A stretch of DNA of 64,000 nucleotides, from NCBI GenBank assembly GCA_020072565.1, contig JAIQGI010000025.1, positions 1 to 64,000 on the forward strand, given 5' to 3'. Positions within the stretch are counted from its first letter, which is position 1; each line of letters starts with the position of its first letter. The DNA comes from Terriglobia bacterium (GTDB taxonomy: Bacteria > Acidobacteriota > UBA6911). Of the stretch, positions 1 through 64,000 are shown piece by piece. The position numbers and the translations under genes were made by a program. Under the pieces are notes generated by a model. The model saw only the letters and a program-made list of their open reading frames with translations, was not told the origin of the DNA and did not search any database.

Positions 1-1
1 T

Positions 2-115
2 GATCTTGGCGCCGATTACTTTGAACGCCTTCACCGAGACCGAATTCGTCGATACCATGTAAAAAGACTTGAGCATCTGGGCTACAAAGTAAAACTAACG
101 GAAGAGGCTGCCTGA
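2..115 (+). pseudogene. C-terminal fragment, probable transposase (cut by window edge)
   Basis: An open frame enters from the left edge and ends at the TGA at 113-115, giving 37 residues containing GADYFERLHRDRIRRYHVKRL and ending in TEEAA. The Tyr/Arg-rich 'RYHVKRLEHLGYKV' style resembles the C-terminus of bacterial transposases, but this is from memory of the style and not a firm family assignment. Whether the full gene is intact outside the window cannot be seen. Confidence 0.4.
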
Positions 116-369
116 GCCTAAGAATTTTCGGAACAGAGGTCGCGGAGAAGAGTGATACAGAAACGAAAATCCTCTGCGGCCTCTGCGCCCTCTCCGTTGA
201 GGCTTGACGTTGCGGATATTCCGCACCGTGTCGTTTGCGGCTGTCATCTGTTTTTGCAAGTGCTTTTGTGCGCGCCGGCCGCGATGAGATTTTGGCCGGT
301 AGTGCTTGGGGATCTGGGGTAAGATTTCTGGTTCCCCTGCACGAGGGGCAGGACAGAGAGGAAGTGTAG
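116..369. other. Intergenic region with CTCTGCG-type short repeats
   Basis: No gene is supported here. The stretch at about 135-205 carries a direct doublet (ctctgcggcctctgcg) and a partly complementary upstream copy (cagaggtcgcggagaag), so it could fold imperfectly. It separates the transposase-like fragment from mazG and may be the outer end of that element. Confidence 0.4.
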
Positions 370-1176
370 ATGGACAAGCAAGCCGACATGCAAAAGCTGG
401 TGGATCTTGTGGCGCGCCTGCGCGGCAACAACGGGTGCCCCTGGGACAGAGAGCAGACCCGGGAAACACTCAAACCGATGCTCATCGAGGAAGCTTATGA
501 AGTGCTTGATGCGCTGGACAGCTCGGATCCGGTGGAGCTGAGGGAGGAATTGGGAGACCTGCTGTTCCAGGTGGTATTCCATGCGCAGATCGCACGGGAG
601 ATGGGGGAATTCGATCTTGCCGGAGTGATTGACCGGCTCCACGATAAGATGATCCGACGCCATCCGCATGTTTTCGGCACCGCCGACCTGAGGACATCGG
701 AAGATGTCCTGAAGAACTGGGAAGATATCAAGGCGAATGAAAGAGGCGTCCCATCCTCTTCCCTTCCCGAATCCGAAAAATCCCTCCTTGACGGCATTCC
801 TTCGAAGCTGCCCGCTCTGCATGAGGCCTATCAGATGACGTCTAAAGCGGCCCGGGTCGGGTTCGACTGGCCGGATCTCGACGGCATCCTGAGAAAGCTC
901 CACGAGGAGGCTGCCGAGCTTGCAGCCGCAAACGCCGCGCACCACAACCAGCATGCGGCCCAGGAGGTCGGGGATCTGCTGTTCGTCGTCGTCAACGTTG
1001 CGCGGTTTCTAGGCGTTGATCCGGAGACGGCCCTGCGGCGCAGCAACAAGAAGTTCAGCCGGCGCTTCCGCTATCTGGAAACGAAGATCAAGAAGCAGGG
1101 CCGCGAGCTGAGGGATACATCTCTGGCGGAGATGGACGCCTTGTGGGAGGAGGCCAAACAGCAGGAACAGTACTAA
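370..1176 (+). CDS. mazG: MazG nucleoside triphosphate pyrophosphohydrolase
   Basis: 268 residues, the usual length of two-domain MazG. MazG hydrolyses (d)NTPs to NMP and pyrophosphate and is thought to clean damaged nucleotides or modulate ppGpp in the cytosol. The N-terminal domain has GNNGCPWDREQT and then EEAYEVLDAL, with the EExxE-type Mg-binding helix and a second ELGDLLFQVVFHA helix; the C-terminal half repeats the pattern (KLHEEAAELAAA, EVGDLLFVVVNVARF). A ribosome binding site (gaggaag) lies just before the ATG. Its stop codon overlaps the stop of the convergent rng gene by a few bases, so there is no room for a conventional terminator between them. Confidence 0.95.
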   Translation: MDKQADMQKLVDLVARLRGNNGCPWDREQTRETLKPMLIEEAYEVLDALDSSDPVELREELGDLLFQVVFHAQIAREMGEFDLAGVIDRLHDKMIRRHPHVFGTADLRTSEDVLKNWEDIKANERGVPSSSLPESEKSLLDGIPSKLPALHEAYQMTSKAARVGFDWPDLDGILRKLHEEAAELAAANAAHHNQHAAQEVGDLLFVVVNVARFLGVDPETALRRSNKKFSRRFRYLETKIKKQGRELRDTSLAEMDALWEEAKQQEQY

Positions 1177-3203
1177 GTGACGATATTGAAGTGCTCGATG
1201 TGCAAACTGGGATCGGATTTTACGAGCACATCGCGATCCAGCAGGCCGCGGATTTCATCGAGAACGTTGGATTCCGCGTCGCGCAGCGCCCGGGCCACAT
1301 CGGGGTGAACCCGAATCATGATTTCATGCTGTTCTTCCAGCGACCCCTTCATCTTCTCCAGCTCGTGATAGATGTTGTAGCATGTGGTCGCGACCGACTT
1401 CACCATGCCCGAGCCGTAACAATAGGGACAGGGTTGGCAGAGCGCACGCTCCAGCGACTGCTTGACGCGTTTTCGGGTGATGGCCACCAGACCGAATTCA
1501 TTGAACTCGAGAATCTTGCTCGGAGCCTTGTCGCGCGCCAGTTCCTGGGACAGCGCCTCCATGACCCGCTTCCGATTTTTGCGCTCCTCCATGTCAATAA
1601 AATCGATGACAATGATGCCGCCCAGATCCCGCAGGCGTATCTGCTTGACGATTTCCTTTACGGCTTCCAGATTGGTGCGGGTAATGGTCTCTTCCAGGCT
1701 GTTGCCGCGTCCGACGAACTTGCCCGTGTTGATATCGATGCTGACCAGGGCTTCGGTCTGATTGATGACGATGTAGCCGCCACTCTTCAACCAGATCTTC
1801 GGCTGCAGGAGCTTGTCGATCTCGGACGTGATGCCGAACTCGTCGAAGATGTGATTATCCTTGGTGTACAGTTTCACCCGGTGAATGAGGTTCGGATAGA
1901 TTTTGTCGATAAACTCGACGATGTTCTGATACTCGATCTCATCGTCAATCCGGATGCTCGCAAACTCGAAGGAGAACTGGTCGCGCAGGAGGCGCTGGAC
2001 CAGGTTTAGTTCCGAATGGATGATTCGTGGCGCAGACACGTGCTCCGCCCGTGTGCGAATATCCTCCCAGACTTTCACCAGATAATTCAGGTCGTTCGTG
2101 AGATCCTCTTCGCTGTGCTCCTCCGCCGCCGTGCGGACGATGACTCCGCCCTGAAATTGATCGCGCTGTTTAAGGATCACATCCCGCAGGCGCAGCCTCT
2201 CTGTCTCCGAGCTGATCTTTCTGGATACACCCACGTGATCGACGGTTGGCATATAGACAAGGTATCTTCCAGGCAGGGCGATATGGCTGGTTACACGGGC
2301 TCCTTTCTTCGCGATCGGCTCTTTTGCCACCTGCACCAGGATCTCCTGGCCTTCACGCAGCATGTCGTCGATGGACTGGCGTTCCGGCTTATGCGTGTGG
2401 CGAGCCGCAGTATAGCGCTTGCGGCGGGCGCCTGGTCCGCGACGGCGTGCATTGTAGCCGCCCGCCCCTGCCCCCGCGTCCATTGAGAACGGCAGCACCT
2501 CGCCTCCGCCATCTCCCAGGGTTGCGTTGTCGAGCGGCGGTGCCTCGGATTCGAGGGCGCGGATTGGATTCTCCGGTTCGGCCGGCGGCGCGGCCAGGTC
2601 CGGCTGCGCATTCGAAGGCGGTTCGATCAACGGCTCGGCGGGTAGAGCGGTCGCGATAGCCAGGGGTGCCGGAATTTGCTCAGGTATAAAACGGCCCGCG
2701 AGCTCGGGATCATTCTCGAAGCTTCTCTCTGTCTCCCGGCTCAGGTTCCAGCGGGCGGCGGCATCCGGGACCTCCTCATCGACGGGTGCCGGCGAAGGCG
2801 CGGGCCGGCCTGCTTCTTGCCGCTCCCTGCGTTCACGCCAGCGGGTTCTCTCCGGCTTTCGGTCACGGTCCCGCTCCCGTTCCCGCCGCACAGGGCGCTC
2901 CTGAGCCTCGATTTCCGTGATGGCGGTCTCAGCTTTCTCCTCTGCCTCGGTGAAGACCTTGTCATACTCCTCGGTATCTTCCACGAAGTCGGAGACGTAG
3001 AGGAAGGCGTCCTTCTCCAGGCCGATCTGAACAAAAGCGGATTGCATGCCGGGAAGTACCTTGGTCACTCTCCCTTTGTAGATGTTTCCCAGGATGCCCC
3101 GAGTACGGTTGCGCTCGATGTAGAGCTCTGCAAGCTGGTCATCCTCCAAAATCGCGACTTTCGTCTCCAGCGCACTGCTGTTGACGATCATTTCCTTAAT
3201 CAT
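1173..3203 (-). CDS. rng: Ribonuclease G/E family endoribonuclease
   Basis: 676 residues, much longer than E. coli RNase G (about 490). It should cut single-stranded A/U-rich RNA and mature rRNA. The N-terminus (IVNSSALETKVAILEDDQLAELY) and S1 domain start (GNIYKGRVTKVLPGMQSAFVQIG) are typical. The S1 domain is then interrupted at about residues 80-270 by a charged, low-complexity Arg/Glu- and Pro/Ala-rich insertion before it resumes at QEILVQVAKEPIAKKGARV. The DNase-I-like catalytic core follows with VSIDINTGK and VIDFIDM carrying the two metal-binding Asp residues, and CQPCPYC gives the Zn-link cysteines. The gene lies downstream of rodA, matching the mre-rng neighbourhood of proteobacteria. 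Start chosen at the ATG with ggagc 6 bases upstream. Confidence 0.93.
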   Translation of the reverse strand: MIKEMIVNSSALETKVAILEDDQLAELYIERNRTRGILGNIYKGRVTKVLPGMQSAFVQIGLEKDAFLYVSDFVEDTEEYDKVFTEAEEKAETAITEIEAQERPVRRERERDRDRKPERTRWRERRERQEAGRPAPSPAPVDEEVPDAAARWNLSRETERSFENDPELAGRFIPEQIPAPLAIATALPAEPLIEPPSNAQPDLAAPPAEPENPIRALESEAPPLDNATLGDGGGEVLPFSMDAGAGAGGYNARRRGPGARRKRYTAARHTHKPERQSIDDMLREGQEILVQVAKEPIAKKGARVTSHIALPGRYLVYMPTVDHVGVSRKISSETERLRLRDVILKQRDQFQGGVIVRTAAEEHSEEDLTNDLNYLVKVWEDIRTRAEHVSAPRIIHSELNLVQRLLRDQFSFEFASIRIDDEIEYQNIVEFIDKIYPNLIHRVKLYTKDNHIFDEFGITSEIDKLLQPKIWLKSGGYIVINQTEALVSIDINTGKFVGRGNSLEETITRTNLEAVKEIVKQIRLRDLGGIIVIDFIDMEERKNRKRVMEALSQELARDKAPSKILEFNEFGLVAITRKRVKQSLERALCQPCPYCYGSGMVKSVATTCYNIYHELEKMKGSLEEQHEIMIRVHPDVARALRDAESNVLDEIRGLLDRDVLVKSDPSLHIEHFNIVT

Positions 3204-3851
3204 GAATTGCTCCCATGGATGCTGAAACGGGGCAGGCGGCAGGCGGAAGCTGCGGTCCTGGGACCGTCATGGCGCAGCGTAGGAATTTCTCGAATAGCGG
3301 ATCTCGTGAAGCACCAGGCTGCCGAACGGATATCACATCCGGAAACAGGACCCGTTCAGGGGATCCCTCTCATCCCGGCGGGGGAAATGCCCCTCCATTG
3401 CGGGCATCCGATTCGATGGCCAACTCCGGTCTCGGCGGTTTCGGCAACCCCGGGGAACCAGCCGCGTGATCCCTTTGGTGTGTCACGGGACCCGCAGGGG
3501 ATTGCGCCCCATGATTGTCTGCGCATTTCTGCCTACCGGCGCAATATCCGCCGGGCGGGGCCGATATATTTCCCGAAATGAAAACCCGTTCTTCGAATTT
3601 TGTTCCTGCCAGCCGCAAACACCAGCTGTTCATCCGTTTGCGTTTATCTCTATGCCAATTCCTTTAATTGACAAATCACTGCCAAAATGAATCAGATCTG
3701 CCGCGGAATGCCGGATTTCACAGGGTGCCCCTGATACTCACAGGTGTGGACTTCACCGGTGAAATCCTCGTCATCCGTGGCCAAGCCCTTAAACTCGTGG
3801 CCGGCAATGGCCTGATTTGCAGTATACCCCACCAGGCACGCGCGGCAACAA
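3204..3851. other. 650-bp gap between rodA and rng, no gene recognised
   Basis: Short open frames occur on both strands but none has a recognisable product or a convincing ribosome binding site. It probably holds the rng promoter on the minus strand. I see no clear terminator hairpin with a U-tract. Confidence 0.5.
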
Positions 3852-4943
3852 TCAGTTTACGAAACGCCTCATATTGATGTTCATGCACAGGCCCATCGCG
3901 GCGAAGTACGACAGTAGCGAGGACCCACCGGCGCTGACCAAAGGAAGGGGGATTCCTGCGATGGGCAGCAACCCGATGTTCATGCCGACATTGATCAGGA
4001 CGTGGAATAAAAAGAGTGAAAGAACCCCCAGAATCACCATCGATCCAATCTTGTCCTTGGCTTCACGGCTCGCGCGCAGGAGTCGCAGCGCGACGAACAG
4101 AAAGAGTCCCAGGATTGATACACTGCCTAGGAAACCCCGCTCCTCCGACAGGACGGCAAAAACAAAGTCGGTGTGACGCGCCGGAAGAAAGCCGAGCTGT
4201 CCTTGAGTTCCCTGCTTCCATCCCTTGCCGAGAAACCTGCCGGAGCCGATGGCGATTTTGGACTGTTGGGACTGGTATCCAAGCCCACGCGGGTCACTCG
4301 CCGGGTTCAGCACCGTCTCGATGCGCCCCCGTTGATAATCCTTGAGCATCATCCAGCCGGCGGGAAGGGTCAAGGCAGTCATGATCAGGAGGGCGAAAAC
4401 ATGTTTGCGTTTCAGTCCTCCGAGGAATGACAGGCCGGCATAGATCGGCACAAAGGTGACGGCGGTGCCCAAGTCCCCTTGGAGGATAGTCAGAATCATG
4501 GGCACCAACACGATCAGCCCACCGAACAAGAGTTCGGGCAACTCGAGGTAATCGCGCTCGGTGTCGGCGTAGTATTTGGCCAGCGCTATGATCACCAATA
4601 CCTTCACCAACTCGGACGGCTGAAAGGTTAAAATGCCGAGGTTGAGCCAGCTCTTGTTGGCATGGACGGTATGACCAGCTATCAGCACCAGGGCAAGGAT
4701 CGCGACCCCGCATAGGTAGGCAAGAGTGATGTAATCGGTATAGACGTGGTAATCGAAGTAGAGCACGACCAGAAAAACCACGAAGGCCGCTCCGAGATAC
4801 ATGAGCTGGCGGCCGACAAAGTAGTTGAGGTTGGTTCCGAGGGTAGTGCTCCATATGGCCATGACGCCGGCCGCTGCCAGCAGGAGCAGCGCAAGGAACA
4901 AAAGCCAGTCAAAGCTCAGCAACAAACGCCGGTTCATCCTCAT
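3852..4943 (-). CDS. rodA: RodA peptidoglycan glycosyltransferase (SEDS)
   Basis: 363 residues with about ten hydrophobic segments and SEDS family signatures: YLGAAFVVFLVVLYFDYH near the N-terminus, the motif WLNLGILTFQPSELVKV, QGDLGTAVTFVPIY with the conserved Asp, and the C-terminal GIPLPLVSAGGSSLL. RodA polymerises glycan strands during cell elongation, together with PBP2, in the inner membrane. Its start overlaps the end of mrdA by 4 bases (ATGA), indicating translational coupling. It is the last gene of the reverse-strand shape operon. Confidence 0.95.
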   Translation of the reverse strand: MRMNRRLLLSFDWLLFLALLLLAAAGVMAIWSTTLGTNLNYFVGRQLMYLGAAFVVFLVVLYFDYHVYTDYITLAYLCGVAILALVLIAGHTVHANKSWLNLGILTFQPSELVKVLVIIALAKYYADTERDYLELPELLFGGLIVLVPMILTILQGDLGTAVTFVPIYAGLSFLGGLKRKHVFALLIMTALTLPAGWMMLKDYQRGRIETVLNPASDPRGLGYQSQQSKIAIGSGRFLGKGWKQGTQGQLGFLPARHTDFVFAVLSEERGFLGSVSILGLFLFVALRLLRASREAKDKIGSMVILGVLSLFLFHVLINVGMNIGLLPIAGIPLPLVSAGGSSLLSYFAAMGLCMNINMRRFVN

Positions 4944-6796
4944 CGCACTTCACCTCCGGCAGGACGCACAACCGCCTGACTGATCAACTCCGGATGGTCT
5001 TTCTTGGCGAAGTAAGTCCGGAAAATCTCCCGGGCCATAGGCGCGGCCTTGGCGCCGCCTCCGCCACCGTGCTCGAGGAAAACAACCACCGCAATTTCGG
5101 GATTGTCGCGGCTGGCAAACCCGGCGAACCAGGCGTGGTTGGCGACGTCCGACGGGTCGGTCTTGATCTCCTTTTTACGCTCCGCGCTGATAACCTGGAC
5201 GGTGCCGGTTTTTCCGCAGATGTCAAGACCCGGAAGAGCGGCGCTGTGGCCGGTTCCGTAATTGTTCACGCTCCCCCACATGCCCGCCCGGATCTTGCGC
5301 GCGTTTTCAGGCTTGATCGGCAGCTGTTGTTCCGGCCACCGGTCGGGAGCGGGTCCGCGCTCGGCGTGCAGCAGCAGGTGCGGCATGATCAGCTTGCCGT
5401 CGGTAGCGATGGCACTCACGGCGCGCAGCACCTGCAGCGGCGTGGCACGAATCGGGCCTTGTCCGATCGAGACCGAGATGGTCTCACCGGCATACCACTT
5501 CTCGTGACGAACCTGCTGCTTCCATTCCGGCGAGGGGACCACGCCGATTTGTTCCCCGCGAAGATCGATTCCGGTACCCTCGCCGAAGCCGAGGGCTTTG
5601 GCATGTTGGGCGATCTTCTCGATGCCCATACGCTCCCCCAGCGTGTAGAAGAAGATGTTGCATGAATTGGTGATTGCGCCTTCCAGATTGATGTAGCCGT
5701 GACCGGGTTCCCACCAGCAGTGGAATACGCGTCCATAGAACGGGGCGGCTCCATGACAGATGACATGGGTGCTGTCGTCGACGAAACCTTCGGCGAGGCC
5801 TGCCTCCGCCATGACGAGCTTGAAGATCGATCCGGGCGGATACGTGTTCTGGATGGCGCGATTTAGAAGCGGGAGATCCGGATCGCTCATGAGGGCGTTC
5901 CAGTCCTTGGCCGAGATGCGCGAGGAGAAACTGTTGGGGTTGAAGGAAGGAGCGCCGGCCATCGCCAGGATCTCACCGTTGCGCGGATCCATCGCCACGA
6001 TCGTGCCGACACTGCCCGCCAAAAGGCTCTCAGCCTGGCTCTGGAGGTCGAAGTCGAGGGTGAGTTGCAGGTCGCCGCCAATGACAGCATCCCTTTCGGC
6101 CACCATGCCGAGTTCCCGGCCCAGGCTGTCGACGAGAACTTCGCGCGCGCCATTCTGCCCCATCAGGCATTGGTTGTAAGTGCGTTCGACGCCGGACCGC
6201 CCCACGAGCTCGCCGCCTTGGACGCCGGGGAAAACATTGCCGGCAAGGTCGTCCTCCGAGATCTCTCCTACATAGCCCAGCACATGCGCGGCCAGATTGC
6301 CGAACCGGTATAGCCTGCGCGGCTCGGGTCCCAGCTGAATCTCAGGGTGCTCCCGCTTGTGCGCCTCGACGATGGAAACATCTTCGATGCCGACGTCCTC
6401 CTTGATGACGATCGGCTGATAAGTCCCGGCGCGCTTGTTGCGGCGCAACTGGGCCGCCAGATCCTCGGCAGAGATGCCCAGCTTCTCGGTCACAAACGCG
6501 ACTGTGGCACTCGGGTCCTTCATCAGTTCGCGATAGAGTACGATGTTCATGGAAGGCCGGTTGTCGACAAGCGGGATGTGGTTGCGATCGAGGATCGGAC
6601 CGCGGGGGGCCACTACCTGGATGCTGCGTATGCGATTCTGCTCTGCCAACCGCGTGTATTCGGCACCTTGCAGGATCTGCAGCCACCAGAGACGCACCGC
6701 CAGGAGGACGAAAATTAGAACCAGCGGGGGGTAAAGCCAATTCAGCCGTCGTTGGATGGGTTGCCGGTTGGATTCCAGCTGGAGCTTGACCATCAA
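4940..6796 (-). CDS. mrdA: Penicillin-binding protein 2 (transpeptidase, elongasome)
   Basis: 618 residues, normal for PBP2. One N-terminal membrane helix (about residues 20-45, LNWLYPPLVLIFVLLAVRLW) is followed by the pedestal/dimerisation domain and the transpeptidase domain. Catalytic motifs are visible: SxxK as PPGSIFKLVM, SxN as TNSCNIFF and KTG as CGKTGTVQV. It cross-links peptidoglycan in the periplasm and partners RodA, whose gene overlaps it downstream. The gene lies 1 base downstream of mreD, so the group is clearly co-transcribed. Confidence 0.96.
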   Translation of the reverse strand: MMVKLQLESNRQPIQRRLNWLYPPLVLIFVLLAVRLWWLQILQGAEYTRLAEQNRIRSIQVVAPRGPILDRNHIPLVDNRPSMNIVLYRELMKDPSATVAFVTEKLGISAEDLAAQLRRNKRAGTYQPIVIKEDVGIEDVSIVEAHKREHPEIQLGPEPRRLYRFGNLAAHVLGYVGEISEDDLAGNVFPGVQGGELVGRSGVERTYNQCLMGQNGAREVLVDSLGRELGMVAERDAVIGGDLQLTLDFDLQSQAESLLAGSVGTIVAMDPRNGEILAMAGAPSFNPNSFSSRISAKDWNALMSDPDLPLLNRAIQNTYPPGSIFKLVMAEAGLAEGFVDDSTHVICHGAAPFYGRVFHCWWEPGHGYINLEGAITNSCNIFFYTLGERMGIEKIAQHAKALGFGEGTGIDLRGEQIGVVPSPEWKQQVRHEKWYAGETISVSIGQGPIRATPLQVLRAVSAIATDGKLIMPHLLLHAERGPAPDRWPEQQLPIKPENARKIRAGMWGSVNNYGTGHSAALPGLDICGKTGTVQVISAERKKEIKTDPSDVANHAWFAGFASRDNPEIAVVVFLEHGGGGGAKAAPMAREIFRTYFAKKDHPELISQAVVRPAGGEVR

Positions 6797-6797
6797 C

Positions 6798-7280
6798 CTA
6801 CTCTTTTGCTCTATAGACGCGATTGTAGGAATCCAGGACCGCGAACAGAAGAGTGCCTACTCCAGCCGTGATCAAAGCCTGCATGAGCGAAGCGCCCAGG
6901 AAAATGGTGCTGGAAGATCGCTGCAGGAGCGCGAACAGGATGAAAATGCTGAGCGAGCTCAGGCAGGAGGAGGCGGCCATCAGGATGAAGCGGATCCGGC
7001 CCCCCTCGACATCAAAGCGGCGGGACGCCTCTGCAATGACGAATGCCGCCAGCGTCTTGCCGAAACCGTTGTATCCTAGCGGCCAGCCGAGAACCGCGTC
7101 CTGCAGAATCCCGGTCAGGGATCCGACGAACAGCGCTTGGGCGCGGTTGCGGTAGAGGGCCCAGTAGGTAATCAGGACCAGCGACAGATCGACGAAATTA
7201 AAGAGGAAGAAGTTATTTCCCGCGATCATCTGTGCCATGATCGCCAAAAAAGACGAGCCGGCCAGAAACAGGTATTTCAT
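6798..7280 (-). CDS. mreD: MreD rod shape-determining membrane protein
   Basis: 160 residues, small and almost entirely hydrophobic (five or six predicted helices), which is the size and character of MreD. The conserved-looking segment GSLTGILQDAVLGWPLGYNG matches the MreD pattern of a Gly-rich stretch followed by Asp. It is an inner-membrane scaffold of the elongation complex. Identification rests partly on position between mreC and mrdA; the family diverges strongly in sequence. Confidence 0.88.
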   Translation of the reverse strand: MKYLFLAGSSFLAIMAQMIAGNNFFLFNFVDLSLVLITYWALYRNRAQALFVGSLTGILQDAVLGWPLGYNGFGKTLAAFVIAEASRRFDVEGGRIRFILMAASSCLSSLSIFILFALLQRSSSTIFLGASLMQALITAGVGTLLFAVLDSYNRVYRAKE

Positions 7281-7293
7281 AAGTCACTCTATG

Positions 7294-8157
7294 CTACTTT
7301 CCCGCGCGGGGCGCGGGGGGGTCCGCCACGACCTTCGGCGTGCCGAGCAGAATCAAAACTTCCTCTAACCGGACGACGTCGGCGCCCGGCTCGACCCGGA
7401 TCGTGCGGAATCCCGTCTTTCCCTTCTGTGATTCCACCACCTTGCCGACCGACAGACCTTTGGGGAATATGCCGTCGAGGCCGGATGTGACGAGCGTGTC
7501 GCCGACGTTCACGTCTTCGGTATTGCTGATGAAATTCAGATTGAGCAGCAAGTTCTCCGTGCCCCTCACGACTCCCGGCACCCGGGTGCGCTCAATCATC
7601 ACCCCGATCGAAGCGTCGGCGTTCGTGAGCAATTGAACCTGGCTGTTGTTGCGGGTCACGAGCACGGTGCGTCCGATAATGCCGGCATCCGACACCACAG
7701 CCTGGTCTGCCCGGACACCGTCGGCCGAACCGCGGTCGAGGTACAGGGTATTGGCCAAAAAATTGGGCGCGCGGCCGATCACCCGCGCCCCCAGCGTCTG
7801 GCCAGGCAAGGCCGCACTGAAGGCAAGCAGCCGCCGCAGCCTCGCGTTTTCCTCCTGAGCCTGCGCCAGGCTGCTGTTGAGGAGGGTGAGCTGGCGGACG
7901 TCTTCTTTAAGCCGCGCATTTTCTCCGCGTGCGCCGTGCAACCAGAGGTAGCTGGTCCACAGGTTGCCGAGTCCGCGCGATACGTTGGAGGAGCCGTTGA
8001 GAATAGGCGCACTCGCCGCCAGCACCCAGCGCTTGATGAGCACGGTGCCGGCGGGATCCTCGACCTGGATCGAGATCAAGGTCAGATGCAGGAGAAGAAG
8101 CCCGATCACCACATAGAGGATCCGTCCTTCACCTTTTGCGGCAAACTCAATGGACAC
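7294..8157 (-). CDS. mreC: MreC cell shape-determining protein
   Basis: 287 residues with a single N-terminal membrane helix (YVVIGLLLLHLTLISIQ), a coiled-coil stretch (ENARLKEDVRQL...QEENARLRRLL, about residues 75-110) and a beta-rich periplasmic domain with the family motifs GARVIGR, NTLYLDRGSADGV, TSGLDGIFPKGLSVGKV. MreC links cytoplasmic MreB filaments to periplasmic PBP2. The 5' end overlaps mreB by 11 bases. Confidence 0.95.
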   Translation of the reverse strand: MSIEFAAKGEGRILYVVIGLLLLHLTLISIQVEDPAGTVLIKRWVLAASAPILNGSSNVSRGLGNLWTSYLWLHGARGENARLKEDVRQLTLLNSSLAQAQEENARLRRLLAFSAALPGQTLGARVIGRAPNFLANTLYLDRGSADGVRADQAVVSDAGIIGRTVLVTRNNSQVQLLTNADASIGVMIERTRVPGVVRGTENLLLNLNFISNTEDVNVGDTLVTSGLDGIFPKGLSVGKVVESQKGKTGFRTIRVEPGADVVRLEEVLILLGTPKVVADPPAPRAGK

Positions 8158-9172
8158 AAATCCTCCGGAGCAGCTTAAAATCGGTCAACATCTTGCTGGT
8201 CCCCAACACGACTGACGAAAGCGGGTCCTCGGCAATAAATACCGGGAGCCCGGTCTCGTCCGCGATCCGCTTATCGAAGCGCTTCAGCAGGGCTCCGCCT
8301 CCGGTGAGCACGATGCCGCGATCCATGATGTCGGCGGAGAGCTCAGGCGGGGTGCGTTCGAGCGCCACTTTGAGGGCGTTGATAATGATCCCGATGCTGT
8401 CGCTGAGCGCTTCCCGGATTTCCTCGTCCCCGATGGTGACGGTCTTGGGGACACCCTCGATCAGGTTGCGCCCCTTGATCTCGGTCGTCAACGGACGCTC
8501 CAGCGGGGCTGCCGACCCGATCTGAATCTTGATCATCTCTGCGGTACGCTCCCCGATCAGCAGGTTGTGCTTGCGCTTGATGTACTGGATGATCGCCTCG
8601 TCCATCTCATTGCCCGCCACCCGGACCGAGCGGCTGTAGACAATCCCGGAAAGCGAAATCACCGCTATGTCCGTGGTTCCGCCGCCGATATCGACAATCA
8701 TGTTGCCGCAGGCCTCGGTTATCGGCAGACCGGCCCCGATCGCGGCAACCATGGCTTGCTCCACCAGATAGACCTCGCTCGCCTTGGCACGCAGAGCGGA
8801 TTCCTGAACCGCCCGTTTCTCCACCTGCGTGATTTCGGCAGGAATGCCAATGACGATGCGCGGGCTGAGCAGGTGGTTGCGCTTGTGCGCCTGCTTGATG
8901 AAATACTTCAACATCACTTCGGTGACGTCGAAATCGGCAATGACTCCATCCTTCATGGGCTTCACGGCCACGATATCAGCCGGGGTCCGCCCCAGCATTT
9001 CTTTGGCCTCCCGGCCCACAGCCAGAACCCGCTTGTTGTTCTTGTCCAGCGCGACAATCGACGGCTCATTCACTACAATCCCACGCCCTTTGGCATAGAC
9101 GAGAGTATTGGCAGTTCCCAGATCGATAGCCAGGTCGCTGGAGAAAAAACCGAAAACAGATCTGAAATTCAT
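8147..9172 (-). CDS. mreB: MreB actin-like cell shape protein
   Basis: 341 residues, typical length. Actin-fold nucleotide motifs are intact: DLGTANTLVYAKGRGIV (phosphate 1), VDIGGGTTDIAVISL (phosphate 2) and LTGGGALLKRFDKRI (adenosine). MreB polymerises under the inner membrane and steers PBP2/RodA. It lies 6 bases downstream of the diguanylate cyclase gene, so the two are almost certainly on one transcript. Confidence 0.97.
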   Translation of the reverse strand: MNFRSVFGFFSSDLAIDLGTANTLVYAKGRGIVVNEPSIVALDKNNKRVLAVGREAKEMLGRTPADIVAVKPMKDGVIADFDVTEVMLKYFIKQAHKRNHLLSPRIVIGIPAEITQVEKRAVQESALRAKASEVYLVEQAMVAAIGAGLPITEACGNMIVDIGGGTTDIAVISLSGIVYSRSVRVAGNEMDEAIIQYIKRKHNLLIGERTAEMIKIQIGSAAPLERPLTTEIKGRNLIEGVPKTVTIGDEEIREALSDSIGIIINALKVALERTPPELSADIMDRGIVLTGGGALLKRFDKRIADETGLPVFIAEDPLSSVVLGTSKMLTDFKLLRRICVH

Positions 9173-9178
9173 AATTCC

Positions 9179-10597
9179 TTATACGGCCACTTTAATGCTG
9201 TTCTTGGAAAGTTCCTTCGCGCGATACATGGCAGCATCGGCTTTCTTGATCAGCCCTTCCGCCGTGAGCGTATGCTTCGGGCAGTTGGCAATGCCCAGGC
9301 TGACCGTCAAATGAATGCTGAGATCCTGCGCGACAAACTCATAATCTTCCACCTTTTTGCGGATGCGTTCCGCAATGACCAATGCGCCATTGAGCGGGGT
9401 CTCCGGCAATACGACGACGAACTCGTCCCCCCCGTATCTGCCCACGACATCCGTCTCCCGGAGAATCTTGCGCAGGACCTGCCCCATCTCGGCCAGCGCC
9501 AGACTGCCCACAAGATGGCCGAAAGTATCGTTGACGTGCTTGAATCCGTCCACGTCAATGAACAGCAGGGAGACCTTTTTCTTGTAGCGCAGGCAGCGCT
9601 TCACTTCGGATTCAAGATACTGCATCAGGTATCGATAGTTGTACAGTTTGGTCAGATCATCCGTGATGGTGAGGCGCTCGGCATTGTCGAACATGCGAAT
9701 GGTGTTGATGGCAACCGCGAGCGGCCTTACCAGCATTTCCATCAGGCTCCGGTCATCCTCCGTGAACACACCGGCGGCTTTGTTGAGAATCTCGATCACC
9801 CCGATCTTCTGCCCGCGGTGAATCAACGGCAGGCACAGAATGGAACGGATAAAAGAACTCTCCGTGCCGAAAGGGACCTTGATTTCGAACTTGAGGTTGT
9901 TGTCCAGATGCGCCGTGCCGGTCTGCAAAACGTGGTCGACGATGTTACTGTTGGCCTGATGTTCGAACAGATCGATGTCCCGGATGTTGCCGGTTCCGTA
10001 GGCCCGCTCCAGGGTCACACCTGCTTCGTTGCAGAGATAGACGAGGCACTCCTCCGCACGCAGCCTGGTGATGATCCGGTTGAGCAGAAGGCTCATGGCG
10101 GGCTTGCGGTCGGTGACGGTGCCGGAGGATTCCACCATATTGACAAACGCATCGAAGAACGTGCGCAGGTCGTCCGCACGGTCGCGGATCAGCGCCTGCT
10201 CTTTTCTGCCGGCATGGATGACAGCAAAGCTGTCGAGCATAAAGTGCGCGAAAGCGAGGCTCATGGGCAGGATCACCACCGGGGTTGACCCGTCCGTGCG
10301 GATCGGCTCGCGTGCAGCGGCGGTCGTCGGGTTCAAATAACCGATGATTTCCGCAGCCGGGAAAATCCTGGCAAGGTAATCGCGGAGCCCCGGAGATTCG
10401 TCGCGGGGGAAAAAAACAGCTAAGAAATCGGCGCGCGGGGCCACCGGGGTGCCGATGATGGCAGTCTCCTGGAAGAACTCGAAATGCCAGGGCGTTCCCT
10501 CGGGCATCGATTCGGCGAGAACCTGAGGGCTCTGGCTCTTGTAAATCACGCCGATTTTCAGTGCTTCGGACATATCGTTTTTTCGCACATCCATCAA
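9179..10597 (-). CDS. GAF-GGDEF diguanylate cyclase
   Basis: 472 residues. An N-terminal region (1-155) of unknown fold with no clear membrane helix precedes a GAF-like sensor domain (about 160-320; INTIRMFDNAERL closes it) and a C-terminal GGDEF domain (about 325-472). The active-site loop reads RYGGDEFVVVLP, and an RxxD inhibitory site (RETD) sits five residues before it, so the enzyme should make c-di-GMP with product feedback. LTITDDLTKLYNYRYL is the usual GGDEF entry motif. It is the promoter-proximal gene of the mreBCD-mrdA-rodA block. An alternative start lies 24 bases downstream (MSEALKIG); neither has a strong ribosome binding site. Confidence 0.93.
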   Translation of the reverse strand: MMDVRKNDMSEALKIGVIYKSQSPQVLAESMPEGTPWHFEFFQETAIIGTPVAPRADFLAVFFPRDESPGLRDYLARIFPAAEIIGYLNPTTAAAREPIRTDGSTPVVILPMSLAFAHFMLDSFAVIHAGRKEQALIRDRADDLRTFFDAFVNMVESSGTVTDRKPAMSLLLNRIITRLRAEECLVYLCNEAGVTLERAYGTGNIRDIDLFEHQANSNIVDHVLQTGTAHLDNNLKFEIKVPFGTESSFIRSILCLPLIHRGQKIGVIEILNKAAGVFTEDDRSLMEMLVRPLAVAINTIRMFDNAERLTITDDLTKLYNYRYLMQYLESEVKRCLRYKKKVSLLFIDVDGFKHVNDTFGHLVGSLALAEMGQVLRKILRETDVVGRYGGDEFVVVLPETPLNGALVIAERIRKKVEDYEFVAQDLSIHLTVSLGIANCPKHTLTAEGLIKKADAAMYRAKELSKNSIKVAV

Positions 10598-11071
10598 TCG
10601 CCGACCGCAGATCGTCTTGAAATCATCGGACTGATATCAGAGGCTCTGCGTGTGCCTTCTTCTCCAAGAGTGTCCTCGCCTGCCAGCCCCGGCTCCAGAG
10701 GACCACTTTCCTGCCGGCATCCGCTGGCGTCTGGTAAAGACGAAAGCGATCTTTAAGTTGTCTTAGGCTGAAAACGCAAGCTAAGGAACAACTAGCGCGC
10801 AGGCTGGATCAGACCACCGCATAAGGCACTGCTCTCGCTACCCTCTTTATCGAACAATTTAGGGGGCTCATTATATCCAATCTGGTCCCAACATAAAATG
10901 ACCGAACACACAATTTCCCGCGCTTCCACGGGCGAGCCCTTGCCTGTGGAAATCCAGACACTTACATCCTCTGCCGAACATTGTGATTCGGCGCGACGTA
11001 CTTTGACGCCGCCCGCCACAGAATGTCAAGATCGACTCGCCGCGGAGGCCTATGCGCAAACAATCTCGCGC
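10598..11071. other. Divergent intergenic region, no gene recognised
   Basis: About 470 bases between the diguanylate cyclase gene (leftward) and the foldase gene (rightward). An open frame could extend the foldase upstream through this area but its translation has no membrane or family signature, and a promoter lies inside it. The region should contain the shape-operon promoter; I could not pick it with confidence. Confidence 0.5.
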
Positions 11072-11098
11072 TTGACGGGCGGATGGCTATGCTATAAT
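11072..11098 (+). promoter_or_regulatory. Sigma-70-type promoter for the foldase gene
   Basis: TTGACG at 11072-11077 and a perfect TATAAT at 11093-11098, separated by 15 bases, which is slightly short. Transcription would start near 11105, giving a leader of about 33 bases with ggagg at 11121-11125 before the ATG at 11138. Confidence 0.6.
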
Positions 11099-11137
11099 AG
11101 ATTGTTTAGGCATTTTCTTCGGAGGCTACAACTCAAC

Positions 11138-13066
11138 ATGCTCGATATCATGCGCCGCAAGAAGCGGCTGAAACTCATATTATGGCTCGTCATCATCAGT
11201 CTCGGCATGGGCATGTTACTGCTTTTCGTCCCAGGACAGAATGTCGGCATCCAAGGGTTTGACAACTCCATTGCTACCGTGGCCGGCGAAACCATCTCCG
11301 TAAAGGATTACAGCGATACCTATCGCCATTTTGTGGAGAACTACAGCGCCGGGGGGAGAAACAGGACCGACCCGGAAATCCTGAAGCGCCTGGGCGTGGA
11401 TAAACAGGCTCTGAATGCGTTGATCCAGGTCCGGGTGGTGACCTATGCCGCCAAACGCCTGGGCCTGGACGTCACGACCGACGAGGTGCGCCAGGCGATT
11501 GAAACGAATCCAAACCTTCGAAACCAGGCCGGATTCATCGGCGTGGACGCATACAAGGCTCTGCTGGCTGCAAATCGCATCGAGATCACGGAGTTCGAGG
11601 ACAGCGTGCGCTTCATGCTGCTGTCGAAGAAGGTCACGAACCTCCTTGCCGACTCGCTCAGCATACCGGAGAAGCAGTTGCGCGAGAATTTTGCGCGCCA
11701 GAACCAGGAAGCACAGGTTCTGTATGTCTTGTTTGACAAGGAAGCGGCGAAGAAAAAGGTCAATCCGACCGAAGCCGACCTGCGCGCATACTTCGAGGCA
11801 AATAAGGAGAAATACCACATCAAGGAAGAGCGTCGCGCCCAGTACCTGCTGCTTCCCATTTCGGATATAGCGGCTACGCAGAAGGTCACCGACCGTGAAA
11901 TTGATGACGCATGGGCACGAATGGATCGACAGGAAACGGTCGACGCAAGTCACATTCTATTCAAGGTCGATGACCCGTCTAAAGATGCCGAGGTCAAGGC
12001 CAAAGCCGAGGAGATCCTGAAGCGTGCCAAGGCGGGCGAGAACTTTGCCGAGCTGGCCAAAAAGTACTCCCAGGATGAAGGATCGGCGCCGCAGGGAGGG
12101 AATCTCGGACCCTTCCCACAAGGGCGCATGCCCAAGGCTTTCGAGGCTGCCGCATTCAGTCTCAAACCTGGCGAAATCTCCGACCTCGTGCGCACGGAGG
12201 TCGGATACCACATTATCAAAGTGCTCTCCCATGAGAAACCGAACAAAGAGGCGGAACGTCCCAATCTGATTCGCTCGGTCCAGGTTGACAAGGCAGTCGA
12301 GATCGCAAAGCAGAAAGCGGCCGAAGCTCAGAAACTCCTGGAAAAGCAGAAGGACCTGGCCTCAGTCGCGAAGGAATTGAACGTGCCGGCCAAGATCCAG
12401 GAGACCGGCTTTTTCAATCGCAGCTCGGATCCCGCTGCGAATGGGCTCTCGCAGGAGTTTATCGACGAGGTGTTCCGTCTGAAGGAGATCAACTCTTTAG
12501 GCAAGGCCGTCGAACTGCCGGCGGGCCAGGCGATCCCCAAACTGCTTCAGATCAACTTGCCTAAGCCCCCTGAATTCAAGGAATCCCAAGAGGCAGTGAA
12601 GAAAGACTATATCGAGTCGAAAGCGTCCGAACTGCTCCAGGAGCAGGCGCAGAAACTGTCCGATGAGGCCAAGAAGCTGAGCGATCTGACAAAGGCCGCA
12701 CAGAAAGCCGGAATTGCGGTCAAGACCAGCGATTCATTCAAACGTGACGGCACGCCCGCAAAGGAAATCGGTTCTGCACCCGATTTCACTGCAGCTGCCT
12801 TCGGTTTGGCCGTGGGCGGCATAAGCGGCCCGATTACAATTGCCGGCGGGAAGCAGGCGGCCGTGCTTCAGCTCAAATCCCTGTCTCCCTTCAACGAAAC
12901 CGAGTATGCGAAGCAGAGGCCGATGCTGAGAGAGCAGGCACTGCTCTCAGCGAGGGAAGCTTACTTCGATGAATACATCCGGAGAGTCACAGACGACCTG
13001 ACCAAGAAAGGCCAGATCCGCATCAATACCAATGCCCTGGACCAGTTCACGGGCTATCGTTACTGA
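11138..13066 (+). CDS. Membrane-anchored peptidyl-prolyl isomerase (SurA/PpiD type)
   Basis: 642 residues from the ATG at 11138, chosen because ggagg and a promoter lie just upstream and the product then begins with a basic stretch and a membrane anchor (RRKKRLKLILWLVIISLGMGMLLLF). A SurA_N-like chaperone region follows (about 30-270; VAGETISVKDYSD, VDKQALNALIQVRV), then a parvulin domain (about 270-370) with ASHILFKVDD, FAELAKKYSQDEGSAPQGGNLG and VGYHIIKVL. The C-terminal part is Lys/Ala/Glu-rich. By analogy with PpiD it helps fold exported proteins on the periplasmic face. Confidence 0.9.
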   Translation: MLDIMRRKKRLKLILWLVIISLGMGMLLLFVPGQNVGIQGFDNSIATVAGETISVKDYSDTYRHFVENYSAGGRNRTDPEILKRLGVDKQALNALIQVRVVTYAAKRLGLDVTTDEVRQAIETNPNLRNQAGFIGVDAYKALLAANRIEITEFEDSVRFMLLSKKVTNLLADSLSIPEKQLRENFARQNQEAQVLYVLFDKEAAKKKVNPTEADLRAYFEANKEKYHIKEERRAQYLLLPISDIAATQKVTDREIDDAWARMDRQETVDASHILFKVDDPSKDAEVKAKAEEILKRAKAGENFAELAKKYSQDEGSAPQGGNLGPFPQGRMPKAFEAAAFSLKPGEISDLVRTEVGYHIIKVLSHEKPNKEAERPNLIRSVQVDKAVEIAKQKAAEAQKLLEKQKDLASVAKELNVPAKIQETGFFNRSSDPAANGLSQEFIDEVFRLKEINSLGKAVELPAGQAIPKLLQINLPKPPEFKESQEAVKKDYIESKASELLQEQAQKLSDEAKKLSDLTKAAQKAGIAVKTSDSFKRDGTPAKEIGSAPDFTAAAFGLAVGGISGPITIAGGKQAAVLQLKSLSPFNETEYAKQRPMLREQALLSAREAYFDEYIRRVTDDLTKKGQIRINTNALDQFTGYRY

Positions 13067-13088
13067 CACGACTCAACGGCAGACAAAA

Positions 13089-13130
13089 GCCGGCCAACGC
13101 GGATGTTTGATCGGCGTTTGGCCTGCCGGC
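13089..13130. terminator. Possible bidirectional terminator hairpin
   Basis: GCCGGCCAACGC (13089-13100) pairs, with a bulge, with GCGTTTGGCCTGCCGGC (13114-13130), between two convergent stop codons (13066 and 13142). There is no long U-tract on either strand, so function is uncertain. Confidence 0.4.
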
Positions 13131-13141
13131 AAACCCATTCC

Positions 13142-13741
13142 TCAAATGGTCTTGAGCGCCGGTTCAGGCTTGCTTTCCTGCAGGGATACGGCGTAGGCGT
13201 GCAGTCTTTCCACTACCTGTATAACCCGCTGCATCTCCGAGTAGATACGTTCCATATCGGCGCGCATCTTCCCCTCACAGCGCGGGTCGAGCAGGATCAG
13301 CTGGGTGAAACCCATCATTACCGCGAGCGGATTATTCAGTTCATGAGCGGTCTCGCGCAGGCGCGCGGCCACATCACCCAACGAGGCGCCTGCCGCATCC
13401 CCCGCGAGCCGATAATCCAGGCAAGAGAGCAGCAGAAACCCGGTGCAGCAGTTTCCATGTGCGCTGAGCTGCACCATGCTCGCATGCGCCTGGAGCGACT
13501 TGCCGCTCCGGTTGCGGTGTACGATCTCGCCCTCCCATAGGCCCCAATCACCGGCCGCTTTCATCATTTGAGGGACTTCGAAGACGGATCGCTCCGCGAG
13601 AATGGTGGTGATCGGCCGACCTGCGAGCTCGTGGGCCGAGTAGCCGGTCACCTGCTCAGCAGCACTCGAAAAGGAAGTGATGAGTCCGTCCGTGGATAGA
13701 GCTACTGCCATCCACTGGGCGGATTCGCTTGAAAACCGCAT
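13142..13741 (-). CDS. PAS-HisKA protein lacking an ATPase domain
   Basis: 199 residues from the ATG at 13741, preceded by a G-rich stretch. A PAS domain (about 1-110; MAVALSTDGLITSFSSAAEQVTGYS begins the fold) is followed by a histidine-kinase dimerisation helix with the phospho-acceptor box ETAHELNNPLAVMMGF (about 130-150) and a second helix. The protein then stops: there is no HATPase_c domain, and none is encoded downstream on this strand. It could be phosphorylated by a separate kinase, act as a dominant partner, or be a truncated kinase remnant. No adjacent response regulator is seen. Confidence 0.8.
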   Translation of the reverse strand: MRFSSESAQWMAVALSTDGLITSFSSAAEQVTGYSAHELAGRPITTILAERSVFEVPQMMKAAGDWGLWEGEIVHRNRSGKSLQAHASMVQLSAHGNCCTGFLLLSCLDYRLAGDAAGASLGDVAARLRETAHELNNPLAVMMGFTQLILLDPRCEGKMRADMERIYSEMQRVIQVVERLHAYAVSLQESKPEPALKTI

Positions 13742-13896
13742 ACTGCCCCCCCGAGAGGGTCCCTGCCTGTGCAAAAGGAATGAGCCGCGGCAAGCCCCAC
13801 GGGCTCTGTGCTCCTCGATGCTGGGTACGGGGGCTCTATCGTCATTTCCGCAGCTGTCACTTAAGGAAATCAGTGCGTCTCTGGTCGGCGAACGTC

Positions 13897-13955
13897 GGGA
13901 TCGGGATCGCTAACGGCTTTTGCCGGCTAAGAGTTCCGATTGCGATCCCGATTCC
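13897..13955. repeat. Long imperfect palindrome (cruciform-like)
   Basis: GGGATCGGGATCGC (13897-13910) matches the reverse complement of GCGATCCCGATTCC (13942-13955) with one mismatch, and an inner stem CGGC-TTTT-GCCG sits at 13914-13925. It lies between the hemA stop and the PAS-HisKA start on the minus strand. It could be a folded RNA element or a REP-type sequence. Confidence 0.6.
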
Positions 13956-13985
13956 GAGACCGATTTGTCTATTTGTGGAAACCGT

Positions 13986-15302
13986 CTATTGCCTGCTGTC
14001 CGCTGTCTCACGATGGATGCCGAAGAGCTTCTCGACCAGCGATTGGCGGACGCGGCCGTCTCCGACCGCATCGATGGCTTTCAACTCCATAATGGCAGGA
14101 TGCACGATTTTCTGGGCGATGCGATGGAGCATGAGCTCCAGCTCCTCGCGCTCCTGCAGCGACATTTCAGGCATTCTCTGCGCCAGCCTGTCGAGCTCGG
14201 CCATGCAGAGCGACCGAACCTGGTTGCGAATGGCTGCGATTGCCGGAGCCATCTGAGATCGCTTCTCGTCATGCAGGAGATGCTCGAGCGCCTTCTGCAG
14301 GATGAGCTCCGCTCGGGCTGCGGCAGCTTGACGATTTCTGCGGTTGGCCTGTACCACACTTTCGAGATCGTCGATGTTGAACAGGTAGATCCCCTTCAGT
14401 TCCCCGGCTCCAGGATCCACATTGCGCGGGAGGGAAATGTCGAGGAGAAGAAGAGGCCGGTCACTGCGACCATAAAGGATGCGGCGGGCGTCCTCGCGCA
14501 GCAGCACATATTGCGGAGCGTCCGTGGAACAGATGACCACGTCCGCTCCGGCAATCTGCTCTTCGCGGCGCTCATAAGCCATCGCTGTGCCGGAGCATCG
14601 CGCCGCAACCTCCTCGGCACGGGCCGGCGTCCGGTTGATCACTATGATGGACCTGGCTCCTGCCTCCCTCAGATGCAGTGCCGCAAGTTCCCCCATTCTT
14701 CCGGCGCCCAGCAATACTACCGATTTTCCGGCAAGGTCTTCAAAAATCTTCCGGGCAAGTTGCACGGCGGCATAACTGATGCTGACGGCCGCATCGCAAA
14801 TGCCCGTTTCGCTGCGCACCTGTTTCGCGGCTGCAAAAACGCGTGGTATCCACCGATGCAGCTCGCGGTCAATGCAGCCCTGGTTTTCGGCCGCACGAAA
14901 AGCATCCTTGAACTGCCCCAGAATCTGGGGCTCGCCGAGGACCAGAGAATCGAGGCTCGAGGCGACACGGAAGGAGTGCTTGACGGCTTCGGCACCGCGC
15001 AGCACGTAAATCTGATCCTGCAGGTCCGCCATGTCAAAGCCGCGCACGGCACGGACAAGGCGGCAGAACGACTCCCTGCCATTCCACCATTCCGGGGCCG
15101 AAAGGTAAATCTCGGTCCTATTGCATGTGGAAAGGATCATGCACTCCTGCACCGCTGGCAGGCTCATCAGATGTTGCAGGGCATCGGCAAGCATATGCCC
15201 GGGAATCGATATCCGTTCGCGGACCTCGATCGGTGTGCGCTGATAGCTGACGCCGCAAACCAGGCAATTGCCCAGGACGGCTGTCGGTACCTTCTGGTTC
15301 AT
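13986..15302 (-). CDS. hemA: Glutamyl-tRNA reductase
   Basis: 438 residues. It catalyses NADPH-dependent reduction of glutamyl-tRNA to glutamate-1-semialdehyde, the first step of the C5 route to haem. The catalytic-cysteine motif LSTCNRTEIYL lies at about residues 58-68, followed by LVLGEPQILGQFKDAF and the NADPH Rossmann motif LLGAGRMGELAALHL with NRTPARAEEVA. The C-terminal dimerisation helices are present. A ribosome binding site (aggaag) precedes the ATG. No other haem genes are adjacent, which is unusual compared with the common hemA-hemC cluster. Confidence 0.96.
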   Translation of the reverse strand: MNQKVPTAVLGNCLVCGVSYQRTPIEVRERISIPGHMLADALQHLMSLPAVQECMILSTCNRTEIYLSAPEWWNGRESFCRLVRAVRGFDMADLQDQIYVLRGAEAVKHSFRVASSLDSLVLGEPQILGQFKDAFRAAENQGCIDRELHRWIPRVFAAAKQVRSETGICDAAVSISYAAVQLARKIFEDLAGKSVVLLGAGRMGELAALHLREAGARSIIVINRTPARAEEVAARCSGTAMAYERREEQIAGADVVICSTDAPQYVLLREDARRILYGRSDRPLLLLDISLPRNVDPGAGELKGIYLFNIDDLESVVQANRRNRQAAAARAELILQKALEHLLHDEKRSQMAPAIAAIRNQVRSLCMAELDRLAQRMPEMSLQEREELELMLHRIAQKIVHPAIMELKAIDAVGDGRVRQSLVEKLFGIHRETADSRQ

Positions 15303-15522
15303 CAGTATCTTCCTACCCCCGAGATGTGGGTCTGACAGATGAAAGGCAATTTCGATACCAGAACGCTCAGAAAATGCCTATCTGGCAAGTATTGTATTTT
15401 CAATTATTTGTTGTCATGATCCCGGGACGGACGGAAAGGCGGGAACCGTGAGGTAACCTGAATTGGGGCAAATTTCCCGATACCAAGGGCGGAGGCCGGG
15501 CGGTCCAACCGCCATCAGGTTG

Positions 15523-16767
15523 TCACGCTTTCTGTGGGCTCATCTCCGGCTGGCGCTCCAGAGCGCGCTTGATCACGACCCCCAGGCGCGCCATACCTTC
15601 TTCGATTTTTTCCGGAGTGGCGTTCGAAAAGTTCAGGCGCATGGTATTTTGCCCCGAGCCATCGTCATAGAAAGGCGTGCCCGGCACGAACGCAACCAGC
15701 TCGTCAATCGCTTCCTTAAGAAGATCCGTGGCATTGAGGTATTCGGGAAGGACGGCCCAGATGAAAAGACCCCCTTGAGGTTTTGTCCAGCGCACCCCTG
15801 CCGGCATGTGTCTCTGGAGGGCAGCCAGAATGGCATCGCGCCGCGCGCCATAGACGGAACGGATGTGCTGCACATGCTTATCGAGGAAGCCGCCGCGTGC
15901 GATCTCGTAGGCAACCATCTGCACGAATGTGCCGGTATGCAGATCCGTTCCCTGCTTTGCCTGAACCAGCTTTTGAATGACCTCGGCAGGAGCCACAACC
16001 CAGGCGAGCCGCAGTCCGGGCGCCAGAATCTTGGAGAAGGTGCTGAGGTAGATGACATTGCCGCTGAACGGCTTGCCGTCGCGGGCGCGGGCGTCCAGCA
16101 CGTTCAGGGAGGGGAGATGTTCGCCATCATAGCGCAACTGGCCGTAGGGATCATCTTCGATGATCGGCACGCCGAAATGGTCGGCCATGTCGATGAGGAT
16201 TTCGCGTCGTTTGAGCGACATCGTCACGCCGGTCGGGTTCTGAAAATTGGGAAGAGCGTAGAGGAATTTGGGGCCGGAGCGAAGTACGGACTCGAGCTCA
16301 TCGGTCTGCATCCCTTCGTCGTCCATAGCAACCCCCAGAAACTGGGCCTGATAGGCATTCCACGCCTGCAGTGCTCCCAAGTAGGTGGGCCGCTCCACCG
16401 CGATACGATCGCCAGAGTTCAGGAATACTTTTCCGATCAGATCGAGCGCCTGCTGGGATCCGCTGGTGATCAGTATGTTTTCCGGCTGAATTATGATGCC
16501 ATAGCGGGCGGTATGCCTGGCGATCATCTCGCGCAGGCGCGGACAGCCTTCGGTCGTGCTGTACTGCAGCGACTGGGGGCCGGACTGCATGAGCACGCGT
16601 TCTGCAGCTTCTCGAAATTCCTCCACCGGAAATATTTCCGGAGCGGGCAACCCTCCCGCAAAAGATATCAAGTTGGGCTTTTCGGTCAGCTTTAACAGCT
16701 CCCGCACGACTGAGCTTTGCATCCGTCGTGTCCGCAGCGCATAGCGCTGGGACCATAGGGTCTCCAT
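15523..16767 (-). CDS. PLP-dependent class I/II aminotransferase (LysN/2-aminoadipate type)
   Basis: 414 residues, fold-type I aminotransferase. Key features are FAGGLPAPEIFPVEEF near the N-terminus, YSTTEGCPRLREMIA, LITSGSQQALDLIGKVF (PLP phosphate loop), NFQNPTGVTMS, IIEDDPYGQLRYDG, and the PLP-lysine segment STFSKILAPGLRLAWV. This pattern matches 2-aminoadipate/aromatic aminotransferases and the MocR C-terminal domain, but no HTH domain is attached. The exact substrate cannot be told from sequence. An aggaggtgcc ribosome binding site precedes the ATG, and an intrinsic terminator lies 95-135 bases upstream of the gene on the same strand. Confidence 0.88.
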   Translation of the reverse strand: METLWSQRYALRTRRMQSSVVRELLKLTEKPNLISFAGGLPAPEIFPVEEFREAAERVLMQSGPQSLQYSTTEGCPRLREMIARHTARYGIIIQPENILITSGSQQALDLIGKVFLNSGDRIAVERPTYLGALQAWNAYQAQFLGVAMDDEGMQTDELESVLRSGPKFLYALPNFQNPTGVTMSLKRREILIDMADHFGVPIIEDDPYGQLRYDGEHLPSLNVLDARARDGKPFSGNVIYLSTFSKILAPGLRLAWVVAPAEVIQKLVQAKQGTDLHTGTFVQMVAYEIARGGFLDKHVQHIRSVYGARRDAILAALQRHMPAGVRWTKPQGGLFIWAVLPEYLNATDLLKEAIDELVAFVPGTPFYDDGSGQNTMRLNFSNATPEKIEEGMARLGVVIKRALERQPEMSPQKA

Positions 16768-16861
16768 GGCACCTCCTCGGCGAAGAATTCAGCGGGCGCT
16801 GCCTTTCCCCCTATCGGCGGCAGCCTCAATTGGCATAGTACTACCCCCTTCGCGGGCCGCG

Positions 16862-16900
16862 CAACCAAACAAAAAACACCCGATGAATAGAAATCGGGTG
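16862..16900 (-). terminator. Rho-independent terminator or leader attenuator
   Basis: On the minus strand CACCCGAT, an 8-base loop and ATCGGGTG form a perfect 8-bp stem (positions 16900-16877) followed directly by TTTTTTGTTT. It is 143 bases past the stop of the cytidylate-kinase-like gene and about 95 bases before the aminotransferase, both on this strand. It could end the upstream transcript or act as an attenuator for the aminotransferase. Confidence 0.8.
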
Positions 16901-17042
16901 ACAGGCTGTTCACTCCCCGATTCCGGGACAGTCTTTCATGCGCCTGGAACGAACGCACGCGCATGATAACTACCTCGAGCCTGGACAGCTCAACGGAGAG
17001 GATGTGGAGGGAAACAGAGATCGGACTTTCCAGTACCCGGAC

Positions 17043-17843
17043 TTACCTGGCGGCATTGCTTGGTTCGGGCACGTGGGGCGTGAGAGTCGGGCGCGGGACG
17101 GTCTCCTGTAACGAAGGCTCGGGGGCATGTCGAGTATGCTCAGGCGACGTCAGCATGGCGAGGACGGCATGGACGATCTGTTCGACCGACATCCGGTCGG
17201 TGTCAAAAACCGCGTCGAAAAAGCGCAGGTCCTCGACGCTCTGGCGGAAGTGGTGTTGTCGGAAACTGCGCCGCTCGATATCGATCTTCTCCATGCGCCG
17301 TCGTGCTTCCTCCGGCGTGACCTGCCACCGTAGCGCCAGGCGCCGGACGCGCACCTCCGGCGACGCGAAGACGCGCAGGTGCAGGCCGGGCTCTCCCTGC
17401 AAAGCATAGGCGCTGCCACGCCCCACGATGATGGCTTTACCGCGTGCGGCCAGAAGGGCCAGGGTCTTGAGCAGGGCTTCGTGATACTCCTCGTTGCCAA
17501 ACGATATCCCTTCAGCCATCAGAAGCAGACGTGCGACCGTATCGTGGATCAGGCTTTGGGACCGTTCATCGAGCTCGCGCACAAGGTCCTGTCGCACATG
17601 GCTGTGCACGGCGATATGGTCCACGATTTCCCTGTCGAATACATGCCAATCGAGATGCTTCGCCAGCCCCGATGCGACGTCGTCGCCCAACGCCCCCACA
17701 TCACGCGTGATGGTGATGAAGCGGTAGGAAGCTGCGGGTTCGGCTTCCACCTGTCTGGGAGCTGCCTTCTCTCTTACGTGGGACAACAACATCTGACGTT
17801 CGACTAGATGACTTGCGCCAGGAGACTCGCTTGGTTTTCTCAT
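17043..17843 (-). CDS. Cytidylate kinase-like family protein
   Basis: 266 residues, related to CMP kinase (cytidylate kinase-like domain). The core begins at FITITRDVGALGDDVASGLAKHLDWHVFDREIVDHIA, in which the canonical GxxGxGKS P-loop is degraded to RDVGALGDD, as is usual for this side branch. IIVGRGSAYALQ, RVRRLALRW and DFDRMS-type residues (FDTDRMSVEQIV) follow. The branch often lacks demonstrated nucleotide kinase activity, so true CMP kinase function should not be assumed. It has a 50-residue N-terminal extension of no recognised family. No strong ribosome binding site was found. Confidence 0.8.
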   Translation of the reverse strand: MRKPSESPGASHLVERQMLLSHVREKAAPRQVEAEPAASYRFITITRDVGALGDDVASGLAKHLDWHVFDREIVDHIAVHSHVRQDLVRELDERSQSLIHDTVARLLLMAEGISFGNEEYHEALLKTLALLAARGKAIIVGRGSAYALQGEPGLHLRVFASPEVRVRRLALRWQVTPEEARRRMEKIDIERRSFRQHHFRQSVEDLRFFDAVFDTDRMSVEQIVHAVLAMLTSPEHTRHAPEPSLQETVPRPTLTPHVPEPSNAAR

Positions 17844-17946
17844 AAGGGCCTGTGCGCGCAGAATTATTTTGATTTATGATAGCATTTTTGCGGACATTCG
17901 GCAATTGAATAAGAGAAACAGCGACCCCATACCAGGAGCGTGAAAA

Positions 17947-18321
17947 ATGGAGAGAACCTTCGCAGTTGTCGGCGCCCTGTCCGCTTTCATGGCGGTGGCC
18001 GCCGGAGCCTTCGGGGTACACAGTTTGCGCCAGAAACTCCCGCCAGACATGCTGGCCATCTTTGAAACCGCAACGCGTTATCAGATCTATCACGCGTTCG
18101 CCCTGTTGGCGGTCGCCTGGGCGGTTGGGCGCTGGCCCGGATCCATCCTGCAATTCTCCGGCTGGTGCTTTGTGGCCGGGACCGTGCTTTTTTCAGGCAG
18201 TCTGTACACAATGGCCCTGAGCGGCGACCGCTCCCTGGGAGCGATCACACCCATGGGTGGTGCGGCTTTCCTGCTTGGCTGGCTTGCTTTCGCGTGGGGC
18301 GTGGGGAGGCCCGGTTCCTAG
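17947..18321 (+). CDS. DUF423 family small membrane protein
   Basis: 124 residues with four hydrophobic segments. The DUF423/YgdD pattern is clear: MERTFAVVGALSAFMAVAAGAFGVHSL at the N-terminus, ATRYQIYHAFALLAVAW in the middle, and SGSLYTMALSG plus ITPMGGAAFLLGWLAF at the end. Function is unknown; it sits in the inner membrane. aggag precedes the ATG by 9 bases. Confidence 0.92.
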   Translation: MERTFAVVGALSAFMAVAAGAFGVHSLRQKLPPDMLAIFETATRYQIYHAFALLAVAWAVGRWPGSILQFSGWCFVAGTVLFSGSLYTMALSGDRSLGAITPMGGAAFLLGWLAFAWGVGRPGS

Positions 18322-18393
18322 TTCCTCCGGGATTCAGGGCATCTGCAGCCGGGAGAGCCGAGGCGTGTGTGCGCACCTGGTCGGGCTTCCGGT

Positions 18394-18702
18394 TTAACGC
18401 CCGCCGAAACCAGACCGCCTGCCTCCGCCGCCGCCCATGCGGCCCTCGCGCGGCTGTTGCGGCTTTGCTTCATTGACTGTCATGGGACGGCCCTCAATCT
18501 TTCTGCCATTGAACTCCGCGATGGCATGCTCCGCTGCCTCGTCGGTAGCCATCTCTACAAAGGCAAAACCTTTGGAACGGCCCGTGTCCCGGTCTGTAAT
18601 CAGTTTCACGGATTCCACCTGCCCGGCTTCGGAAAACATTTCCTGTAAAGCGCTTTCGGTAATCGTGTAAGGCAGGTTTCCCACATAGAGCCTTTTTGAC
18701 AT
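18394..18702 (-). CDS. RRM-type RNA-binding protein with Gly-rich tail
   Basis: 102 residues. A single RNA-recognition motif fills residues 3-80 with RNP2 (LYVGNLPY) and RNP1 (KGFAFVEM) intact. The tail is Gly/Arg-rich (GRMGGGGGRRSGFGGR). This matches the short bacterial RRM proteins of cyanobacteria and many other bacteria, often cold- or stress-induced RNA chaperones. A strong ribosome binding site (aggaggg) sits 5 bases before the ATG. Confidence 0.95.
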   Translation of the reverse strand: MSKRLYVGNLPYTITESALQEMFSEAGQVESVKLITDRDTGRSKGFAFVEMATDEAAEHAIAEFNGRKIEGRPMTVNEAKPQQPREGRMGGGGGRRSGFGGR

Positions 18703-19117
18703 AAACCCTCCTGAAATGGGTCGAGGCGCCGAACGAGACTACGCCCTGGCATGCGAGCCCCGGGGTCTCCGGATCGGCAACCATTTATGAGGAAAGTCGA
18801 GAGCGCATTTGTTGCCGGCGATCCGTAAGAAAGCCTTCGGTTCTGGGGAACATAGGGTCAAGGTAGAGGCGCAGATTCCGACTCCCTTCCAACAAACTTT
18901 GTCATACTCCGGGCACTAATGCAATAAGTCTATCTCCACGATGGCCGGGTAAATTTGCAAGATCTTGTTGTTTCTTGACGCCTTGTTGCCCATCCTTAGG
19001 AACCATGCGAAACAGCGAGGGCACGAAAGGTGGTCCGGCGCATTTCCTTTATCTTATGATCTGTTTTTGATGTGGACTTGCCTAATGGCCTTGCCTAGGA
19101 TGTCCGAAGGAGAAAGC
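18703..19117. other. Divergent intergenic region, no gene recognised
   Basis: The 415 bases between the RRM gene and the PD40 gene should hold both promoters and possibly a long leader for the RRM gene. An upstream extension of the PD40 reading frame exists but is less likely coding because a good ribosome binding site (aaggag) lies before the ATG at 19118. Confidence 0.4.
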
Positions 19118-21043
19118 ATGGCCAGCGCTCGGTCGAATATTCAGTCGCAGCATCCCGGTGAAGAGGAAACAGCCCCGCCTGCGCCTGAAGGCTCCGGACC
19201 GCCGCGAACCGAAGCCACGATGCATGACCGGCGCGGTTTTCTCCGCGCCCTCGCCTGGGGAGTCGGCGGCTTGATCATGGGGGCGCTCGGGGGGGGCGTT
19301 GCCCTGTGGTATGGTACCCGGCCGGGCCCGCCTCTGCCGCCCATGCGTTTTGTGATGGCCTTGCCGCGCACAGCTCCGCTGGCGCTGAGATCCAATCCCC
19401 TTGCATTGTCAGCCGACGGCACTCATCTGGCATACGTGGCGCAGATCGATTACAGCACCCAGCTGTACGTGCGTGCGCTGGACGAAATTGAGGCGAGGCC
19501 GCTTCCCGGCACTCAAGGTGCCTACAGCCCATTCTTTTCGCCGGATGGCTCCTGGATCGGTTACTTCGACGCGCGTGACTCCAAGTTGAAGAAGGTAGCC
19601 CTTGAGGGCGGAGAACCCGTGGTTCTGTGCCGGGCGCCTTTCGGTCTCGGCGCTTCCTGGGGAATGGACGATGTCATCATCTTCTCCCCCGACGTCTTCT
19701 CGGGCCTCTGGCGCATCCCGGCAGCGGGAGGTACGGCGGAGCCCGTAACCCGGCTGCAGCAGAAGGAGTTCACGCACCGCTGGCCCCAGATCCTGCCGGA
19801 CGGCAAGGCGGTGATCTTCACGATCGGGACCGCCGGCGCCACCAGCACACCGTGTGTCGCCGCGCTCTCCTTGAAATCCGGCCAAAAAAAAGTGCTTCTC
19901 GACGGGGTTTCCGACGCCCGCTTTTCACCAACCGGACATCTGCTTTTTATGCGCGGGGGCGACCTCATGGCGGTTCGTTTCGACCCCACCCGCCTTCTGG
20001 TGCAGGGAGATCCATTCCTGGTCAAGCAAGGCGTCGGAACGGACAAGGCGGTTTGGGCCGGTTACTTCGCCTTCTCATACACCGGTGCGCTCGCATATTC
20101 CACAGCAGTGGAAGATGACGATCTGCGCTCTCTGGTCTGGGCAGACCGCCAGGGGGGTATCGAACGGCTGACCATCAGCCGCGGCGCCTTTTCCTACCCG
20201 CGGCTCTCCCCCGATGGGCTGCAGCTGGCCGTCGTCGTCGACTCGCAGCAGGAGAAGTCCAACATCTGGACCGTTGATGTCGCGAGCGGCAGCTTCACGC
20301 GCTTGACCTACGAAGGGAACAACCTGATGCCTTTATGGACTCCCGACGGCAAACGTCTGACATTTGCATCCGATCGAGATGGCCAGTGGCAGATCTTCTG
20401 GATGCCCGCCGACGGCAGCGGGACGGCAGCGTTGCTGCGAACAAGCGAGAATCCCGAAGTGCCGAACTCCTGGTCGCCGGACGGCAAGGATCTGGTTTTC
20501 ACCGAATTCGCGCCCGACACAGGGCCGGATCTCTGGGTCCTGTCGACGGAGGCAGAGCAAGGCGCACGGCCGTTCCTGTGCACCCAGTATGCCGAGTATG
20601 GCGGTGTGCTCTCTCCGGAAGGCCGCTGGCTTGCATACATCTCCGACGACTCAGGCCCGGCCCAGGTCTATGTACGTCCCTTTCCGGGCCCTGGAGAGCG
20701 ATTTCAGATCTCGACGGCCGAGGGCCGCGAGCCCGTCTGGGGACGCGACGGGCGGGAACTGTTCTTCCGGAGCTGGAAAGGGTTGATGAGTGTGGAGGTC
20801 CAGACAGAGCCGGAGTTTAATCCGGATTCGCCTCGCCTCGTCGTTTCGGGCGATTACGAAACCGGTGACATTCCTCTCTTCCCAAACTATGATGTCTCGC
20901 CCGACGGACAGCGATTCGTGCTGGTTCCACGGGAACAAAAAGAGAGAGGGCAGATCAATATCGATTTGAACTGGTTCAACGACCCGCAGCAGCGCCACCC
21001 GATCACTGGCCGCGGCCCATCGGGGAAGCGCGGCCGTACGTGA
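19118..21043 (+). CDS. PD40/TolB-type beta-propeller protein with twin-arginine-like N-terminus
   Basis: 641 residues from the ATG preceded by aaggag. Residues 35-65 carry DRRGFLRALAWGVGG followed by a hydrophobic stretch, a twin-arginine-like signal or anchor. The rest is a repeated beta-propeller with PD40-type blades (SADGTHLAYVAQ, SPDGSWIGYFD, SPDGLQLAVV, TPDGKRLTFASD, SPDGKDLVFTE, SPEGRWLAYISDD, SPDGQRFVLVP). In Acidobacteriota this propeller commonly forms the extracytoplasmic part of Ser/Thr protein kinases; here the kinase domain is absent. A role in periplasmic binding or sensing is inferred, not shown. Confidence 0.82.
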   Translation: MASARSNIQSQHPGEEETAPPAPEGSGPPRTEATMHDRRGFLRALAWGVGGLIMGALGGGVALWYGTRPGPPLPPMRFVMALPRTAPLALRSNPLALSADGTHLAYVAQIDYSTQLYVRALDEIEARPLPGTQGAYSPFFSPDGSWIGYFDARDSKLKKVALEGGEPVVLCRAPFGLGASWGMDDVIIFSPDVFSGLWRIPAAGGTAEPVTRLQQKEFTHRWPQILPDGKAVIFTIGTAGATSTPCVAALSLKSGQKKVLLDGVSDARFSPTGHLLFMRGGDLMAVRFDPTRLLVQGDPFLVKQGVGTDKAVWAGYFAFSYTGALAYSTAVEDDDLRSLVWADRQGGIERLTISRGAFSYPRLSPDGLQLAVVVDSQQEKSNIWTVDVASGSFTRLTYEGNNLMPLWTPDGKRLTFASDRDGQWQIFWMPADGSGTAALLRTSENPEVPNSWSPDGKDLVFTEFAPDTGPDLWVLSTEAEQGARPFLCTQYAEYGGVLSPEGRWLAYISDDSGPAQVYVRPFPGPGERFQISTAEGREPVWGRDGRELFFRSWKGLMSVEVQTEPEFNPDSPRLVVSGDYETGDIPLFPNYDVSPDGQRFVLVPREQKERGQINIDLNWFNDPQQRHPITGRGPSGKRGRT

Positions 21044-21171
21044 CAGCCGCAATCCTCAACAGTCGTGAACTACTTCGATGAAGGATTGTAGCAGGGGCAT
21101 CCTCCCTGTGGTGGTTCCCACACCATAAGCAGGGTGCATGAGTTGCAACAAACCCATCTTTCCAGGCGAGA

Positions 21172-22263
21172 ATGGCAAGATCAATCGTTGTTCGAATACC
21201 ATCCAAAAAGGGACTGATGTGCGTCGGCCTGGTCTTGGCCGTAATGGTTCTGTCTCTGGTCACATCCGTGTTGACGCGAGGACAGGTCGATCCTCCGGCT
21301 CCCGGCCCCCAGGAACAACTGCAGACTGCGCCAGCCCTAGACATGCAGGAGCCTCGCCTTCCAGCCGCCCCGACCCGGGCACAGGGACTGCTGGAGAACA
21401 ATACCGTCTTCACGGTCTATGGGCGCGCTTTCGACAGGGCCCCGATTCTAGGGCGCCTCGGCACCTATAAGAATTTCGATGCGATGGCTGAAGACCTCCC
21501 CAAATGGGTGGATCAGGTCAAAAAACTCAACGATCACAAACCCGTCGTGCCCGGGGTGCACTTGATATACGCGCTGGCGGTTCCGTGTCAGGAACGCGGG
21601 GATTGCCTGCAATACCTGGAAGGCCCGGCGAGCCTCATCATCGACAATTACATCAAGCCCGCTGCGGAGCGGGGCTGGATTGTCGTCCTTGACACGCAGT
21701 TGGGGCGCTCCAATCCCGTGGCACAGGTCAACCGCATGATTGAAAAAGGGTATCTCAAATACGAAAACGTCCACGTGGCGATTGATCCCGAGTTCCACGT
21801 CTATCCGGACAAACTGACTCCGGGCATACCGGTCGGAACGGTCGAGGCGGCTCAGATCAATGAAGTGCAACGGATCCTCGACGACTACGTCAAGTCACAG
21901 GGTTTCAAGACGAAAAAAATGCTGATCGTGCACCAGTTCATCGACCAGGCTGTCAGTGTGGGCACACGCACTATGATCGAGAACAAAAAGGAGATCAGAA
22001 CCTTCGAGAACGTCGAACTGGTCATCGACGCCGACGGCCTCGGCACCCCATCGCTGAAGGTCTGGAAGTACAACCGGATGACCGATGCCAAGACATACCC
22101 GTCCATCAGGTTTCGCGGCATCAAGATTTTTTACCCCAATACCTGGGAAAAGGCAGGCCATTTCGACAAGCCCCCCATGACCATGGAGCAGGTATTCGGC
22201 ATCGTGCCGGTTTCCAAGCTCCTGCAAATTGCCACGAAACCGAATCTGGTAATCATCGCCTGA
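21172..22263 (+). CDS. Secreted protein of unknown function
   Basis: 363 residues. An N-terminal signal anchor (GLMCVGLVLAVMVLSLVTSVL) is followed by a Pro-rich linker and a globular domain from about residue 85. Segments such as VPGVHLIYALAVPCQ, GWIVVLDTQLGRSNP, YENVHVAIDPEFHVYP, KKMLIVHQFID and ENVELVIDADGLGTP alternate strand and helix and could form a TIM-barrel with Asp/Glu at strand ends, as in glycoside-hydrolase-like folds. I do not recognise the family and assign no reaction. It is 13 bases upstream of the permease gene, so the pair is likely one operon. Confidence 0.75.
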   Translation: MARSIVVRIPSKKGLMCVGLVLAVMVLSLVTSVLTRGQVDPPAPGPQEQLQTAPALDMQEPRLPAAPTRAQGLLENNTVFTVYGRAFDRAPILGRLGTYKNFDAMAEDLPKWVDQVKKLNDHKPVVPGVHLIYALAVPCQERGDCLQYLEGPASLIIDNYIKPAAERGWIVVLDTQLGRSNPVAQVNRMIEKGYLKYENVHVAIDPEFHVYPDKLTPGIPVGTVEAAQINEVQRILDDYVKSQGFKTKKMLIVHQFIDQAVSVGTRTMIENKKEIRTFENVELVIDADGLGTPSLKVWKYNRMTDAKTYPSIRFRGIKIFYPNTWEKAGHFDKPPMTMEQVFGIVPVSKLLQIATKPNLVIIA

Positions 22264-22276
22264 AAAGGAGACGGGC

Positions 22277-23875
22277 ATGACGGCTGGCCGCAAGTATCGA
22301 TGGTTTGCCCTCGGCGACATCAACGGGTTCTTCGGTTTGATGTTCGACAACGTCACCGTGCTGTCTTTTCTGGCGGGCGTCCTCGTGTTCGCGTTCGGGT
22401 TTCCGGCCGACATCGTCTACACCCGGATGTTCCCCGGCACCGCCTTCGGGGTCCTGTTCGGCGACCTGGTCTATACCTGGATGGCCTTCCGGCTTGCCCG
22501 GCGCACGGGAAATCCGACGGTCACGGCGATGCCGCTCGGTCTCGACACGCCCTCGACCATCGGCCTGGCGCTGGTAGTCCTCGGACCGGCTTTCGTTTCC
22601 CTCAAGGCCGGCGGGATGGAGGCGCGAGATGCGGCGTTGATGACCTGGTACATCGGCATGGCCACCATGGTCATGATGGGAGTGGTCAAGCTCGCGCTCT
22701 CCTTCTGCGGCGGCTGGATCCAGAAGGTGGTTCCGCAGGCCGGCCTGCTGGGATCGCTCGCAGGCATCGGTCTGGCGCTGATCGGCTTCACGCCTCTGGT
22801 CGACATCTTCGGCCTGCCCCTGGTGGGTTTGATGTCTTTAGGTCTGATCCTCTACACCCTGGTGGCCAAAGTGCGGCTGCCCGGGAACATCCCCGGAGTG
22901 CTGGCAGCCATCGCCCTTGGTACGGCGCTGTATCACCTGCTGGGCCCTGCCGGGTGGATAGGATCTTCCTACACAGCCCCGGTGGTCGAACTGCACCTGG
23001 GATTCCCGATGCCGACCCTCGCTTTCGTGAAAGGTTTCACCGCAGCGCTCCGCTACCTGCCCATCTCGATCCCGTTTGCGCTGCTCACAGTCGTCGGCGG
23101 CATCAACGTAACCGAAAGCGCCCGGGTCGCCGGAGACGATTTCAAGACACGGGACATCCTGCTCACCGAGGCGGTGGCGACCCTGGTGGCCGGACTGTGC
23201 GGCGGCGTCGCGCAGTCCACACCCTACATCGGGCAGCCTGCGTACAAAGGCATGGGTTCGCGGGCGGGATACACGCTGCTGACGGGACTGTTCATTGGAT
23301 TGGGCGGCGTTTTAGGCTACGTCTCGTTCATCGTCGAATTGATACCGCGCGCCGTGCTTGCACCGATTCTGATTTTCGTCGCCCTCGAGATCATGGCGCA
23401 GGCATTCGTCGCCTGCCCGCGCGCGCATGCGCCCGCGGTTGCCTTCGCTTATTTCCCTACGCTGGCACGCTTGCTGGCGATCAAATACAGCAATCCGGCT
23501 ATTGTGCCCACCGATCGCTTTGTTCAACTCATGAGCACGCCGGGCAGGGAGTTGCCGGAAGCTCTCGTCACGGTCGCAATGGGAAACGGTTTCATTCTGA
23601 CCGCCATGCTTTGGGGCGCCTTCCTTGCCGTACTGATCAACAAGCGCTTCAAGCTCGCATCGCTGTACCTGGGCATTCTTGCGGCAGCCACTTTTTTCGG
23701 CGTGATTCATTCGGCTCTGCCTGAAGGAAGCGTCTATCTGCCGTGGAATCTGGCGAGCCCGCTCCAGCGGGCCATTCCCTACCAGTTCGCGACGGCCTAT
23801 CTGGTGCTCGCCGCCATCATCCTGCTGCTCGCCTTCATGAACCCGACCGCGAAAGACGCCAAGTACCCCGAGTGA
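22277..23875 (+). CDS. NCS2-like (xanthine/uracil/AzgA-type) permease
   Basis: 532 residues, strongly hydrophobic with 12-14 predicted helices. The N-terminal GDINGFFGLMFDNVTVLSF, the TAMPLGLDTPSTIGLALVV segment and the motif NVTESARVAGDDFKTRDILLTEAVATLVAGLCGG resemble nucleobase cation symporters of the AzgA branch. Substrate cannot be fixed from sequence. aaggag precedes the ATG. Its coupling to a secreted unknown protein suggests uptake linked to an extracytoplasmic step. Confidence 0.75.
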   Translation: MTAGRKYRWFALGDINGFFGLMFDNVTVLSFLAGVLVFAFGFPADIVYTRMFPGTAFGVLFGDLVYTWMAFRLARRTGNPTVTAMPLGLDTPSTIGLALVVLGPAFVSLKAGGMEARDAALMTWYIGMATMVMMGVVKLALSFCGGWIQKVVPQAGLLGSLAGIGLALIGFTPLVDIFGLPLVGLMSLGLILYTLVAKVRLPGNIPGVLAAIALGTALYHLLGPAGWIGSSYTAPVVELHLGFPMPTLAFVKGFTAALRYLPISIPFALLTVVGGINVTESARVAGDDFKTRDILLTEAVATLVAGLCGGVAQSTPYIGQPAYKGMGSRAGYTLLTGLFIGLGGVLGYVSFIVELIPRAVLAPILIFVALEIMAQAFVACPRAHAPAVAFAYFPTLARLLAIKYSNPAIVPTDRFVQLMSTPGRELPEALVTVAMGNGFILTAMLWGAFLAVLINKRFKLASLYLGILAAATFFGVIHSALPEGSVYLPWNLASPLQRAIPYQFATAYLVLAAIILLLAFMNPTAKDAKYPE

Positions 23876-23894
23876 GTCTTGGTCTCCCGGCATC

Positions 23895-25187
23895 TCATTC
23901 GTAGCGCAGGGCTTCGACGGGATCGAGACGGGCGGCTTTGACCGCCGGATAAATGCCGAAGATCAAGCCGACCGAGACCGAAACCATGAACGCCAGAAGG
24001 ATGGAGTTCAGGGTCACGATCGTCGACCAGCCTGCCATCACGGCCACGAGGCGCGAAATGCCGAACCCGCAGCCGATCCCGAGCAGGCCGCCGACAAATG
24101 ATATCAGGATGGCTTCCACCAGGAACTGGCGCAGAACGTCGCGTTTGCGTGCTCCCACGGCCCGGCGCACGCCAATCTCGTGGGTACGCTCGAGGATGCT
24201 GGCCAGCATGATGTTCATGATGCCGATCCCGCCCACCAGGAGCGAAATCGAGGCAATCGCAGTCATGACCATTTCGAAGATGCGCTGCGTGCGCTTCTGC
24301 TCGGCAAGCAACTCTGCGGGGACGACCAGGCTGAAATCGCCGGCATTGCGATGCGAGGCATTCAGGATGCCGCGCACGACATCCCCGACCACGCTGCTGT
24401 CGGCAGTCTTGGCCAGCTGGAGATAGAGGCCGTCGACTTCATCCCTCAGGGAGCTCTTATTGTCTTCCAGGCGATAGATGACACTGTCGATCGGCGCGTA
24501 GATGAGGTTGTTCAAATCCTGCGATTTCAAGCCGGAGAGCTCACTTTGCGCGGTCAGCTGGGCTCCCAGGACTCCGACCACCCGGAACCACTGCTCGTTG
24601 ACCTTGATGTACTCCCCCACGGCCTCTTTCTGGAGGAAAAGATTCGCCTTCGCGCCCCCCCCCAGGACACAGACCGCCGCCACACGATCATTATCGCCCT
24701 TGTCAAAAAAGCGCCCCGCGATCAGTCTCAGCCCTGCAATATCCTGATATTCAGGGGCCACGCCGTAGACGCCGGGCATGTCCTGCCGCGGCTTGGGGAG
24801 CATGCTGGATGGAGCGAAGCGCTTGCGCGGGGTTGAGGCCGTCAGATCACCGACATTGGCGCGGATCACCCTGAGATCCTTGAACGAGAGGCCCGGGGAA
24901 ATCTTCCGCGTTCTGACCAGTTCCTGGGAATCGGTCACATCCTTGGCCTCGATGATCAGGTTGCGCACACCGAGCTGCTCGATAAAGGCCAAAACCTGCT
25001 GTTGCGCGCCGGCGCCAATCGACAGCATCGAAACTACCGCTGCAACGCCGAAAATCATGCCCAGCATAGTGAGTAGTGAACGGAGTTTGCGCACGCCCAG
25101 ATTCTGCAAGGCCAGGCGCAGATCCGGCAGCAGCTGTCTTCTCCGCCATCGGAGTTTTTCCACATCCCCTCCGCGTTTGCCTTTCAT
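23895..25187 (-). CDS. MacB-type ABC transporter permease (FtsX family)
   Basis: 430 residues. Layout is one N-terminal helix (KLRSLLTMLGMIFGVAAVVSMLSIGAGAQQ), a long periplasmic MacB_PCD domain (about 60-290), and three C-terminal helices of the FtsX fold (ISLLVGGIGIMNIMLASILERTHEIGVRRAVGARKRDV). MacB-type permeases couple a cytosolic ATPase to extracytoplasmic substrates. The usual ATPase gene is missing next to it. Start overlaps the stop of the upstream adaptor gene by 4 bases. Confidence 0.92.
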   Translation of the reverse strand: MKGKRGGDVEKLRWRRRQLLPDLRLALQNLGVRKLRSLLTMLGMIFGVAAVVSMLSIGAGAQQQVLAFIEQLGVRNLIIEAKDVTDSQELVRTRKISPGLSFKDLRVIRANVGDLTASTPRKRFAPSSMLPKPRQDMPGVYGVAPEYQDIAGLRLIAGRFFDKGDNDRVAAVCVLGGGAKANLFLQKEAVGEYIKVNEQWFRVVGVLGAQLTAQSELSGLKSQDLNNLIYAPIDSVIYRLEDNKSSLRDEVDGLYLQLAKTADSSVVGDVVRGILNASHRNAGDFSLVVPAELLAEQKRTQRIFEMVMTAIASISLLVGGIGIMNIMLASILERTHEIGVRRAVGARKRDVLRQFLVEAILISFVGGLLGIGCGFGISRLVAVMAGWSTIVTLNSILLAFMVSVSVGLIFGIYPAVKAARLDPVEALRYE

Positions 25188-26629
25188 CGAGTCGCCCCTC
25201 CGAGAATCGAAGCCAGGGGACTGGCTTTCCCCGCGGCTTTGCCCTTCTGCAGATCCGGATTCACCAGAGCGACCTCCGTCCCCTCTGCGAGCCCTTCAAT
25301 CACGGCGCGGCTCTCGGTGAGGTATTTGATCTGGACCTCGCGTGCTTCCCAGCCCTCCCCGCGCCTGACGTACACGACCGGCTTCCCTTCCTTCTGGAAC
25401 AGAGCCTGCCGTGGAAGCGAGAGGGCGTCCTTCACATTTGTTGCCCGGATCGTCACTCGCGTGGTCACCCCCGGATTCAGCTGCTCACCGTTGGGATCGA
25501 GCTCGAAGGTCGCGTCGAAACTCCGGGTCGAGAGCGCTTCCAGATAATCGAGATACGAGGACGAGGATGAGGATGCCGACAGGGCCAGGGATTTGATCTT
25601 GCCGCTGTAGTTTTTCAGCGGTCGCGAATCTACCCAGGCCTCGATGGGCTGGCCGGGATTAAGACTGCCGCGATCGTTCTCGGTGACCTTAGACTGTATC
25701 TCCATCTGCTCCGCATCCTGGATCTGCGCAATCAGGCGGCCGGGATACGCCTGATCCCCTTCCCGGAATTCGGGAATCTCCGTCGCGGAGGATATGGAAA
25801 TGCCGCCGCTGGCCGACATCAAGGCTTCCAGGTTCTGCCCCAGAACCACGACGCCGTTGATCGGCGCGCGCAAGGTCATGTTATCGATGTTCTGCTGGGC
25901 GAGTTTCATGCCCAGCTGAGACTTAGTGCGAGCCACCATCTGGACAGCCAGATCCGCCTGGTCCGAACTCGCGCGCGACTTGACGTCACGTTGCAACTGT
26001 TCGAGCCTGCGTTTGGCCTCTTCGAGGTTTATCAGGTTTTTCTTGGCTTCGATCGCGCCCAGCAACTCGTTCCCCTTCACCGCCAACTCGGCCCGGCGGA
26101 CGCTGAACTGTGCGGACAGCAGAGTGACACCTTCCTGCGCTACCCGGACTGCCTGGTTGGCCTTCATCTTCTTGATCTGCTGGTCGGCTTCATCCAGCTG
26201 GGATTGGGCCTGCTCGAGGTTGTACTCCTGTTCGCTCGGGTCGAACTCGACCACGACATCTCCTTCGTTGACCCGGGTGCCGGTTTTGACAATGTGAATG
26301 ATCTGCAGGGTGCCTCCGGCCACCGGCGGGGCCACGATCATGGCAGTCAGGGCAGGCCGAAGCTCGCCGACCGTGTATACCTTCACCTCCACCGGCTCGC
26401 GCACCACCCGGACCGTCGGGATGACAAGTCCGGCCTTTTTCAAGTTTGTCAGGCTCGCGATCATCGTGCATGCCGCACTCATGCCCAACGCCAGAACCAC
26501 CAGCGTGATTTTCAGAACCAAGGTTCCTCGCGCGCTCATCCCGAATGCTCTGTCTTCAAGTCCTGGAGTATGCGAGTAGGTTTTCATCGGTCTCATGCCT
26601 TTCGCGGGTGCAAGGTCATTTCTGTTCAT
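25184..26629 (-). CDS. HlyD/MacA-family periplasmic adaptor
   Basis: 481 residues. A membrane anchor (LVLKITLVVLALGMSAACTMI) is followed by the barrel/lipoyl start (VEVKVYTVGELRPALTAMI), a coiled-coil hairpin (about 130-260; QEYNLEQAQSQLDEADQQIKK), a lipoyl return (LRAPINGVVVLGQNLEAL) and C-terminal beta-barrel domains (NPGVTTRVTIRATNVKDALSLPRQALF). It would bridge the MacB-type permease to an outer-membrane channel. The true start could be a few codons inside (the MRPMKTYSH methionines), since the first ATG overlaps the preceding gene and lacks a good ribosome binding site. Confidence 0.88.
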   Translation of the reverse strand: MNRNDLAPAKGMRPMKTYSHTPGLEDRAFGMSARGTLVLKITLVVLALGMSAACTMIASLTNLKKAGLVIPTVRVVREPVEVKVYTVGELRPALTAMIVAPPVAGGTLQIIHIVKTGTRVNEGDVVVEFDPSEQEYNLEQAQSQLDEADQQIKKMKANQAVRVAQEGVTLLSAQFSVRRAELAVKGNELLGAIEAKKNLINLEEAKRRLEQLQRDVKSRASSDQADLAVQMVARTKSQLGMKLAQQNIDNMTLRAPINGVVVLGQNLEALMSASGGISISSATEIPEFREGDQAYPGRLIAQIQDAEQMEIQSKVTENDRGSLNPGQPIEAWVDSRPLKNYSGKIKSLALSASSSSSSYLDYLEALSTRSFDATFELDPNGEQLNPGVTTRVTIRATNVKDALSLPRQALFQKEGKPVVYVRRGEGWEAREVQIKYLTESRAVIEGLAEGTEVALVNPDLQKGKAAGKASPLASILGGATR

Positions 26630-27896
26630 CGGACACCGTCGGATCCTTGAGCGCGATGCGCTCCCCGGGCTTCAATCCGCCGGCCACTAGGACCTGTTCG
26701 TCGCCTCGTCGCCCGACCTGCACGGCACGCTCCTCAAAGCCTTTGGGAACGAGCACATAGGCTACGTTCCGGCCGCCCTTCTCAAAGACAGCCGCGGCCG
26801 GTATCACGATGGAATTGGGCAGGCGTTCGACCTCGACGCGGAAGTTCGCGCTCATCCCCGGGCGCAGCCTGGGGTCGGGCTCATCCAGCTTAACCATCAA
26901 ATCGAAACTCTTCCGGGTCGGGAAGGTGGAGTAGTCGAGCTTGGCAAGCGTGCTGATGTCGCCCACGCGGCCTTTGTGCTCCTTGTCCGGGACCCCATCG
27001 ACGCGCAGACTTACGGGCTGCCCCTGGGCAATCTTGCCGCGATCGGCTTCATATACGGGTGCGTTGGCCTGGATGGTGGAAAGTTCCGGCACCTCGGCGA
27101 TCGAAGCACCGGACCAAATGCGATCGCCTTCCTTAAACACCGGCGTGGTGCCGCCGCCCATAAAGCTGGTGCGGGCGCGCGAGTTGGGCAGCAGAGTGAT
27201 GATACCGTCCACCGGCGACGAGAGCGTGAGCGCGGCCAGGTTGCGTTCGGCCTGTTCGAGATCCGCCTGGGCCTTGTTGCGTCTCCGGATAGTGCCGGCG
27301 AGGTCCGCCTGGGCCCCGACACGGCTGGATTCGATCCGGCTCTGCACCTCGCGCACCTTCTGCTCCGCTTTGGCGACCGCCAGGAGATTCTTCTCATTGT
27401 CCATCGCGGAATTGAGGTCCTGCGCGCTCGCATCCAGGCGCGCCCGGTCGAGCCCGAATTGCGCGCTCATGACGTCGGTGAGGATCTGCTCCTCGCGCAG
27501 GCGCTGCTGGGCGTTGGCCCGCTGAATCTCGGCCTCCACCTGCCTCAGAGTGGAACGGAACTGGTCGGCGTTGCGCTTCAAGCTGGATGGATCGAATTCG
27601 ACGACCACATCTCCCTTCTTGATCGTGGCCCCGTCACGGCAGAGCTTGAGAATCTGCAGATCGCCGGCGTTGGTGGGAGCCGTGATCACGGTAGAGGTCC
27701 GCACCCTGATTTCTCCACGAAGCTCGACATAGTCCACAAAATCGCCGAGCTTGACTTCAGCAGTAGCAACCGCCGGCAACTTGCTTTTTCTCCAGGGGCC
27801 CCAGATGCCGGCTGCCGTCGCTGCCGCTGCCAGCACAAACAGGCCGAGCCAGAGTCTCTTGACCAAGGACGCTCTGCGGGATGCCGTATGTCTCAT
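26616..27896 (-). CDS. HlyD/MacA-family periplasmic adaptor
   Basis: 426 residues. N-terminal helix (RLWLGLFVLAAAATAAGIW), lipoyl half (GAT-IKKGDVVVEFDPSSLK), coiled-coil hairpin (about 110-215), second lipoyl half (LSSPVDGIITLLPNSRART) and membrane-proximal barrel (RLRPGMSANFRVEVERLPNSIVIPAAAVF). It is a second adaptor in the same operon, 14 bases overlapping the next and 18 bases from the previous gene. It is clearly diverged from its neighbours and not a recent duplicate. Confidence 0.88.
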   Translation of the reverse strand: MRHTASRRASLVKRLWLGLFVLAAAATAAGIWGPWRKSKLPAVATAEVKLGDFVDYVELRGEIRVRTSTVITAPTNAGDLQILKLCRDGATIKKGDVVVEFDPSSLKRNADQFRSTLRQVEAEIQRANAQQRLREEQILTDVMSAQFGLDRARLDASAQDLNSAMDNEKNLLAVAKAEQKVREVQSRIESSRVGAQADLAGTIRRRNKAQADLEQAERNLAALTLSSPVDGIITLLPNSRARTSFMGGGTTPVFKEGDRIWSGASIAEVPELSTIQANAPVYEADRGKIAQGQPVSLRVDGVPDKEHKGRVGDISTLAKLDYSTFPTRKSFDLMVKLDEPDPRLRPGMSANFRVEVERLPNSIVIPAAAVFEKGGRNVAYVLVPKGFEERAVQVGRRGDEQVLVAGGLKPGERIALKDPTVSDEQK

Positions 27897-27914
27897 GCTT
27901 TTCCTGCTCCAGTC

Positions 27915-29168
27915 CTACTCCGGCAGCTTGCCCGCGCCGGCCGCGATGTGCGGATTACGCATAACCGTCAGTCCCTCCTCAAGTCCCGATTCAATCACCA
28001 CTTCGCAATCGTTCATCGAGCCGAGCTTGACTGCGCGCGGCTCAGGCCGGCCGTTCACCAGGACGTTGACCATGGCCCGGCCTTCCTGCATGACGACCGA
28101 CTCTCGAGGAAGACACAGCACGTTGTCCAGAGCCTCCAATTGCACGTCGACGGCCGCGGTCAGATCGGGAAGCAGTTTGGGGTTGCTCCCCTTGATCGAG
28201 ATCACGGCTGCGAAATACCGGATCCGCTTCGAATAGGAGCTGGATGTGCCGATCGCGCTGATCCGCTCCACCTTGCCGGGAAAGACAAGGCTCGGATAGG
28301 CGTCAAGACGAATCTCGGCGGGCTGGTCGAGGTGCACCTGGGAGACATCCACCTGATTCAGGCGGGCAAGGACCTGCATGGCCGACGGATTCACCACCAG
28401 CATGATGCCCCCGCCAGGCCGCACTTCGTCCCCTTCCTGCGGATCCACCATGCGCGTGCCCTTGTAGATCGGACTCAGGACCACCAGCCCGTCCAGCGGC
28501 GACTTGATGCTCATCTTTTCCATGTTGTTCTGAGCATACGTCACGGCCTTCTGCGCACGGTCACGCTGGATTTCGAGGATGCGCAAATCCGCGGCCGCCG
28601 CCTCACGCTTCAGGGCGAAAGTATCCTTGAGCTGCTTGAGTTTCGCCTCGGCTTCCGCAAGGTTCTGCTTGTTGATCTCAGCCTGAAAACCCGGGATAAA
28701 ATCGTTCTTGCGCATCTCCACCCGCGCCGACTGGAGATCCACCTCCGCGCCTTTGAGCTCGGTATCGTCCGCGGCGCGCGCGGTGGCCTCATCCGCCTGT
28801 CTCTTCTTGATCTGCTGGATGAGATTGTCGTAATCGGCCTGCCGGTCCAGGATATTTCTCGTCTGGGTCTGGGGATCGAACTCCACCAGGATGTCGCCGG
28901 CACGGACCCGCGCGCCGTTGCGCACGATCCTGGTGATGACCATCGTGCTTGCCATCTGCCCGGTGAGACGAGGAGCGAGCACCCCGTACGATTGGACTGC
29001 GCCCACGGCCCCGTGAAGGCGGACAGTGCGCCGGAAATTGCGCCTTTCAACTCTCACAATGGCAGACTGGCTGCTTTCCCCGCCCGAGCCCTGCGTCACT
29101 CCCCGCGCCGGGCGGCCGCAGGCCGCCCAAGGCAGGATCGCGCCGGCAGTCAATGCGAGAAGCAGCAT
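27915..29168 (-). CDS. HlyD-family adaptor, probable lipoprotein
   Basis: 417 residues if begun at the ATG at 29168, which gives a signal MLLLALTAGAILPWAAC with a lipobox-like Cys (the -3 residue is Trp, so not canonical). Lipoyl motif ARVRAGDILVEFDPQTQ, a coiled-coil hairpin (about 110-230), second lipoyl half (IKSPLDGLVVLSPIYKGT) and barrel (DQPAEIRLDAYPSLVFPGKVERI, LTAAVDVQLEALDNVLCLPRESV) follow. A longer frame upstream lacks family sequence. It is the first gene of the export operon. Confidence 0.85.
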   Translation of the reverse strand: MLLLALTAGAILPWAACGRPARGVTQGSGGESSQSAIVRVERRNFRRTVRLHGAVGAVQSYGVLAPRLTGQMASTMVITRIVRNGARVRAGDILVEFDPQTQTRNILDRQADYDNLIQQIKKRQADEATARAADDTELKGAEVDLQSARVEMRKNDFIPGFQAEINKQNLAEAEAKLKQLKDTFALKREAAAADLRILEIQRDRAQKAVTYAQNNMEKMSIKSPLDGLVVLSPIYKGTRMVDPQEGDEVRPGGGIMLVVNPSAMQVLARLNQVDVSQVHLDQPAEIRLDAYPSLVFPGKVERISAIGTSSSYSKRIRYFAAVISIKGSNPKLLPDLTAAVDVQLEALDNVLCLPRESVVMQEGRAMVNVLVNGRPEPRAVKLGSMNDCEVVIESGLEEGLTVMRNPHIAAGAGKLPE

Positions 29169-29579
29169 AGGCGCCGTTTTGCGCGGAGCCTGCAGGGTTT
29201 TGGTCGACGAGTTCCGGTCGTGCCGGGGACGGCACACGGTATGGGCAGATGTGATGAGTCGATGCAAGATTGCGCAGGTCACAGCTGGACACTCCGTTGG
29301 GGAGAATACCCTCACCAGGTTGTGCTGATTGAGGCAGTGCGGTAAATCGGGGGAGTGCACTGCGACTAATCCGTCAAAATGACTCGTCTATTAGACGCCG
29401 AAAATCCCCAAAAGGTTGATGAAATTTTCGTTTGGCGAGACGACTATATAATTAGTACGAATAGTATTTGATTTCAATACAAAAATACGAAGAGAATTTT
29501 CGTGTATTTCAGGGTTTCTCACGCGCTAAGATTGCCTGATCCAGGTTCCGATACCATCATTCGCAGCAAGGAGAGTGAA
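29169..29579. promoter_or_regulatory. AT-rich divergent control region
   Basis: The 411-base gap between the export operon and the dipeptidase gene contains an AT-rich island at about 29400-29510, strikingly different from its GC-rich surroundings. It includes a TATAAT at 29447-29452, a direct repeat of AATTTTCGT (about 29423 and 29495) and a small inverted repeat GTATT-tgatttc-AATAC near 29465. No well-spaced -35 box was found, so exact promoters are not assigned. Confidence 0.45.
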
Positions 29580-31172
29580 ATGACGAGGCCAATGCATCCA
29601 GAACGCCCGATGCGGCGAAGTGTTCCGATCGCCATTGCATTTCTGCTGTTGATTTCGCTGGCGTCGGCGCCGGCGCCGCAGGTGCAGAGCCCGGACTCTG
29701 AGAGTTGCACGAGCATCCTGGTCGGCAAGCTCGCGTCGGCCGATGGCTCCACGATGACCTCCCACTCTTGCGACAGCGGCAGCGACAGAACCTGGATGAA
29801 TATCGTCCCCCGCCAGAAACACGGTGCGGGCGAGCGGGCCAAGGTCTGGCTGGAGCCCAAGCTGACCAAAGGTCCCGACGATACCGATCGCGTGCCCACG
29901 GGAGAGATCCCACAGGTTGCCGAAACCTACAAGTACCTCAACGCCGCCTATCCCATTATGAACGAGCATCAGCTCGCAATCGGCGAAACAACGACCGGCG
30001 GGAAGCGTGAGCTGCAAAGTAAGGAAGGGATCATTGATGCGCCGGAGCTCTACCGCCTGATCCTGGAAAGAGCCCGGACTGCACGCGAGGCCATCCAAGT
30101 CGCTGACGAGCTCACCAGAAAGTATGGCTACAACGACGCCGGGGAGTGTTTCACCTTCGCCGACCCGAACGAAGTGTGGCATTTCGAGATTCTGGGTCCC
30201 GGGAGAGGGAAAGTCGGCGCGGTATGGGCTGCAGTCCGCATCCCGGACGACCAGATCGGGGTGTCGGCCAACGCCCACAGGATCCGGCAGCTCGACCTCA
30301 AGAACAAAGACTATTACATGGCCTCGGACAACGTTCTGGCGCTGGCGCAGGAAATGGGGTGGTGGGATCCGAAAAGCGGCCACCCGTTCGAGTTCTGCTA
30401 TGCCTACGCCGACAGAAGCAGCATGGGCAGCCGTCGCCGGGAGTGGCGGGTCCTGAGCTTGCTGGCCCCGTCGCTCAGGTTGGATCCCAACGCGGAGAAC
30501 TACCCGCTGTCGGTGAAGCCGGACAAGAAGGTGTCGGTTCAGGATGTGCTCGCGATTTTCCGGGACAGTTACGACGCCACTCCCTTTGACATGACGCGCA
30601 ATCTCACGGTCGTCAACCAACAGGGCCAGGCCGTCAAGAGCCCTGTGGCAAATCCGTTCATGAACAGCGATTGGACTTCACTGTTCCGCATCCAGCGCGA
30701 AAGAACGATCTGCTCTCCCACCGCCACTTATTTGCAGATTACGCAATCCCGCTCCTGGCTGCCCAACCCGATCGGGGGCCTGGTCTGGCTGGGGTACGAC
30801 AATCCTGCGACCACGCCCCACATGCCCTTCTACATCGGAATCTCACAGATGCCGGAGTCCTTCATGATCGATGGGAGGGAGAAGTACCGGCGCGATTGTG
30901 CCTGGTGGGCTTTCCGGCAGGCAAGCAAGCTCTCCTACATCCGGTACCAGGTGATGAAGGAGGATTTGAAGAGGGTCTGGCAGCCGATCGAAGCGGATGC
31001 TTTCGCGAAACAGAAGGCGACAGAGGATGAAGCACTGCGCCTCTACCAGACCGACCCCGCCAAAGCCGGGGAGTACCTCACGAAGTATTGCCATGGAATC
31101 GCCAACAAGGCAGTGGAAGACTACTGGAAAGTCGGCGAACTGCTGTGGTCGAAATACAATAACAGCTTCTGA
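29580..31172 (+). CDS. Secreted C69-family dipeptidase
   Basis: 530 residues from the ATG with aggag 8 bases upstream. A signal peptide (SVPIAIAFLLLISLASAPAPQ) precedes CTSILVGKLASADGSTMTSHS, in which Cys43 is the expected N-terminal nucleophile of an Ntn hydrolase once the propeptide is removed. GESFTFAD-like GECFTFADPNEVWHFEILG and WVAVRIPDD-like WAAVRIPDDQIGVSANAHRI motifs match peptidase family C69 (PepD). It should cut dipeptides in the periplasm or outside the cell. Stands alone, convergent with corA. Confidence 0.92.
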   Translation: MTRPMHPERPMRRSVPIAIAFLLLISLASAPAPQVQSPDSESCTSILVGKLASADGSTMTSHSCDSGSDRTWMNIVPRQKHGAGERAKVWLEPKLTKGPDDTDRVPTGEIPQVAETYKYLNAAYPIMNEHQLAIGETTTGGKRELQSKEGIIDAPELYRLILERARTAREAIQVADELTRKYGYNDAGECFTFADPNEVWHFEILGPGRGKVGAVWAAVRIPDDQIGVSANAHRIRQLDLKNKDYYMASDNVLALAQEMGWWDPKSGHPFEFCYAYADRSSMGSRRREWRVLSLLAPSLRLDPNAENYPLSVKPDKKVSVQDVLAIFRDSYDATPFDMTRNLTVVNQQGQAVKSPVANPFMNSDWTSLFRIQRERTICSPTATYLQITQSRSWLPNPIGGLVWLGYDNPATTPHMPFYIGISQMPESFMIDGREKYRRDCAWWAFRQASKLSYIRYQVMKEDLKRVWQPIEADAFAKQKATEDEALRLYQTDPAKAGEYLTKYCHGIANKAVEDYWKVGELLWSKYNNSF

Positions 31173-31194
31173 ATTGCCGGACAGTCGCCCTCTT

Positions 31195-32337
31195 TTATTG
31201 CTTTGGGGACTTCGTGGTTTGACTGGTTGGTGGTTCTGAGTTTTGGGTTGGCTCTTTTTCAGAACCGAGCCAGCCCTTTCTGCGGAAGTAATACAGCAGG
31301 CCGATCGCAACCAGAGCCATGAGACCCAGCGCATAGGGATAGCCCAACGCCCATTTGAGTTCGGGAATGTCGAAATTCATTCCGTAAATGCCGGCGATGA
31401 AGGACAGGGGGATAAATATCGCGGCAAACATCGTCAGCACCTTCATGATCTCGTTGGTCCGGTTGCCGAGGCTGGACAGATAGACTTCCATCAGGCTCGA
31501 AGCCACATCCCGATAGTTTTCCAGCAAATCGATGATCTGCACCGTGTGGTCGTAGCAGTCGCGCAGGTAGATGCGCGTCTCATCCGAGATCAGAGGAAGA
31601 GGGTCCCGGCATAGGGCGTTCACCGCTTCGCGCAACGGCCAAACTGTCCGGCGGAGAGTGAGCAGGGCATATCTCATCTCGTGAATCTGCCTGATGAATC
31701 GTTTTTCAGGCTGCGCGACGACCGCGTCTTCGATGACTTCCAGTGTTTCCCCGTACTTTTCCAGCACTGGAAAGTACCAGTCGATGGTGGCGTCGATCAG
31801 GGCATAGGCCAGATGGTCGGGACCGGCGAGGCGGAGGCGGCCCGTATCCTTCCGGATGCGTTCGCGCACGGGATCAAAATAACTGCCGGTTCGTTCCTGG
31901 AAGGTCAGCAGGTAATTTTTGCCGAGAAAGATGCTCAACTGCTCGGATGAGTACGCCTCTTCGGCGTTGATGGCGCGGACCACGATGAAGCAGTTGTCTT
32001 TGAATTGGTCTACCTTCGCCCTCTGATGAACGTTGAGCACGTCCTCCAGCGCCAACCGATGCAGGTTAAAAATCTCGCCCACTTTGGTGATCACGGAAAC
32101 ATCGCCCAATCCCATCACGCTGACCCACGTCACCGGCCATTCGCGCAAGAATGACCGGATGCTGTGAACGTCGTCTATGTCTTGTTCGAGCACCTTTTCC
32201 GGACTGTATGCCATCACCTGGATGACCGGCTTGGGCGCCTGCGGATCGACAATCAGAGTTCCGGGTGCGCTCCCGGGCAAGGATCTGCGGGGAAAAGCCG
32301 GTGCTGAAATCCTGTGTCTGCGGTGCTTGCGCGACAT
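31195..32337 (-). CDS. corA: CorA-type magnesium/cobalt channel
   Basis: 380 residues. The cytosolic funnel domain fills residues 1-310 (VSVMGLGDVSVITKVGEIFNLHRLALEDVLN; long helices with EVYLSSLGNRTNEIMKVLT). Two C-terminal membrane helices carry the signature FIAGIYGMNFD, with the GMN motif that forms the pore entrance, and the Lys/Arg-rich tail follows. It conducts Mg2+ (possibly Co2+) into the cell along the membrane potential. Converges with the dipeptidase gene 22 bases away. Confidence 0.95.
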   Translation of the reverse strand: MSRKHRRHRISAPAFPRRSLPGSAPGTLIVDPQAPKPVIQVMAYSPEKVLEQDIDDVHSIRSFLREWPVTWVSVMGLGDVSVITKVGEIFNLHRLALEDVLNVHQRAKVDQFKDNCFIVVRAINAEEAYSSEQLSIFLGKNYLLTFQERTGSYFDPVRERIRKDTGRLRLAGPDHLAYALIDATIDWYFPVLEKYGETLEVIEDAVVAQPEKRFIRQIHEMRYALLTLRRTVWPLREAVNALCRDPLPLISDETRIYLRDCYDHTVQIIDLLENYRDVASSLMEVYLSSLGNRTNEIMKVLTMFAAIFIPLSFIAGIYGMNFDIPELKWALGYPYALGLMALVAIGLLYYFRRKGWLGSEKEPTQNSEPPTSQTTKSPKQ

Positions 32338-32591
32338 AGCCTGCCTCCGTTGTGCAGGCTGATTCTACACCTGGACCGAAACGGACATTCCGATTTTCCA
32401 GTCCGCATCCACATGTCGCGGCGTGAGAACGAGCGATTCGGAATGCCCCCCTTGGCGCGAGGACTTGAACTTTGGCCCGGGTATCTTCAATCTTTATTCA
32501 AGATGGTCGGGTGCCGCCTGCTCGGGTGTGGGATTCATGGAACCATAGGGAGCGGGAAATCGTTTTATCGGTAACTCGACAAGGAGGTTCT

Positions 32592-33854
32592 ATGTCCGGA
32601 GCACCCTCAACCCTCGTGGGCGTCAGCCGTCCCATGGTAAAGGCCCTGTTTATCGCAAGTTGCCTGCTGTCAATCGTCTCATGGTATACGACCCAGCAGG
32701 GCATGGCGCTTTACCTGGCGCCCTGGTTCGCACTTCTGGCATCCCTCGGCGTGCAGTCGGCCCTGGTTCTGGTTGCCTGGCTGGTAGGAATAAGCAAAAC
32801 CAAGCGCGCCCTCCTCATCGCCGTGTACGCCATCACGGCGATGGTGTCGATTTCGTTTTCCTACGCCTGCCTCTACACGTGGTTTTCCGCCCGCGAGCGG
32901 CCCGCGACAATCCAACGCAAACTCTACGACTCGTTGAGCACTGCATCGGGACAGGCGCAGGAACTCGTGGCGGGCGCGATCAGCGAAGGTCAAAAGCACG
33001 TTCTCGCCCTTGAAGAGATGACGGGCGCTGAAAAGGCTCATGGATACATCTCCAGAGCTCATGACTCCGATCCCTACCTGGCCAGGATCCGGGAGGCGGT
33101 GGCGCGTGAAGCACAGACCTATAACTCCAGCTATCCGGAAGGGATCGGCCAGGGCCTGCGCTACACAGCCTTCGATCGCTACGCAAAACTGGCCCGTCAG
33201 TCCCTGGAACGCATGCAGGCGGCACAGCAATCGTTGACCGATTTCCGGAACAATCTCAAGCCGCTCGAATCGACCGAAAACCAGCTTCGGAGCTTCCAGC
33301 AGGTCTTCGATGCCGTCCCCTGGCAGGAAGTCAAAGAGACACTCCACACCCAGAATTTCGCGCTCCCGGCGGTGCCCTCCTATACCGACTTCGTGGATCG
33401 CTCGGCCAGCGGGCAGGAGGATCTTCTGATCGCGTTCCAGGAACTGGTATCCGCGCCCGGCAGCCGGCACGTCTTCGCCTTCGCCCTGGCAGCGTTCATC
33501 GACCTGATCGTATTCCTGCTGGCATACTCCTCGGGCCCATACTTCTTCGGGGCGCCGGAAGAGCGCTGGATTTCGGCCGGCGCGGTCATGGATTCCAGTG
33601 ACGATCAGGTCTTTACCAGGAATCTTCTCCGCAAGCTGATCCCGAGCCCCCAGGGAATGGCCCGCGTCGATGCGTCCGGATTGAGCCCCGGGGAACAGCA
33701 ACTGTGCCTTCTGCTGGTCTCCAAAGGACATGCCGCACCGGTACACGAGGAGGGGAAGCTTTTCTATCTGCTCGATCAGGCGATTCACGAGCAGATGGTG
33801 GAGTCCCTGGCCAATCCAGGGCTGTCGCTGCGCGCCTCAGTAAAATCCGTATAA
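32592..33854 (+). CDS. Unknown membrane protein with coiled-coil periplasmic loop
   Basis: 420 residues starting at the ATG that follows aaggagg. Three N-terminal hydrophobic helices (residues 15-115) precede a long helical, polar region (about 120-300; TIQRKLYDSLSTASGQAQEL, SLERMQAAQQSLTDFRNNLK). A fourth helix lies at about 300-320 (HVFAFALAAFIDLIVFLLAYSSG), followed by a 100-residue cytosolic tail. I do not recognise the family. The helix-loop-helix layout resembles chemoreceptor-like or stator-like membrane proteins in shape only. Confidence 0.7.
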   Translation: MSGAPSTLVGVSRPMVKALFIASCLLSIVSWYTTQQGMALYLAPWFALLASLGVQSALVLVAWLVGISKTKRALLIAVYAITAMVSISFSYACLYTWFSARERPATIQRKLYDSLSTASGQAQELVAGAISEGQKHVLALEEMTGAEKAHGYISRAHDSDPYLARIREAVAREAQTYNSSYPEGIGQGLRYTAFDRYAKLARQSLERMQAAQQSLTDFRNNLKPLESTENQLRSFQQVFDAVPWQEVKETLHTQNFALPAVPSYTDFVDRSASGQEDLLIAFQELVSAPGSRHVFAFALAAFIDLIVFLLAYSSGPYFFGAPEERWISAGAVMDSSDDQVFTRNLLRKLIPSPQGMARVDASGLSPGEQQLCLLLVSKGHAAPVHEEGKLFYLLDQAIHEQMVESLANPGLSLRASVKSV

Positions 33855-33980
33855 TCCCCGGCTAAAGGACTGCCACGGATTTCAAACATGCCGCCCTGTG
33901 CGATCGGAATCACGTTTTCCAGTTGTAACCTGCCGGGGGTTGTTGGTACAAGGTGATCCGCAATCAGGGGAGGTAAAGAA

Positions 33981-34502
33981 ATGCTGGATAGAGGATTGGG
34001 GAGCACAGCGGTTTTAGCTCTGGTGCTTATTTGTGTTCTACTCATCCCGGGAGCCGCCACCGAGGGTTCGGGACAGATACCGAGGGAACCTGTCAAGTGG
34101 TCCATCAAAGCCACGCTCCCTGACAAACCGCTCAAGCCGGGTGATAAACTCACCCTGCAGCTGACGGCAAAAATCGAGGAGGGCTGGCATCTCTATGCCA
34201 CGGATCAGGCAGAAGGAGGGCCGACACCGACACGCATCGTGGTGCCATCGGATCAGTCGTTTGAACAGGCGGGCACGATCGAATCCTCAGAACCCAAGTC
34301 TGCGATGGATCCGAACTTCAATCTCATGACCGAATACTATGAAGGGCAGGCCGCCTTCACGATCCCGGTGAAGGTGGCGGCAACCGCAACTGCCGGCAAG
34401 TCGGAGGTAAGAGTCAACGTGAGCTTCCAGACCTGCAATGAGGAGCTTTGCCTGCCGCCCAAAACAGTGAAGCTTGCCCTCGAAGTCAACCTCACGCGTT
34501 GA
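33981..34502 (+). CDS. Free-standing DsbD N-terminal-like domain, exported
   Basis: 173 residues. A signal sequence (TAVLALVLICVLLIPGAA) is followed by a single immunoglobulin-like domain matching the periplasmic N-terminal domain of DsbD (VKWSIKATLPDKPLKPGDKLTLQL; EEGWHLYATDQAEGGPTPTRI). The redox pair is present as SFQTCNEELCLPP (Cys-x4-Cys). In DsbD this domain passes electrons to periplasmic partners; here the membrane and thioredoxin parts are absent. It may receive electrons from a separate CcdA-type protein elsewhere. aggtaaag-type ribosome binding site upstream. Confidence 0.88.
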   Translation: MLDRGLGSTAVLALVLICVLLIPGAATEGSGQIPREPVKWSIKATLPDKPLKPGDKLTLQLTAKIEEGWHLYATDQAEGGPTPTRIVVPSDQSFEQAGTIESSEPKSAMDPNFNLMTEYYEGQAAFTIPVKVAATATAGKSEVRVNVSFQTCNEELCLPPKTVKLALEVNLTR

Positions 34503-34631
34503 GTGCGGTCTCAAACAAAACCATGAAAGGCACCGAATCCTTCAGCCTGTTCCGTGGTTTCCTGCCGCCACCAGCGAAATTCCAGCGACGAATATCCATC
34601 CACAGAGCGCGCAACTCATACCTCTCGTACG

Positions 34632-35516
34632 TCACTCGGGACGGCAATGGCGGCACGGGCGGAAGCCCGCTGCCCTCGCGTTCGCACCACTTGCGAGCAA
34701 GACACGGTTCCGGACCTGCACGCGGCGCGCGTCGCGGCAGGTTGGAAAACAAAAAATGCCGGTGCTCTTGCAGCCGATGTAACGTATGCCCTCGTTTGCA
34801 TACTTCTCAAGTTCGTCCACCGGCACCCCTTCGCGCGCAAGCAGGGCTCGTTTGAGCGACGTGCCGAACGCATATCGGCCGATGCCGCCTGCCGCGGGAA
34901 CCACCCGGTGACAAGGCAGGAGAAGCGGTACGGGATTGTGCGCCATCGTGTTCCCGACCGCCCGAACCGCTCTGGGCCTGCCGGCCTCACGCGCCAGCCA
35001 GCTGTAGGGGCGTACTTCGCCGCGGGGAATCTGCCGCAAGAGCGTCAGAACCGTCTGCTCGAAAGCCGAGAGTCTGGACAAATCCACGCGTACGGTCGGA
35101 GGAGGGTTGCCCGTCGCCGCCGACTTTACGGCACGGGCATAGGATTCGGGAAGTTCCCCTCGGAGAGGCCGCCCGCCCAATCGCTTCCGGTACAGGTCCT
35201 CGAAGGATGAGGAGTCGCTTCCGCCCAGGTCCACCATCGTCACACCGTGAGCATTAAATCCCACCCAGAGCCTGCCGAGATCCGTTTCTACCGAGGAGTA
35301 ACGCTCGCCAGCTCTTTCTTGCACATGCGCGAGGATGCCGGACGGAGCCCTGACCTGCAGCCAGCCCAAATCCGCTGCCAATTCTCCAATTCCGGCCAGC
35401 TCGCGGGTGCACTCCGGGCATTGAGACAGGTGCGCGAGAACCTCTGCCTGCTCGGCCCGCTTCAATTCGCCGGTGCGGAAAACATCCAGTCGTTTCAATA
35501 CTGCATCACAGCGCAT
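34632..35516 (-). CDS. Anti-sigma zinc finger - O6-methylguanine methyltransferase - Ada Zn domain fusion
   Basis: 294 residues in one uninterrupted frame. Residues 1-45 form a putative anti-sigma zinc finger (zf-HC2/ZAS) with Cys3, His29, Cys33 and Cys36 (HLSQCPEC). Residues 70-232 are a methylated-DNA-protein-cysteine methyltransferase: an N-terminal beta domain, then FEQTVLTLLRQIPRGEV, the DNA-binding segment with Arg185 (RAVRAVGNTMAHNPVP), the methyl-acceptor Cys202 in LLLPCHRVVPAAGGIGRY and Glu229 in LLAREG. Residues 244-294 match the Ada N-terminal phosphotriester-repair domain, with all four Zn cysteines (STGIFCFPTCRDARR, GFRPCRHCRP; Cys256, 260, 288, 291); Cys256 is the equivalent of E. 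coli Ada Cys38. Compared with Ada the order is reversed and no AraC HTH is present. It overlaps the 3' end of the ECF sigma gene by 11 bases, so the two are co-translated. Inferred role: alkylation-sensitive anti-sigma factor. Confidence 0.9.
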   Translation of the reverse strand: MRCDAVLKRLDVFRTGELKRAEQAEVLAHLSQCPECTRELAGIGELAADLGWLQVRAPSGILAHVQERAGERYSSVETDLGRLWVGFNAHGVTMVDLGGSDSSSFEDLYRKRLGGRPLRGELPESYARAVKSAATGNPPPTVRVDLSRLSAFEQTVLTLLRQIPRGEVRPYSWLAREAGRPRAVRAVGNTMAHNPVPLLLPCHRVVPAAGGIGRYAFGTSLKRALLAREGVPVDELEKYANEGIRYIGCKSTGIFCFPTCRDARRVQVRNRVLLASGANARAAGFRPCRHCRPE

Positions 35517-36093
35517 TTCTGCCTCCGCTCTTTGTCAGAGTCGTGCGCAATTTACGCAGAGCGCGGAACACCTTGCCCCGCACGGAAGTTTCGCCGGACC
35601 CAACGATGGCCGCGATTTCGGCGTAGGACAGCTCTTCCATGAATCTGAGCACCACCAGATCGCGCGCTTCGCGGTCAAGACGATCCAGCGCCGACTGCAA
35701 AGCCCTGCGCTTCTCCCCCGTCTCCAGATTCCGGATCCCTTCAGCTGCTGGGCCTGAACCGGATGCCTGCGCCTCGACGGAATCCTCGACAGAAACCTCT
35801 CTCCTCACCCGTCGCCTGCGGCATCGCGTGAATGCCAGGTTGCGGGTGATGCGGAACAGCCAGGGCCCCAATTCGAGATTGCGGCACATCGGCTCATCAT
35901 AGCGTTTGGTAAGTGCGTCGCAGGCGCGCATGAATGCGTCCTGGGTCACCTCCCGTGCATCGAAGGGATCGCGAAGCAAACGCAACGCATAGCTGTAGAG
36001 CCGATCCTGGTAGTTTCGGACCAGACGTTCCACGGCCCCGTCTGCGTTTCGATGCACTGCCAGTGCCAGATTGTCGAGCTTGCCGCCGGTCAC
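35506..36093 (-). CDS. ECF-type RNA polymerase sigma factor
   Basis: 195 residues, typical of group 4 sigma factors. Region 2 spans about residues 20-90 (RLVRNYQDRLYSYALRLLRD, REVTQDAFMRACDAL, GPWLFRITRNLAFTRCRRRR) and region 4 about 130-185 (ALDRLDREARDLVVLRFMEELSYAEIAAIVG, then the HTH end GETSVRGKVFRALRKLR). Start is GTG at 36093 with gggagg 4 bases upstream; the in-frame stop lies inside the downstream anti-sigma/Ada gene. It should direct RNA polymerase to an alkylation-stress regulon if the partner works as proposed; that is inference from the gene pair. Confidence 0.93.
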   Translation of the reverse strand: MTGGKLDNLALAVHRNADGAVERLVRNYQDRLYSYALRLLRDPFDAREVTQDAFMRACDALTKRYDEPMCRNLELGPWLFRITRNLAFTRCRRRRVRREVSVEDSVEAQASGSGPAAEGIRNLETGEKRRALQSALDRLDREARDLVVLRFMEELSYAEIAAIVGSGETSVRGKVFRALRKLRTTLTKSGGRNAL

Positions 36094-36131
36094 TTGACCC
36101 TCCCGATCCTGCCACGCCGCTCACTACCTAT

Positions 36132-36158
36132 AACACGGCCGCCTGTGCTTCCGTTCGC
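36132..36158 (-). promoter_or_regulatory. Putative ECF-type promoter of the sigma/anti-sigma pair
   Basis: On the minus strand GCGAAC (36158-36153) and CGTGTT (36137-36132) are separated by 15 bases, resembling the GGAAC / CGTY layout of ECF-dependent promoters. Transcription would start about 30 bases before the GTG at 36093. If real it would give positive autoregulation. Short motifs like this occur by chance, so support is modest. Confidence 0.35.
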
Positions 36159-36252
36159 CTGAAAGTTTTCTCTGTAACGCTTCCGATGCCGGAGGGATCG
36201 AACTGAAAATTATCAACCATGGTACTCGGCCATTCACAGTAAGGAGGACGCG

Positions 36253-36558
36253 ACGCGGATATTGATGAACGTGAGCATTCCAAACCAGGAGTTTAATGCC
36301 GCTCTCAGGGACGGCACCTGAGGGAAAAAGTTGCGCCATATCCTCGAGGAAACCAGGCCGGAGGCAGTCTATTTTACGGAACAGGATGGAAAACGGGGGG
36401 CGATGTTGGTCGTCAACGTTACCGACCAGACCAAGCTTCCGGCCGTAACCATGCCTTGGCTCCTGACCTTCAACGCCGACGTAAGACATAGAATTGCTTT
36501 GACTTTTGAGGACATCCAGAAGGCCGACATCGAGGACCTGACTAAGAAGTGCTCTTAG
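36253..36558 (+). pseudogene. Broken small conserved-type gene (in-frame TGA, lost start)
   Basis: An open frame follows a strong ribosome binding site (aaggagg, 36241-36247) but begins with ACG where the start codon is expected 5 bases later (ACG CGG ATA TTG ATG AAC). It reads TRILMNVSIPNQEFNAALRDGT, then hits TGA at 36319-36321, and continues in the same frame as GKKLRHILEETRPEAVYFTEQDGKR...NADVRHRIALTFEDIQ to the TAG at 36556. The parts look like one small protein of about 100 residues, of a type I recall as starting MRMLMNV. Two defects in frame suggest recent decay; ACG initiation plus readthrough is the alternative. Confidence 0.65.
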
Positions 36559-36657
36559 TCGGTCAGGGGGCCGGTGGCGCCGCCAGGACGCCGGGAAATC
36601 AGAGCCTTCAGGGTCTTGGCGGAATTCCTGCCCTGTGGGCGTTTATGGCTGGATCAA

Positions 36658-37713
36658 TTAACCCCAGATGTCACCGACCGTGAATCCTTCCGGAAACGGA
36701 TCTTCGGGATCGACGACATAGGTGCAGAGTCCCGTGATCCATGCTTGCCCGCTGAGGGTTGGTATGACCGCCTGGTACTTGCCGACCTGGGTCACTCCGG
36801 TCAGACGGCCGGTGAAGATCGTGCCCAGGATCCCTTCGTGGCAAAAGTCCTCGTTCAGTCCCAGCTTGCCCCTGGCATAGAGCGTCGCCATTTTCGCGCA
36901 GGTGCCGGTGCCGCATGGTGAGCGATCGATGGCGCCGGTCCAGGTGGCCGGGCGGTTCCAGTCGAGTTTACCCGTGGAGACCGTCACGGCATTCTTCATA
37001 TGAGCTTCCGGACGGGTCGGAGGCGCGGAGAGTTCCGCAATCGTGATCCCGGAAAAGCCGGGCTGCTCGGGATGCACCACCGGCAACTGTTCCTGGGCCG
37101 CTGCCTTGATCATCTCGCTGATGCGGACTATGTCCCGTCCTTCATCGGGCGTCAGGCGCAGCCCGAACGGGGCCGCCTCGGCGATGACATAGAACATGCC
37201 GCCATACGCAACATCCACGGTTGCGGTCCCGAGGTGCGGAACCTCGATGCGCGCATCCAGGTAGGCCGCAAACGCCGGCACATTTTGAAAAGTGACGCGC
37301 TCGACTTTGCCGTTGGCACAGTCTGCCCGGACCCGGATCAATCCCGCCGGGGATTCCAGCATCAACTCCGTGACCGGTTCCCGCATCGGCAGCATCCCGG
37401 TTTCGAGCAAGACCGTAGTGACACAGATGGTATTCGTCCCCGACATGCCGGGATACTCCACCTGTTCCATGATGACAAAGCCGGCATCGGCGCCGGGGTG
37501 CGTGGGTGGCAGGATCAGATTGCAGTTTGCGGCCGGATATCCGCGCGGCTCGCGCAACATGCGCTTGCGCAAGCCGTCCATGTGCGTCTGGAGATAACGC
37601 ATCTTGTCGAACATGGTGGCTCCCGGGACATCGAGCACGCCCCCGACAATTACCCTTCCGGGTTCCCCACACGCATGGGCATCAACGGCTTGAATCATAT
37701 TGGCAAGGCGCAT
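36658..37713 (-). CDS. Proline racemase family enzyme (Ser/Cys type; hydroxyproline epimerase or dehydratase)
   Basis: 351 residues from the ATG at 37713, chosen because gggagaag lies just upstream. Family landmarks: VDAHACGEPGRVIVGGV, RGYPAANCNLILPP, the first catalytic site GMSGTNTICVTT and the second DRSPCGTGTCAKMA. In proline racemase and 4-hydroxyproline epimerase the first site has Cys; here it is Ser91, paired with Cys267. Trans-3-hydroxyproline dehydratases carry Thr/Cys, and Ser/Cys members have been described with mixed activity, so plain proline racemase is unlikely. It is divergent from a secreted C45-like hydrolase, hinting at hydroxyproline or peptide salvage. Confidence 0.9.
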   Translation of the reverse strand: MRLANMIQAVDAHACGEPGRVIVGGVLDVPGATMFDKMRYLQTHMDGLRKRMLREPRGYPAANCNLILPPTHPGADAGFVIMEQVEYPGMSGTNTICVTTVLLETGMLPMREPVTELMLESPAGLIRVRADCANGKVERVTFQNVPAFAAYLDARIEVPHLGTATVDVAYGGMFYVIAEAAPFGLRLTPDEGRDIVRISEMIKAAAQEQLPVVHPEQPGFSGITIAELSAPPTRPEAHMKNAVTVSTGKLDWNRPATWTGAIDRSPCGTGTCAKMATLYARGKLGLNEDFCHEGILGTIFTGRLTGVTQVGKYQAVIPTLSGQAWITGLCTYVVDPEDPFPEGFTVGDIWG

Positions 37714-37786
37714 GCTCTTCTCCCTTCTCTTAAACCTGCGCGATCGAACGCGCATTATCCTACCCCCGATTGCAGGCCGATTGCTA

Positions 37787-37858
37787 CCGGGCACAACGGG
37801 GGACAGAATTAGGGTGATTGGCCGCGAAAATGTATAATCGCATGACCATTGTGCCCGG
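37787..37858. promoter_or_regulatory. Perfect 10-bp inverted repeat flanking a TATAAT, divergent control region
   Basis: CCGGGCACAA (37787-37796) and TTGTGCCCGG (37849-37858) are exact reverse complements, 52 bases apart, and the match extends to CCGGGCACAAYGG on both sides with one difference. Between them lies TATAAT at 37833-37838 on the plus strand, about 100 bases before the C45-like gene; no good -35 is seen. The layout suggests paired operators for looping repression of the divergent racemase and hydrolase genes, or a stem in a long leader. Confidence 0.5.
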
Positions 37859-37935
37859 ATGAATTAGAATAGGGTTTATCCAGTACAGGCCAAGAAAAGA
37901 CAGGAGTGGGTAGCGCCCATGGCGCCGGAGGAATC

Positions 37936-39354
37936 ATGCACGGAAAAATTGTCGCTCTGTTCTGCCTGCTGTTCACGATCGTCGCGATCGCATCGTTCCC
38001 ACAGGAGCAGAAGGCCGACCCACGCTTGAAAAAATCCTTCCGGCGCCCCGAGGCAAATGGCTGGACATTCGTGCACCTGGAGGGGACCCCGTCCGAAATC
38101 GGCTACCAGCACGGACATCTGCTGGCCGCGGAGATCCTTGACATGAAAAAGCTCGCCGAGCTCGAATTGAAGCACGGCAGCGAGAAAAACTGGGCGTTTT
38201 TCCGGGGCGCCGCCCGCGACATGATGTGGCCGCGCATCGAGCAGCAGTACCGCGACGAACTTCAGGGGATCACCGACGGCGTCAACGCCCGCGGAGTCAA
38301 GCTTGATCTGTGGGACATCGTCGCCATGAACGGGCTGCTCGAGTGGGATTACTACGTGAAGGAGTACAACAAGCAGCGCAAGATCCCTTCCCCAGACTCC
38401 CTGGGCAAGGCGGAGCGCTGCAGCGCCTTCGTCGCCACGGGCAGCTACACCAAAGACGGCAAGGTCATCATCGCCCACAACAACTGGACGAGTTACATGG
38501 AAGGCAGGCGGTGGACCATCGTCTTCGACATCGCTCCGGCCAAGGGTTACCGTATCCTGATGGATGGTCTCCCGGGATTCATATCGAGCGACGACGATTT
38601 CGGCGTGAACTCGGCCGGTATCATGATCACCGAGACCACGATCAGCGACTTTGAAGGCTATGACCCGGGCGGCATGCCGGAGTTTGTCCGGGCACGCAGG
38701 GCAATGCAGTACTCCACGTCCATCGACGACTTTGCCCGCATCATGAAAGAAGGCAACAACGGCGGCTACGCCAACGACTGGCTGATTGCCGACCGGAAGA
38801 CCAACGAGATCGCCAGCCTCGAACTGGGCCTGAGAAATGTGACGCTCGAGCACAAAAAGGACGGCTATTTTGTGGGCGCCAATTTCCCTATTAACCCCAA
38901 GCTGACGCGCGAGGAGACAAAGTTCGACACCAAAGACATGGGCAACAGCCAGAATGCACGGCACGCGCGCTGGGAACAGCTGATGGCCGAGAACAAGGGG
39001 AAAATCGACGTGGCGGCCGCCCAGCGCTTCCTGGCCGATCATTACGATACCTACGAGAAAAAGATTAACCCGAGTGAGCGCACCCTCTGCGGCCACATTG
39101 ATCTCTCCCCGCGCGGCTTGGGAAGCTGGCAGCTTCCTTACGGGGCCGCCGGTGCGGTGCAAAACAAGGTCGCTGATGCCACCATGGCGGAGCGCATGTC
39201 ATTCACGGCAGCCGCCGGCCACGCCTGCGGCACCCACTTCCAGGCAGCAGCACACCTGAAGGCGCATCCGGAGTTCGACTGGGAAAAGGAATTCCTCAAA
39301 GACATGCTCGCGCACCCTTGGACCGTCTTTGAAGCCGCCCGGGACGGGCGCTAG
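37936..39354 (+). CDS. Secreted C45-like (Ntn) acyltransferase/peptidase
   Basis: 472 residues from the ATG at 37936, preceded by ggagg. A signal sequence (KIVALFCLLFTIVAIASF) is followed by EGTPSEIGYQHGHLLAAEI, IEQQYRDELQGITDGVNARG and the predicted nucleophile segment ERCSAFVATGSYTKDGKVIIAHNN with Cys162. This matches the C45 / phospholipase B-like Ntn group, in which an internal cleavage exposes the Cys. Substrates in the group range from N-acyl amino acids to beta-lactams; none can be fixed here. It likely acts in the periplasm. Confidence 0.85.
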   Translation: MHGKIVALFCLLFTIVAIASFPQEQKADPRLKKSFRRPEANGWTFVHLEGTPSEIGYQHGHLLAAEILDMKKLAELELKHGSEKNWAFFRGAARDMMWPRIEQQYRDELQGITDGVNARGVKLDLWDIVAMNGLLEWDYYVKEYNKQRKIPSPDSLGKAERCSAFVATGSYTKDGKVIIAHNNWTSYMEGRRWTIVFDIAPAKGYRILMDGLPGFISSDDDFGVNSAGIMITETTISDFEGYDPGGMPEFVRARRAMQYSTSIDDFARIMKEGNNGGYANDWLIADRKTNEIASLELGLRNVTLEHKKDGYFVGANFPINPKLTREETKFDTKDMGNSQNARHARWEQLMAENKGKIDVAAAQRFLADHYDTYEKKINPSERTLCGHIDLSPRGLGSWQLPYGAAGAVQNKVADATMAERMSFTAAAGHACGTHFQAAAHLKAHPEFDWEKEFLKDMLAHPWTVFEAARDGR

Positions 39355-39356
39355 CC

Positions 39357-39556
39357 ATAATCATTCATGAATGTGCGACCAAAATGCAGTTTTGGACGCG
39401 GAAAAACGCTGACCGACGCCGACCGTCCGGTCCTAGTCGGTGTGCAGGAGCTTTTGCCGCGCCGCAGGCGGCAAAAGCTCCTGCCCGCGTCCATCCGCGT
39501 CCAATTTTCTTGCTGTTCACGGGTGTGCGGTTCTGCTTCATGAATAATTCAGGTCA
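39357..39556 (-). repeat. MITE/REP-like element, copy A (reverse orientation)
   Basis: About 200 bases. One end reads cattcatgaatgtgcgacc and the other ttctgcttcatgaataatt; copies B and C carry the same ends in the opposite orientation. Inside lie GACGCGG-AAAAACGCTGACC and CGTCCATCCGCGTCC tracts and a perfect 16-bp palindrome GCAGGAGCTTTTGCCG (39444-39459) / CGGCAAAAGCTCCTGC (39469-39484). No coding sequence. It sits just after the C45-like gene. Confidence 0.8.
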
Positions 39557-40669
39557 GCGTGTGACCCAAGTCTTGCCGTCCTGGCGAATCCACACGGTTG
39601 TGCCGCCGGCCCCCTTGGCGCTGATCTGATATAGGTCCGCCGTAGCCTGCATGGCAGGCTGGAATTCGATCCCTTCCACCCGGATATTGCCCGCATCCAG
39701 CGCGGCCAGATCCGGCGCGTATTGTCCAGTGGCGGCCCTGGCGCGGCACTGGCGATAGTAGAGCCGGCGGAGCGCCCACTTCACACGCTCGTTGGGATTT
39801 TCGACGAACGACTCCGCACCAGCTCCTGATTCGATCCCGGAGAACTGGACGAAGCCCCAGCGTTCGGGCATATGGAGGTCGACGGCGCCTTGGGGGCTCC
39901 ACACCCAGTTGTCCGAAAGGATCGGCTTGGCCGTGGCCGGGTCAATGCGCTTCGAGTAGCGGCCATCCTTCGCGTCGAGTTGCCATTCGACGCGCGAGAA
40001 GTTGATGCGCCACTGTTCGCCGGCCCTGGGCGGCCGTTTGCCTGGGGCGGCCTCGCGCAGGATGCGCCAGGGGATTGACATTTCAACGGTCCACCCTTCG
40101 TCGCGATCGCCCGGCCGGTTCACCGTGCCGCGCAGGTCGACTCCAATCCGCAGGCCGGCGGCGTCCCAGGCGATGATCGCGGGCCCTCCGTCGCGGTACG
40201 GCTGGACGAGCATCAGGTCGAAGACCGTGCCCAGCGGATTCACTTCGAGCTCGTAGTAGTTGTGCGTGTCGCCGTCGGGATCGATGAACACCTCGACGTC
40301 GTTATCGTTGTAGACGATGGCATCACGCTCGGTCAGCGTCCCCCAGAGGTCGGGCTCCTCCATGTCGAGCGCCACGTAGAAGTTGGCATCGTCCCAGAGC
40401 ATCCTGGCACGCGTTCTGAACCGCGGGCGCGGACGAGTGTCGCCTTCGATGTCGACGAAAAGGTTCGTCCAGGGCGCCGCGCGCCATGCGGCCTCATCGA
40501 GCTTGCCGTCGACGTTCGGCGCTGAAAACGTGTGGTAGCACACGTACCGGCTGGGTGCGAATGGCATGGCCTCGGGATCGCGCGCTGCCTGTGTCTGCAG
40601 GCGCGTGGCCGCGGCTGACGTCACGAGCAGCACAACCAGGAAGGCTCCTCGGCAGAACATAATGCGCAT
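39554..40669 (-). CDS. Secreted CBM9-like carbohydrate-binding protein
   Basis: 371 residues from the ATG at 40669, preceded by ggagg. A signal peptide (FLVVLLVTSAAATRL) is followed by a family-9-like carbohydrate-binding domain (about 35-270): VDGKLDEAAWRAAPWTNLFVDIEG, ARMLWDDANFYVALDMEEPD, NDNDVEVFIDPDGDTHNYYELEVNPLGT, WTVEMSIPW. The remainder is a C-terminal region of no recognised family. Its start codon overlaps the stop of the upstream glycoside-hydrolase-like gene (TAATG). Together they look like a carbohydrate-degrading pair. Confidence 0.88.
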   Translation of the reverse strand: MRIMFCRGAFLVVLLVTSAAATRLQTQAARDPEAMPFAPSRYVCYHTFSAPNVDGKLDEAAWRAAPWTNLFVDIEGDTRPRPRFRTRARMLWDDANFYVALDMEEPDLWGTLTERDAIVYNDNDVEVFIDPDGDTHNYYELEVNPLGTVFDLMLVQPYRDGGPAIIAWDAAGLRIGVDLRGTVNRPGDRDEGWTVEMSIPWRILREAAPGKRPPRAGEQWRINFSRVEWQLDAKDGRYSKRIDPATAKPILSDNWVWSPQGAVDLHMPERWGFVQFSGIESGAGAESFVENPNERVKWALRRLYYRQCRARAATGQYAPDLAALDAGNIRVEGIEFQPAMQATADLYQISAKGAGGTTVWIRQDGKTWVTR

Positions 40670-41781
40670 TACCTGCCTCCCTCCGCGCCGGCCCGCTTCA
40701 CGGCCGCGGAAAACTCCTCCCAGTGCGCAGGCGTCAGCGTGTTGCCCTGGAACAGGCTGACACCCTGCGCGCCGCCCGCGAGCGCACGCTCGACGGCGCG
40801 GCCGAGATCCGGGGGCGTGAGATCCGGCACGTAGAGCCCCGTGTAGAGCGGAATGCGGCTGCCGAGCGCGTCCACACCCAGGCGCGTCGCGCGCTCGATC
40901 CATGCGACGTCCTCCTTGTAGAACGCGTGGTACACCATGGGCAGGACGGCATCCACCTGCCATCGAACCCAGTCCTGGCGCACCAGCGTGCGCGCGATCG
41001 TCGGTGTCGGAAATACCGCCGCTGTCACCTGTTTCTTGTGCGCGTGCACCTCGTTCGCCAGCAGGCCGACAACCTCGGTGATGGTGTCGTAGCGATACTG
41101 CAGCCACGCGCGGTGACTGGGTGGATCCTGCAATTCCAGGGGATCCGTGCCCGCCTGGCGCTTGAAACGGTCACGACAGACACGGCAGTAGCAAAAGTCG
41201 AACTCCGGATACTCTTTGTCCTGCACCAGGTTGTATTTCGGCCACAGCGCGACGGGGAGGATGACGTCCGGGTAGCGGATGTAGTCGAGGTGCACGCTCG
41301 CCAACCCGCCGATCTCGGCAAGCTCGCGGACATATCCGACGAGAAACTGCCGCACGTCGTCGCGCGCCGGGCACATGAACCTGTAATAGTCGACGTAGGG
41401 AGGCTTCTCGGCGGTCGACACCCCCTTGCGGCTGACGGCGTACCATTCCGGATGCGTCTTTACGTGTTCGCCGCGCATCATCGTGAAGATCCACGCATGT
41501 ATCTCGAGGCCCTCCTGGCGCACAACCGGTATAGCCGTCCGATAGAAATCGGCACTGCCGCTGATGAGGATCGCGTTAATGCCGGCCGCGCGCATCTCGG
41601 CGAGCTTGCGGCGCCAATCGTCCATCGACTTGATGCCGCCGCGCATCCAGGCCCAGTTCTTGAGCGCAGGTCGGGATTTCGAGCGCTGGCGGGCATCGTG
41701 AGCGGGAATCCCCTTGCCCATGGTGCGGCTGCCCAGCACAGCGCCGGCGCCCACGGTGTGAAGGAATTGTCTCCGGTTCAT
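40669..41781 (-). CDS. GHL10/DUF187-type glycoside hydrolase-like protein (Tat-exported)
   Basis: 370 residues from the ATG at 41781. The N-terminus MNRRQFLHTVGAGAVLG is a twin-arginine signal. A TIM-barrel of the GHL10/YddW type follows: GGIKSMDDWRRKLAEMRAAGINAILIS, GLEIHAWIFTMMRGEHVKTHPEWYAVSRKG, VHLDYIRYPD (the Asp/Tyr-rich active-site strand of this family) and VDAVLPMVYHAFYKED. CYCRVCRDRF adds a Cys cluster. Family members cleave peptidoglycan or other glycans. It is translationally coupled to the CBM9-like gene. Confidence 0.88.
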   Translation of the reverse strand: MNRRQFLHTVGAGAVLGSRTMGKGIPAHDARQRSKSRPALKNWAWMRGGIKSMDDWRRKLAEMRAAGINAILISGSADFYRTAIPVVRQEGLEIHAWIFTMMRGEHVKTHPEWYAVSRKGVSTAEKPPYVDYYRFMCPARDDVRQFLVGYVRELAEIGGLASVHLDYIRYPDVILPVALWPKYNLVQDKEYPEFDFCYCRVCRDRFKRQAGTDPLELQDPPSHRAWLQYRYDTITEVVGLLANEVHAHKKQVTAAVFPTPTIARTLVRQDWVRWQVDAVLPMVYHAFYKEDVAWIERATRLGVDALGSRIPLYTGLYVPDLTPPDLGRAVERALAGGAQGVSLFQGNTLTPAHWEEFSAAVKRAGAEGGR

Positions 41782-42159
41782 AGCAGCCTCGTTTGCTCCG
41801 CATGTGGGACTGAAACGCGATCCGCCGTAGCGGGGTGCCGGGTAGGGCCGCAGGTCATCCCTGCAGAGGGCCCGGCGACGGCGCCAATGCTCATGAATGC
41901 CAAAGCCGGCATCCGAACCAGGCTGCGAAGAGCGGATCGAAAATACACGTGCGCACCCCGGCAAAGCGGTGGAAATCAGTGGCAGATGCCTTCTTCACAA
42001 CGGTAGCAGAATATCACGGCTGGTCGCGCCCACGATCGCAATTATCGCGCCGATCCTGGAAAAGCGATCGCTCTCACCGGCACGGGATCCCGACGGGCCG
42101 GTTTCCGGTTCCCGGGCAGCAGGAGGGGTTGAGCCCGGGGCCCGGATCACGCCAGCAGT
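41782..42159. other. Intergenic region, nothing recognised
   Basis: About 380 bases between the GHL10-like gene and the DUF6485 gene. Short open frames have no family signature. It probably contains the promoter of the GHL10/CBM9 pair on the minus strand. Confidence 0.4.
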
Positions 42160-42363
42160 TCAGAGTTTGCCGGCGCCCAGCAACCGGGCGAAGTGCTCGT
42201 ACGAGCGATCATATGTACGCTCGGCAGCGGCGGGGAAAAAGCACGCCGGCAATTCCCGACTGGCGCGGTGATAGCTCAGACAATCGCAGCACACGCCTTT
42301 GCGCGGGCACGGTTCGTAGCTGCAGTTACAGGCGCGACGGTTGCGATCTCTGTTGCACTCCAT
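42160..42363 (-). CDS. DUF6485-type small cysteine-rich protein
   Basis: 67 residues from the ATG at 42363, preceded by ggagga. The N-terminal half is a cysteine cluster ([19 protein letters not shown], then [11 protein letters not shown]) that probably binds zinc or a metal cluster; the C-terminal half is [25 protein letters not shown]. This is the DUF6485 pattern as I recall it. Function unknown. Confidence 0.8.
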
Positions 42364-42700
42364 GGGCGTTCCTCCAGGAATTCGGGGAGCGATTATCGCT
42401 CGGCCCCATGCCAAAGGCAACTGCTGATCGCAGCAACCTTGCTCGTGGAGTTAGAAAATGGGGTCATTGACACATCACGGGAAGCGGCAAGCGGTCATCG
42501 TCGCGGCCGTCACAGGCAATGTCGGCCGGGTACTCTTCGGCGATCACCGTGGTCAGGTCCGGAATATTCAGCTCCCTGCGCGTGAACGGCGTTCGCCGCG
42601 ATCTCGAAACGTCGAATCCTCCGGACCTGAGTCGCTGCAGCGAGGCATTTTATCGCGATTGGCTTTCTGCAGCCCGAGACAGAGTGCAAATCTAAGCTTA
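42364..42700. other. Intergenic region with a start-less minus-strand frame
   Basis: A frame of about 58 codons on the minus strand (ending at the TGA at 42464-42466) contains RRELNIPDLTTVIAEEYPADIACDG but has no start codon before an upstream stop. It could be a gene fragment. No other gene is supported. Confidence 0.3.
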
Positions 42701-42846
42701 GCCCGAATGATTTATGAAGCAGAACCGCACGTCCGTGAAAAGCAACAAAATCGGACGCGGTCCAGGACCGGACGGTCGGCGTTGGTCAGCGTTTTTCCGC
42801 GTCCCAAACTGCATTTTGGTCGCACATTCAGAAATAATCCGGGTTA
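42701..42846 (+). repeat. MITE/REP-like element, copy B
   Basis: About 146 bases. Starts cccgaatgatttatgaagcag and ends attcagaaataatccgggt; the ends are imperfect inverted repeats of each other and match copies A and C. It holds the ggacgcgg and gcgtttttccgcgtcc tracts but lacks the GCAGGAGCTTTTGCCG palindrome of the other two copies. It lies directly downstream of the duplicated permease gene. Confidence 0.8.
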
Positions 42847-42899
42847 GTGGTTGTGTCTGGCCATATCAACGTTCGGATGGTTCCCTTTTCACGCCCGGT

Positions 42900-45599
42900 C
42901 TACTCGGCGCGGAGAGCGACCACGGGATCGACCTTCGCCGCGCGGCGCGCCGGAACATAGCTCGCCGCCAGCGCCACCAACAGCAGCACACACGGGACGC
43001 CGATGAAGACAATGCCGTCATGCGGGCTGACTCCGTAGAGCAGCGACGCCATGACCCGTGAAGCAGCCAGCGCGGCCGGCACTCCGATCACGATCCCCGC
43101 GCCGGCAAGCAATGCGCCTTTTTTCAACACGAGCGTCATGACATCGTCGTACGAAGCGCCGAGCGCGATGCGCACGCCCATTTCGTGCGTCCTCTGACTC
43201 ACCGAATAGGCGATCACTCCATAGATGCCGACAGCCGCCAGCGCCAGCGCGAATGCGGCAAAGCCGGCGATGAACCATGCAATCAGCCTCGTCTCGATGA
43301 GCGAATCGGCGATCACCTGCCGCATGGTGCGCAGCTTCAGCACGGCCAGGTCGCGATCGAGCGCGCGCACCGTCCCGTGCACGGCAGCTGCCAGTTTTTG
43401 CGGATCGCTCTCCGTGCGTATCGTCACCCACATCCCCGGGTCCGGCGCTTGTGTGTACGGAAAGTAGACCATAGACACGGGGGCATTCATCGGTTGCTGA
43501 TGTTTCACCGAGCCTGCAACCCCCACAATTGTCAGCCAGCGGCGGCACCTGATCCGGTGACCGACGGGGTCTTCACCGGGGAAGAACCGCCGCGCGAGCG
43601 TGTCGTTGATGATGGCCACGGGCGGCCCGGCGGCCGTATCCCGCTCGTCGAAGTCACGCCCCCGCAGCAAGGGGATCTCCATGGTGCGGAAGTAGCCCGG
43701 CGTCGAGCTGTTGTACTGGGCATCCATTTCCATCCAGTCCGCCGGCTTCGGGCGCCCCTCGATTTCGAACCCGCCGCCGCTGTACTGGCCGGTCATGGGG
43801 AGCGTCCCGACAGCACCGGCGGCGGTCACAGAGGGCTCGGACCGCAGTCTGGAGATCAGCTCGGTGTAGAAGTTCGTGACCAGTTGCGCCGTCGCGTACT
43901 TCGCCTGCGGCAAGTCGAGTGTGAACGTAAGCACGCGTTCGACCTGAACGCCGGTATCGAGGCGCAGGATCAGCAGGAGGTCTCTCATGAGCAGGCCGGC
44001 ACCGACCAGCAGCATCAGCGACAGGGCCACCTCCCCCGCCACCAGGGCGGACTGGAAGCGGGTGCGCAACCGCGCGCCACCCCCGCACCAGATCCCACCT
44101 TTCAGCCCGGTGTTCAGGTCGGCCTTCGAGCCGAAGAGCGCCGGAGCGAGACCGAACACAACGCCGGTCAGCAGGGACACCACGAGCGTGAAACCGAATA
44201 CGGTCGAATCGATGCGGAGTGCCGATTCGAGACCGAAATCCGGCGGCGCCGCGGCGCGCACGACATCCACGAACCAGGGCGCGAACGCGAGGCCCAGCGC
44301 ACCGCCGGCGCACGCCAGCAGCACGCTTTCCGTCAACATCTGGCGCACGATCCGCCCCCGGTTGGCCCCGAGTGACGCGCGCACCGCCATTTCCTTCGCC
44401 CGCCCCGAAGCGCGCGCCAGCATCAGGCCGGCCACATTCGCGCACGCGAGCAGCAGCACCAGCACCACAGCCGCGAACAGTACGGTGACCGGCGCTGCGG
44501 TCTGTTCGGCGAGCGTCCGCCCGATCGGCGTGACCGTCACGGCCCAGCCTGTGTTGGTCGCCGGGTACTGCTGTTCGAGCCGGCATGCGATGGCAGTCAT
44601 GTCCGCCTGGGCCCGCGACACAGTGATTCCCGGCTTCAACCGGGCAATGGCGTGGTACTGGTGCTGGTAGCGGTCGTTCGCAGGATTGTCCTGCAGCGGC
44701 TGCCAGAAATCGCAGGTCCGCATGCCGGGGTAGGCAAACGCCTTCGGCATCACGCCGATGATTGTGGCCGGCTTGCCGTCGAGCATGATCACCCGCCCGA
44801 GAACATCGGCGCTGCCGCCGAACCGGCGCCGCCAGGCCGCATAACTGAGCACGGCCACCTGCGGCGCACCCGGCTGGTCTTCTTCCGCGGTGAAAAATCT
44901 CCCGATGGCAGGCTGCACGCCAAGAACGCGGAGGAAGCCCGCCGTAGCGTGCGTGCCCGTGATCCGCTCGGGTTCGCCGCTGCCTGTAAGGGTATACGAA
45001 GCCGACCAGGCCGGGAGCGCCATCTCCTCAAACACCGCATTCTGCGCGCGCCAATCGAGAAAATCCCGGTATCCCGTGCCGCTGTTCCGCCCGCTCACAT
45101 GATGTGCTTCAACTGTCACGATGCGGCCCGGCTCCGGAAACGGATACGGGTTGAGCAACATCGCGTTCACGACGCTGAAAATCGCCGTGTTGGCCCCGAT
45201 CCCCAGCGCCAGCACCATGACCACCACCGCCGTGAATGCGGGGTGTTTTCGCAGCATGCGCATGCCGAAACGAAGATCCTGCCCCAGGTCCGACAGCATG
45301 TTCCCGCTCCGTTCCTTTCCCAGGGGAATTGAGGCTTGACTGCCAGGCGTGCCCCGAACCATCCGCTGTGTTAGCGGGCGCGTGATGGCGTGCCGGATTT
45401 CCGTCCCGAGAAGTTCTCCCTGGTCCAGTTCAGCGAGTGCAATCCGAACGGCTTCCTCCTCGGCGGCCCCGCACGCACGCGCCTCGGCGTAACAGTCCTC
45501 CAGGTACTGGGAGATCTCCTCGATGATCGCCAGCTCGCGCGCGCCGTCAAGAGACTGGCGGGCGAGGCACCGGCGGATATGTTCTTTCCATTCAGGCAT
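42900..45599 (-). CDS. Duplicated FtsX/MacB permease (acidobacterial orphan permease type)
   Basis: 899 residues. A cytosolic N-terminal region (1-90; EEISQYLEDCYAEARACGA) is followed by two full MacB_PCD-FtsX units. The first unit has FTAVVVMVLALGIGANTAIFSVVNAML and the helices VLFAAVVLVLLLACANVAGLMLARASGRAKEMAVRASLGANRGRIV; the second has ALVAGEVALSLMLLVGAGLLMRDL and ALALAAVGIYGVIAYSVSQRTHEMGVRIALGASYDDV. No ATPase gene is nearby, as usual for this class. The upstream padR gene overlaps it by 8 bases, so both share one promoter and the PadR protein likely controls it. Confidence 0.93.
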   Translation of the reverse strand: MPEWKEHIRRCLARQSLDGARELAIIEEISQYLEDCYAEARACGAAEEEAVRIALAELDQGELLGTEIRHAITRPLTQRMVRGTPGSQASIPLGKERSGNMLSDLGQDLRFGMRMLRKHPAFTAVVVMVLALGIGANTAIFSVVNAMLLNPYPFPEPGRIVTVEAHHVSGRNSGTGYRDFLDWRAQNAVFEEMALPAWSASYTLTGSGEPERITGTHATAGFLRVLGVQPAIGRFFTAEEDQPGAPQVAVLSYAAWRRRFGGSADVLGRVIMLDGKPATIIGVMPKAFAYPGMRTCDFWQPLQDNPANDRYQHQYHAIARLKPGITVSRAQADMTAIACRLEQQYPATNTGWAVTVTPIGRTLAEQTAAPVTVLFAAVVLVLLLACANVAGLMLARASGRAKEMAVRASLGANRGRIVRQMLTESVLLACAGGALGLAFAPWFVDVVRAAAPPDFGLESALRIDSTVFGFTLVVSLLTGVVFGLAPALFGSKADLNTGLKGGIWCGGGARLRTRFQSALVAGEVALSLMLLVGAGLLMRDLLLILRLDTGVQVERVLTFTLDLPQAKYATAQLVTNFYTELISRLRSEPSVTAAGAVGTLPMTGQYSGGGFEIEGRPKPADWMEMDAQYNSSTPGYFRTMEIPLLRGRDFDERDTAAGPPVAIINDTLARRFFPGEDPVGHRIRCRRWLTIVGVAGSVKHQQPMNAPVSMVYFPYTQAPDPGMWVTIRTESDPQKLAAAVHGTVRALDRDLAVLKLRTMRQVIADSLIETRLIAWFIAGFAAFALALAAVGIYGVIAYSVSQRTHEMGVRIALGASYDDVMTLVLKKGALLAGAGIVIGVPAALAASRVMASLLYGVSPHDGIVFIGVPCVLLLVALAASYVPARRAAKVDPVVALRAE

Positions 45600-45939
45600 G
45601 ATGCAACCGGGTCACACGCTGGATGGCGGCCGCAAACTCTTCCCAGACGCTGCGCTGCGCTGCCAGCACCTTGCGGCCCTCGGCCGTGAGGCGGTAGAAG
45701 CGCCGGCGGCGCTGGCCGGGTTTTTCCACCCAGCGTCCCTGAATCCAGCCCCGGGTTTCCAGACGGTAGAGCAACGGGTACAACGAAGCCACGTGCAACC
45801 GGATGACTCCCCCGGAGCGTTCCTGGATCAGCTTGCGGATCTCGTAGCCGTGGCGCGACCGCTCTTCCACCAGCGACAGCGTCAGAAGCTCGGTGCTCCC
45901 CTTTTTGAGTTCACGCTCCAGCATAGACGATTTAGGCAT
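45592..45939 (-). CDS. PadR-family transcriptional repressor
   Basis: 115 residues. A winged helix with the PadR features: KKGSTELLTLSLVEERSRHGYEIRKLIQERSGGVIRLHVASLYPLLYRLETRGWI, then QRRRRFYRLTAEGRKVLAAQ, and a short C-terminal dimerisation helix. In this phylum such PadR genes precede duplicated permeases. A palindrome lies directly against the start codon, over the probable -10 box, indicating autorepression. Confidence 0.94.
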   Translation of the reverse strand: MPKSSMLERELKKGSTELLTLSLVEERSRHGYEIRKLIQERSGGVIRLHVASLYPLLYRLETRGWIQGRWVEKPGQRRRRFYRLTAEGRKVLAAQRSVWEEFAAAIQRVTRLHHA

Positions 45940-45979
45940 ATATGTTTATAACGTATATAGATTTTGCCCCGCATGTCAA
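45938..45979 (-). promoter_or_regulatory. padR promoter with overlapping palindromic operator
   Basis: On the minus strand TTGACA (45979-45974) and TATACG (45957-45952) are 16 bases apart, which places transcription start near 45945, only about 6 bases before the ATG at 45939; no ribosome binding site fits, so the mRNA is probably near-leaderless. The palindrome ATATATGTT-TAT-AACGTATAT (45938-45958; 8 of 9 arm positions pair) covers the -10 box and runs to the start codon, as expected for a PadR operator. Confidence 0.6.
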
Positions 45980-46118
45980 CTGGAAAATAATGCGGTCCGC
46001 CCTCGACAGGCAGAGTCAAGCCGCAAGGGCTCACAGAAGTTGTGAATTGATTTAGCTAAGCAGGTAAAAAACAGCCGCGGTGGAGACTTCGTGCGTCCCG
46101 GTCAAATGCGGCAGAGAT

Positions 46119-46754
46119 TCAGTCTTTTTCCGAACTGCCGTGAAACCGGTCCTCTTCTTCGGCGAAGAGGATGTTGAAGCTGGTCAAGGTGCCGTAACAG
46201 CCGGTAATGTAGCCCTGCAGCTTGATCTTCAGATCCTCCGGGATGTCGGCGCCGTTGATCTGCTGCTCGAGCACACGCAGGCGATTTCTCAGCATCACCA
46301 CCTTGTGGAAGAAGGTCTCGATGGGCCAGCCTTTTTCCTGCAGATCCGCGCGTCCGGGCCGGAGAATCATTTCGCCGCCGCGCCATTTGTCGGCCATGGG
46401 CACAGGTGTGAGCCCGGTTTCCTCCCGGATGATTCTGCGCAGCAGCAACTCAAGATCAACGGCGCTGCCATCCGACACGGTAATGTTTGCCACAGGCGAG
46501 CTCCTTTCTTTTTCCGTAACCAGCGGAACCGCCGCCGGCTGCGAACGTGCCGATGGCGGTTTGGCGGCACTATCCCGGGCTTCCCCGCCCCGGTAGTTGT
46601 GCTGGCTGCCGCAATAATCGCAGATCACCCTCAGGATTCCTCCGTTCGCATCCGCAACGATCACCGTATGACTGCGAACCGTTTTGCATGCGCGGCACAG
46701 ATCATCGAGCGAATCGCCGGCGTGAAACCGGCGCGCGTTCTCCCCATTCATCAT
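46119..46754 (-). CDS. Zinc-ribbon protein of unknown function
   Basis: 211 residues, preceded by ggggagg. The N-terminal 55 residues contain LCRACKTVRSHTVIV and VICDYCGSQHNY, two CxxC knuckles of a zinc ribbon. A disordered Ala/Ser/Pro linker follows, then a C-terminal domain (about 95-200; VDLELLLRRIIREETGLTPVPMADKWRGGEMILRPG, PIETFFHKVVMLRNRLRVLEQQING) that I do not recognise. It is 40 bases downstream of the PEP-utilising gene and may share its transcript. Function cannot be assigned. Confidence 0.75.
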   Translation of the reverse strand: MMNGENARRFHAGDSLDDLCRACKTVRSHTVIVADANGGILRVICDYCGSQHNYRGGEARDSAAKPPSARSQPAAVPLVTEKERSSPVANITVSDGSAVDLELLLRRIIREETGLTPVPMADKWRGGEMILRPGRADLQEKGWPIETFFHKVVMLRNRLRVLEQQINGADIPEDLKIKLQGYITGCYGTLTSFNILFAEEEDRFHGSSEKD

Positions 46755-46794
46755 GGCCTCCCCTTTGGCCGAACATGTTCCTTCGGGAGCGATC

Positions 46795-47820
46795 TTACTC
46801 TATCGCCTTTACAATACCCAGGTCACCGTTTACCAGGAGCCTGTCGACGTTGCGAACCTTTTCGAGTACTCCGGGAATATTGACGACAGCCGGGATGCCA
46901 TACTCTCGGGCAACGATTGCGCCGTGCGAAAGATAGCCGCCCGTCTCCATCACGATGCCGGCAGCGCGCAGGAACAGGGGGGTCCAGCCGGGATCAGTCG
47001 AGGGCGCAACCAGGATATCTCCGCGCTTGAGGTTACTCCCTTCCGCCGGATGCAGAACAATCCGGCAGGCCCCTCGTGCCTGCCCGGCTGAGACGCCGAT
47101 CCCGGACCATCCGGGAGAATCGGATCCCCGATCAAGCTGTGGCCGCTCTTCGTGCCGACACGAGCGGCCGTCCGACACAATCACGTCCGGCGGATGCAGA
47201 GTCAGCCAGCGCTCCCGCTGTGCTCTCCTGTCCTCAGCCAGCTCGCGCGCACCGCGGCCGTCCCATTCGTTCAGCAGGTAACTCTGAATCTCATAGGAGG
47301 AAAGATGGAATATATCGGCCGGTTGGCCGAGGCTGCCGGCCTCGGCCAGTCTGCGGCCAATCTCCAGGTAGACCCTGCGTGCCGGCTCGACGGTGGCGCC
47401 CATGGCCGACTTGGCCGCCTCGCGCTGCGCCATGCCCTGCCCGAGCCGCCTGACGAGCCACCGGATCAACGGGCGGCGCCACAGCGTCAGGCGGCGCACT
47501 TCGCTCTCGGCCTGTTCCCGCAGGGCTCGCGCGGATGTCCGGGGAGAAAGTTCCGCTTCCCCGATGTATTGACGCACCTGCTCGAGGATGTAGCCCGGAT
47601 CTTCGCTCCAGCGCGGGTTCATGATGTCGGCTTCATAAACGGCGCGATGGCCGAACTCCTCGAGAAAGCGCTTCAGCTGCACTCGAAATGGAGAGTCTCC
47701 GGGAAGCGTCACCCACTCGGAGGGGGGTTTCCGGGCCTGGAGCCAACGCCGTGCTGTCTCGTCAATTCGTGCTGCCGCCGCAAGGTCGAGAACCCGATAC
47801 CCTTGCTCGGCGCTGATCAC
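46795..47820 (-). pseudogene. C-terminal part of a PEP-utilising phosphotransferase (rifampicin phosphotransferase-like)
   Basis: 341 residues, starting GTG. The C-terminal 100 residues are a complete phosphohistidine domain (GIGVSAGQARGACRIVL, GDILVAPSTDPGWTPLFLRAAGIVMETGGYLSHGAIVAREYGIPAVV) with the swivelling His in SHGAIVARE. The part before it (FLEEFGHRAVYEADIMNPRW...LGQPADIFHLSSYEI) matches the linker region of rifampicin phosphotransferase/PEP synthase-like proteins. The ATP-grasp domain that should precede it is absent, so phosphoryl transfer from ATP is not possible for this protein alone. Confidence 0.75.
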
Positions 47821-48005
47821 GTTTGCACCCCGGTGAGATCGAAGTAGGCGTGACCGTCGAAGCGGCGCACGACTTCGAGGCCGGGAGGGATCTTGTAGCC
47901 GGCCGCGATGAAAGCCGCATACAGCACGTCCCCGATGACATCCTGAATCATGCTCCAGCTCAGAGTGCTGACCACACCAGGAATAGCGTCCTTATGCATC
48001 TGCAA
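47817..48005 (-). pseudogene. Fragment of the same PEP-utilising enzyme
   Basis: 62 residues, including IPGVVSTLSWSMIQDVIGD and FDGHAYFDLTG, which correspond to the segment after the ATP-grasp domain in rifampicin phosphotransferase-like enzymes. It overlaps the next frame by 4 bases (GTGA) but in a different frame, and the region that normally lies between the two segments is missing, so a deletion probably joined them. No ATP-grasp remnant is visible upstream. Confidence 0.65.
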
Positions 48006-48363
48006 AGTATCCGATCACGAGAACAGGCATCAGGCAGCACACGCCGCCGGCTCATGGCGACTATATGGTAAGACTTCCGATGCCGCACGGGAAAACGGGT
48101 TCGTGGGAAGTCTCGAAACAGTCCCTCATGGGCCGGGGGCGCATTCACGACACATAAAAAGGATGGACGCATCGAGTCTTCGAGTCCTGGATTCTTAGCG
48201 CTTAAACGGGCGGCTAAGCGTCAAGACTCAAAGACTCGCAGGCGCTAAGAGTCACTTTCGGAACAGCTTGCCGCACTCCCAGTCACTTGCGCTCTAGTCG
48301 GCTTGCGCTCCAGCTGGGAATGTCCTATAAATTGACCACATCACGAATAGTCGGGAGATTGCC
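48006..48363. other. Intergenic region with palindrome
   Basis: About 360 bases between the decayed phosphotransferase and the BNR-repeat gene. Besides the palindrome at 48173-48238 nothing coding is recognised. Confidence 0.4.
48173..48238. repeat. Long imperfect palindrome
   Basis: CGAGTCTTCGAGTC (48173-48186) pairs with GACTCAAAGACTCG (48225-48238) with one mismatch, and an inner stem CTTAGC (48194-48199) / GCTAAG (48213-48218) continues it. The result is a 66-base cruciform about 125 bases before the BNR-repeat gene. A related GCGCTAAGAGTC follows just outside. Confidence 0.6.
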
Positions 48364-51300
48364 ATGAGTCGCTGTCGTCGTCTTCGTTTGCCTACTGTTG
48401 CCATCGTTTCGACTCTGTTTTTGAGCATCGGCGCGGCGGATTCTGCTGTCCAGGGGCCGGCTGCCCCGGCCGCCGGCATTTTCGATCGCCTGATGTTTCG
48501 CGGTATCGGTCCCGCAACCATGGGGGGGCGCGTCGACGATCTCGCCGTGCTCGAGAGGCAACCGTCGATTTACTATGCCGGAGTCGCGACCGGCGGCCTG
48601 TGGAAGACGATAAACAACGGGACCACCTGGGAACCGGTGTTCGACAATCAGGAGGTTGCCTCGATCGGCGCCGTTGCCACTGCCCAGGACAATGCCGACC
48701 TGGTCTGGGTCGGGACGGGCGAAGACAACAATCGCCAGAGTTCCTCATGGGGAGGCGGCGTATACAAGTCGTCGAACGGCGGCCGCACCTGGATGAACAT
48801 GGGTCTCGTCGAGTCCAGGCACATCGGGCGCATTGTCATCGATCCGCTCGACCACGACGTTGTGTACGTGGCTGCCACGGGGCACCTGTGGGGTCCTAAC
48901 AGGGAGCGCGGCGTGTACAAGACGGCCGACGGCGGCCTCACATGGACCCAGGCGCTGTTTGTCGACGAGCAGACGGGCGCAACCGATCTCGTGATGGATC
49001 CGTCGAACAACAAGGTGCTGTATGCCGCGATGTACCAGCGGCTGCGCTCCCCCTGGGGATTCAACGGCGGCGGTCCAGGGAGCGCACTCTACAAGTCCAT
49101 GGATGCCGGGAAAACCTGGACCAGACTCACCAACGGCATTCCCGAAGGACCGCTCGGCCGGATCGGGCTCGACATCTACCGCGGCAATCCGAACATCGTC
49201 TACGCGCTCATCCAGCACGAATCAGAAACCGGGCTTTATCGCTCCGATGATGCGGGCGCACGCTGGACGAAGGTGAGCACGACCAATCCCCGCCCGCTCT
49301 ACTTCAGCCAGGTTCGCATTGATCCGGGCGACTTGCACCGTGTCTATGTTCTCGGGGTGCGGCTCATGGTGTCGGACGACGAGGGCAAGACGTTCAAAGA
49401 GGTCCGCGCCTCCTACACGCGGCCGGGAGGCGATCGCCCGCGCGACGATCTGGATGTCCACGCGATGTGGATCGACCCCCGTGATTCGTCACACCTCATC
49501 ATCGGCTCGGACGTAGGGATCGCAGCATCCTACGATCGCGGGGTGACCTGGGATTTCGTAGACAATCTGCCGATCGGCCAGTTCTATCACATCGGTTACG
49601 ACATGGACACGCCCTATCGCGTCTACGGCGGTCTCCAGGACAATGATGTCTGGGGCGGGCCGAGCGCCGCGCGCTACCGCCTCGGCATTACCAACCACGA
49701 CTGGTTCACGCTCGCGATCGGCGATGGATTTGTCGCCCTGGCGGATCCGCGCGACGCGCGGACCCTGTACGCAGAAACGCAGGACGGCAACATCGCGCGG
49801 GTCGACCGCGACACGGGCGAGCGGAAGACGATCCGTCCCCAGGCGGCACGCGGTGAGCCGCCCTTGCGCTGGGCTTGGGACACTCCGCTGATCCTGTCCC
49901 CCCACGATTCCAATATCCTTCTGGTCGGAGCCAACAAGGTCTTCAGATCCACGAGTCGCGGCGACACTTGGGAAGCAATCAGCCCGGACCTGACGAGTGG
50001 GGTGGACCGCGACACGCTTCCGCTGATGGGCGTGACGGGTAAGGAGATCAAGATCTCCAGGAACGACGGGGTTTCCGCATATCCCACGATTGTCGCATTG
50101 GCCGAATCGCCGAAGAAGGCAGGTCTCTACTACGCCGGCGCCGACGACGGCACAGTGCATGTTTCCAGGGACGGCGGCAAGACATGGGCAGATCTCAGCG
50201 GCAGGTTTCCCGGTCTGCCCGCGCGGGCGCCGGCAGGGCGCCTGGTGCCATCGGCCTTCCATGAGGCGACGGCCTTCGCCACCTTTAACAATCACCGTTC
50301 GGACGATTACGCTCCGTACGTTTACATGACTGCGGATTACGGCAACACGTGGACATCGCTGGCATCGACTCTGCCACAGGGGCAGACGGTCAACTGCCTC
50401 ACCGAGGATCCGAAAAACCCGGATGTGTTGTATCTCGGAACGGAGTTCGGACTGTTCGTGACGCTCGACAGAGGCCTGAACTGGGTACGCCTCAAGAACA
50501 ATCTGCCGACCGTGCCGATCGACGAGATCACGATCCATCCGCGCGACAACGACATGTTGCTGGCCACGCACGGGCGGAGCATCTGGATACTCGACGACAT
50601 CACACCCATCCAGCAGGCCGCCGAGGCGGCGAAAGCCGCAGCGTACCTGTTCGACATCCGCCGCCCTGCAGTCGAGTTCAGCCCCACGAATGAACACGCC
50701 AATTACCCGGGCGATCGGCGCTTCTATGGCCAAAATCCGGAGTTTGGCGCCGGAATCAGCTACTGCCTGAACGTCGGGCCCAAGGATATCCGGCTCGCCA
50801 TCCGCAACGCAGGCGGCGCGGTGGTGCGTGAAATGTCGGCCGACGATCTCAAGAACTACCGCAGCCTGGGCTTGAACCGCGTGCGCTGGGATCTCCGGCA
50901 TCAGCCGATGGAAGCCGCTCGCGGCCAGTCGGGGCGGGGTTTTGGCGGGGGCGGGCCGGGAGGCGGCGGGACGGCCGGCCCGTTCGTCCTGCCGGGTGAC
51001 TACAAGGTCACCTTGACGGTCGATGGCGATGACGTGGGCTCCCGTTCGTTCCGCGTGCTGGCGGATCCGCTGATCACAATCAGCGACGCGGATCGCAAGG
51101 TCCACCATGATGTCGCCCTGCTGCTGCACGAGCTTCCGCGCTCGATCAACGAGGCGGCAGCGGCAATCGGCGCGGCAGGCGATCAGGTTCGTGCAGTGCA
51201 AGACCTGCTGAAACCTCTGCCAAACCCGCCCACAGCGGTCGCAGCGGCCGCGGACACTCTCGCAAAACGTCTTGCCGAGCTGGCGCAACAGTTCAGCGCC

Positions 51301-51621
51301 GGAGCACAGCCTGCGGGCGGTCGAGGCATGGGGGGGCGAGGCGCGGGCGGCGCAGATGCGGGCGGCAGCGGAGCGCAGCGCATCCGCACGCAGGCGGCCG
51401 CTCTCAAGAGTCAGATCATGGCATGGACCTCGCGGCCCAACGCGTCGCAGATCCAGCTCGCCCGGGACACCCGCGAAGAGCTTGCCAGGATGATTGCGGA
51501 TGTGAATGTTGCACTCACGAGGTCGCTGCCGGCACTCCTCAAGCTTCTTTCCGACAACAACCTCAATCTGCCGGCGATGAAGCCGATTCCCCCGATAAAG
51601 TTGATGCCGTTTCCGTTTTAG
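48364..51621 (+). CDS. Secreted sortilin/BNR-repeat beta-propeller protein
   Basis: 1085 residues. A signal peptide (LPTVAIVSTLFLSIGAADSA) is followed by a ten-bladed VPS10/sortilin-like propeller with repeated Asp-box units (SNGGRTWMNMG, ADGGLTWTQAL, MDAGKTWTRL, DRGVTWDFV, SRGDTWEAIS, RDGGKTWADLS). A C-terminal region (about 770-1085) has a beta domain and a Gly/Ala-rich stretch (RGFGGGGPGGGGTAGPF), then a helical tail. Such proteins are often labelled glycosyl hydrolase, but no catalytic residues can be identified. It probably acts on the cell surface or is secreted. Confidence 0.88.
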   Translation: MSRCRRLRLPTVAIVSTLFLSIGAADSAVQGPAAPAAGIFDRLMFRGIGPATMGGRVDDLAVLERQPSIYYAGVATGGLWKTINNGTTWEPVFDNQEVASIGAVATAQDNADLVWVGTGEDNNRQSSSWGGGVYKSSNGGRTWMNMGLVESRHIGRIVIDPLDHDVVYVAATGHLWGPNRERGVYKTADGGLTWTQALFVDEQTGATDLVMDPSNNKVLYAAMYQRLRSPWGFNGGGPGSALYKSMDAGKTWTRLTNGIPEGPLGRIGLDIYRGNPNIVYALIQHESETGLYRSDDAGARWTKVSTTNPRPLYFSQVRIDPGDLHRVYVLGVRLMVSDDEGKTFKEVRASYTRPGGDRPRDDLDVHAMWIDPRDSSHLIIGSDVGIAASYDRGVTWDFVDNLPIGQFYHIGYDMDTPYRVYGGLQDNDVWGGPSAARYRLGITNHDWFTLAIGDGFVALADPRDARTLYAETQDGNIARVDRDTGERKTIRPQAARGEPPLRWAWDTPLILSPHDSNILLVGANKVFRSTSRGDTWEAISPDLTSGVDRDTLPLMGVTGKEIKISRNDGVSAYPTIVALAESPKKAGLYYAGADDGTVHVSRDGGKTWADLSGRFPGLPARAPAGRLVPSAFHEATAFATFNNHRSDDYAPYVYMTADYGNTWTSLASTLPQGQTVNCLTEDPKNPDVLYLGTEFGLFVTLDRGLNWVRLKNNLPTVPIDEITIHPRDNDMLLATHGRSIWILDDITPIQQAAEAAKAAAYLFDIRRPAVEFSPTNEHANYPGDRRFYGQNPEFGAGISYCLNVGPKDIRLAIRNAGGAVVREMSADDLKNYRSLGLNRVRWDLRHQPMEAARGQSGRGFGGGGPGGGGTAGPFVLPGDYKVTLTVDGDDVGSRSFRVLADPLITISDADRKVHHDVALLLHELPRSINEAAAAIGAAGDQVRAVQDLLKPLPNPPTAVAAAADTLAKRLAELAQQFSAGAQPAGGRGMGGRGAGGADAGGSGAQRIRTQAAALKSQIMAWTSRPNASQIQLARDTREELARMIADVNVALTRSLPALLKLLSDNNLNLPAMKPIPPIKLMPFPF

Positions 51622-51706
51622 ACGGCAAGGATCTGCAGGTAAGTAGTACGAAACACACGATGACCTCTCGCGCGTGACTTGTGTGTTTTGTGGTTTAATA
51701 AAGCAG

Positions 51707-53221
51707 CTAACAGGGATACAAAACCGGCGCGATGCCCGCCGGCAGGGAACGCAAGAAGGTTCGTTTTTCCTCCTCGCTCACCTTCCGCGTGTGCAGCGTA
51801 TAAGGTCTGCGGCAGTAGCGGCAGCGGAGTGTATCTCCGTCGGCGTAGAACTTCGGAGGGACATCTTCAATGATCGTGCGCGTGATGCAGTTGGTGTTCT
51901 GGCAGAGGAGGTACACGAACTTCTCCCTTACCTTTCCGTCTTTGATGTAGTTGATGGTGGGTTCAGAGGAGACCAGGGCGACCTGTTTCAGGTCCCGCTC
52001 GGTGAGTTCGGGGAGGTTAGTCTTGATGAAGGGATTTCTCTTCTCGGTGATCACCGCGGTCGTGCAGGAGTGGCCGCGATTTTCCAGGCCCAGCACCGCA
52101 TCCACGGCGCGCAGCGTTCCCTCGGCCAGGTGATCGATCACGGTGCCGTTGTGGATCTTGTCGATGAACATGGCCTGCTGCTTGTTTCCACGGATGATGC
52201 GAGCCAGGCGATTGTTGCCCTGCGCCAGTTCTTCGGGCAGCCGGCCGTCGTAGCGCAGGCAACTCTCCTGGCGGAACATCTCGTGCAACAGGGCCTTGCG
52301 CAGGAAGATGCCGAACTCGGCCTGGGCAAAGAAGGCCTGCGCCGGAGTGAAGTACACCCGGTAATCGATCTCCGCCACCTCGCTGTTGACGGGCAGAGGA
52401 TGGAGCACGCGCACATCGAATCCCTGGATTTTGTCAAGGTCGATCCGGTAGCGCTGCATCATGGCCATGACGTCCTTTTGCGTGACGCCGGGCATGCGCT
52501 CCAGCTGCGGCCGCGTCATGTAGTAGAAGTCCACGTCGCTCATGACCTCGCGCACCGACGTGTTGCGGACCACGTTGACACCACGCGCATCCAGGAGCCG
52601 CGCCAGATCCTCGGGCATGCCGAGGAAGTCCTCGGCGGCCCAGCGAATGGTGATCCCGCTAAAGTGGGAAAGGGCGAGGCTGAGAGAGCGCACGGTGCGG
52701 CCGTGGGATAGATCACCGCCGAAGCCCACCCGAAGGCCGTCCAGCTTCCCGCGGTTCAGGATATGGAGAGTGAGGACATCGAGCAGAGCCTGGGTGGGGT
52801 GTTCATTTTTTCCGTCTCCGCCGTTGATGACCGGGATCTGCGCCACGTCGGCCGCCCACTGCAGCGACCCATCCAGGGGATGGCGCATCACAATCACGTC
52901 GAAGTGGTTGGCGCCCATCATGGAGACCGTGTCGCGCACGGTTTCGTTCTTCATCACGGACGTCCCCTCGGTGCCGGAGAATCCGTCGTAGCGTCCTCCC
53001 AGCTCCCGCATTGCCGTGTTGAAGCTGGTCCGGGTGCGCGTGCTGGGCTCGTAAAACAGGTAGGACAGGGTGCGATATTTCAGCGCGTCACGCAGGCTGT
53101 TGCGCTTGCCGCTCTTGTCGAGCTCGTACATGCGCTTCCCCGCCTCGCAGAGGTGGAGGATCTCGGCGCGGGAGAAGTCGGTTATCGAGATGATGTCCCG
53201 GTTCTGAAATGTGACGGTCAT
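51707..53221 (-). CDS. pyrBI: Fused aspartate carbamoyltransferase PyrB-PyrI
   Basis: 504 residues from the ATG at 53221, the methionine correctly spaced from aaggag. Residues 1-345 are the catalytic chain: YEPSTRTRTSFNTAMRELGG (carbamoyl phosphate site), MRHPLDGS, NGGDGKNEHPTQALLDVLT, VLHPLPVNSEV. Residues 350-504 are the regulatory chain: MFIDKIHNGTVIDHLAEG begins the nucleotide-binding fold and LCQNTNCI plus LRCRYCRRPY supply the Zn cysteines (Cx4C, Cx2C). The enzyme makes carbamoyl aspartate in pyrimidine synthesis, with allosteric control built in. Fusions of this kind are known from Thermotoga; elsewhere the chains are separate. Confidence 0.95.
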   Translation of the reverse strand: MTVTFQNRDIISITDFSRAEILHLCEAGKRMYELDKSGKRNSLRDALKYRTLSYLFYEPSTRTRTSFNTAMRELGGRYDGFSGTEGTSVMKNETVRDTVSMMGANHFDVIVMRHPLDGSLQWAADVAQIPVINGGDGKNEHPTQALLDVLTLHILNRGKLDGLRVGFGGDLSHGRTVRSLSLALSHFSGITIRWAAEDFLGMPEDLARLLDARGVNVVRNTSVREVMSDVDFYYMTRPQLERMPGVTQKDVMAMMQRYRIDLDKIQGFDVRVLHPLPVNSEVAEIDYRVYFTPAQAFFAQAEFGIFLRKALLHEMFRQESCLRYDGRLPEELAQGNNRLARIIRGNKQQAMFIDKIHNGTVIDHLAEGTLRAVDAVLGLENRGHSCTTAVITEKRNPFIKTNLPELTERDLKQVALVSSEPTINYIKDGKVREKFVYLLCQNTNCITRTIIEDVPPKFYADGDTLRCRYCRRPYTLHTRKVSEEEKRTFLRSLPAGIAPVLYPC

Positions 53222-53391
53222 CGGCATACTCCTTCCGAGCTTGAGGTCGACAGGCATTTTTATCCGAGCGACGCCGCGCGGACAAGTCAAAAGTAGCGGG
53301 CCTACAGTTCCCGGGATTTCTTTTTGATCTTCTTGTGGACGGGACAGCCACCGGTGAGGATGTCACTCCGAAGTGAGGCCGGGCCGGGCGT

Positions 53392-54294
53392 TTACTTCTT
53401 TTCAGTGAGCTCGAGGTAGATTACGTCGATCAGGCTCGGGAAGCTGGTCCGGCCGGATGACGCGGCAGCGGTCTGTAGGCCGAAGGCTTTCTTTATGTCA
53501 TCGAGGGATTTGCCTTCCGCAATCATAGCCTTCACTTTGTTCTGTTTTTCCTCAATCGATGTGGCCAGGGTCTGGAGGTCCTGGCTGGTCAGCGGATCGT
53601 TGTGCCCCGAGATGAAGACCTCGGCCTTGAGAGCGATCAGAGATTTCAGGGTATTCACATACCCGACCGACGTGCCTCCCTTCTGGCGATGGATGAGCGG
53701 ATCGCGCCCGACAAACGCCAGATCGCCTATGAAGGCGACTCGCTCCGCCGGGAAGAAGACCACGAGATCGCCGCTGGTGTGAGCCGGCCCGAAATGATAG
53801 ATCGACACATCCTCGCCGCCGAGCTTGACGCCCATCACACTGTTCTTCGATGCGGCGCACGGCGAGCAAACCTCGTTCGGGAGATAGTCGCGCAGGTACT
53901 GCGTGTTCGGTGATTTCGCCGCTTCCTCCATGTCTTTCTTCGTCTGCGGGTGGGCGTAGATCTTGAGCCCGGTTGGGAGTGCATTCAGCCCGTTCACATG
54001 GTCGCCGTCACTGTGGGTGAGGACGATTCGGGTGATGGGCTTGTCCGTGAGCTTTTTGATCTCCGCGATCTCCTGTTTCACGGCATCGGCGGTCATCTTG
54101 GAATCGATGATCATGACTTCCTTGTCGCCGATATAGAAGCCCGTGTTGGCACCTGCCCCGCCTTTTACCATGTAGATGGTCCCTTTGATCTGTTGAACCG
54201 TCAGGGGCTGCTGCCGGGCAAGGCATAGTGCGGCACCGGTCGCAAACAGGATGAAGCAGAGAGCGATGTTCCCGTGGATGCCGGCTTTCGACAT
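53392..54294 (-). CDS. Exported metallo-beta-lactamase-fold hydrolase
   Basis: 300 residues from the ATG with aaggagg just upstream. A signal peptide (IALCFILFATGAALCLA) precedes an MBL fold: KGGAGANTGFYIGDKEVMIIDSK, the metal motif LTHSDGDHVNGL, FGPAHTSGDLVVFFP, FIGDLAF and FISGHNDP. The first metal motif reads HSDGDH where the standard is HxHxDH, so a His is replaced by Asp, a variant found in one side branch. A C-terminal helical tail (SIEEKQNKVKAMI) resembles a short carrier segment. Substrate unknown. Confidence 0.88.
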   Translation of the reverse strand: MSKAGIHGNIALCFILFATGAALCLARQQPLTVQQIKGTIYMVKGGAGANTGFYIGDKEVMIIDSKMTADAVKQEIAEIKKLTDKPITRIVLTHSDGDHVNGLNALPTGLKIYAHPQTKKDMEEAAKSPNTQYLRDYLPNEVCSPCAASKNSVMGVKLGGEDVSIYHFGPAHTSGDLVVFFPAERVAFIGDLAFVGRDPLIHRQKGGTSVGYVNTLKSLIALKAEVFISGHNDPLTSQDLQTLATSIEEKQNKVKAMIAEGKSLDDIKKAFGLQTAAASSGRTSFPSLIDVIYLELTEKK

Positions 54295-54808
54295 GATGTC
54301 CTCCTTGCCTGTCGCGGTTGAAGCCAATGGCGATTCGAGCTGCACCTTGGCCACAATACTATATCAGGACGCATCCTGATATTCACCGGCTAAAACTCCG
54401 TTGCCCGCGTGAATACTGTTCACTGGAAGGCATTCCCTCCTGAACGCGTGATGACGTTTACCTGCTGCCGCCGCTGCGAGCTGATCCCGCCGGGTAAAGA
54501 GCCCGCAAAACCTTGGATTCATCCGCTGGTACAACCATGGGCGTGTGCATCAGGGATTGTACGGGGTACCGGATCCTGATCCGGCATGGGCCGAAGCCGT
54601 TTGGCGGCAGACTTGTGGCGGTTCCTATGTGGAATAGGCTGTTCCACGACTACCGGATGGCCGTCCGCCTGCTTGTGGAAAATCATGCGACGTGGATTCA
54701 CGCTGAAAACACGGATGGGCGGCAAAGGGTGTTTCGTGGCCAATGCCGCCGCATTCTGTGGGTACATCCGCATCCTACGGCTTCGCTTTCAAGTTCTGCG
54801 TAGACCCG
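54295..54808. other. Intergenic region, nothing recognised
   Basis: About 510 bases. Open frames occur on both strands but none has a recognisable product. It should contain the promoter of the MBL-fold gene. Confidence 0.4.
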
Positions 54809-55948
54809 CTATTTGTCGATTCGAAGCACTGCCACCACGCCTGCGTGATCGGAAGCATACGGGATTTGGAAACCGACCCGCCGGACGTCCAGGGTTGTCA
54901 TGTCGCGGGCGAAAATGAAGTCGATTCGTTCTATTGGACCTAACGGATTGCTAGCCAAGGGATCTTCAAGGAAGAGTGGCCATGTGAGCCCCGGATCGCC
55001 CCTCAACAGCGCCAGTTGCCAGGCGTCCGTGTACCCGGCCCTCAGAATATCGACGTATGTGGAGGTCTGATCCGGTCCTATATCCAGGCCGCTCGCATCG
55101 GAGTTGAAATCTCCGGCCAAGATCACTGGCAGCTCATCGGCATTCATGGCTTCGATGAGTTCAGCCGCTTGATCGGCCTGGATCCCTTTCGCCTGAACCT
55201 CGAAAGGTGTGTCTGGGTAAGTGCTCTCCAGGTGCGTGCATCCAAAACGGACACTCTTGCCCCGAATTTTGGCGTCGACCGATATCCACCCGTGAAGCGA
55301 AGTCACGCTCAATTGGCCCAAGGGAACGATAAGAGTGTGCTCAAAAAGATGCTTTTGCACGTTCGAGAGGTCCAGTTCAGATTGTTTGAGGTCAGTGCGG
55401 GCAAGGACCACATCCCGATCGGTAAAGCGGAGAGCTGCCTTGGCCGGATCTGCGGGCATCCCAATGAGGCTTAGATCAAGGGGAGCCGCGACATCCGTGA
55501 GCCTCTGAACCGCAACAACCTCGTAGTGTTGGTTGCGATCAGCCAGCGCAGACGTCAGAAGTTCCAGCTGATCGAATAAGACATCATTCGCGTTAGAGAC
55601 CGACGAGCCCGTCCGCCACAATGTCACTTCCTGGAGTGAGATCAGATAGGGCTGCTGGGCAGCGATTTCATCTGCGAGAAGCGCAGCGCGACCTGAAATA
55701 TCGCTTTGCAGAAGTTCGCCATAGGTGGCGCTTACACCTAATGCGAGCTGGCCTTGGGATGCGAAAAAGAACACTAATCCGAGGTCGGTGCCCGCATCCA
55801 TGTTATAAGTCATGACATTTACAGTGCGTTTGTCGCTGCCAGCCAACGCCGGCGACATGCTGAAGGCAAATAGAAAGCTGACAATCAACAACATTGAAAC
55901 CAGGATGCGCCGACGGTATCCTGCGCAATTCTTGGTGCGAAACAACAT
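54809..55948 (-). CDS. Secreted endonuclease/exonuclease/phosphatase-fold protein
   Basis: 379 residues from the ATG at 55948 with aaaggagg upstream. A signal peptide (ILVSMLLIVSFLFAFSMSPALA) precedes the EEP fold: VNVMTYNMDAGTDLG (metal Asn), LISLQEVTLWR (catalytic Glu), CTHLESTYPD, ILAGDFNSDASG and the closing SDHAGVVAVL. The family includes DNases, phosphodiesterases and sphingomyelinases; substrate cannot be fixed. Probably periplasmic or secreted. Confidence 0.9.
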   Translation of the reverse strand: MLFRTKNCAGYRRRILVSMLLIVSFLFAFSMSPALAGSDKRTVNVMTYNMDAGTDLGLVFFFASQGQLALGVSATYGELLQSDISGRAALLADEIAAQQPYLISLQEVTLWRTGSSVSNANDVLFDQLELLTSALADRNQHYEVVAVQRLTDVAAPLDLSLIGMPADPAKAALRFTDRDVVLARTDLKQSELDLSNVQKHLFEHTLIVPLGQLSVTSLHGWISVDAKIRGKSVRFGCTHLESTYPDTPFEVQAKGIQADQAAELIEAMNADELPVILAGDFNSDASGLDIGPDQTSTYVDILRAGYTDAWQLALLRGDPGLTWPLFLEDPLASNPLGPIERIDFIFARDMTTLDVRRVGFQIPYASDHAGVVAVLRIDK

Positions 55949-56301
55949 AAGTCCTCCTTTAGGCTGATGAACCATCGCAGACTGCATTGCCACCCTCTCC
56001 GGGAGAATATTCCCCAGCGTTGTGATATTTGGCGATGCGCACGGGATTGCGTCGCGCCGCATTCTGGCGGCCGCTGCCCTCCGTCGGTAACGCGTCGTTC
56101 GACTGCTGCTGACTAGACTGCGGAACCCGGACTGATCTGGACTCTTAGAACAGCCCTGGTTCCAGAAAAGGCTGAGAGGGGTCGAGAGCCTGCTCGGGAA
56201 ACTGATTCAACCTTCAATTGACCCGAGTCTGCCACATTTTGTCTGCTGGTAATAGCGATTTCCCGACCTGAAGATTTCAGATCAAACTGCAAATTCGGAT
56301 A
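55949..56301. other. Intergenic region, nothing recognised
   Basis: About 350 bases between the EEP-fold gene start and the stop of the next minus-strand gene. No gene, hairpin or repeat stands out. Confidence 0.4.
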
Positions 56302-56829
56302 TCAGTGGATGGAGTGCTTGCCGCCGCCGTGGGAATGGGGTTCGGGAGGAGCATTCTCATCTTCATCTATCATGGGATTTGGCGGCTCCACATCCCAATG
56401 CAGCTGGCTCCCGAAATTGGTTTGAAACAGATCGACGCAGGCTCGTGCATCTCCGTACCAGCTGTGAACCAGCTCCTGAGAGATCTTGATGCGCAGCAGA
56501 TCGCCCCAGGTCCGGCGGATTCCCAACGCCTCGTATTCGGGGAGTCCGGTGTCCAATTTGACATCCTCTGACAGGAGCACAGTGATCGCGAGATTGTCAG
56601 GACCCGTTTCCTGCAGCAACACGCGGCCGCAAGGACTGCAGTGTGACTGCATATAGATGTCGTAGGCCTCGTGATCCTTGCCGCGGGCGCCCCGCTGCAA
56701 CCGGAACAGCCCTTCATAGCGATGCTCCAGGCTATGAAGTTCCTCCTGGTGCCGTTCGCAATACTCCCCTTCTTGCGCCCTGGCCGGGTCACAGATCGAA
56801 CATGGCGATTTTGTGTTTTTCGCGCTCAT
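56302..56829 (-). CDS. Unknown protein with Cys knuckles and His-rich tail
   Basis: 175 residues from the ATG at 56829, preceded by ggaagag. The N-terminal 25 residues carry SPCSICDPARAQEGEYCERH and a second HCSPCG lies at about residue 75; the C-terminus is His-rich (PEPHSHGGGKHSIH). The middle is helical and polar. The Cys/His pattern suggests metal binding. No family is recognised. Confidence 0.65.
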   Translation of the reverse strand: MSAKNTKSPCSICDPARAQEGEYCERHQEELHSLEHRYEGLFRLQRGARGKDHEAYDIYMQSHCSPCGRVLLQETGPDNLAITVLLSEDVKLDTGLPEYEALGIRRTWGDLLRIKISQELVHSWYGDARACVDLFQTNFGSQLHWDVEPPNPMIDEDENAPPEPHSHGGGKHSIH

Positions 56830-57089
56830 CGGTCTCTTCCTTCGAGGCGCCATTGTCTCACGGATGCGCCGGGAAGTGAAGGAAGTGCACGCAAACGCAC
56901 CGCAGGCGTGCCGCCGGCAACATCCGGAGTGCGACGTGTTTCTGCTGAGCATGCCCGAGAATACGAAACGGGCCTGGCATCACTTGAAACCGAAGGGCGT
57001 CAACACCAAAGGAACTGCATGCCGGGTCCGGTCGCCGATCTTCCCCTGCGGCTTGGCGGTTGGCCTGATTGGTGGTAATTTGATGACCT

Positions 57090-57414
57090 GACCCGAATTA
57101 TTCGTGAAGCAGAACCGAACGCCGGTGAAAGGCAACAGAATTGGACGCGGATAAACGCTGGCAGGAGCTTTTGCCGTCCTGCTTGCCCGGAACGGGCTGT
57201 CGAGCGCTCCCGAGTGTTCGTCTGGGACCAGTTCCTCTGGGGGTGCGAGTGTTCGACAGCCCGTTCCGGGCAAGCACGACCAGCGCGAAGCGCTGGCGCC
57301 TGCGGCGCGGCAAAAGCTCCTGCACGCCGACCAAGACCGAACGGTCAGCGTCTGTCAGCGTTTTTCCGCGTCCAAAGATTTCTTTTGATCGCATATTCAT
57401 GAATAATCCGGGCT
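57090..57414 (+). repeat. MITE/REP-like element, copy C, with nested palindromes
   Basis: About 325 bases. Starts acccgaattattcgtgaagcag and ends cattcatgaataatccgggct, matching copies A and B. The outer palindrome GCAGGAGCTTTTGCCG (57161-57176) / CGGCAAAAGCTCCTGC (57308-57323) encloses a second, 23-bp perfect inverted repeat starting GCTTGCCCGGAACGGGCTG (57181-57203 with 57253-57275). No coding sequence. Confidence 0.82.
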
Positions 57415-57448
57415 GGCAGGCCCCATCTGGCTTCCGGATTCCGGGTGA

Positions 57449-58225
57449 ATGATGCCGACGCGAATGGCACCAGCAATTGCCGCGATCAGGCGCAACCTTG
57501 CCGAGAATGAGATCGTGCATCTGCGCGAATTGCCCTGGCCGCCGCGCATGCGCGTTCTCGAGCTTGCTCCGCATCCCGACGATTTTGATGCGATCGCGGT
57601 TACCCTGCGTTTCTTCCGGGACAGGGGCGACGAGATTCATCTCGTGGTCCTCAGCCCTTCCGCAAGCGGGGTGGAGGACAGTTTTTGCGCTCCACCCACA
57701 CTCGCGGTCAAGGCTGCGCTTCGTGAGCGTGAGCAGCGGGAGAGTTGCCGCATGTTCGGCTTGCCCGACGACCGTATCGTCTTCCTGCGCCTGGTGGAGG
57801 ATGAAGCGGGAGATCCGCGCGCGGAGGAAGATAATTATTCGATTGCATGCGCCCATCTGCTCCGGATCCGGCCGGATCTTGTGCTGTTGCCGCACGGGAA
57901 TGATCCGAATCCGGGGCACCGCCTGGGATTCGATGTGCTGCTGCGCTTTGCCGCGCGCAGCGGGTTGCCTCCTGCGGCCCTTCTGAACCGCGACCCCAAG
58001 ACACGGCATATGAGCCCGGATATATACACATTTTTTGAGGAAGAGGATGCGCGCTGGAAGGCGGAACTGCTCCGTTGCCATCGCTCCCAGCAACAACGAA
58101 ACCTCAACAGTCGAGGTTGCGGATTCGACGAACGGATCCTTCAGGTCAACCGCCGGGCCGCAGGAGAGGTCACCGGGAGAGCTCCCTATGCCGAAGTCTT
58201 CGAACTCTGGCCCGGATCCCATTGA
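57449..58225 (+). CDS. PIG-L/LmbE-family deacetylase
   Basis: 258 residues. The metal motif LELAPHPDDFDAIAVTL contains the HPDD signature with the catalytic Asp, and LLPHGNDPNPGHRLGFDVLL supplies the second metal His. Family members are Zn-dependent N-deacetylases acting on GlcNAc-linked substrates, including GlcNAc-inositol or small thiol precursors. Start is the first of a double ATG next to an upstream stop; no strong ribosome binding site was found. It directly follows repeat copy C. Confidence 0.9.
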   Translation: MMPTRMAPAIAAIRRNLAENEIVHLRELPWPPRMRVLELAPHPDDFDAIAVTLRFFRDRGDEIHLVVLSPSASGVEDSFCAPPTLAVKAALREREQRESCRMFGLPDDRIVFLRLVEDEAGDPRAEEDNYSIACAHLLRIRPDLVLLPHGNDPNPGHRLGFDVLLRFAARSGLPPAALLNRDPKTRHMSPDIYTFFEEEDARWKAELLRCHRSQQQRNLNSRGCGFDERILQVNRRAAGEVTGRAPYAEVFELWPGSH

Positions 58226-58322
58226 ATGCCGCCGGCCTCACGGCATCGGAACCAGGTACAGTCGCAGCATTCGTTTTCCCGTAGTATGATGCCTTCCTCA
58301 TGGCAAACATGCTGATGATGTC

Positions 58323-59513
58323 TTACAGGCTCCGTTGGCGCTGTGCCAGCAGGCCGAACGTGTGACGGGCGATAATTAAATCTTCGTTCGTCGGGATGAT
58401 GCGCACGGTGCAGCCGCTTCCCGGACTCGAAACCGGATCGGCGTTGGTCGCGTTTCTCCCTTCATCGAGCGTGATGCCGAGGAAGCCCAGGCCGTGGCAG
58501 ACGGCCGAGCGAACAGGCGCGGCCTTCTCGCCGATGCCGCCGGTAAACACGAGAGTATCGAGGCCGCCGAGCGTTGCCGCCATCGCGCCGATGTGCTTGC
58601 GCACGTGATAGCAAAACAGATCGATGGCCAGCGCGGCGTTGGAATCATGCTCTCGCCGGGACAATAGGGTGCGCATGTCGGGGCTGATCCCTGAAACTCC
58701 GAGGAGTCCTGCCTGTTTGTCCACCAGATCCTCTATCTGCCCTCTGGTATATCCCTTTTCATTCATCAGATAGAGAAGCACGCCGGGATCCAGATCCCCG
58801 CTGCGGGTCCCCATCATGAAGCCGCCGGTGGGCGTGAGCCCCATGGTTGTGTCTATGGGACGGCCGTCCCGGATCGCAGCCATGCTGGCGCCGTTTCCCA
58901 GGTGCGCGATGAGAACACGTCCGACTGCAGCGACGCCCAGGGCGCTCAATACGTATTCATAGGAGAGGCCATGGAATCCGTAGCGCCGCAGTCCTTCCTC
59001 CCAGAACCGCTTGGGCAAAGGGAAGAGCTGAGCCAGCTCAGGCATGCGTCGATGGAAGGCGGTATCGAAACAGGCAACCTGCGGGAGTTCCGGGTAGTAG
59101 CCGGCCACGGCCTCGATTCCTTCGATTTGAGAAGGAAGGTGAAGGGGCGCAAAGCCGACGAGATTTTTGAGTTCCGCAACGAGTTCCTTGTCCACCCGCG
59201 CAGGCTCGAAACGGGTCAATCCGCCGTGGACGACACGGTGGCCGACGGCGGTCGGCCTGGCAAGGCGGAGGTCTTCGACTTGATGAAATGCCGCATCCAC
59301 GGCGGCGCGATGATCCTGGAAATCCCGTTTCGACTCGAAGGCATCGGCCCTCATGCCGGTGCGAACCGACATGCGCCCGCCATCAAGACCGATACGTTCC
59401 ATCGAACCCTGCGCCAGCAGGGTTTCGTCCTCACGCCCCATCCGATATAGGGCATACTTGAGCGAGGAGGAGCCGCTGTTCAGACAAAGGATGTAATGGA
59501 TGCTGTTCATCAT
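58323..59513 (-). CDS. ackA: Acetate kinase
   Basis: 396 residues, about the usual length, with a double ATG at 59513/59510. YILCLNSGSSSLKYALY (ATP site), GHRVVHGG (catalytic Arg), CFDTAFHRRMPELAQ, LIAHLGNGASMAAIRDGRPIDTTMG and VFTGGIGEKAAPVR are all typical. It converts acetyl phosphate and ADP to acetate and ATP in the cytosol. It lies 19 bases downstream of the phosphoketolase gene, so the two form an operon that turns sugar phosphates into acetate and ATP. Confidence 0.96.
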   Translation of the reverse strand: MMNSIHYILCLNSGSSSLKYALYRMGREDETLLAQGSMERIGLDGGRMSVRTGMRADAFESKRDFQDHRAAVDAAFHQVEDLRLARPTAVGHRVVHGGLTRFEPARVDKELVAELKNLVGFAPLHLPSQIEGIEAVAGYYPELPQVACFDTAFHRRMPELAQLFPLPKRFWEEGLRRYGFHGLSYEYVLSALGVAAVGRVLIAHLGNGASMAAIRDGRPIDTTMGLTPTGGFMMGTRSGDLDPGVLLYLMNEKGYTRGQIEDLVDKQAGLLGVSGISPDMRTLLSRREHDSNAALAIDLFCYHVRKHIGAMAATLGGLDTLVFTGGIGEKAAPVRSAVCHGLGFLGITLDEGRNATNADPVSSPGSGCTVRIIPTNEDLIIARHTFGLLAQRQRSL

Positions 59514-59532
59514 GTCGGGGCCCGCATTCTTC

Positions 59533-61905
59533 TCAGGCGCTCGGGTTCTTCCACATCCAATTTCGTATCTCCGGCATGTCCTGACCGTAACAGGCAATGT
59601 ATTGCCTGTGCTCCACCAGCTTGTCGCGCACGAACTGCCTGATATATGCGGTGATCGGCCCCAGCTTCGGGACTCGCTCGGCCACGTCGGCAACCAGGTG
59701 GAACCGGTCGAGATCGTTGCGCACCGTCATGTCGAACGGAGTCGTGGTGGTTCCCTCCTCTTTGTATCCGCGCACATGGAGATTCTTGTGATTGGTGCGT
59801 CGGTAGGCCAGCCGGTGTATCAGCATAGGATATCCGTGATAGGCGAAGATTATCGGCCTGTCCACGGTGAAGAGGGCGTCGAATTCCTTGTCGGAGAGTC
59901 CGTGGGGATGTTCCTCCTTGGGCTGGAGCGTCATCAGATCCACAACATTGATGACTCGCACCTTCAGGTCCGGCATCTTTTCACGCATGATTTCGACTGC
60001 AGCAAGTGTCTCGACCGTCGGAACATCGCCGCAACATGCCATGACCACGTCGGGTTCCGATCCCATGTCGTTGCTCGCCCACTCCCAGATGCCGATGCCG
60101 GAGGTGCAGTGCTTGACGGCCGCATCCATGCTGAGCCACTGGGGCTGCAGCTGCTTGCCCGCAACAATCACGTTGACATAATTACGGCTGCGGAGGCAAT
60201 GGTCGGTGACCGAAAGCAGCGTATTGGCATCGGGCGGAAAATACACGCGCACCACATCGGCTTTCTTGTTCACGACGTGATCGATGAAACCCGGATCCTG
60301 ATGGCTGAATCCGTTGTGGTCCTGGCGCCAGACATGCGACGTGAGGAGGATATTCAGCGAAGCGATCGGGCGCCGCCAAGGGATTTCGTGTCTGGTAATC
60401 TTGAGCCACTTGGCATGCTGGTTGAACATCGAATCGACGATGTGGATGAATGCTTCGTAACAGGAAAAGAACCCGTGCCGGCCCGTCAGCAGGTATCCCT
60501 CGAGCCATCCCTGACAGGTGTGCTCGCTCAGGATCTCCATGACTCTTCCCTGTGGAGAGAGATGGTCGTCATCCGGCAGGATATCCGCCATCCAGGTCTT
60601 GTCCGTGGCTTCGAGTACGTCGCCGAGGCGATTGGACGCGGTCTCATCCGGGCCCATGATCCGGAAGTTGCGGCTCTCCATATTCTGCTTCATCACATCT
60701 TTGAGAAAGTGCCCCATTACCCTGGTCGCCTCCGCCGTGACGGCGCCCGGCCCGGGAACATCGACCGCGTAATCGCGGAAGTCCGGCAGGCGCAAATCCT
60801 TCAGCAGCAGCCCCCCATTTGCGTGGGGATTGGCGCCCATGCGGCGATCCCCCTCGGGTGCCAGCGCCGCCAGCTCGGGTCTGATGGCGCCGCGATCGTC
60901 GAACAGCTCCTCGGGCCGGTAGCCCTTCATCCACTCTTCCAGCAGTCTGATGTGCTCCGGCTGCTCAGCCGCGGCGGAGAACGGAACCTGGTGGGATCTC
61001 CATGAACCCTCTGTTTTCAGGCCGTCGACCTGCTTTGGCCCGGTCCAGCCCTTGGGAGTTTGCAGGATGATCATGGGCCATTTCGGGCGCCGGGCGACGC
61101 CGCTCCCGCGCGCCTCGCCCTGGATAGCTCTGATTTCCGCGACTATCACATCCAGTGTCGATGCCATCAGTTCATGCATGGCCTCCGGTTCGGATCCCTC
61201 GACGAAGTAAGGCTTGTAGCCGTAACCGATAAACAGGCTTTCTAATTCCCCGCGGCTGATGCGAGCCGGGATCGTCGGATTCGCGATTTTGTATCCGTTC
61301 AGGTGGAGGATGGGGAGCACTGCCCCATCGGTGATCGGATTGAGAAATTTATTCGAGTGCCAGGAGGTGGCCATCGGGCCGGTTTCCGATTCGCCGTCCC
61401 CCACGACGCAGGCGACAATGAGGTCAGGATTGTCGAATGCCGCGCCGTACGCATGCGATAGTGAATAGCCAAGCTCGCCGCCTTCATGGATCGAACCCGG
61501 CGTTTCAGGCGCCGCGTGGCTCGGGATCCCGCCAGGAAAGGAAAACTGTCTGAAGAGTCTCCTCAATCCTTCGCCATCCTTGGAGATGTTCGGATAAAAC
61601 TCGGTATAGCTGCCCTCGAGATAGGTGTTGGCTACCACGGCAGGGCCTCCGTGGCCGGGGCCGGCGATGAAGATCATGTTGAGGCCAAGCTCTTTGATTA
61701 TCCGATTGAGGTGCACGTAGACGAAATTCAGCCCCGGCGTGGTGCCCCAGTGTCCCAGCAGCCTCCGTTTGATATGTTCAGGTGCAAGAGGTTTCTTCAA
61801 CAACGGGTTGTCGTAGAGATAGATCTGGCCTACCGAAAGATAGTTTGCCGCCCTCCAGTAAGCATCCATCGCCTGGAGTTGCTTCTTTGAAAGAGCGAAG
61901 TTCAT
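59533..61905 (-). CDS. xfp: Phosphoketolase (xylulose-5-P/fructose-6-P)
   Basis: 790 residues from the ATG at 61905, the family's usual size. ThDP enzyme motifs: [75 protein letters not shown] (ThDP Mg motif GDGE), [15 protein letters not shown]. It cleaves xylulose-5-P or fructose-6-P with phosphate to acetyl phosphate and an aldose phosphate. Acetate kinase directly downstream captures the acetyl phosphate. A G-rich stretch serves as ribosome binding site. Confidence 0.95.
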
Positions 61906-62340
61906 GGCGCCCCCCATATCTGCTGTTATTGAATATATCGTTGCCGGCACACTCGATCCAGCCGAAATGAACAGTCCGAATAAGCTGCCGATTGCGCGGT
62001 AATGTGGAAACCAGAGCGGTCGGCTGCAATCCATGCTCCGAAAATAGACTCTGCCGAGCGCGGTCGGGCCGCCCGCGCCCACGACGTGGGTCGCGTCTGG
62101 CAGCCGCGACCCGCCTCAGCTCTCCCACCATCGCCCCGATTTTCATGCGTCGCAGGGTGAGCCCCTGGCACATGGGGGACTGCTCCAAATGCGCCGGCGT
62201 GCCTACATGGAGAAAGAATTCCGCATGCCCGCATCAGCGTTCCGTCGTATGATCTCCCCAACAGGAAAGTTCATTTGCCTGTCATTTATTCGGCGCATGG
62301 CTTCAGACCCATGATTCATCGTGGGCAGCGGAGAACTTCT
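61906..62340. other. Divergent intergenic region, nothing recognised
   Basis: About 435 bases between the phosphoketolase gene (leftward) and the S41 peptidase gene (rightward). Frames read through parts of it but lack family features. It must hold both promoters. Confidence 0.4.
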
Positions 62341-64000
62341 ATGCGAAGACATGTCGGCTTCATCATCCTGCTGGCTTTTGCCGCACTAGCCACATTGCCT
62401 GCCGCGGCTCGTCGCGAGCCAGACATCCAAACGCAGCGGCTCGCCAAACTCGGCAAAGTCTGGTTGACCACGAAGTTTGCGCACCCGCGCGTCGCGCTCA
62501 CGGATCGAGACTGGGATGGCGCGCTCGTCAGCGCGTTGCCGGGCGTGAAAGCGGCCACCGATGACAAGTCCTTTGCCGAGGCCATTGGCGCCATGCTCGT
62601 CACGCTCGACGATCCGGTGACGCGCGTCGTCAACCCGGGCGAGCCAGGCGCGGGAGGAAGCCAGGCATCCCCAGCCGGGAGTGGCATCAAGATCGCGGCC
62701 TCCCCGGATGGCGCTCTTATCCTGGACATGCGCGCGCCGGGAACACCGGTGGATTTCGCTGCAATCCAAAAGACCATCACGGCCAACCTGGACGCGATCA
62801 CCAAGGCCGAGCGCATGATTGTCGATCTTCGCGGCACACGGGCGACCGGGACTCAGCTGGTATCCATGCTTCAAGCGTTTCTGATCTCCCATCCCATAAC
62901 GCTTCCGGCAACACGGCATGTTCTGCACTCCGGTTACCGGGCGCAGGTAGGTGGGGCTGCTTTCTATAACTCGCAATACACGATCGACGCAGCGACGACG
63001 GTGCTACCGCGGCCCGGTCTAGGCCCGCGGCGGGTGGCGTTCGTGCTCGACCGCACCGTGACCGTGCCTGTACTCGCGATGGCGCTTCAGGCCGAAGGAT
63101 CAGGGGCCATCGTCGTGGTTGGCCAGGCGCCCTTGATGCCGGTGAGCGTTCTCTCGATAGCGCTCGGCGGCGGCTCGTATGCAGTGATCCGTGCCAGTGA
63201 TTTGGTATGCAACGGTCGTCGAATCGATGCACGGCCCGATGCGACGCTGGAAGCGAACGAGCCCGATGACCGCGTCTACATACAGGCATCCGGACTGATT
63301 GCTACTGCGCGGCCCCCGTCTCCGGGTGTCGAGGATCTGTCGCCGCTCTGGAAACCAGAAGCGGGTTATGCCGACGAATCCTGCCCATCGGAAGCCCATC
63401 GGCTGCTCGCGGTGTTCCGGCTGTGGGGTGTCTTCGACTATTTCTTCCCTTACAAACACCTGCTCGACAAGCCGTGGGACGATGTGCTCGAGGAGTTCAT
63501 TCCGCGTGTGCTCGCGGTGCAAAACGAACTTGAGTACGCTCAGACGATGGCCCAGATGGCCGCGCGCGGACAGGACAGCCATATCGGCATCACGGGGAGC
63601 AGAGCGCTGTCGAAGTGGCTCGGCGAAATGCCGCCGCCCGTGTTTATACGTTTTATCGAAGGCAAGCCCATCGTGACGCGGATTCTCGATGACAAGGCCG
63701 CGGCTGGGTTAAGGGTTGGCGACGAAATCGTCACGGTGGACGGCGAACAGGCGGGAGCCAGAGGCCTGCGGCTGGAACAGTATCTTGCGTTCTCAACCCC
63801 TGCGGGGCGCGACCGGACCGTCGAGTCGCGCATGCTCAGCGGGGACCCCGGATCTACTGCACGTCTCGCTGTCAGAGGCGCGGACGCTGCCGTGCGCGAA
63901 GTTTCCGTTCAGCGTCCCGAGCGTGCCACGCCGGCCGCGCAGCGTGACGGTGAGGTCGTGCGGCTTCTCGATGGCAACATCGGCTATGCGGACCTCGACC
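62341..64000 (+). CDS. Secreted S41-type peptidase with PDZ domain (runs off the right edge)
   Basis: At least 553 residues, open at the window end. A signal peptide (RRHVGFIILLAFAALATLPAAARRE) is followed by a repeated tail-specific protease-like N-terminal region (LAKLGKVWLTTKFAHPRVAL; then again LLAVFRLWGVFDYFFPYKHLLDKPWDDVL) and a PDZ-like domain (ILDDKAAAGLRVGDEIVTVDG) near 63690-63760. The order (helical domain, PDZ, then GNIGYADLD) is that of S41 processing proteases. The catalytic Ser/Lys part is beyond the window. Confidence 0.85.
   Translation, partial: MRRHVGFIILLAFAALATLPAAARREPDIQTQRLAKLGKVWLTTKFAHPRVALTDRDWDGALVSALPGVKAATDDKSFAEAIGAMLVTLDDPVTRVVNPGEPGAGGSQASPAGSGIKIAASPDGALILDMRAPGTPVDFAAIQKTITANLDAITKAERMIVDLRGTRATGTQLVSMLQAFLISHPITLPATRHVLHSGYRAQVGGAAFYNSQYTIDAATTVLPRPGLGPRRVAFVLDRTVTVPVLAMALQAEGSGAIVVVGQAPLMPVSVLSIALGGGSYAVIRASDLVCNGRRIDARPDATLEANEPDDRVYIQASGLIATARPPSPGVEDLSPLWKPEAGYADESCPSEAHRLLAVFRLWGVFDYFFPYKHLLDKPWDDVLEEFIPRVLAVQNELEYAQTMAQMAARGQDSHIGITGSRALSKWLGEMPPPVFIRFIEGKPIVTRILDDKAAAGLRVGDEIVTVDGEQAGARGLRLEQYLAFSTPAGRDRTVESRMLSGDPGSTARLAVRGADAAVREVSVQRPERATPAAQRDGEVVRLLDGNIGYADLD

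Follow-up and report, generated by a model that had tools for sequence, protein, structure and literature searches.

We describe a two-gene operon, on the reverse strand of the 64,000-nucleotide stretch of DNA that was analysed (hereafter the window), in which an ECF sigma factor is paired with a protein that joins an anti-sigma domain to two DNA-repair domains. The reading we favour, and hold to be rather probable, is that the sigma factor is governed by a cognate anti-sigma factor that is itself a suicide repair enzyme, and that alkylation frees the sigma factor. The gene pair (an ECF sigma factor and a one-use repair protein) is present in many soil bacteria and would provide a ready-made irreversible alkylation sensor made of just two genes and one promoter.

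The repair/anti-sigma fusion protein

The fusion gene (34632..35516, reverse strand) encodes, as the first-pass annotation had claimed, a single frame of 294 residues in which three domains follow one another in the order ZAS-MGMT-AdaZn, with Pfam matches above the curated cut-offs. On the same strand, the zinc anti-sigma domain (ZAS, residues 1-70, 35307..35516) holds the zf-HC2 match (residues 3-36, 25.2 bits), the O6-methylguanine-DNA methyltransferase (MGMT, residues 71-231, 34824..35306) the DNA_binding_1/MGMT match (PF01035, residues 151-231, 101 bits, 3.3e-29) and the Ada-type zinc/phosphotriester-repair domain (Ada-Zn, residues 243-294, 34635..34790) the Ada_Zn_binding match (PF02805, 46 bits, 5.1e-12). 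The AlphaFold model of the full protein, built with 52 homologues, had a mean pLDDT of 94.7, and homologues of solved structure exist for every domain, among them 1sfe (E. coli Ada-C) for MGMT (33% identity, TMt 0.81, 2.5e-21) and 1u8b for Ada-Zn (45% identity, 1.8 Å over 51 columns). Both the full-length homologues and the conservation of a neighbouring ECF gene exclude a chance origin of the fusion. The Pfam search of the protein found no HTH_18 or other AraC-type helix-turn-helix. Nevertheless, the earlier statement that the design lacks any DNA-binding module was too strong, since each of the repair domains, MGMT and Ada-Zn, contacts DNA (by their homologues 1sfe and 1u8b); the module that the protein lacks is the AraC helix-turn-helix, which is sequence-specific. 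In the genome of the window the fusion was the sole Ada-Zn protein found, and the genome accordingly yielded no regulator of the E. coli Ada or AdaA type.

Conservation was assessed in 11 full-length homologues from four acidobacterial families (42-59% identity over the full length). The methyltransferase centre previously read as intact (PCHRVV, Arg185, Glu229) was confirmed: Y171, R185, N194, P201-C202-H203-R204, G213, Y215 and E229 are invariant among them and also in a 52-sequence set including relatives without ZAS. The four zinc cysteines previously assigned to the Ada type (C256, C260, C288 and C291) are likewise invariant in the 11 homologues and align with C38, C42, C69 and C72 of E. 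coli Ada; among the 52 sequences C256 was present in all, and C260, C288 and C291 each in at least 90%. The methyl acceptors are Cys202 in the MGMT domain (codon 34911-34913, with R185 and E229 alongside) and Cys256 in the Ada-Zn domain (codon 34749-34751, with C260, C288 and C291). Judged from these intact active sites, methyl transfer by the 294-residue protein is very likely.

The HxxxCxxC finger, which had been taken to be of anti-sigma type, was upheld both by sequence profile and by fold. Its zinc motif reads H29-x3-C33-x2-C36, and Cys3, a residue that had not been listed before, is invariant alongside it in 15 homologues and is the likely fourth zinc ligand (C3/H29/C33/C36, spacing 26/4/3). 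The domain was modelled on its own, as the PDB list of the full-length model was filled by MGMT and N-Ada. In the AlphaFold model of residues 1-70 alone it consists of four helices (about 3-15, 20-32, 34-53 and 61-69), and all 12 of its 12 best Foldseek matches were anti-sigma domains (RslA, MucA, RsiW, RskA). VIA-align returned Z scores of 6.0-7.3 against RsiW, MucA, ChrR, RslA and RskA (7.3 for RsiW, 6.3 for ChrR), while the three best PDB chains in the profile search were RsiW (0.0018), DdvA (0.0023) and RslA (0.0056). The best scores of the domain alone are modest (profile E 0.002, Foldseek E 0.19) because it is small. Sequence profile and predicted fold both identify the finger as a true anti-sigma domain; fold and operon together make sigma binding by the 294-residue protein likely.

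Operon architecture, promoter and distribution

The sigma gene (35506..36093, reverse strand, GTG start) encodes 195 residues with Sigma70_r2 and r4_2 domains (Pfam, above the curated cut-offs) and a TIGR02937 match (4e-26). A GGGAGG Shine-Dalgarno-like stretch precedes its GTG start, and GGAGG lies 5 nt ahead of the anti-sigma ATG. The 11-base overlap between the end of the sigma gene and the beginning of the anti-sigma gene that had been noted earlier follows from the ORF coordinates (35506..35516, reverse strand); it recurs in homologues (L006, L007/L036, L011, L039, L009/L040 and L041) and constitutes translational coupling.

The pair is flanked by genes for a protein with a DsbD N-terminal domain (33981-34502, forward strand) and a proline racemase (36658-37794, reverse strand), and as a congener contig (L033) carries the same two neighbours, local synteny is preserved in the genus. 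Further neighbours in the window are ordinary, namely a peptidase C69 (29502-31172, forward), a CorA transporter (31195-32337, reverse) and a phospholipase B/acyltransferase-like protein (37906-39354, forward). In several acidobacterial genomes a gene for a SpoIIE-type PP2C phosphatase (PF07228, E around 1e-40) was observed 3' of the sigma/anti-sigma pair (ZAS-bearing loci L006:2352-3122, L036:2563-3264, L039:1909-2610 and L040:5944-6762) and is possibly an extra regulatory layer; no such gene was found behind the pair in the window's genus.

Lying 38 bp ahead of the sigma start is a predicted ECF-type promoter (CGAACGGAAGCACAGGCGGCCGTGTT, 36132..36157, reverse strand) with a CGAAC -35 and a GTGTT -10 element (AAC-N17-TGTT). 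A count of two-box patterns ahead of 91 sigma genes, made without prior bias, returned GCAAC-N17-TGTT as the top motif (41 vs 0 in shuffles), and once the acidobacterial variant CGAAC-N17-TGTT was added, a site was present in 56 of the 91 upstream regions, against 0.35 expected from shuffles. The motif is common to the branches with and without ZAS, and its pattern gave 25 sites among the matches listed vs 1 for a backwards-pattern control. A conserved ECF-type promoter before the sigma gene implies that the operon drives its own transcription; autoregulation from this predicted promoter is, going by the sequence patterns, almost certain.

Other fusions of MGMT and Ada-Zn beside ECF genes, which the first-pass annotation had suggested seeking, were found in many named loci from several phyla. 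Named genomes of Acidobacteriota, Chloroflexota, Actinomycetota and other groups were scanned, and of the 80 best MGMT-then-AdaZn loci that were kept, 78 have a co-directional ECF gene immediately 5' of the MGMT-AdaZn gene; the two others start within 60 bp of a contig end. None of eight control loci (L025-L032, canonical Ada or other MGMT) had an adjoining sigma gene. The genes of the 96 ECF/MGMT-AdaZn pairs gathered overlap, for the most part, by 11 bp where ZAS is present and by 4 bp in the wider branch. Cultured carriers among the Actinomycetota include Thermobifida fusca, Pseudonocardia dioxanivorans and Nonomuraea.

That ZAS is a clade-specific feature had been missed at first; most of the wider ECF and MGMT-AdaZn family is without it. 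The domain is limited to Acidobacteriota and a single Zixibacteria MAG; its carriers make up one clade (SH-aLRT 100, in a quick tree) placed among Chloroflexota, Actinomycetota and Dormiibacterota without ZAS (in a tree whose root is not fixed), a pattern consistent with a single gain. Proteins without ZAS retain the catalytic cysteines and begin with a conserved 'APxxLLxxVLxxxG' helix, which in the alignment corresponds to helix 4 of the anti-sigma domain; matches to ordinary Ada/Ogt typically start past it, at about query residue 70. Placed before MGMT, this helix is probably a common sigma-contacting element, and since most family members are devoid of ZAS, their anti-sigma role either rests on this short helix or is absent. 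Two other acidobacterial families (L014:1335-2135 and L019-L024) were also seen to carry the ECF and MGMT-AdaZn pair without ZAS. In family f27 the form of the pair is deeply diverged (branch length 1.61) and has a different short N-terminus; the standard promoter motif was not found for it.

The constant parts of the family are the ECF sigma factor, MGMT, Ada-Zn and the autoregulatory promoter, and ZAS is the variable one, which bears on an improbable alternative: that ZAS responds to oxidation of its thiols or to loss of zinc, in the manner of RsrA and RshA, and the MGMT-AdaZn part is a mere cargo repair enzyme. The complete Cys-His-Cys-Cys zinc set with its 26/4/3 spacing would suit such redox control, as would the weak profile match to RsrA itself (E 0.91) and the behaviour of many ZAS proteins, which free their sigma factor upon oxidation (PMC8999054). 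However, the constant partner of the sigma factor is MGMT-AdaZn, which Chloroflexota and Actinomycetota keep without ZAS and with a related promoter, and a cargo enzyme need not remain fused or strictly coupled.

A second alternative, to which we assign a similarly low probability, is positive control, in which MGMT-AdaZn would act as a co-activator: methylated Ada-Zn would bind DNA tightly and tether the sigma factor, and the N-terminus would be a handle rather than an inhibitor. Methylated N-Ada does bind DNA (1u8b), both Cada2 and Ada activate transcription by recruiting RNA polymerase (PMC10957082; PMC4437013), and the branch without ZAS has no recognisable anti-sigma domain. Against this stand the clear anti-sigma fold predicted for the window protein (characterised members of such domains inhibit sigma factors) and the two-box count, in which the recurrent upstream element found is a -35/-10-like pair alone.

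Candidate regulon and proposed mechanism

The regulon was probed by pattern search. In the 7.46-Mb genome of the window the promoter is the single exact match, and sites with one mismatch are not enriched (5 vs 14 for the control pattern), so targets besides the operon cannot be claimed in this genome. Exact sites occur in 7 of 9 acidobacterial carriers, mostly at the operon itself. Elsewhere the motif lies ahead of alkA in a Ktedonobacterales genome, and a Thermomicrobiales genome has two such motifs back to back, one before the sigma operon and one before ogt-adaA; alkA lies about 1.8 kb beyond the ogt-adaA promoter. AlkA genes flank the operon at four loci (L044, L045, L046 and L047), and the AlkA_N and HhH-GPD domains were confirmed in the L047 and Ktedonobacterales proteins. 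As a general target alkA was rejected, the alkA loci of 40 + 14 genomes giving 4 loose matches vs 5.4 expected. With alkA in most genomes devoid of the motif and no extra targets in the window genome, a broad alkylation regulon is not supported; the repair targets that stand are the predicted Ktedonobacterales alkA and Thermomicrobiales ogt-adaA(-alkA) promoters only.

Several further arrangements were observed around the motif. At one locus (L074:1-3512; G432:C48, about 8.1 kb) two ECF promoter motifs lie back to back; one strand carries an LLM-type oxidoreductase gene together with the sigma/MGMT-AdaZn pair, the opposite strand ogt-adaA, and contig C115 shows this type of arrangement again, with alkA further down. 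In Nonomuraea and the related [Actinomadura] parvosata the ECF promoter also precedes a gene for a short-chain dehydrogenase. Seven Nonomuraea-type genomes (L123, L127, L129, L144, L158, L160 and L161) have the motif immediately ahead of a short-chain dehydrogenase/reductase gene, and in most of the seven another ECF sigma gene comes next. This dehydrogenase/reductase is a candidate member of the regulon, with no relation to known alkylation repair. Clustering of recurrent neighbours reflected mostly shadow frames and the gene order that Chloroflexota have in common, and the only recurring-looking one was an EamA-type transporter. An EamA/DMT-like gene recurs downstream of the operon in Chloroflexota (L043, L049, L062, L064, L067, L068, L075, L078, L079, L080, L104 and L112), and a similar gene lies within about 0.8 kb of an ECF motif at L148 and L151.

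Confirmed targets being few (in the window genome, the operon alone) and alkA in most genomes not being preceded by the motif, one could argue for mere co-expression, in which sigma activity follows from how the sigma gene itself is transcribed, or from some other signal, while the fused repair protein plays no regulatory part, but this seems quite unlikely in view of the strict linkage over several phyla with 4-11 bp overlaps, the in-frame fusion of the anti-sigma domain and the autoregulation.

We reason that an anti-sigma factor which is itself spent in repair would work as follows. At rest, the four-helix zinc domain (residues 1-70) would bind the sigma factor and keep it off RNA polymerase. 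Upon alkylation damage, MGMT would move the methyl group of O6-methylguanine to Cys202, and Ada-Zn that of methyl-phosphotriesters to Cys256; being irreversible, these transfers would alter the conformation or stability of the protein, which, through allostery or because the spent protein is turned over, would cease to act as an anti-sigma factor. Once free, the sigma factor would transcribe its own operon from the CGAAC-N17-TGTT promoter (in relatives the regulon would also take in alkA or ogt-adaA), until newly made, unmethylated repair/anti-sigma protein builds up and switches the response off. Such a homeostat would sense the depletion of its own repair capacity. Cysteine methylation turns both E. 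coli Ada (C38) and Cada2 (MGMT Cys267) into regulators; a Gly in place of the cysteine imitates methylation in both proteins, and in Cada2 an Ala substitution blocks it (PMC10957082). ChrR, for its part, is built from a ZAS joined to a sensor domain (PMC8999054). By analogy, we infer that methylation of the suicide cysteines would release the sigma factor, and likewise that Cys202 or Cys256 would give the signal.

On a wider scale, there seems to be an even chance that the family makes up a third independent class of alkylation response, spread over several phyla, in which an ECF sigma factor is placed under its own suicide repair protein by ZAS in Acidobacteriota and by a minimal N-terminal helix in Chloroflexota and Actinomycetota. 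If true, this would be a third bacterial way of sensing DNA alkylation, by which the cell gauges the depletion of its repair capacity and restocks it via the sigma promoter.

Relation to known alkylation responses and sigma factor systems

The building blocks are both of known kinds; their wiring is not. To our knowledge, the known methylation-switched regulators of the adaptive response (Ada, AdaA and Cada2) are all promoter-binding transcription factors, whereas here the same methylation chemistry is apparently wired to a sigma/anti-sigma pair. The carriers include Acidobacteriota and Chloroflexota, phyla not displayed in a 2024 survey of such regulators.

With E. coli Ada and AdaA the system shares an Ada-Zn domain with the same four cysteines, suicide methyl transfer and autoregulation, and with Ada also an MGMT domain with PCHR. 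The order of domains differs, being AdaZn-HTH-MGMT in E. coli Ada, whereas in the window protein MGMT is followed by Ada-Zn and the AraC helix-turn-helix was not found. Ada binds promoters, while the window protein would act on a dedicated ECF sigma factor. Cada2 of Caulobacter is likewise an MGMT-domain regulator of an autoregulated alkylation response, with methylation of the PCHR cysteine as its switch, but it has an N-terminal promoter-binding region (B-box/RLHD) and no Ada-Zn (PMC10957082); the window protein has an anti-sigma domain at its N-terminus and a separate ECF sigma gene.

The closest precedent on the sigma factor side is ECF122, for which the passage in a 2022 review (PMC8999054, citing Casas-Pastor et al. 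2021) gives a 6-O-methylguanine DNA methyltransferase in the conserved neighbourhood and an uncharacterised mechanism, describes the group as lacking an anti-sigma factor and mentions no Ada-Zn domain. A neighbouring 6-O-methylguanine methyltransferase is shared by the 96 ECF/MGMT-AdaZn pairs gathered here. The lack of an anti-sigma factor disagrees with the window branch, which has ZAS, and would fit the branch without it; matched against this description, the latter is probably the ECF122 group. Hence, the earlier assertion that no system of this design had been described was overstated, given that ECF122 had already been flagged next to methyltransferases; the part that stands is that a search of the open-access literature gave no description of an Ada/MGMT-type anti-sigma factor, which is weak evidence of novelty. 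The proposed wiring offers a concrete mechanism for an unexplained ECF group.

ChrR, RsrA and RshA share with the window protein an N-terminal ZAS, solubility and a gene adjoining that of the ECF sigma factor, and ChrR shares an additional fused sensor domain as well. They differ in what is sensed and how: the sensor is a cupin or a zinc site in these proteins and a pair of DNA-repair suicide enzymes in the window protein, and while their signal is singlet oxygen or disulfide stress, the signal expected here is DNA alkylation.
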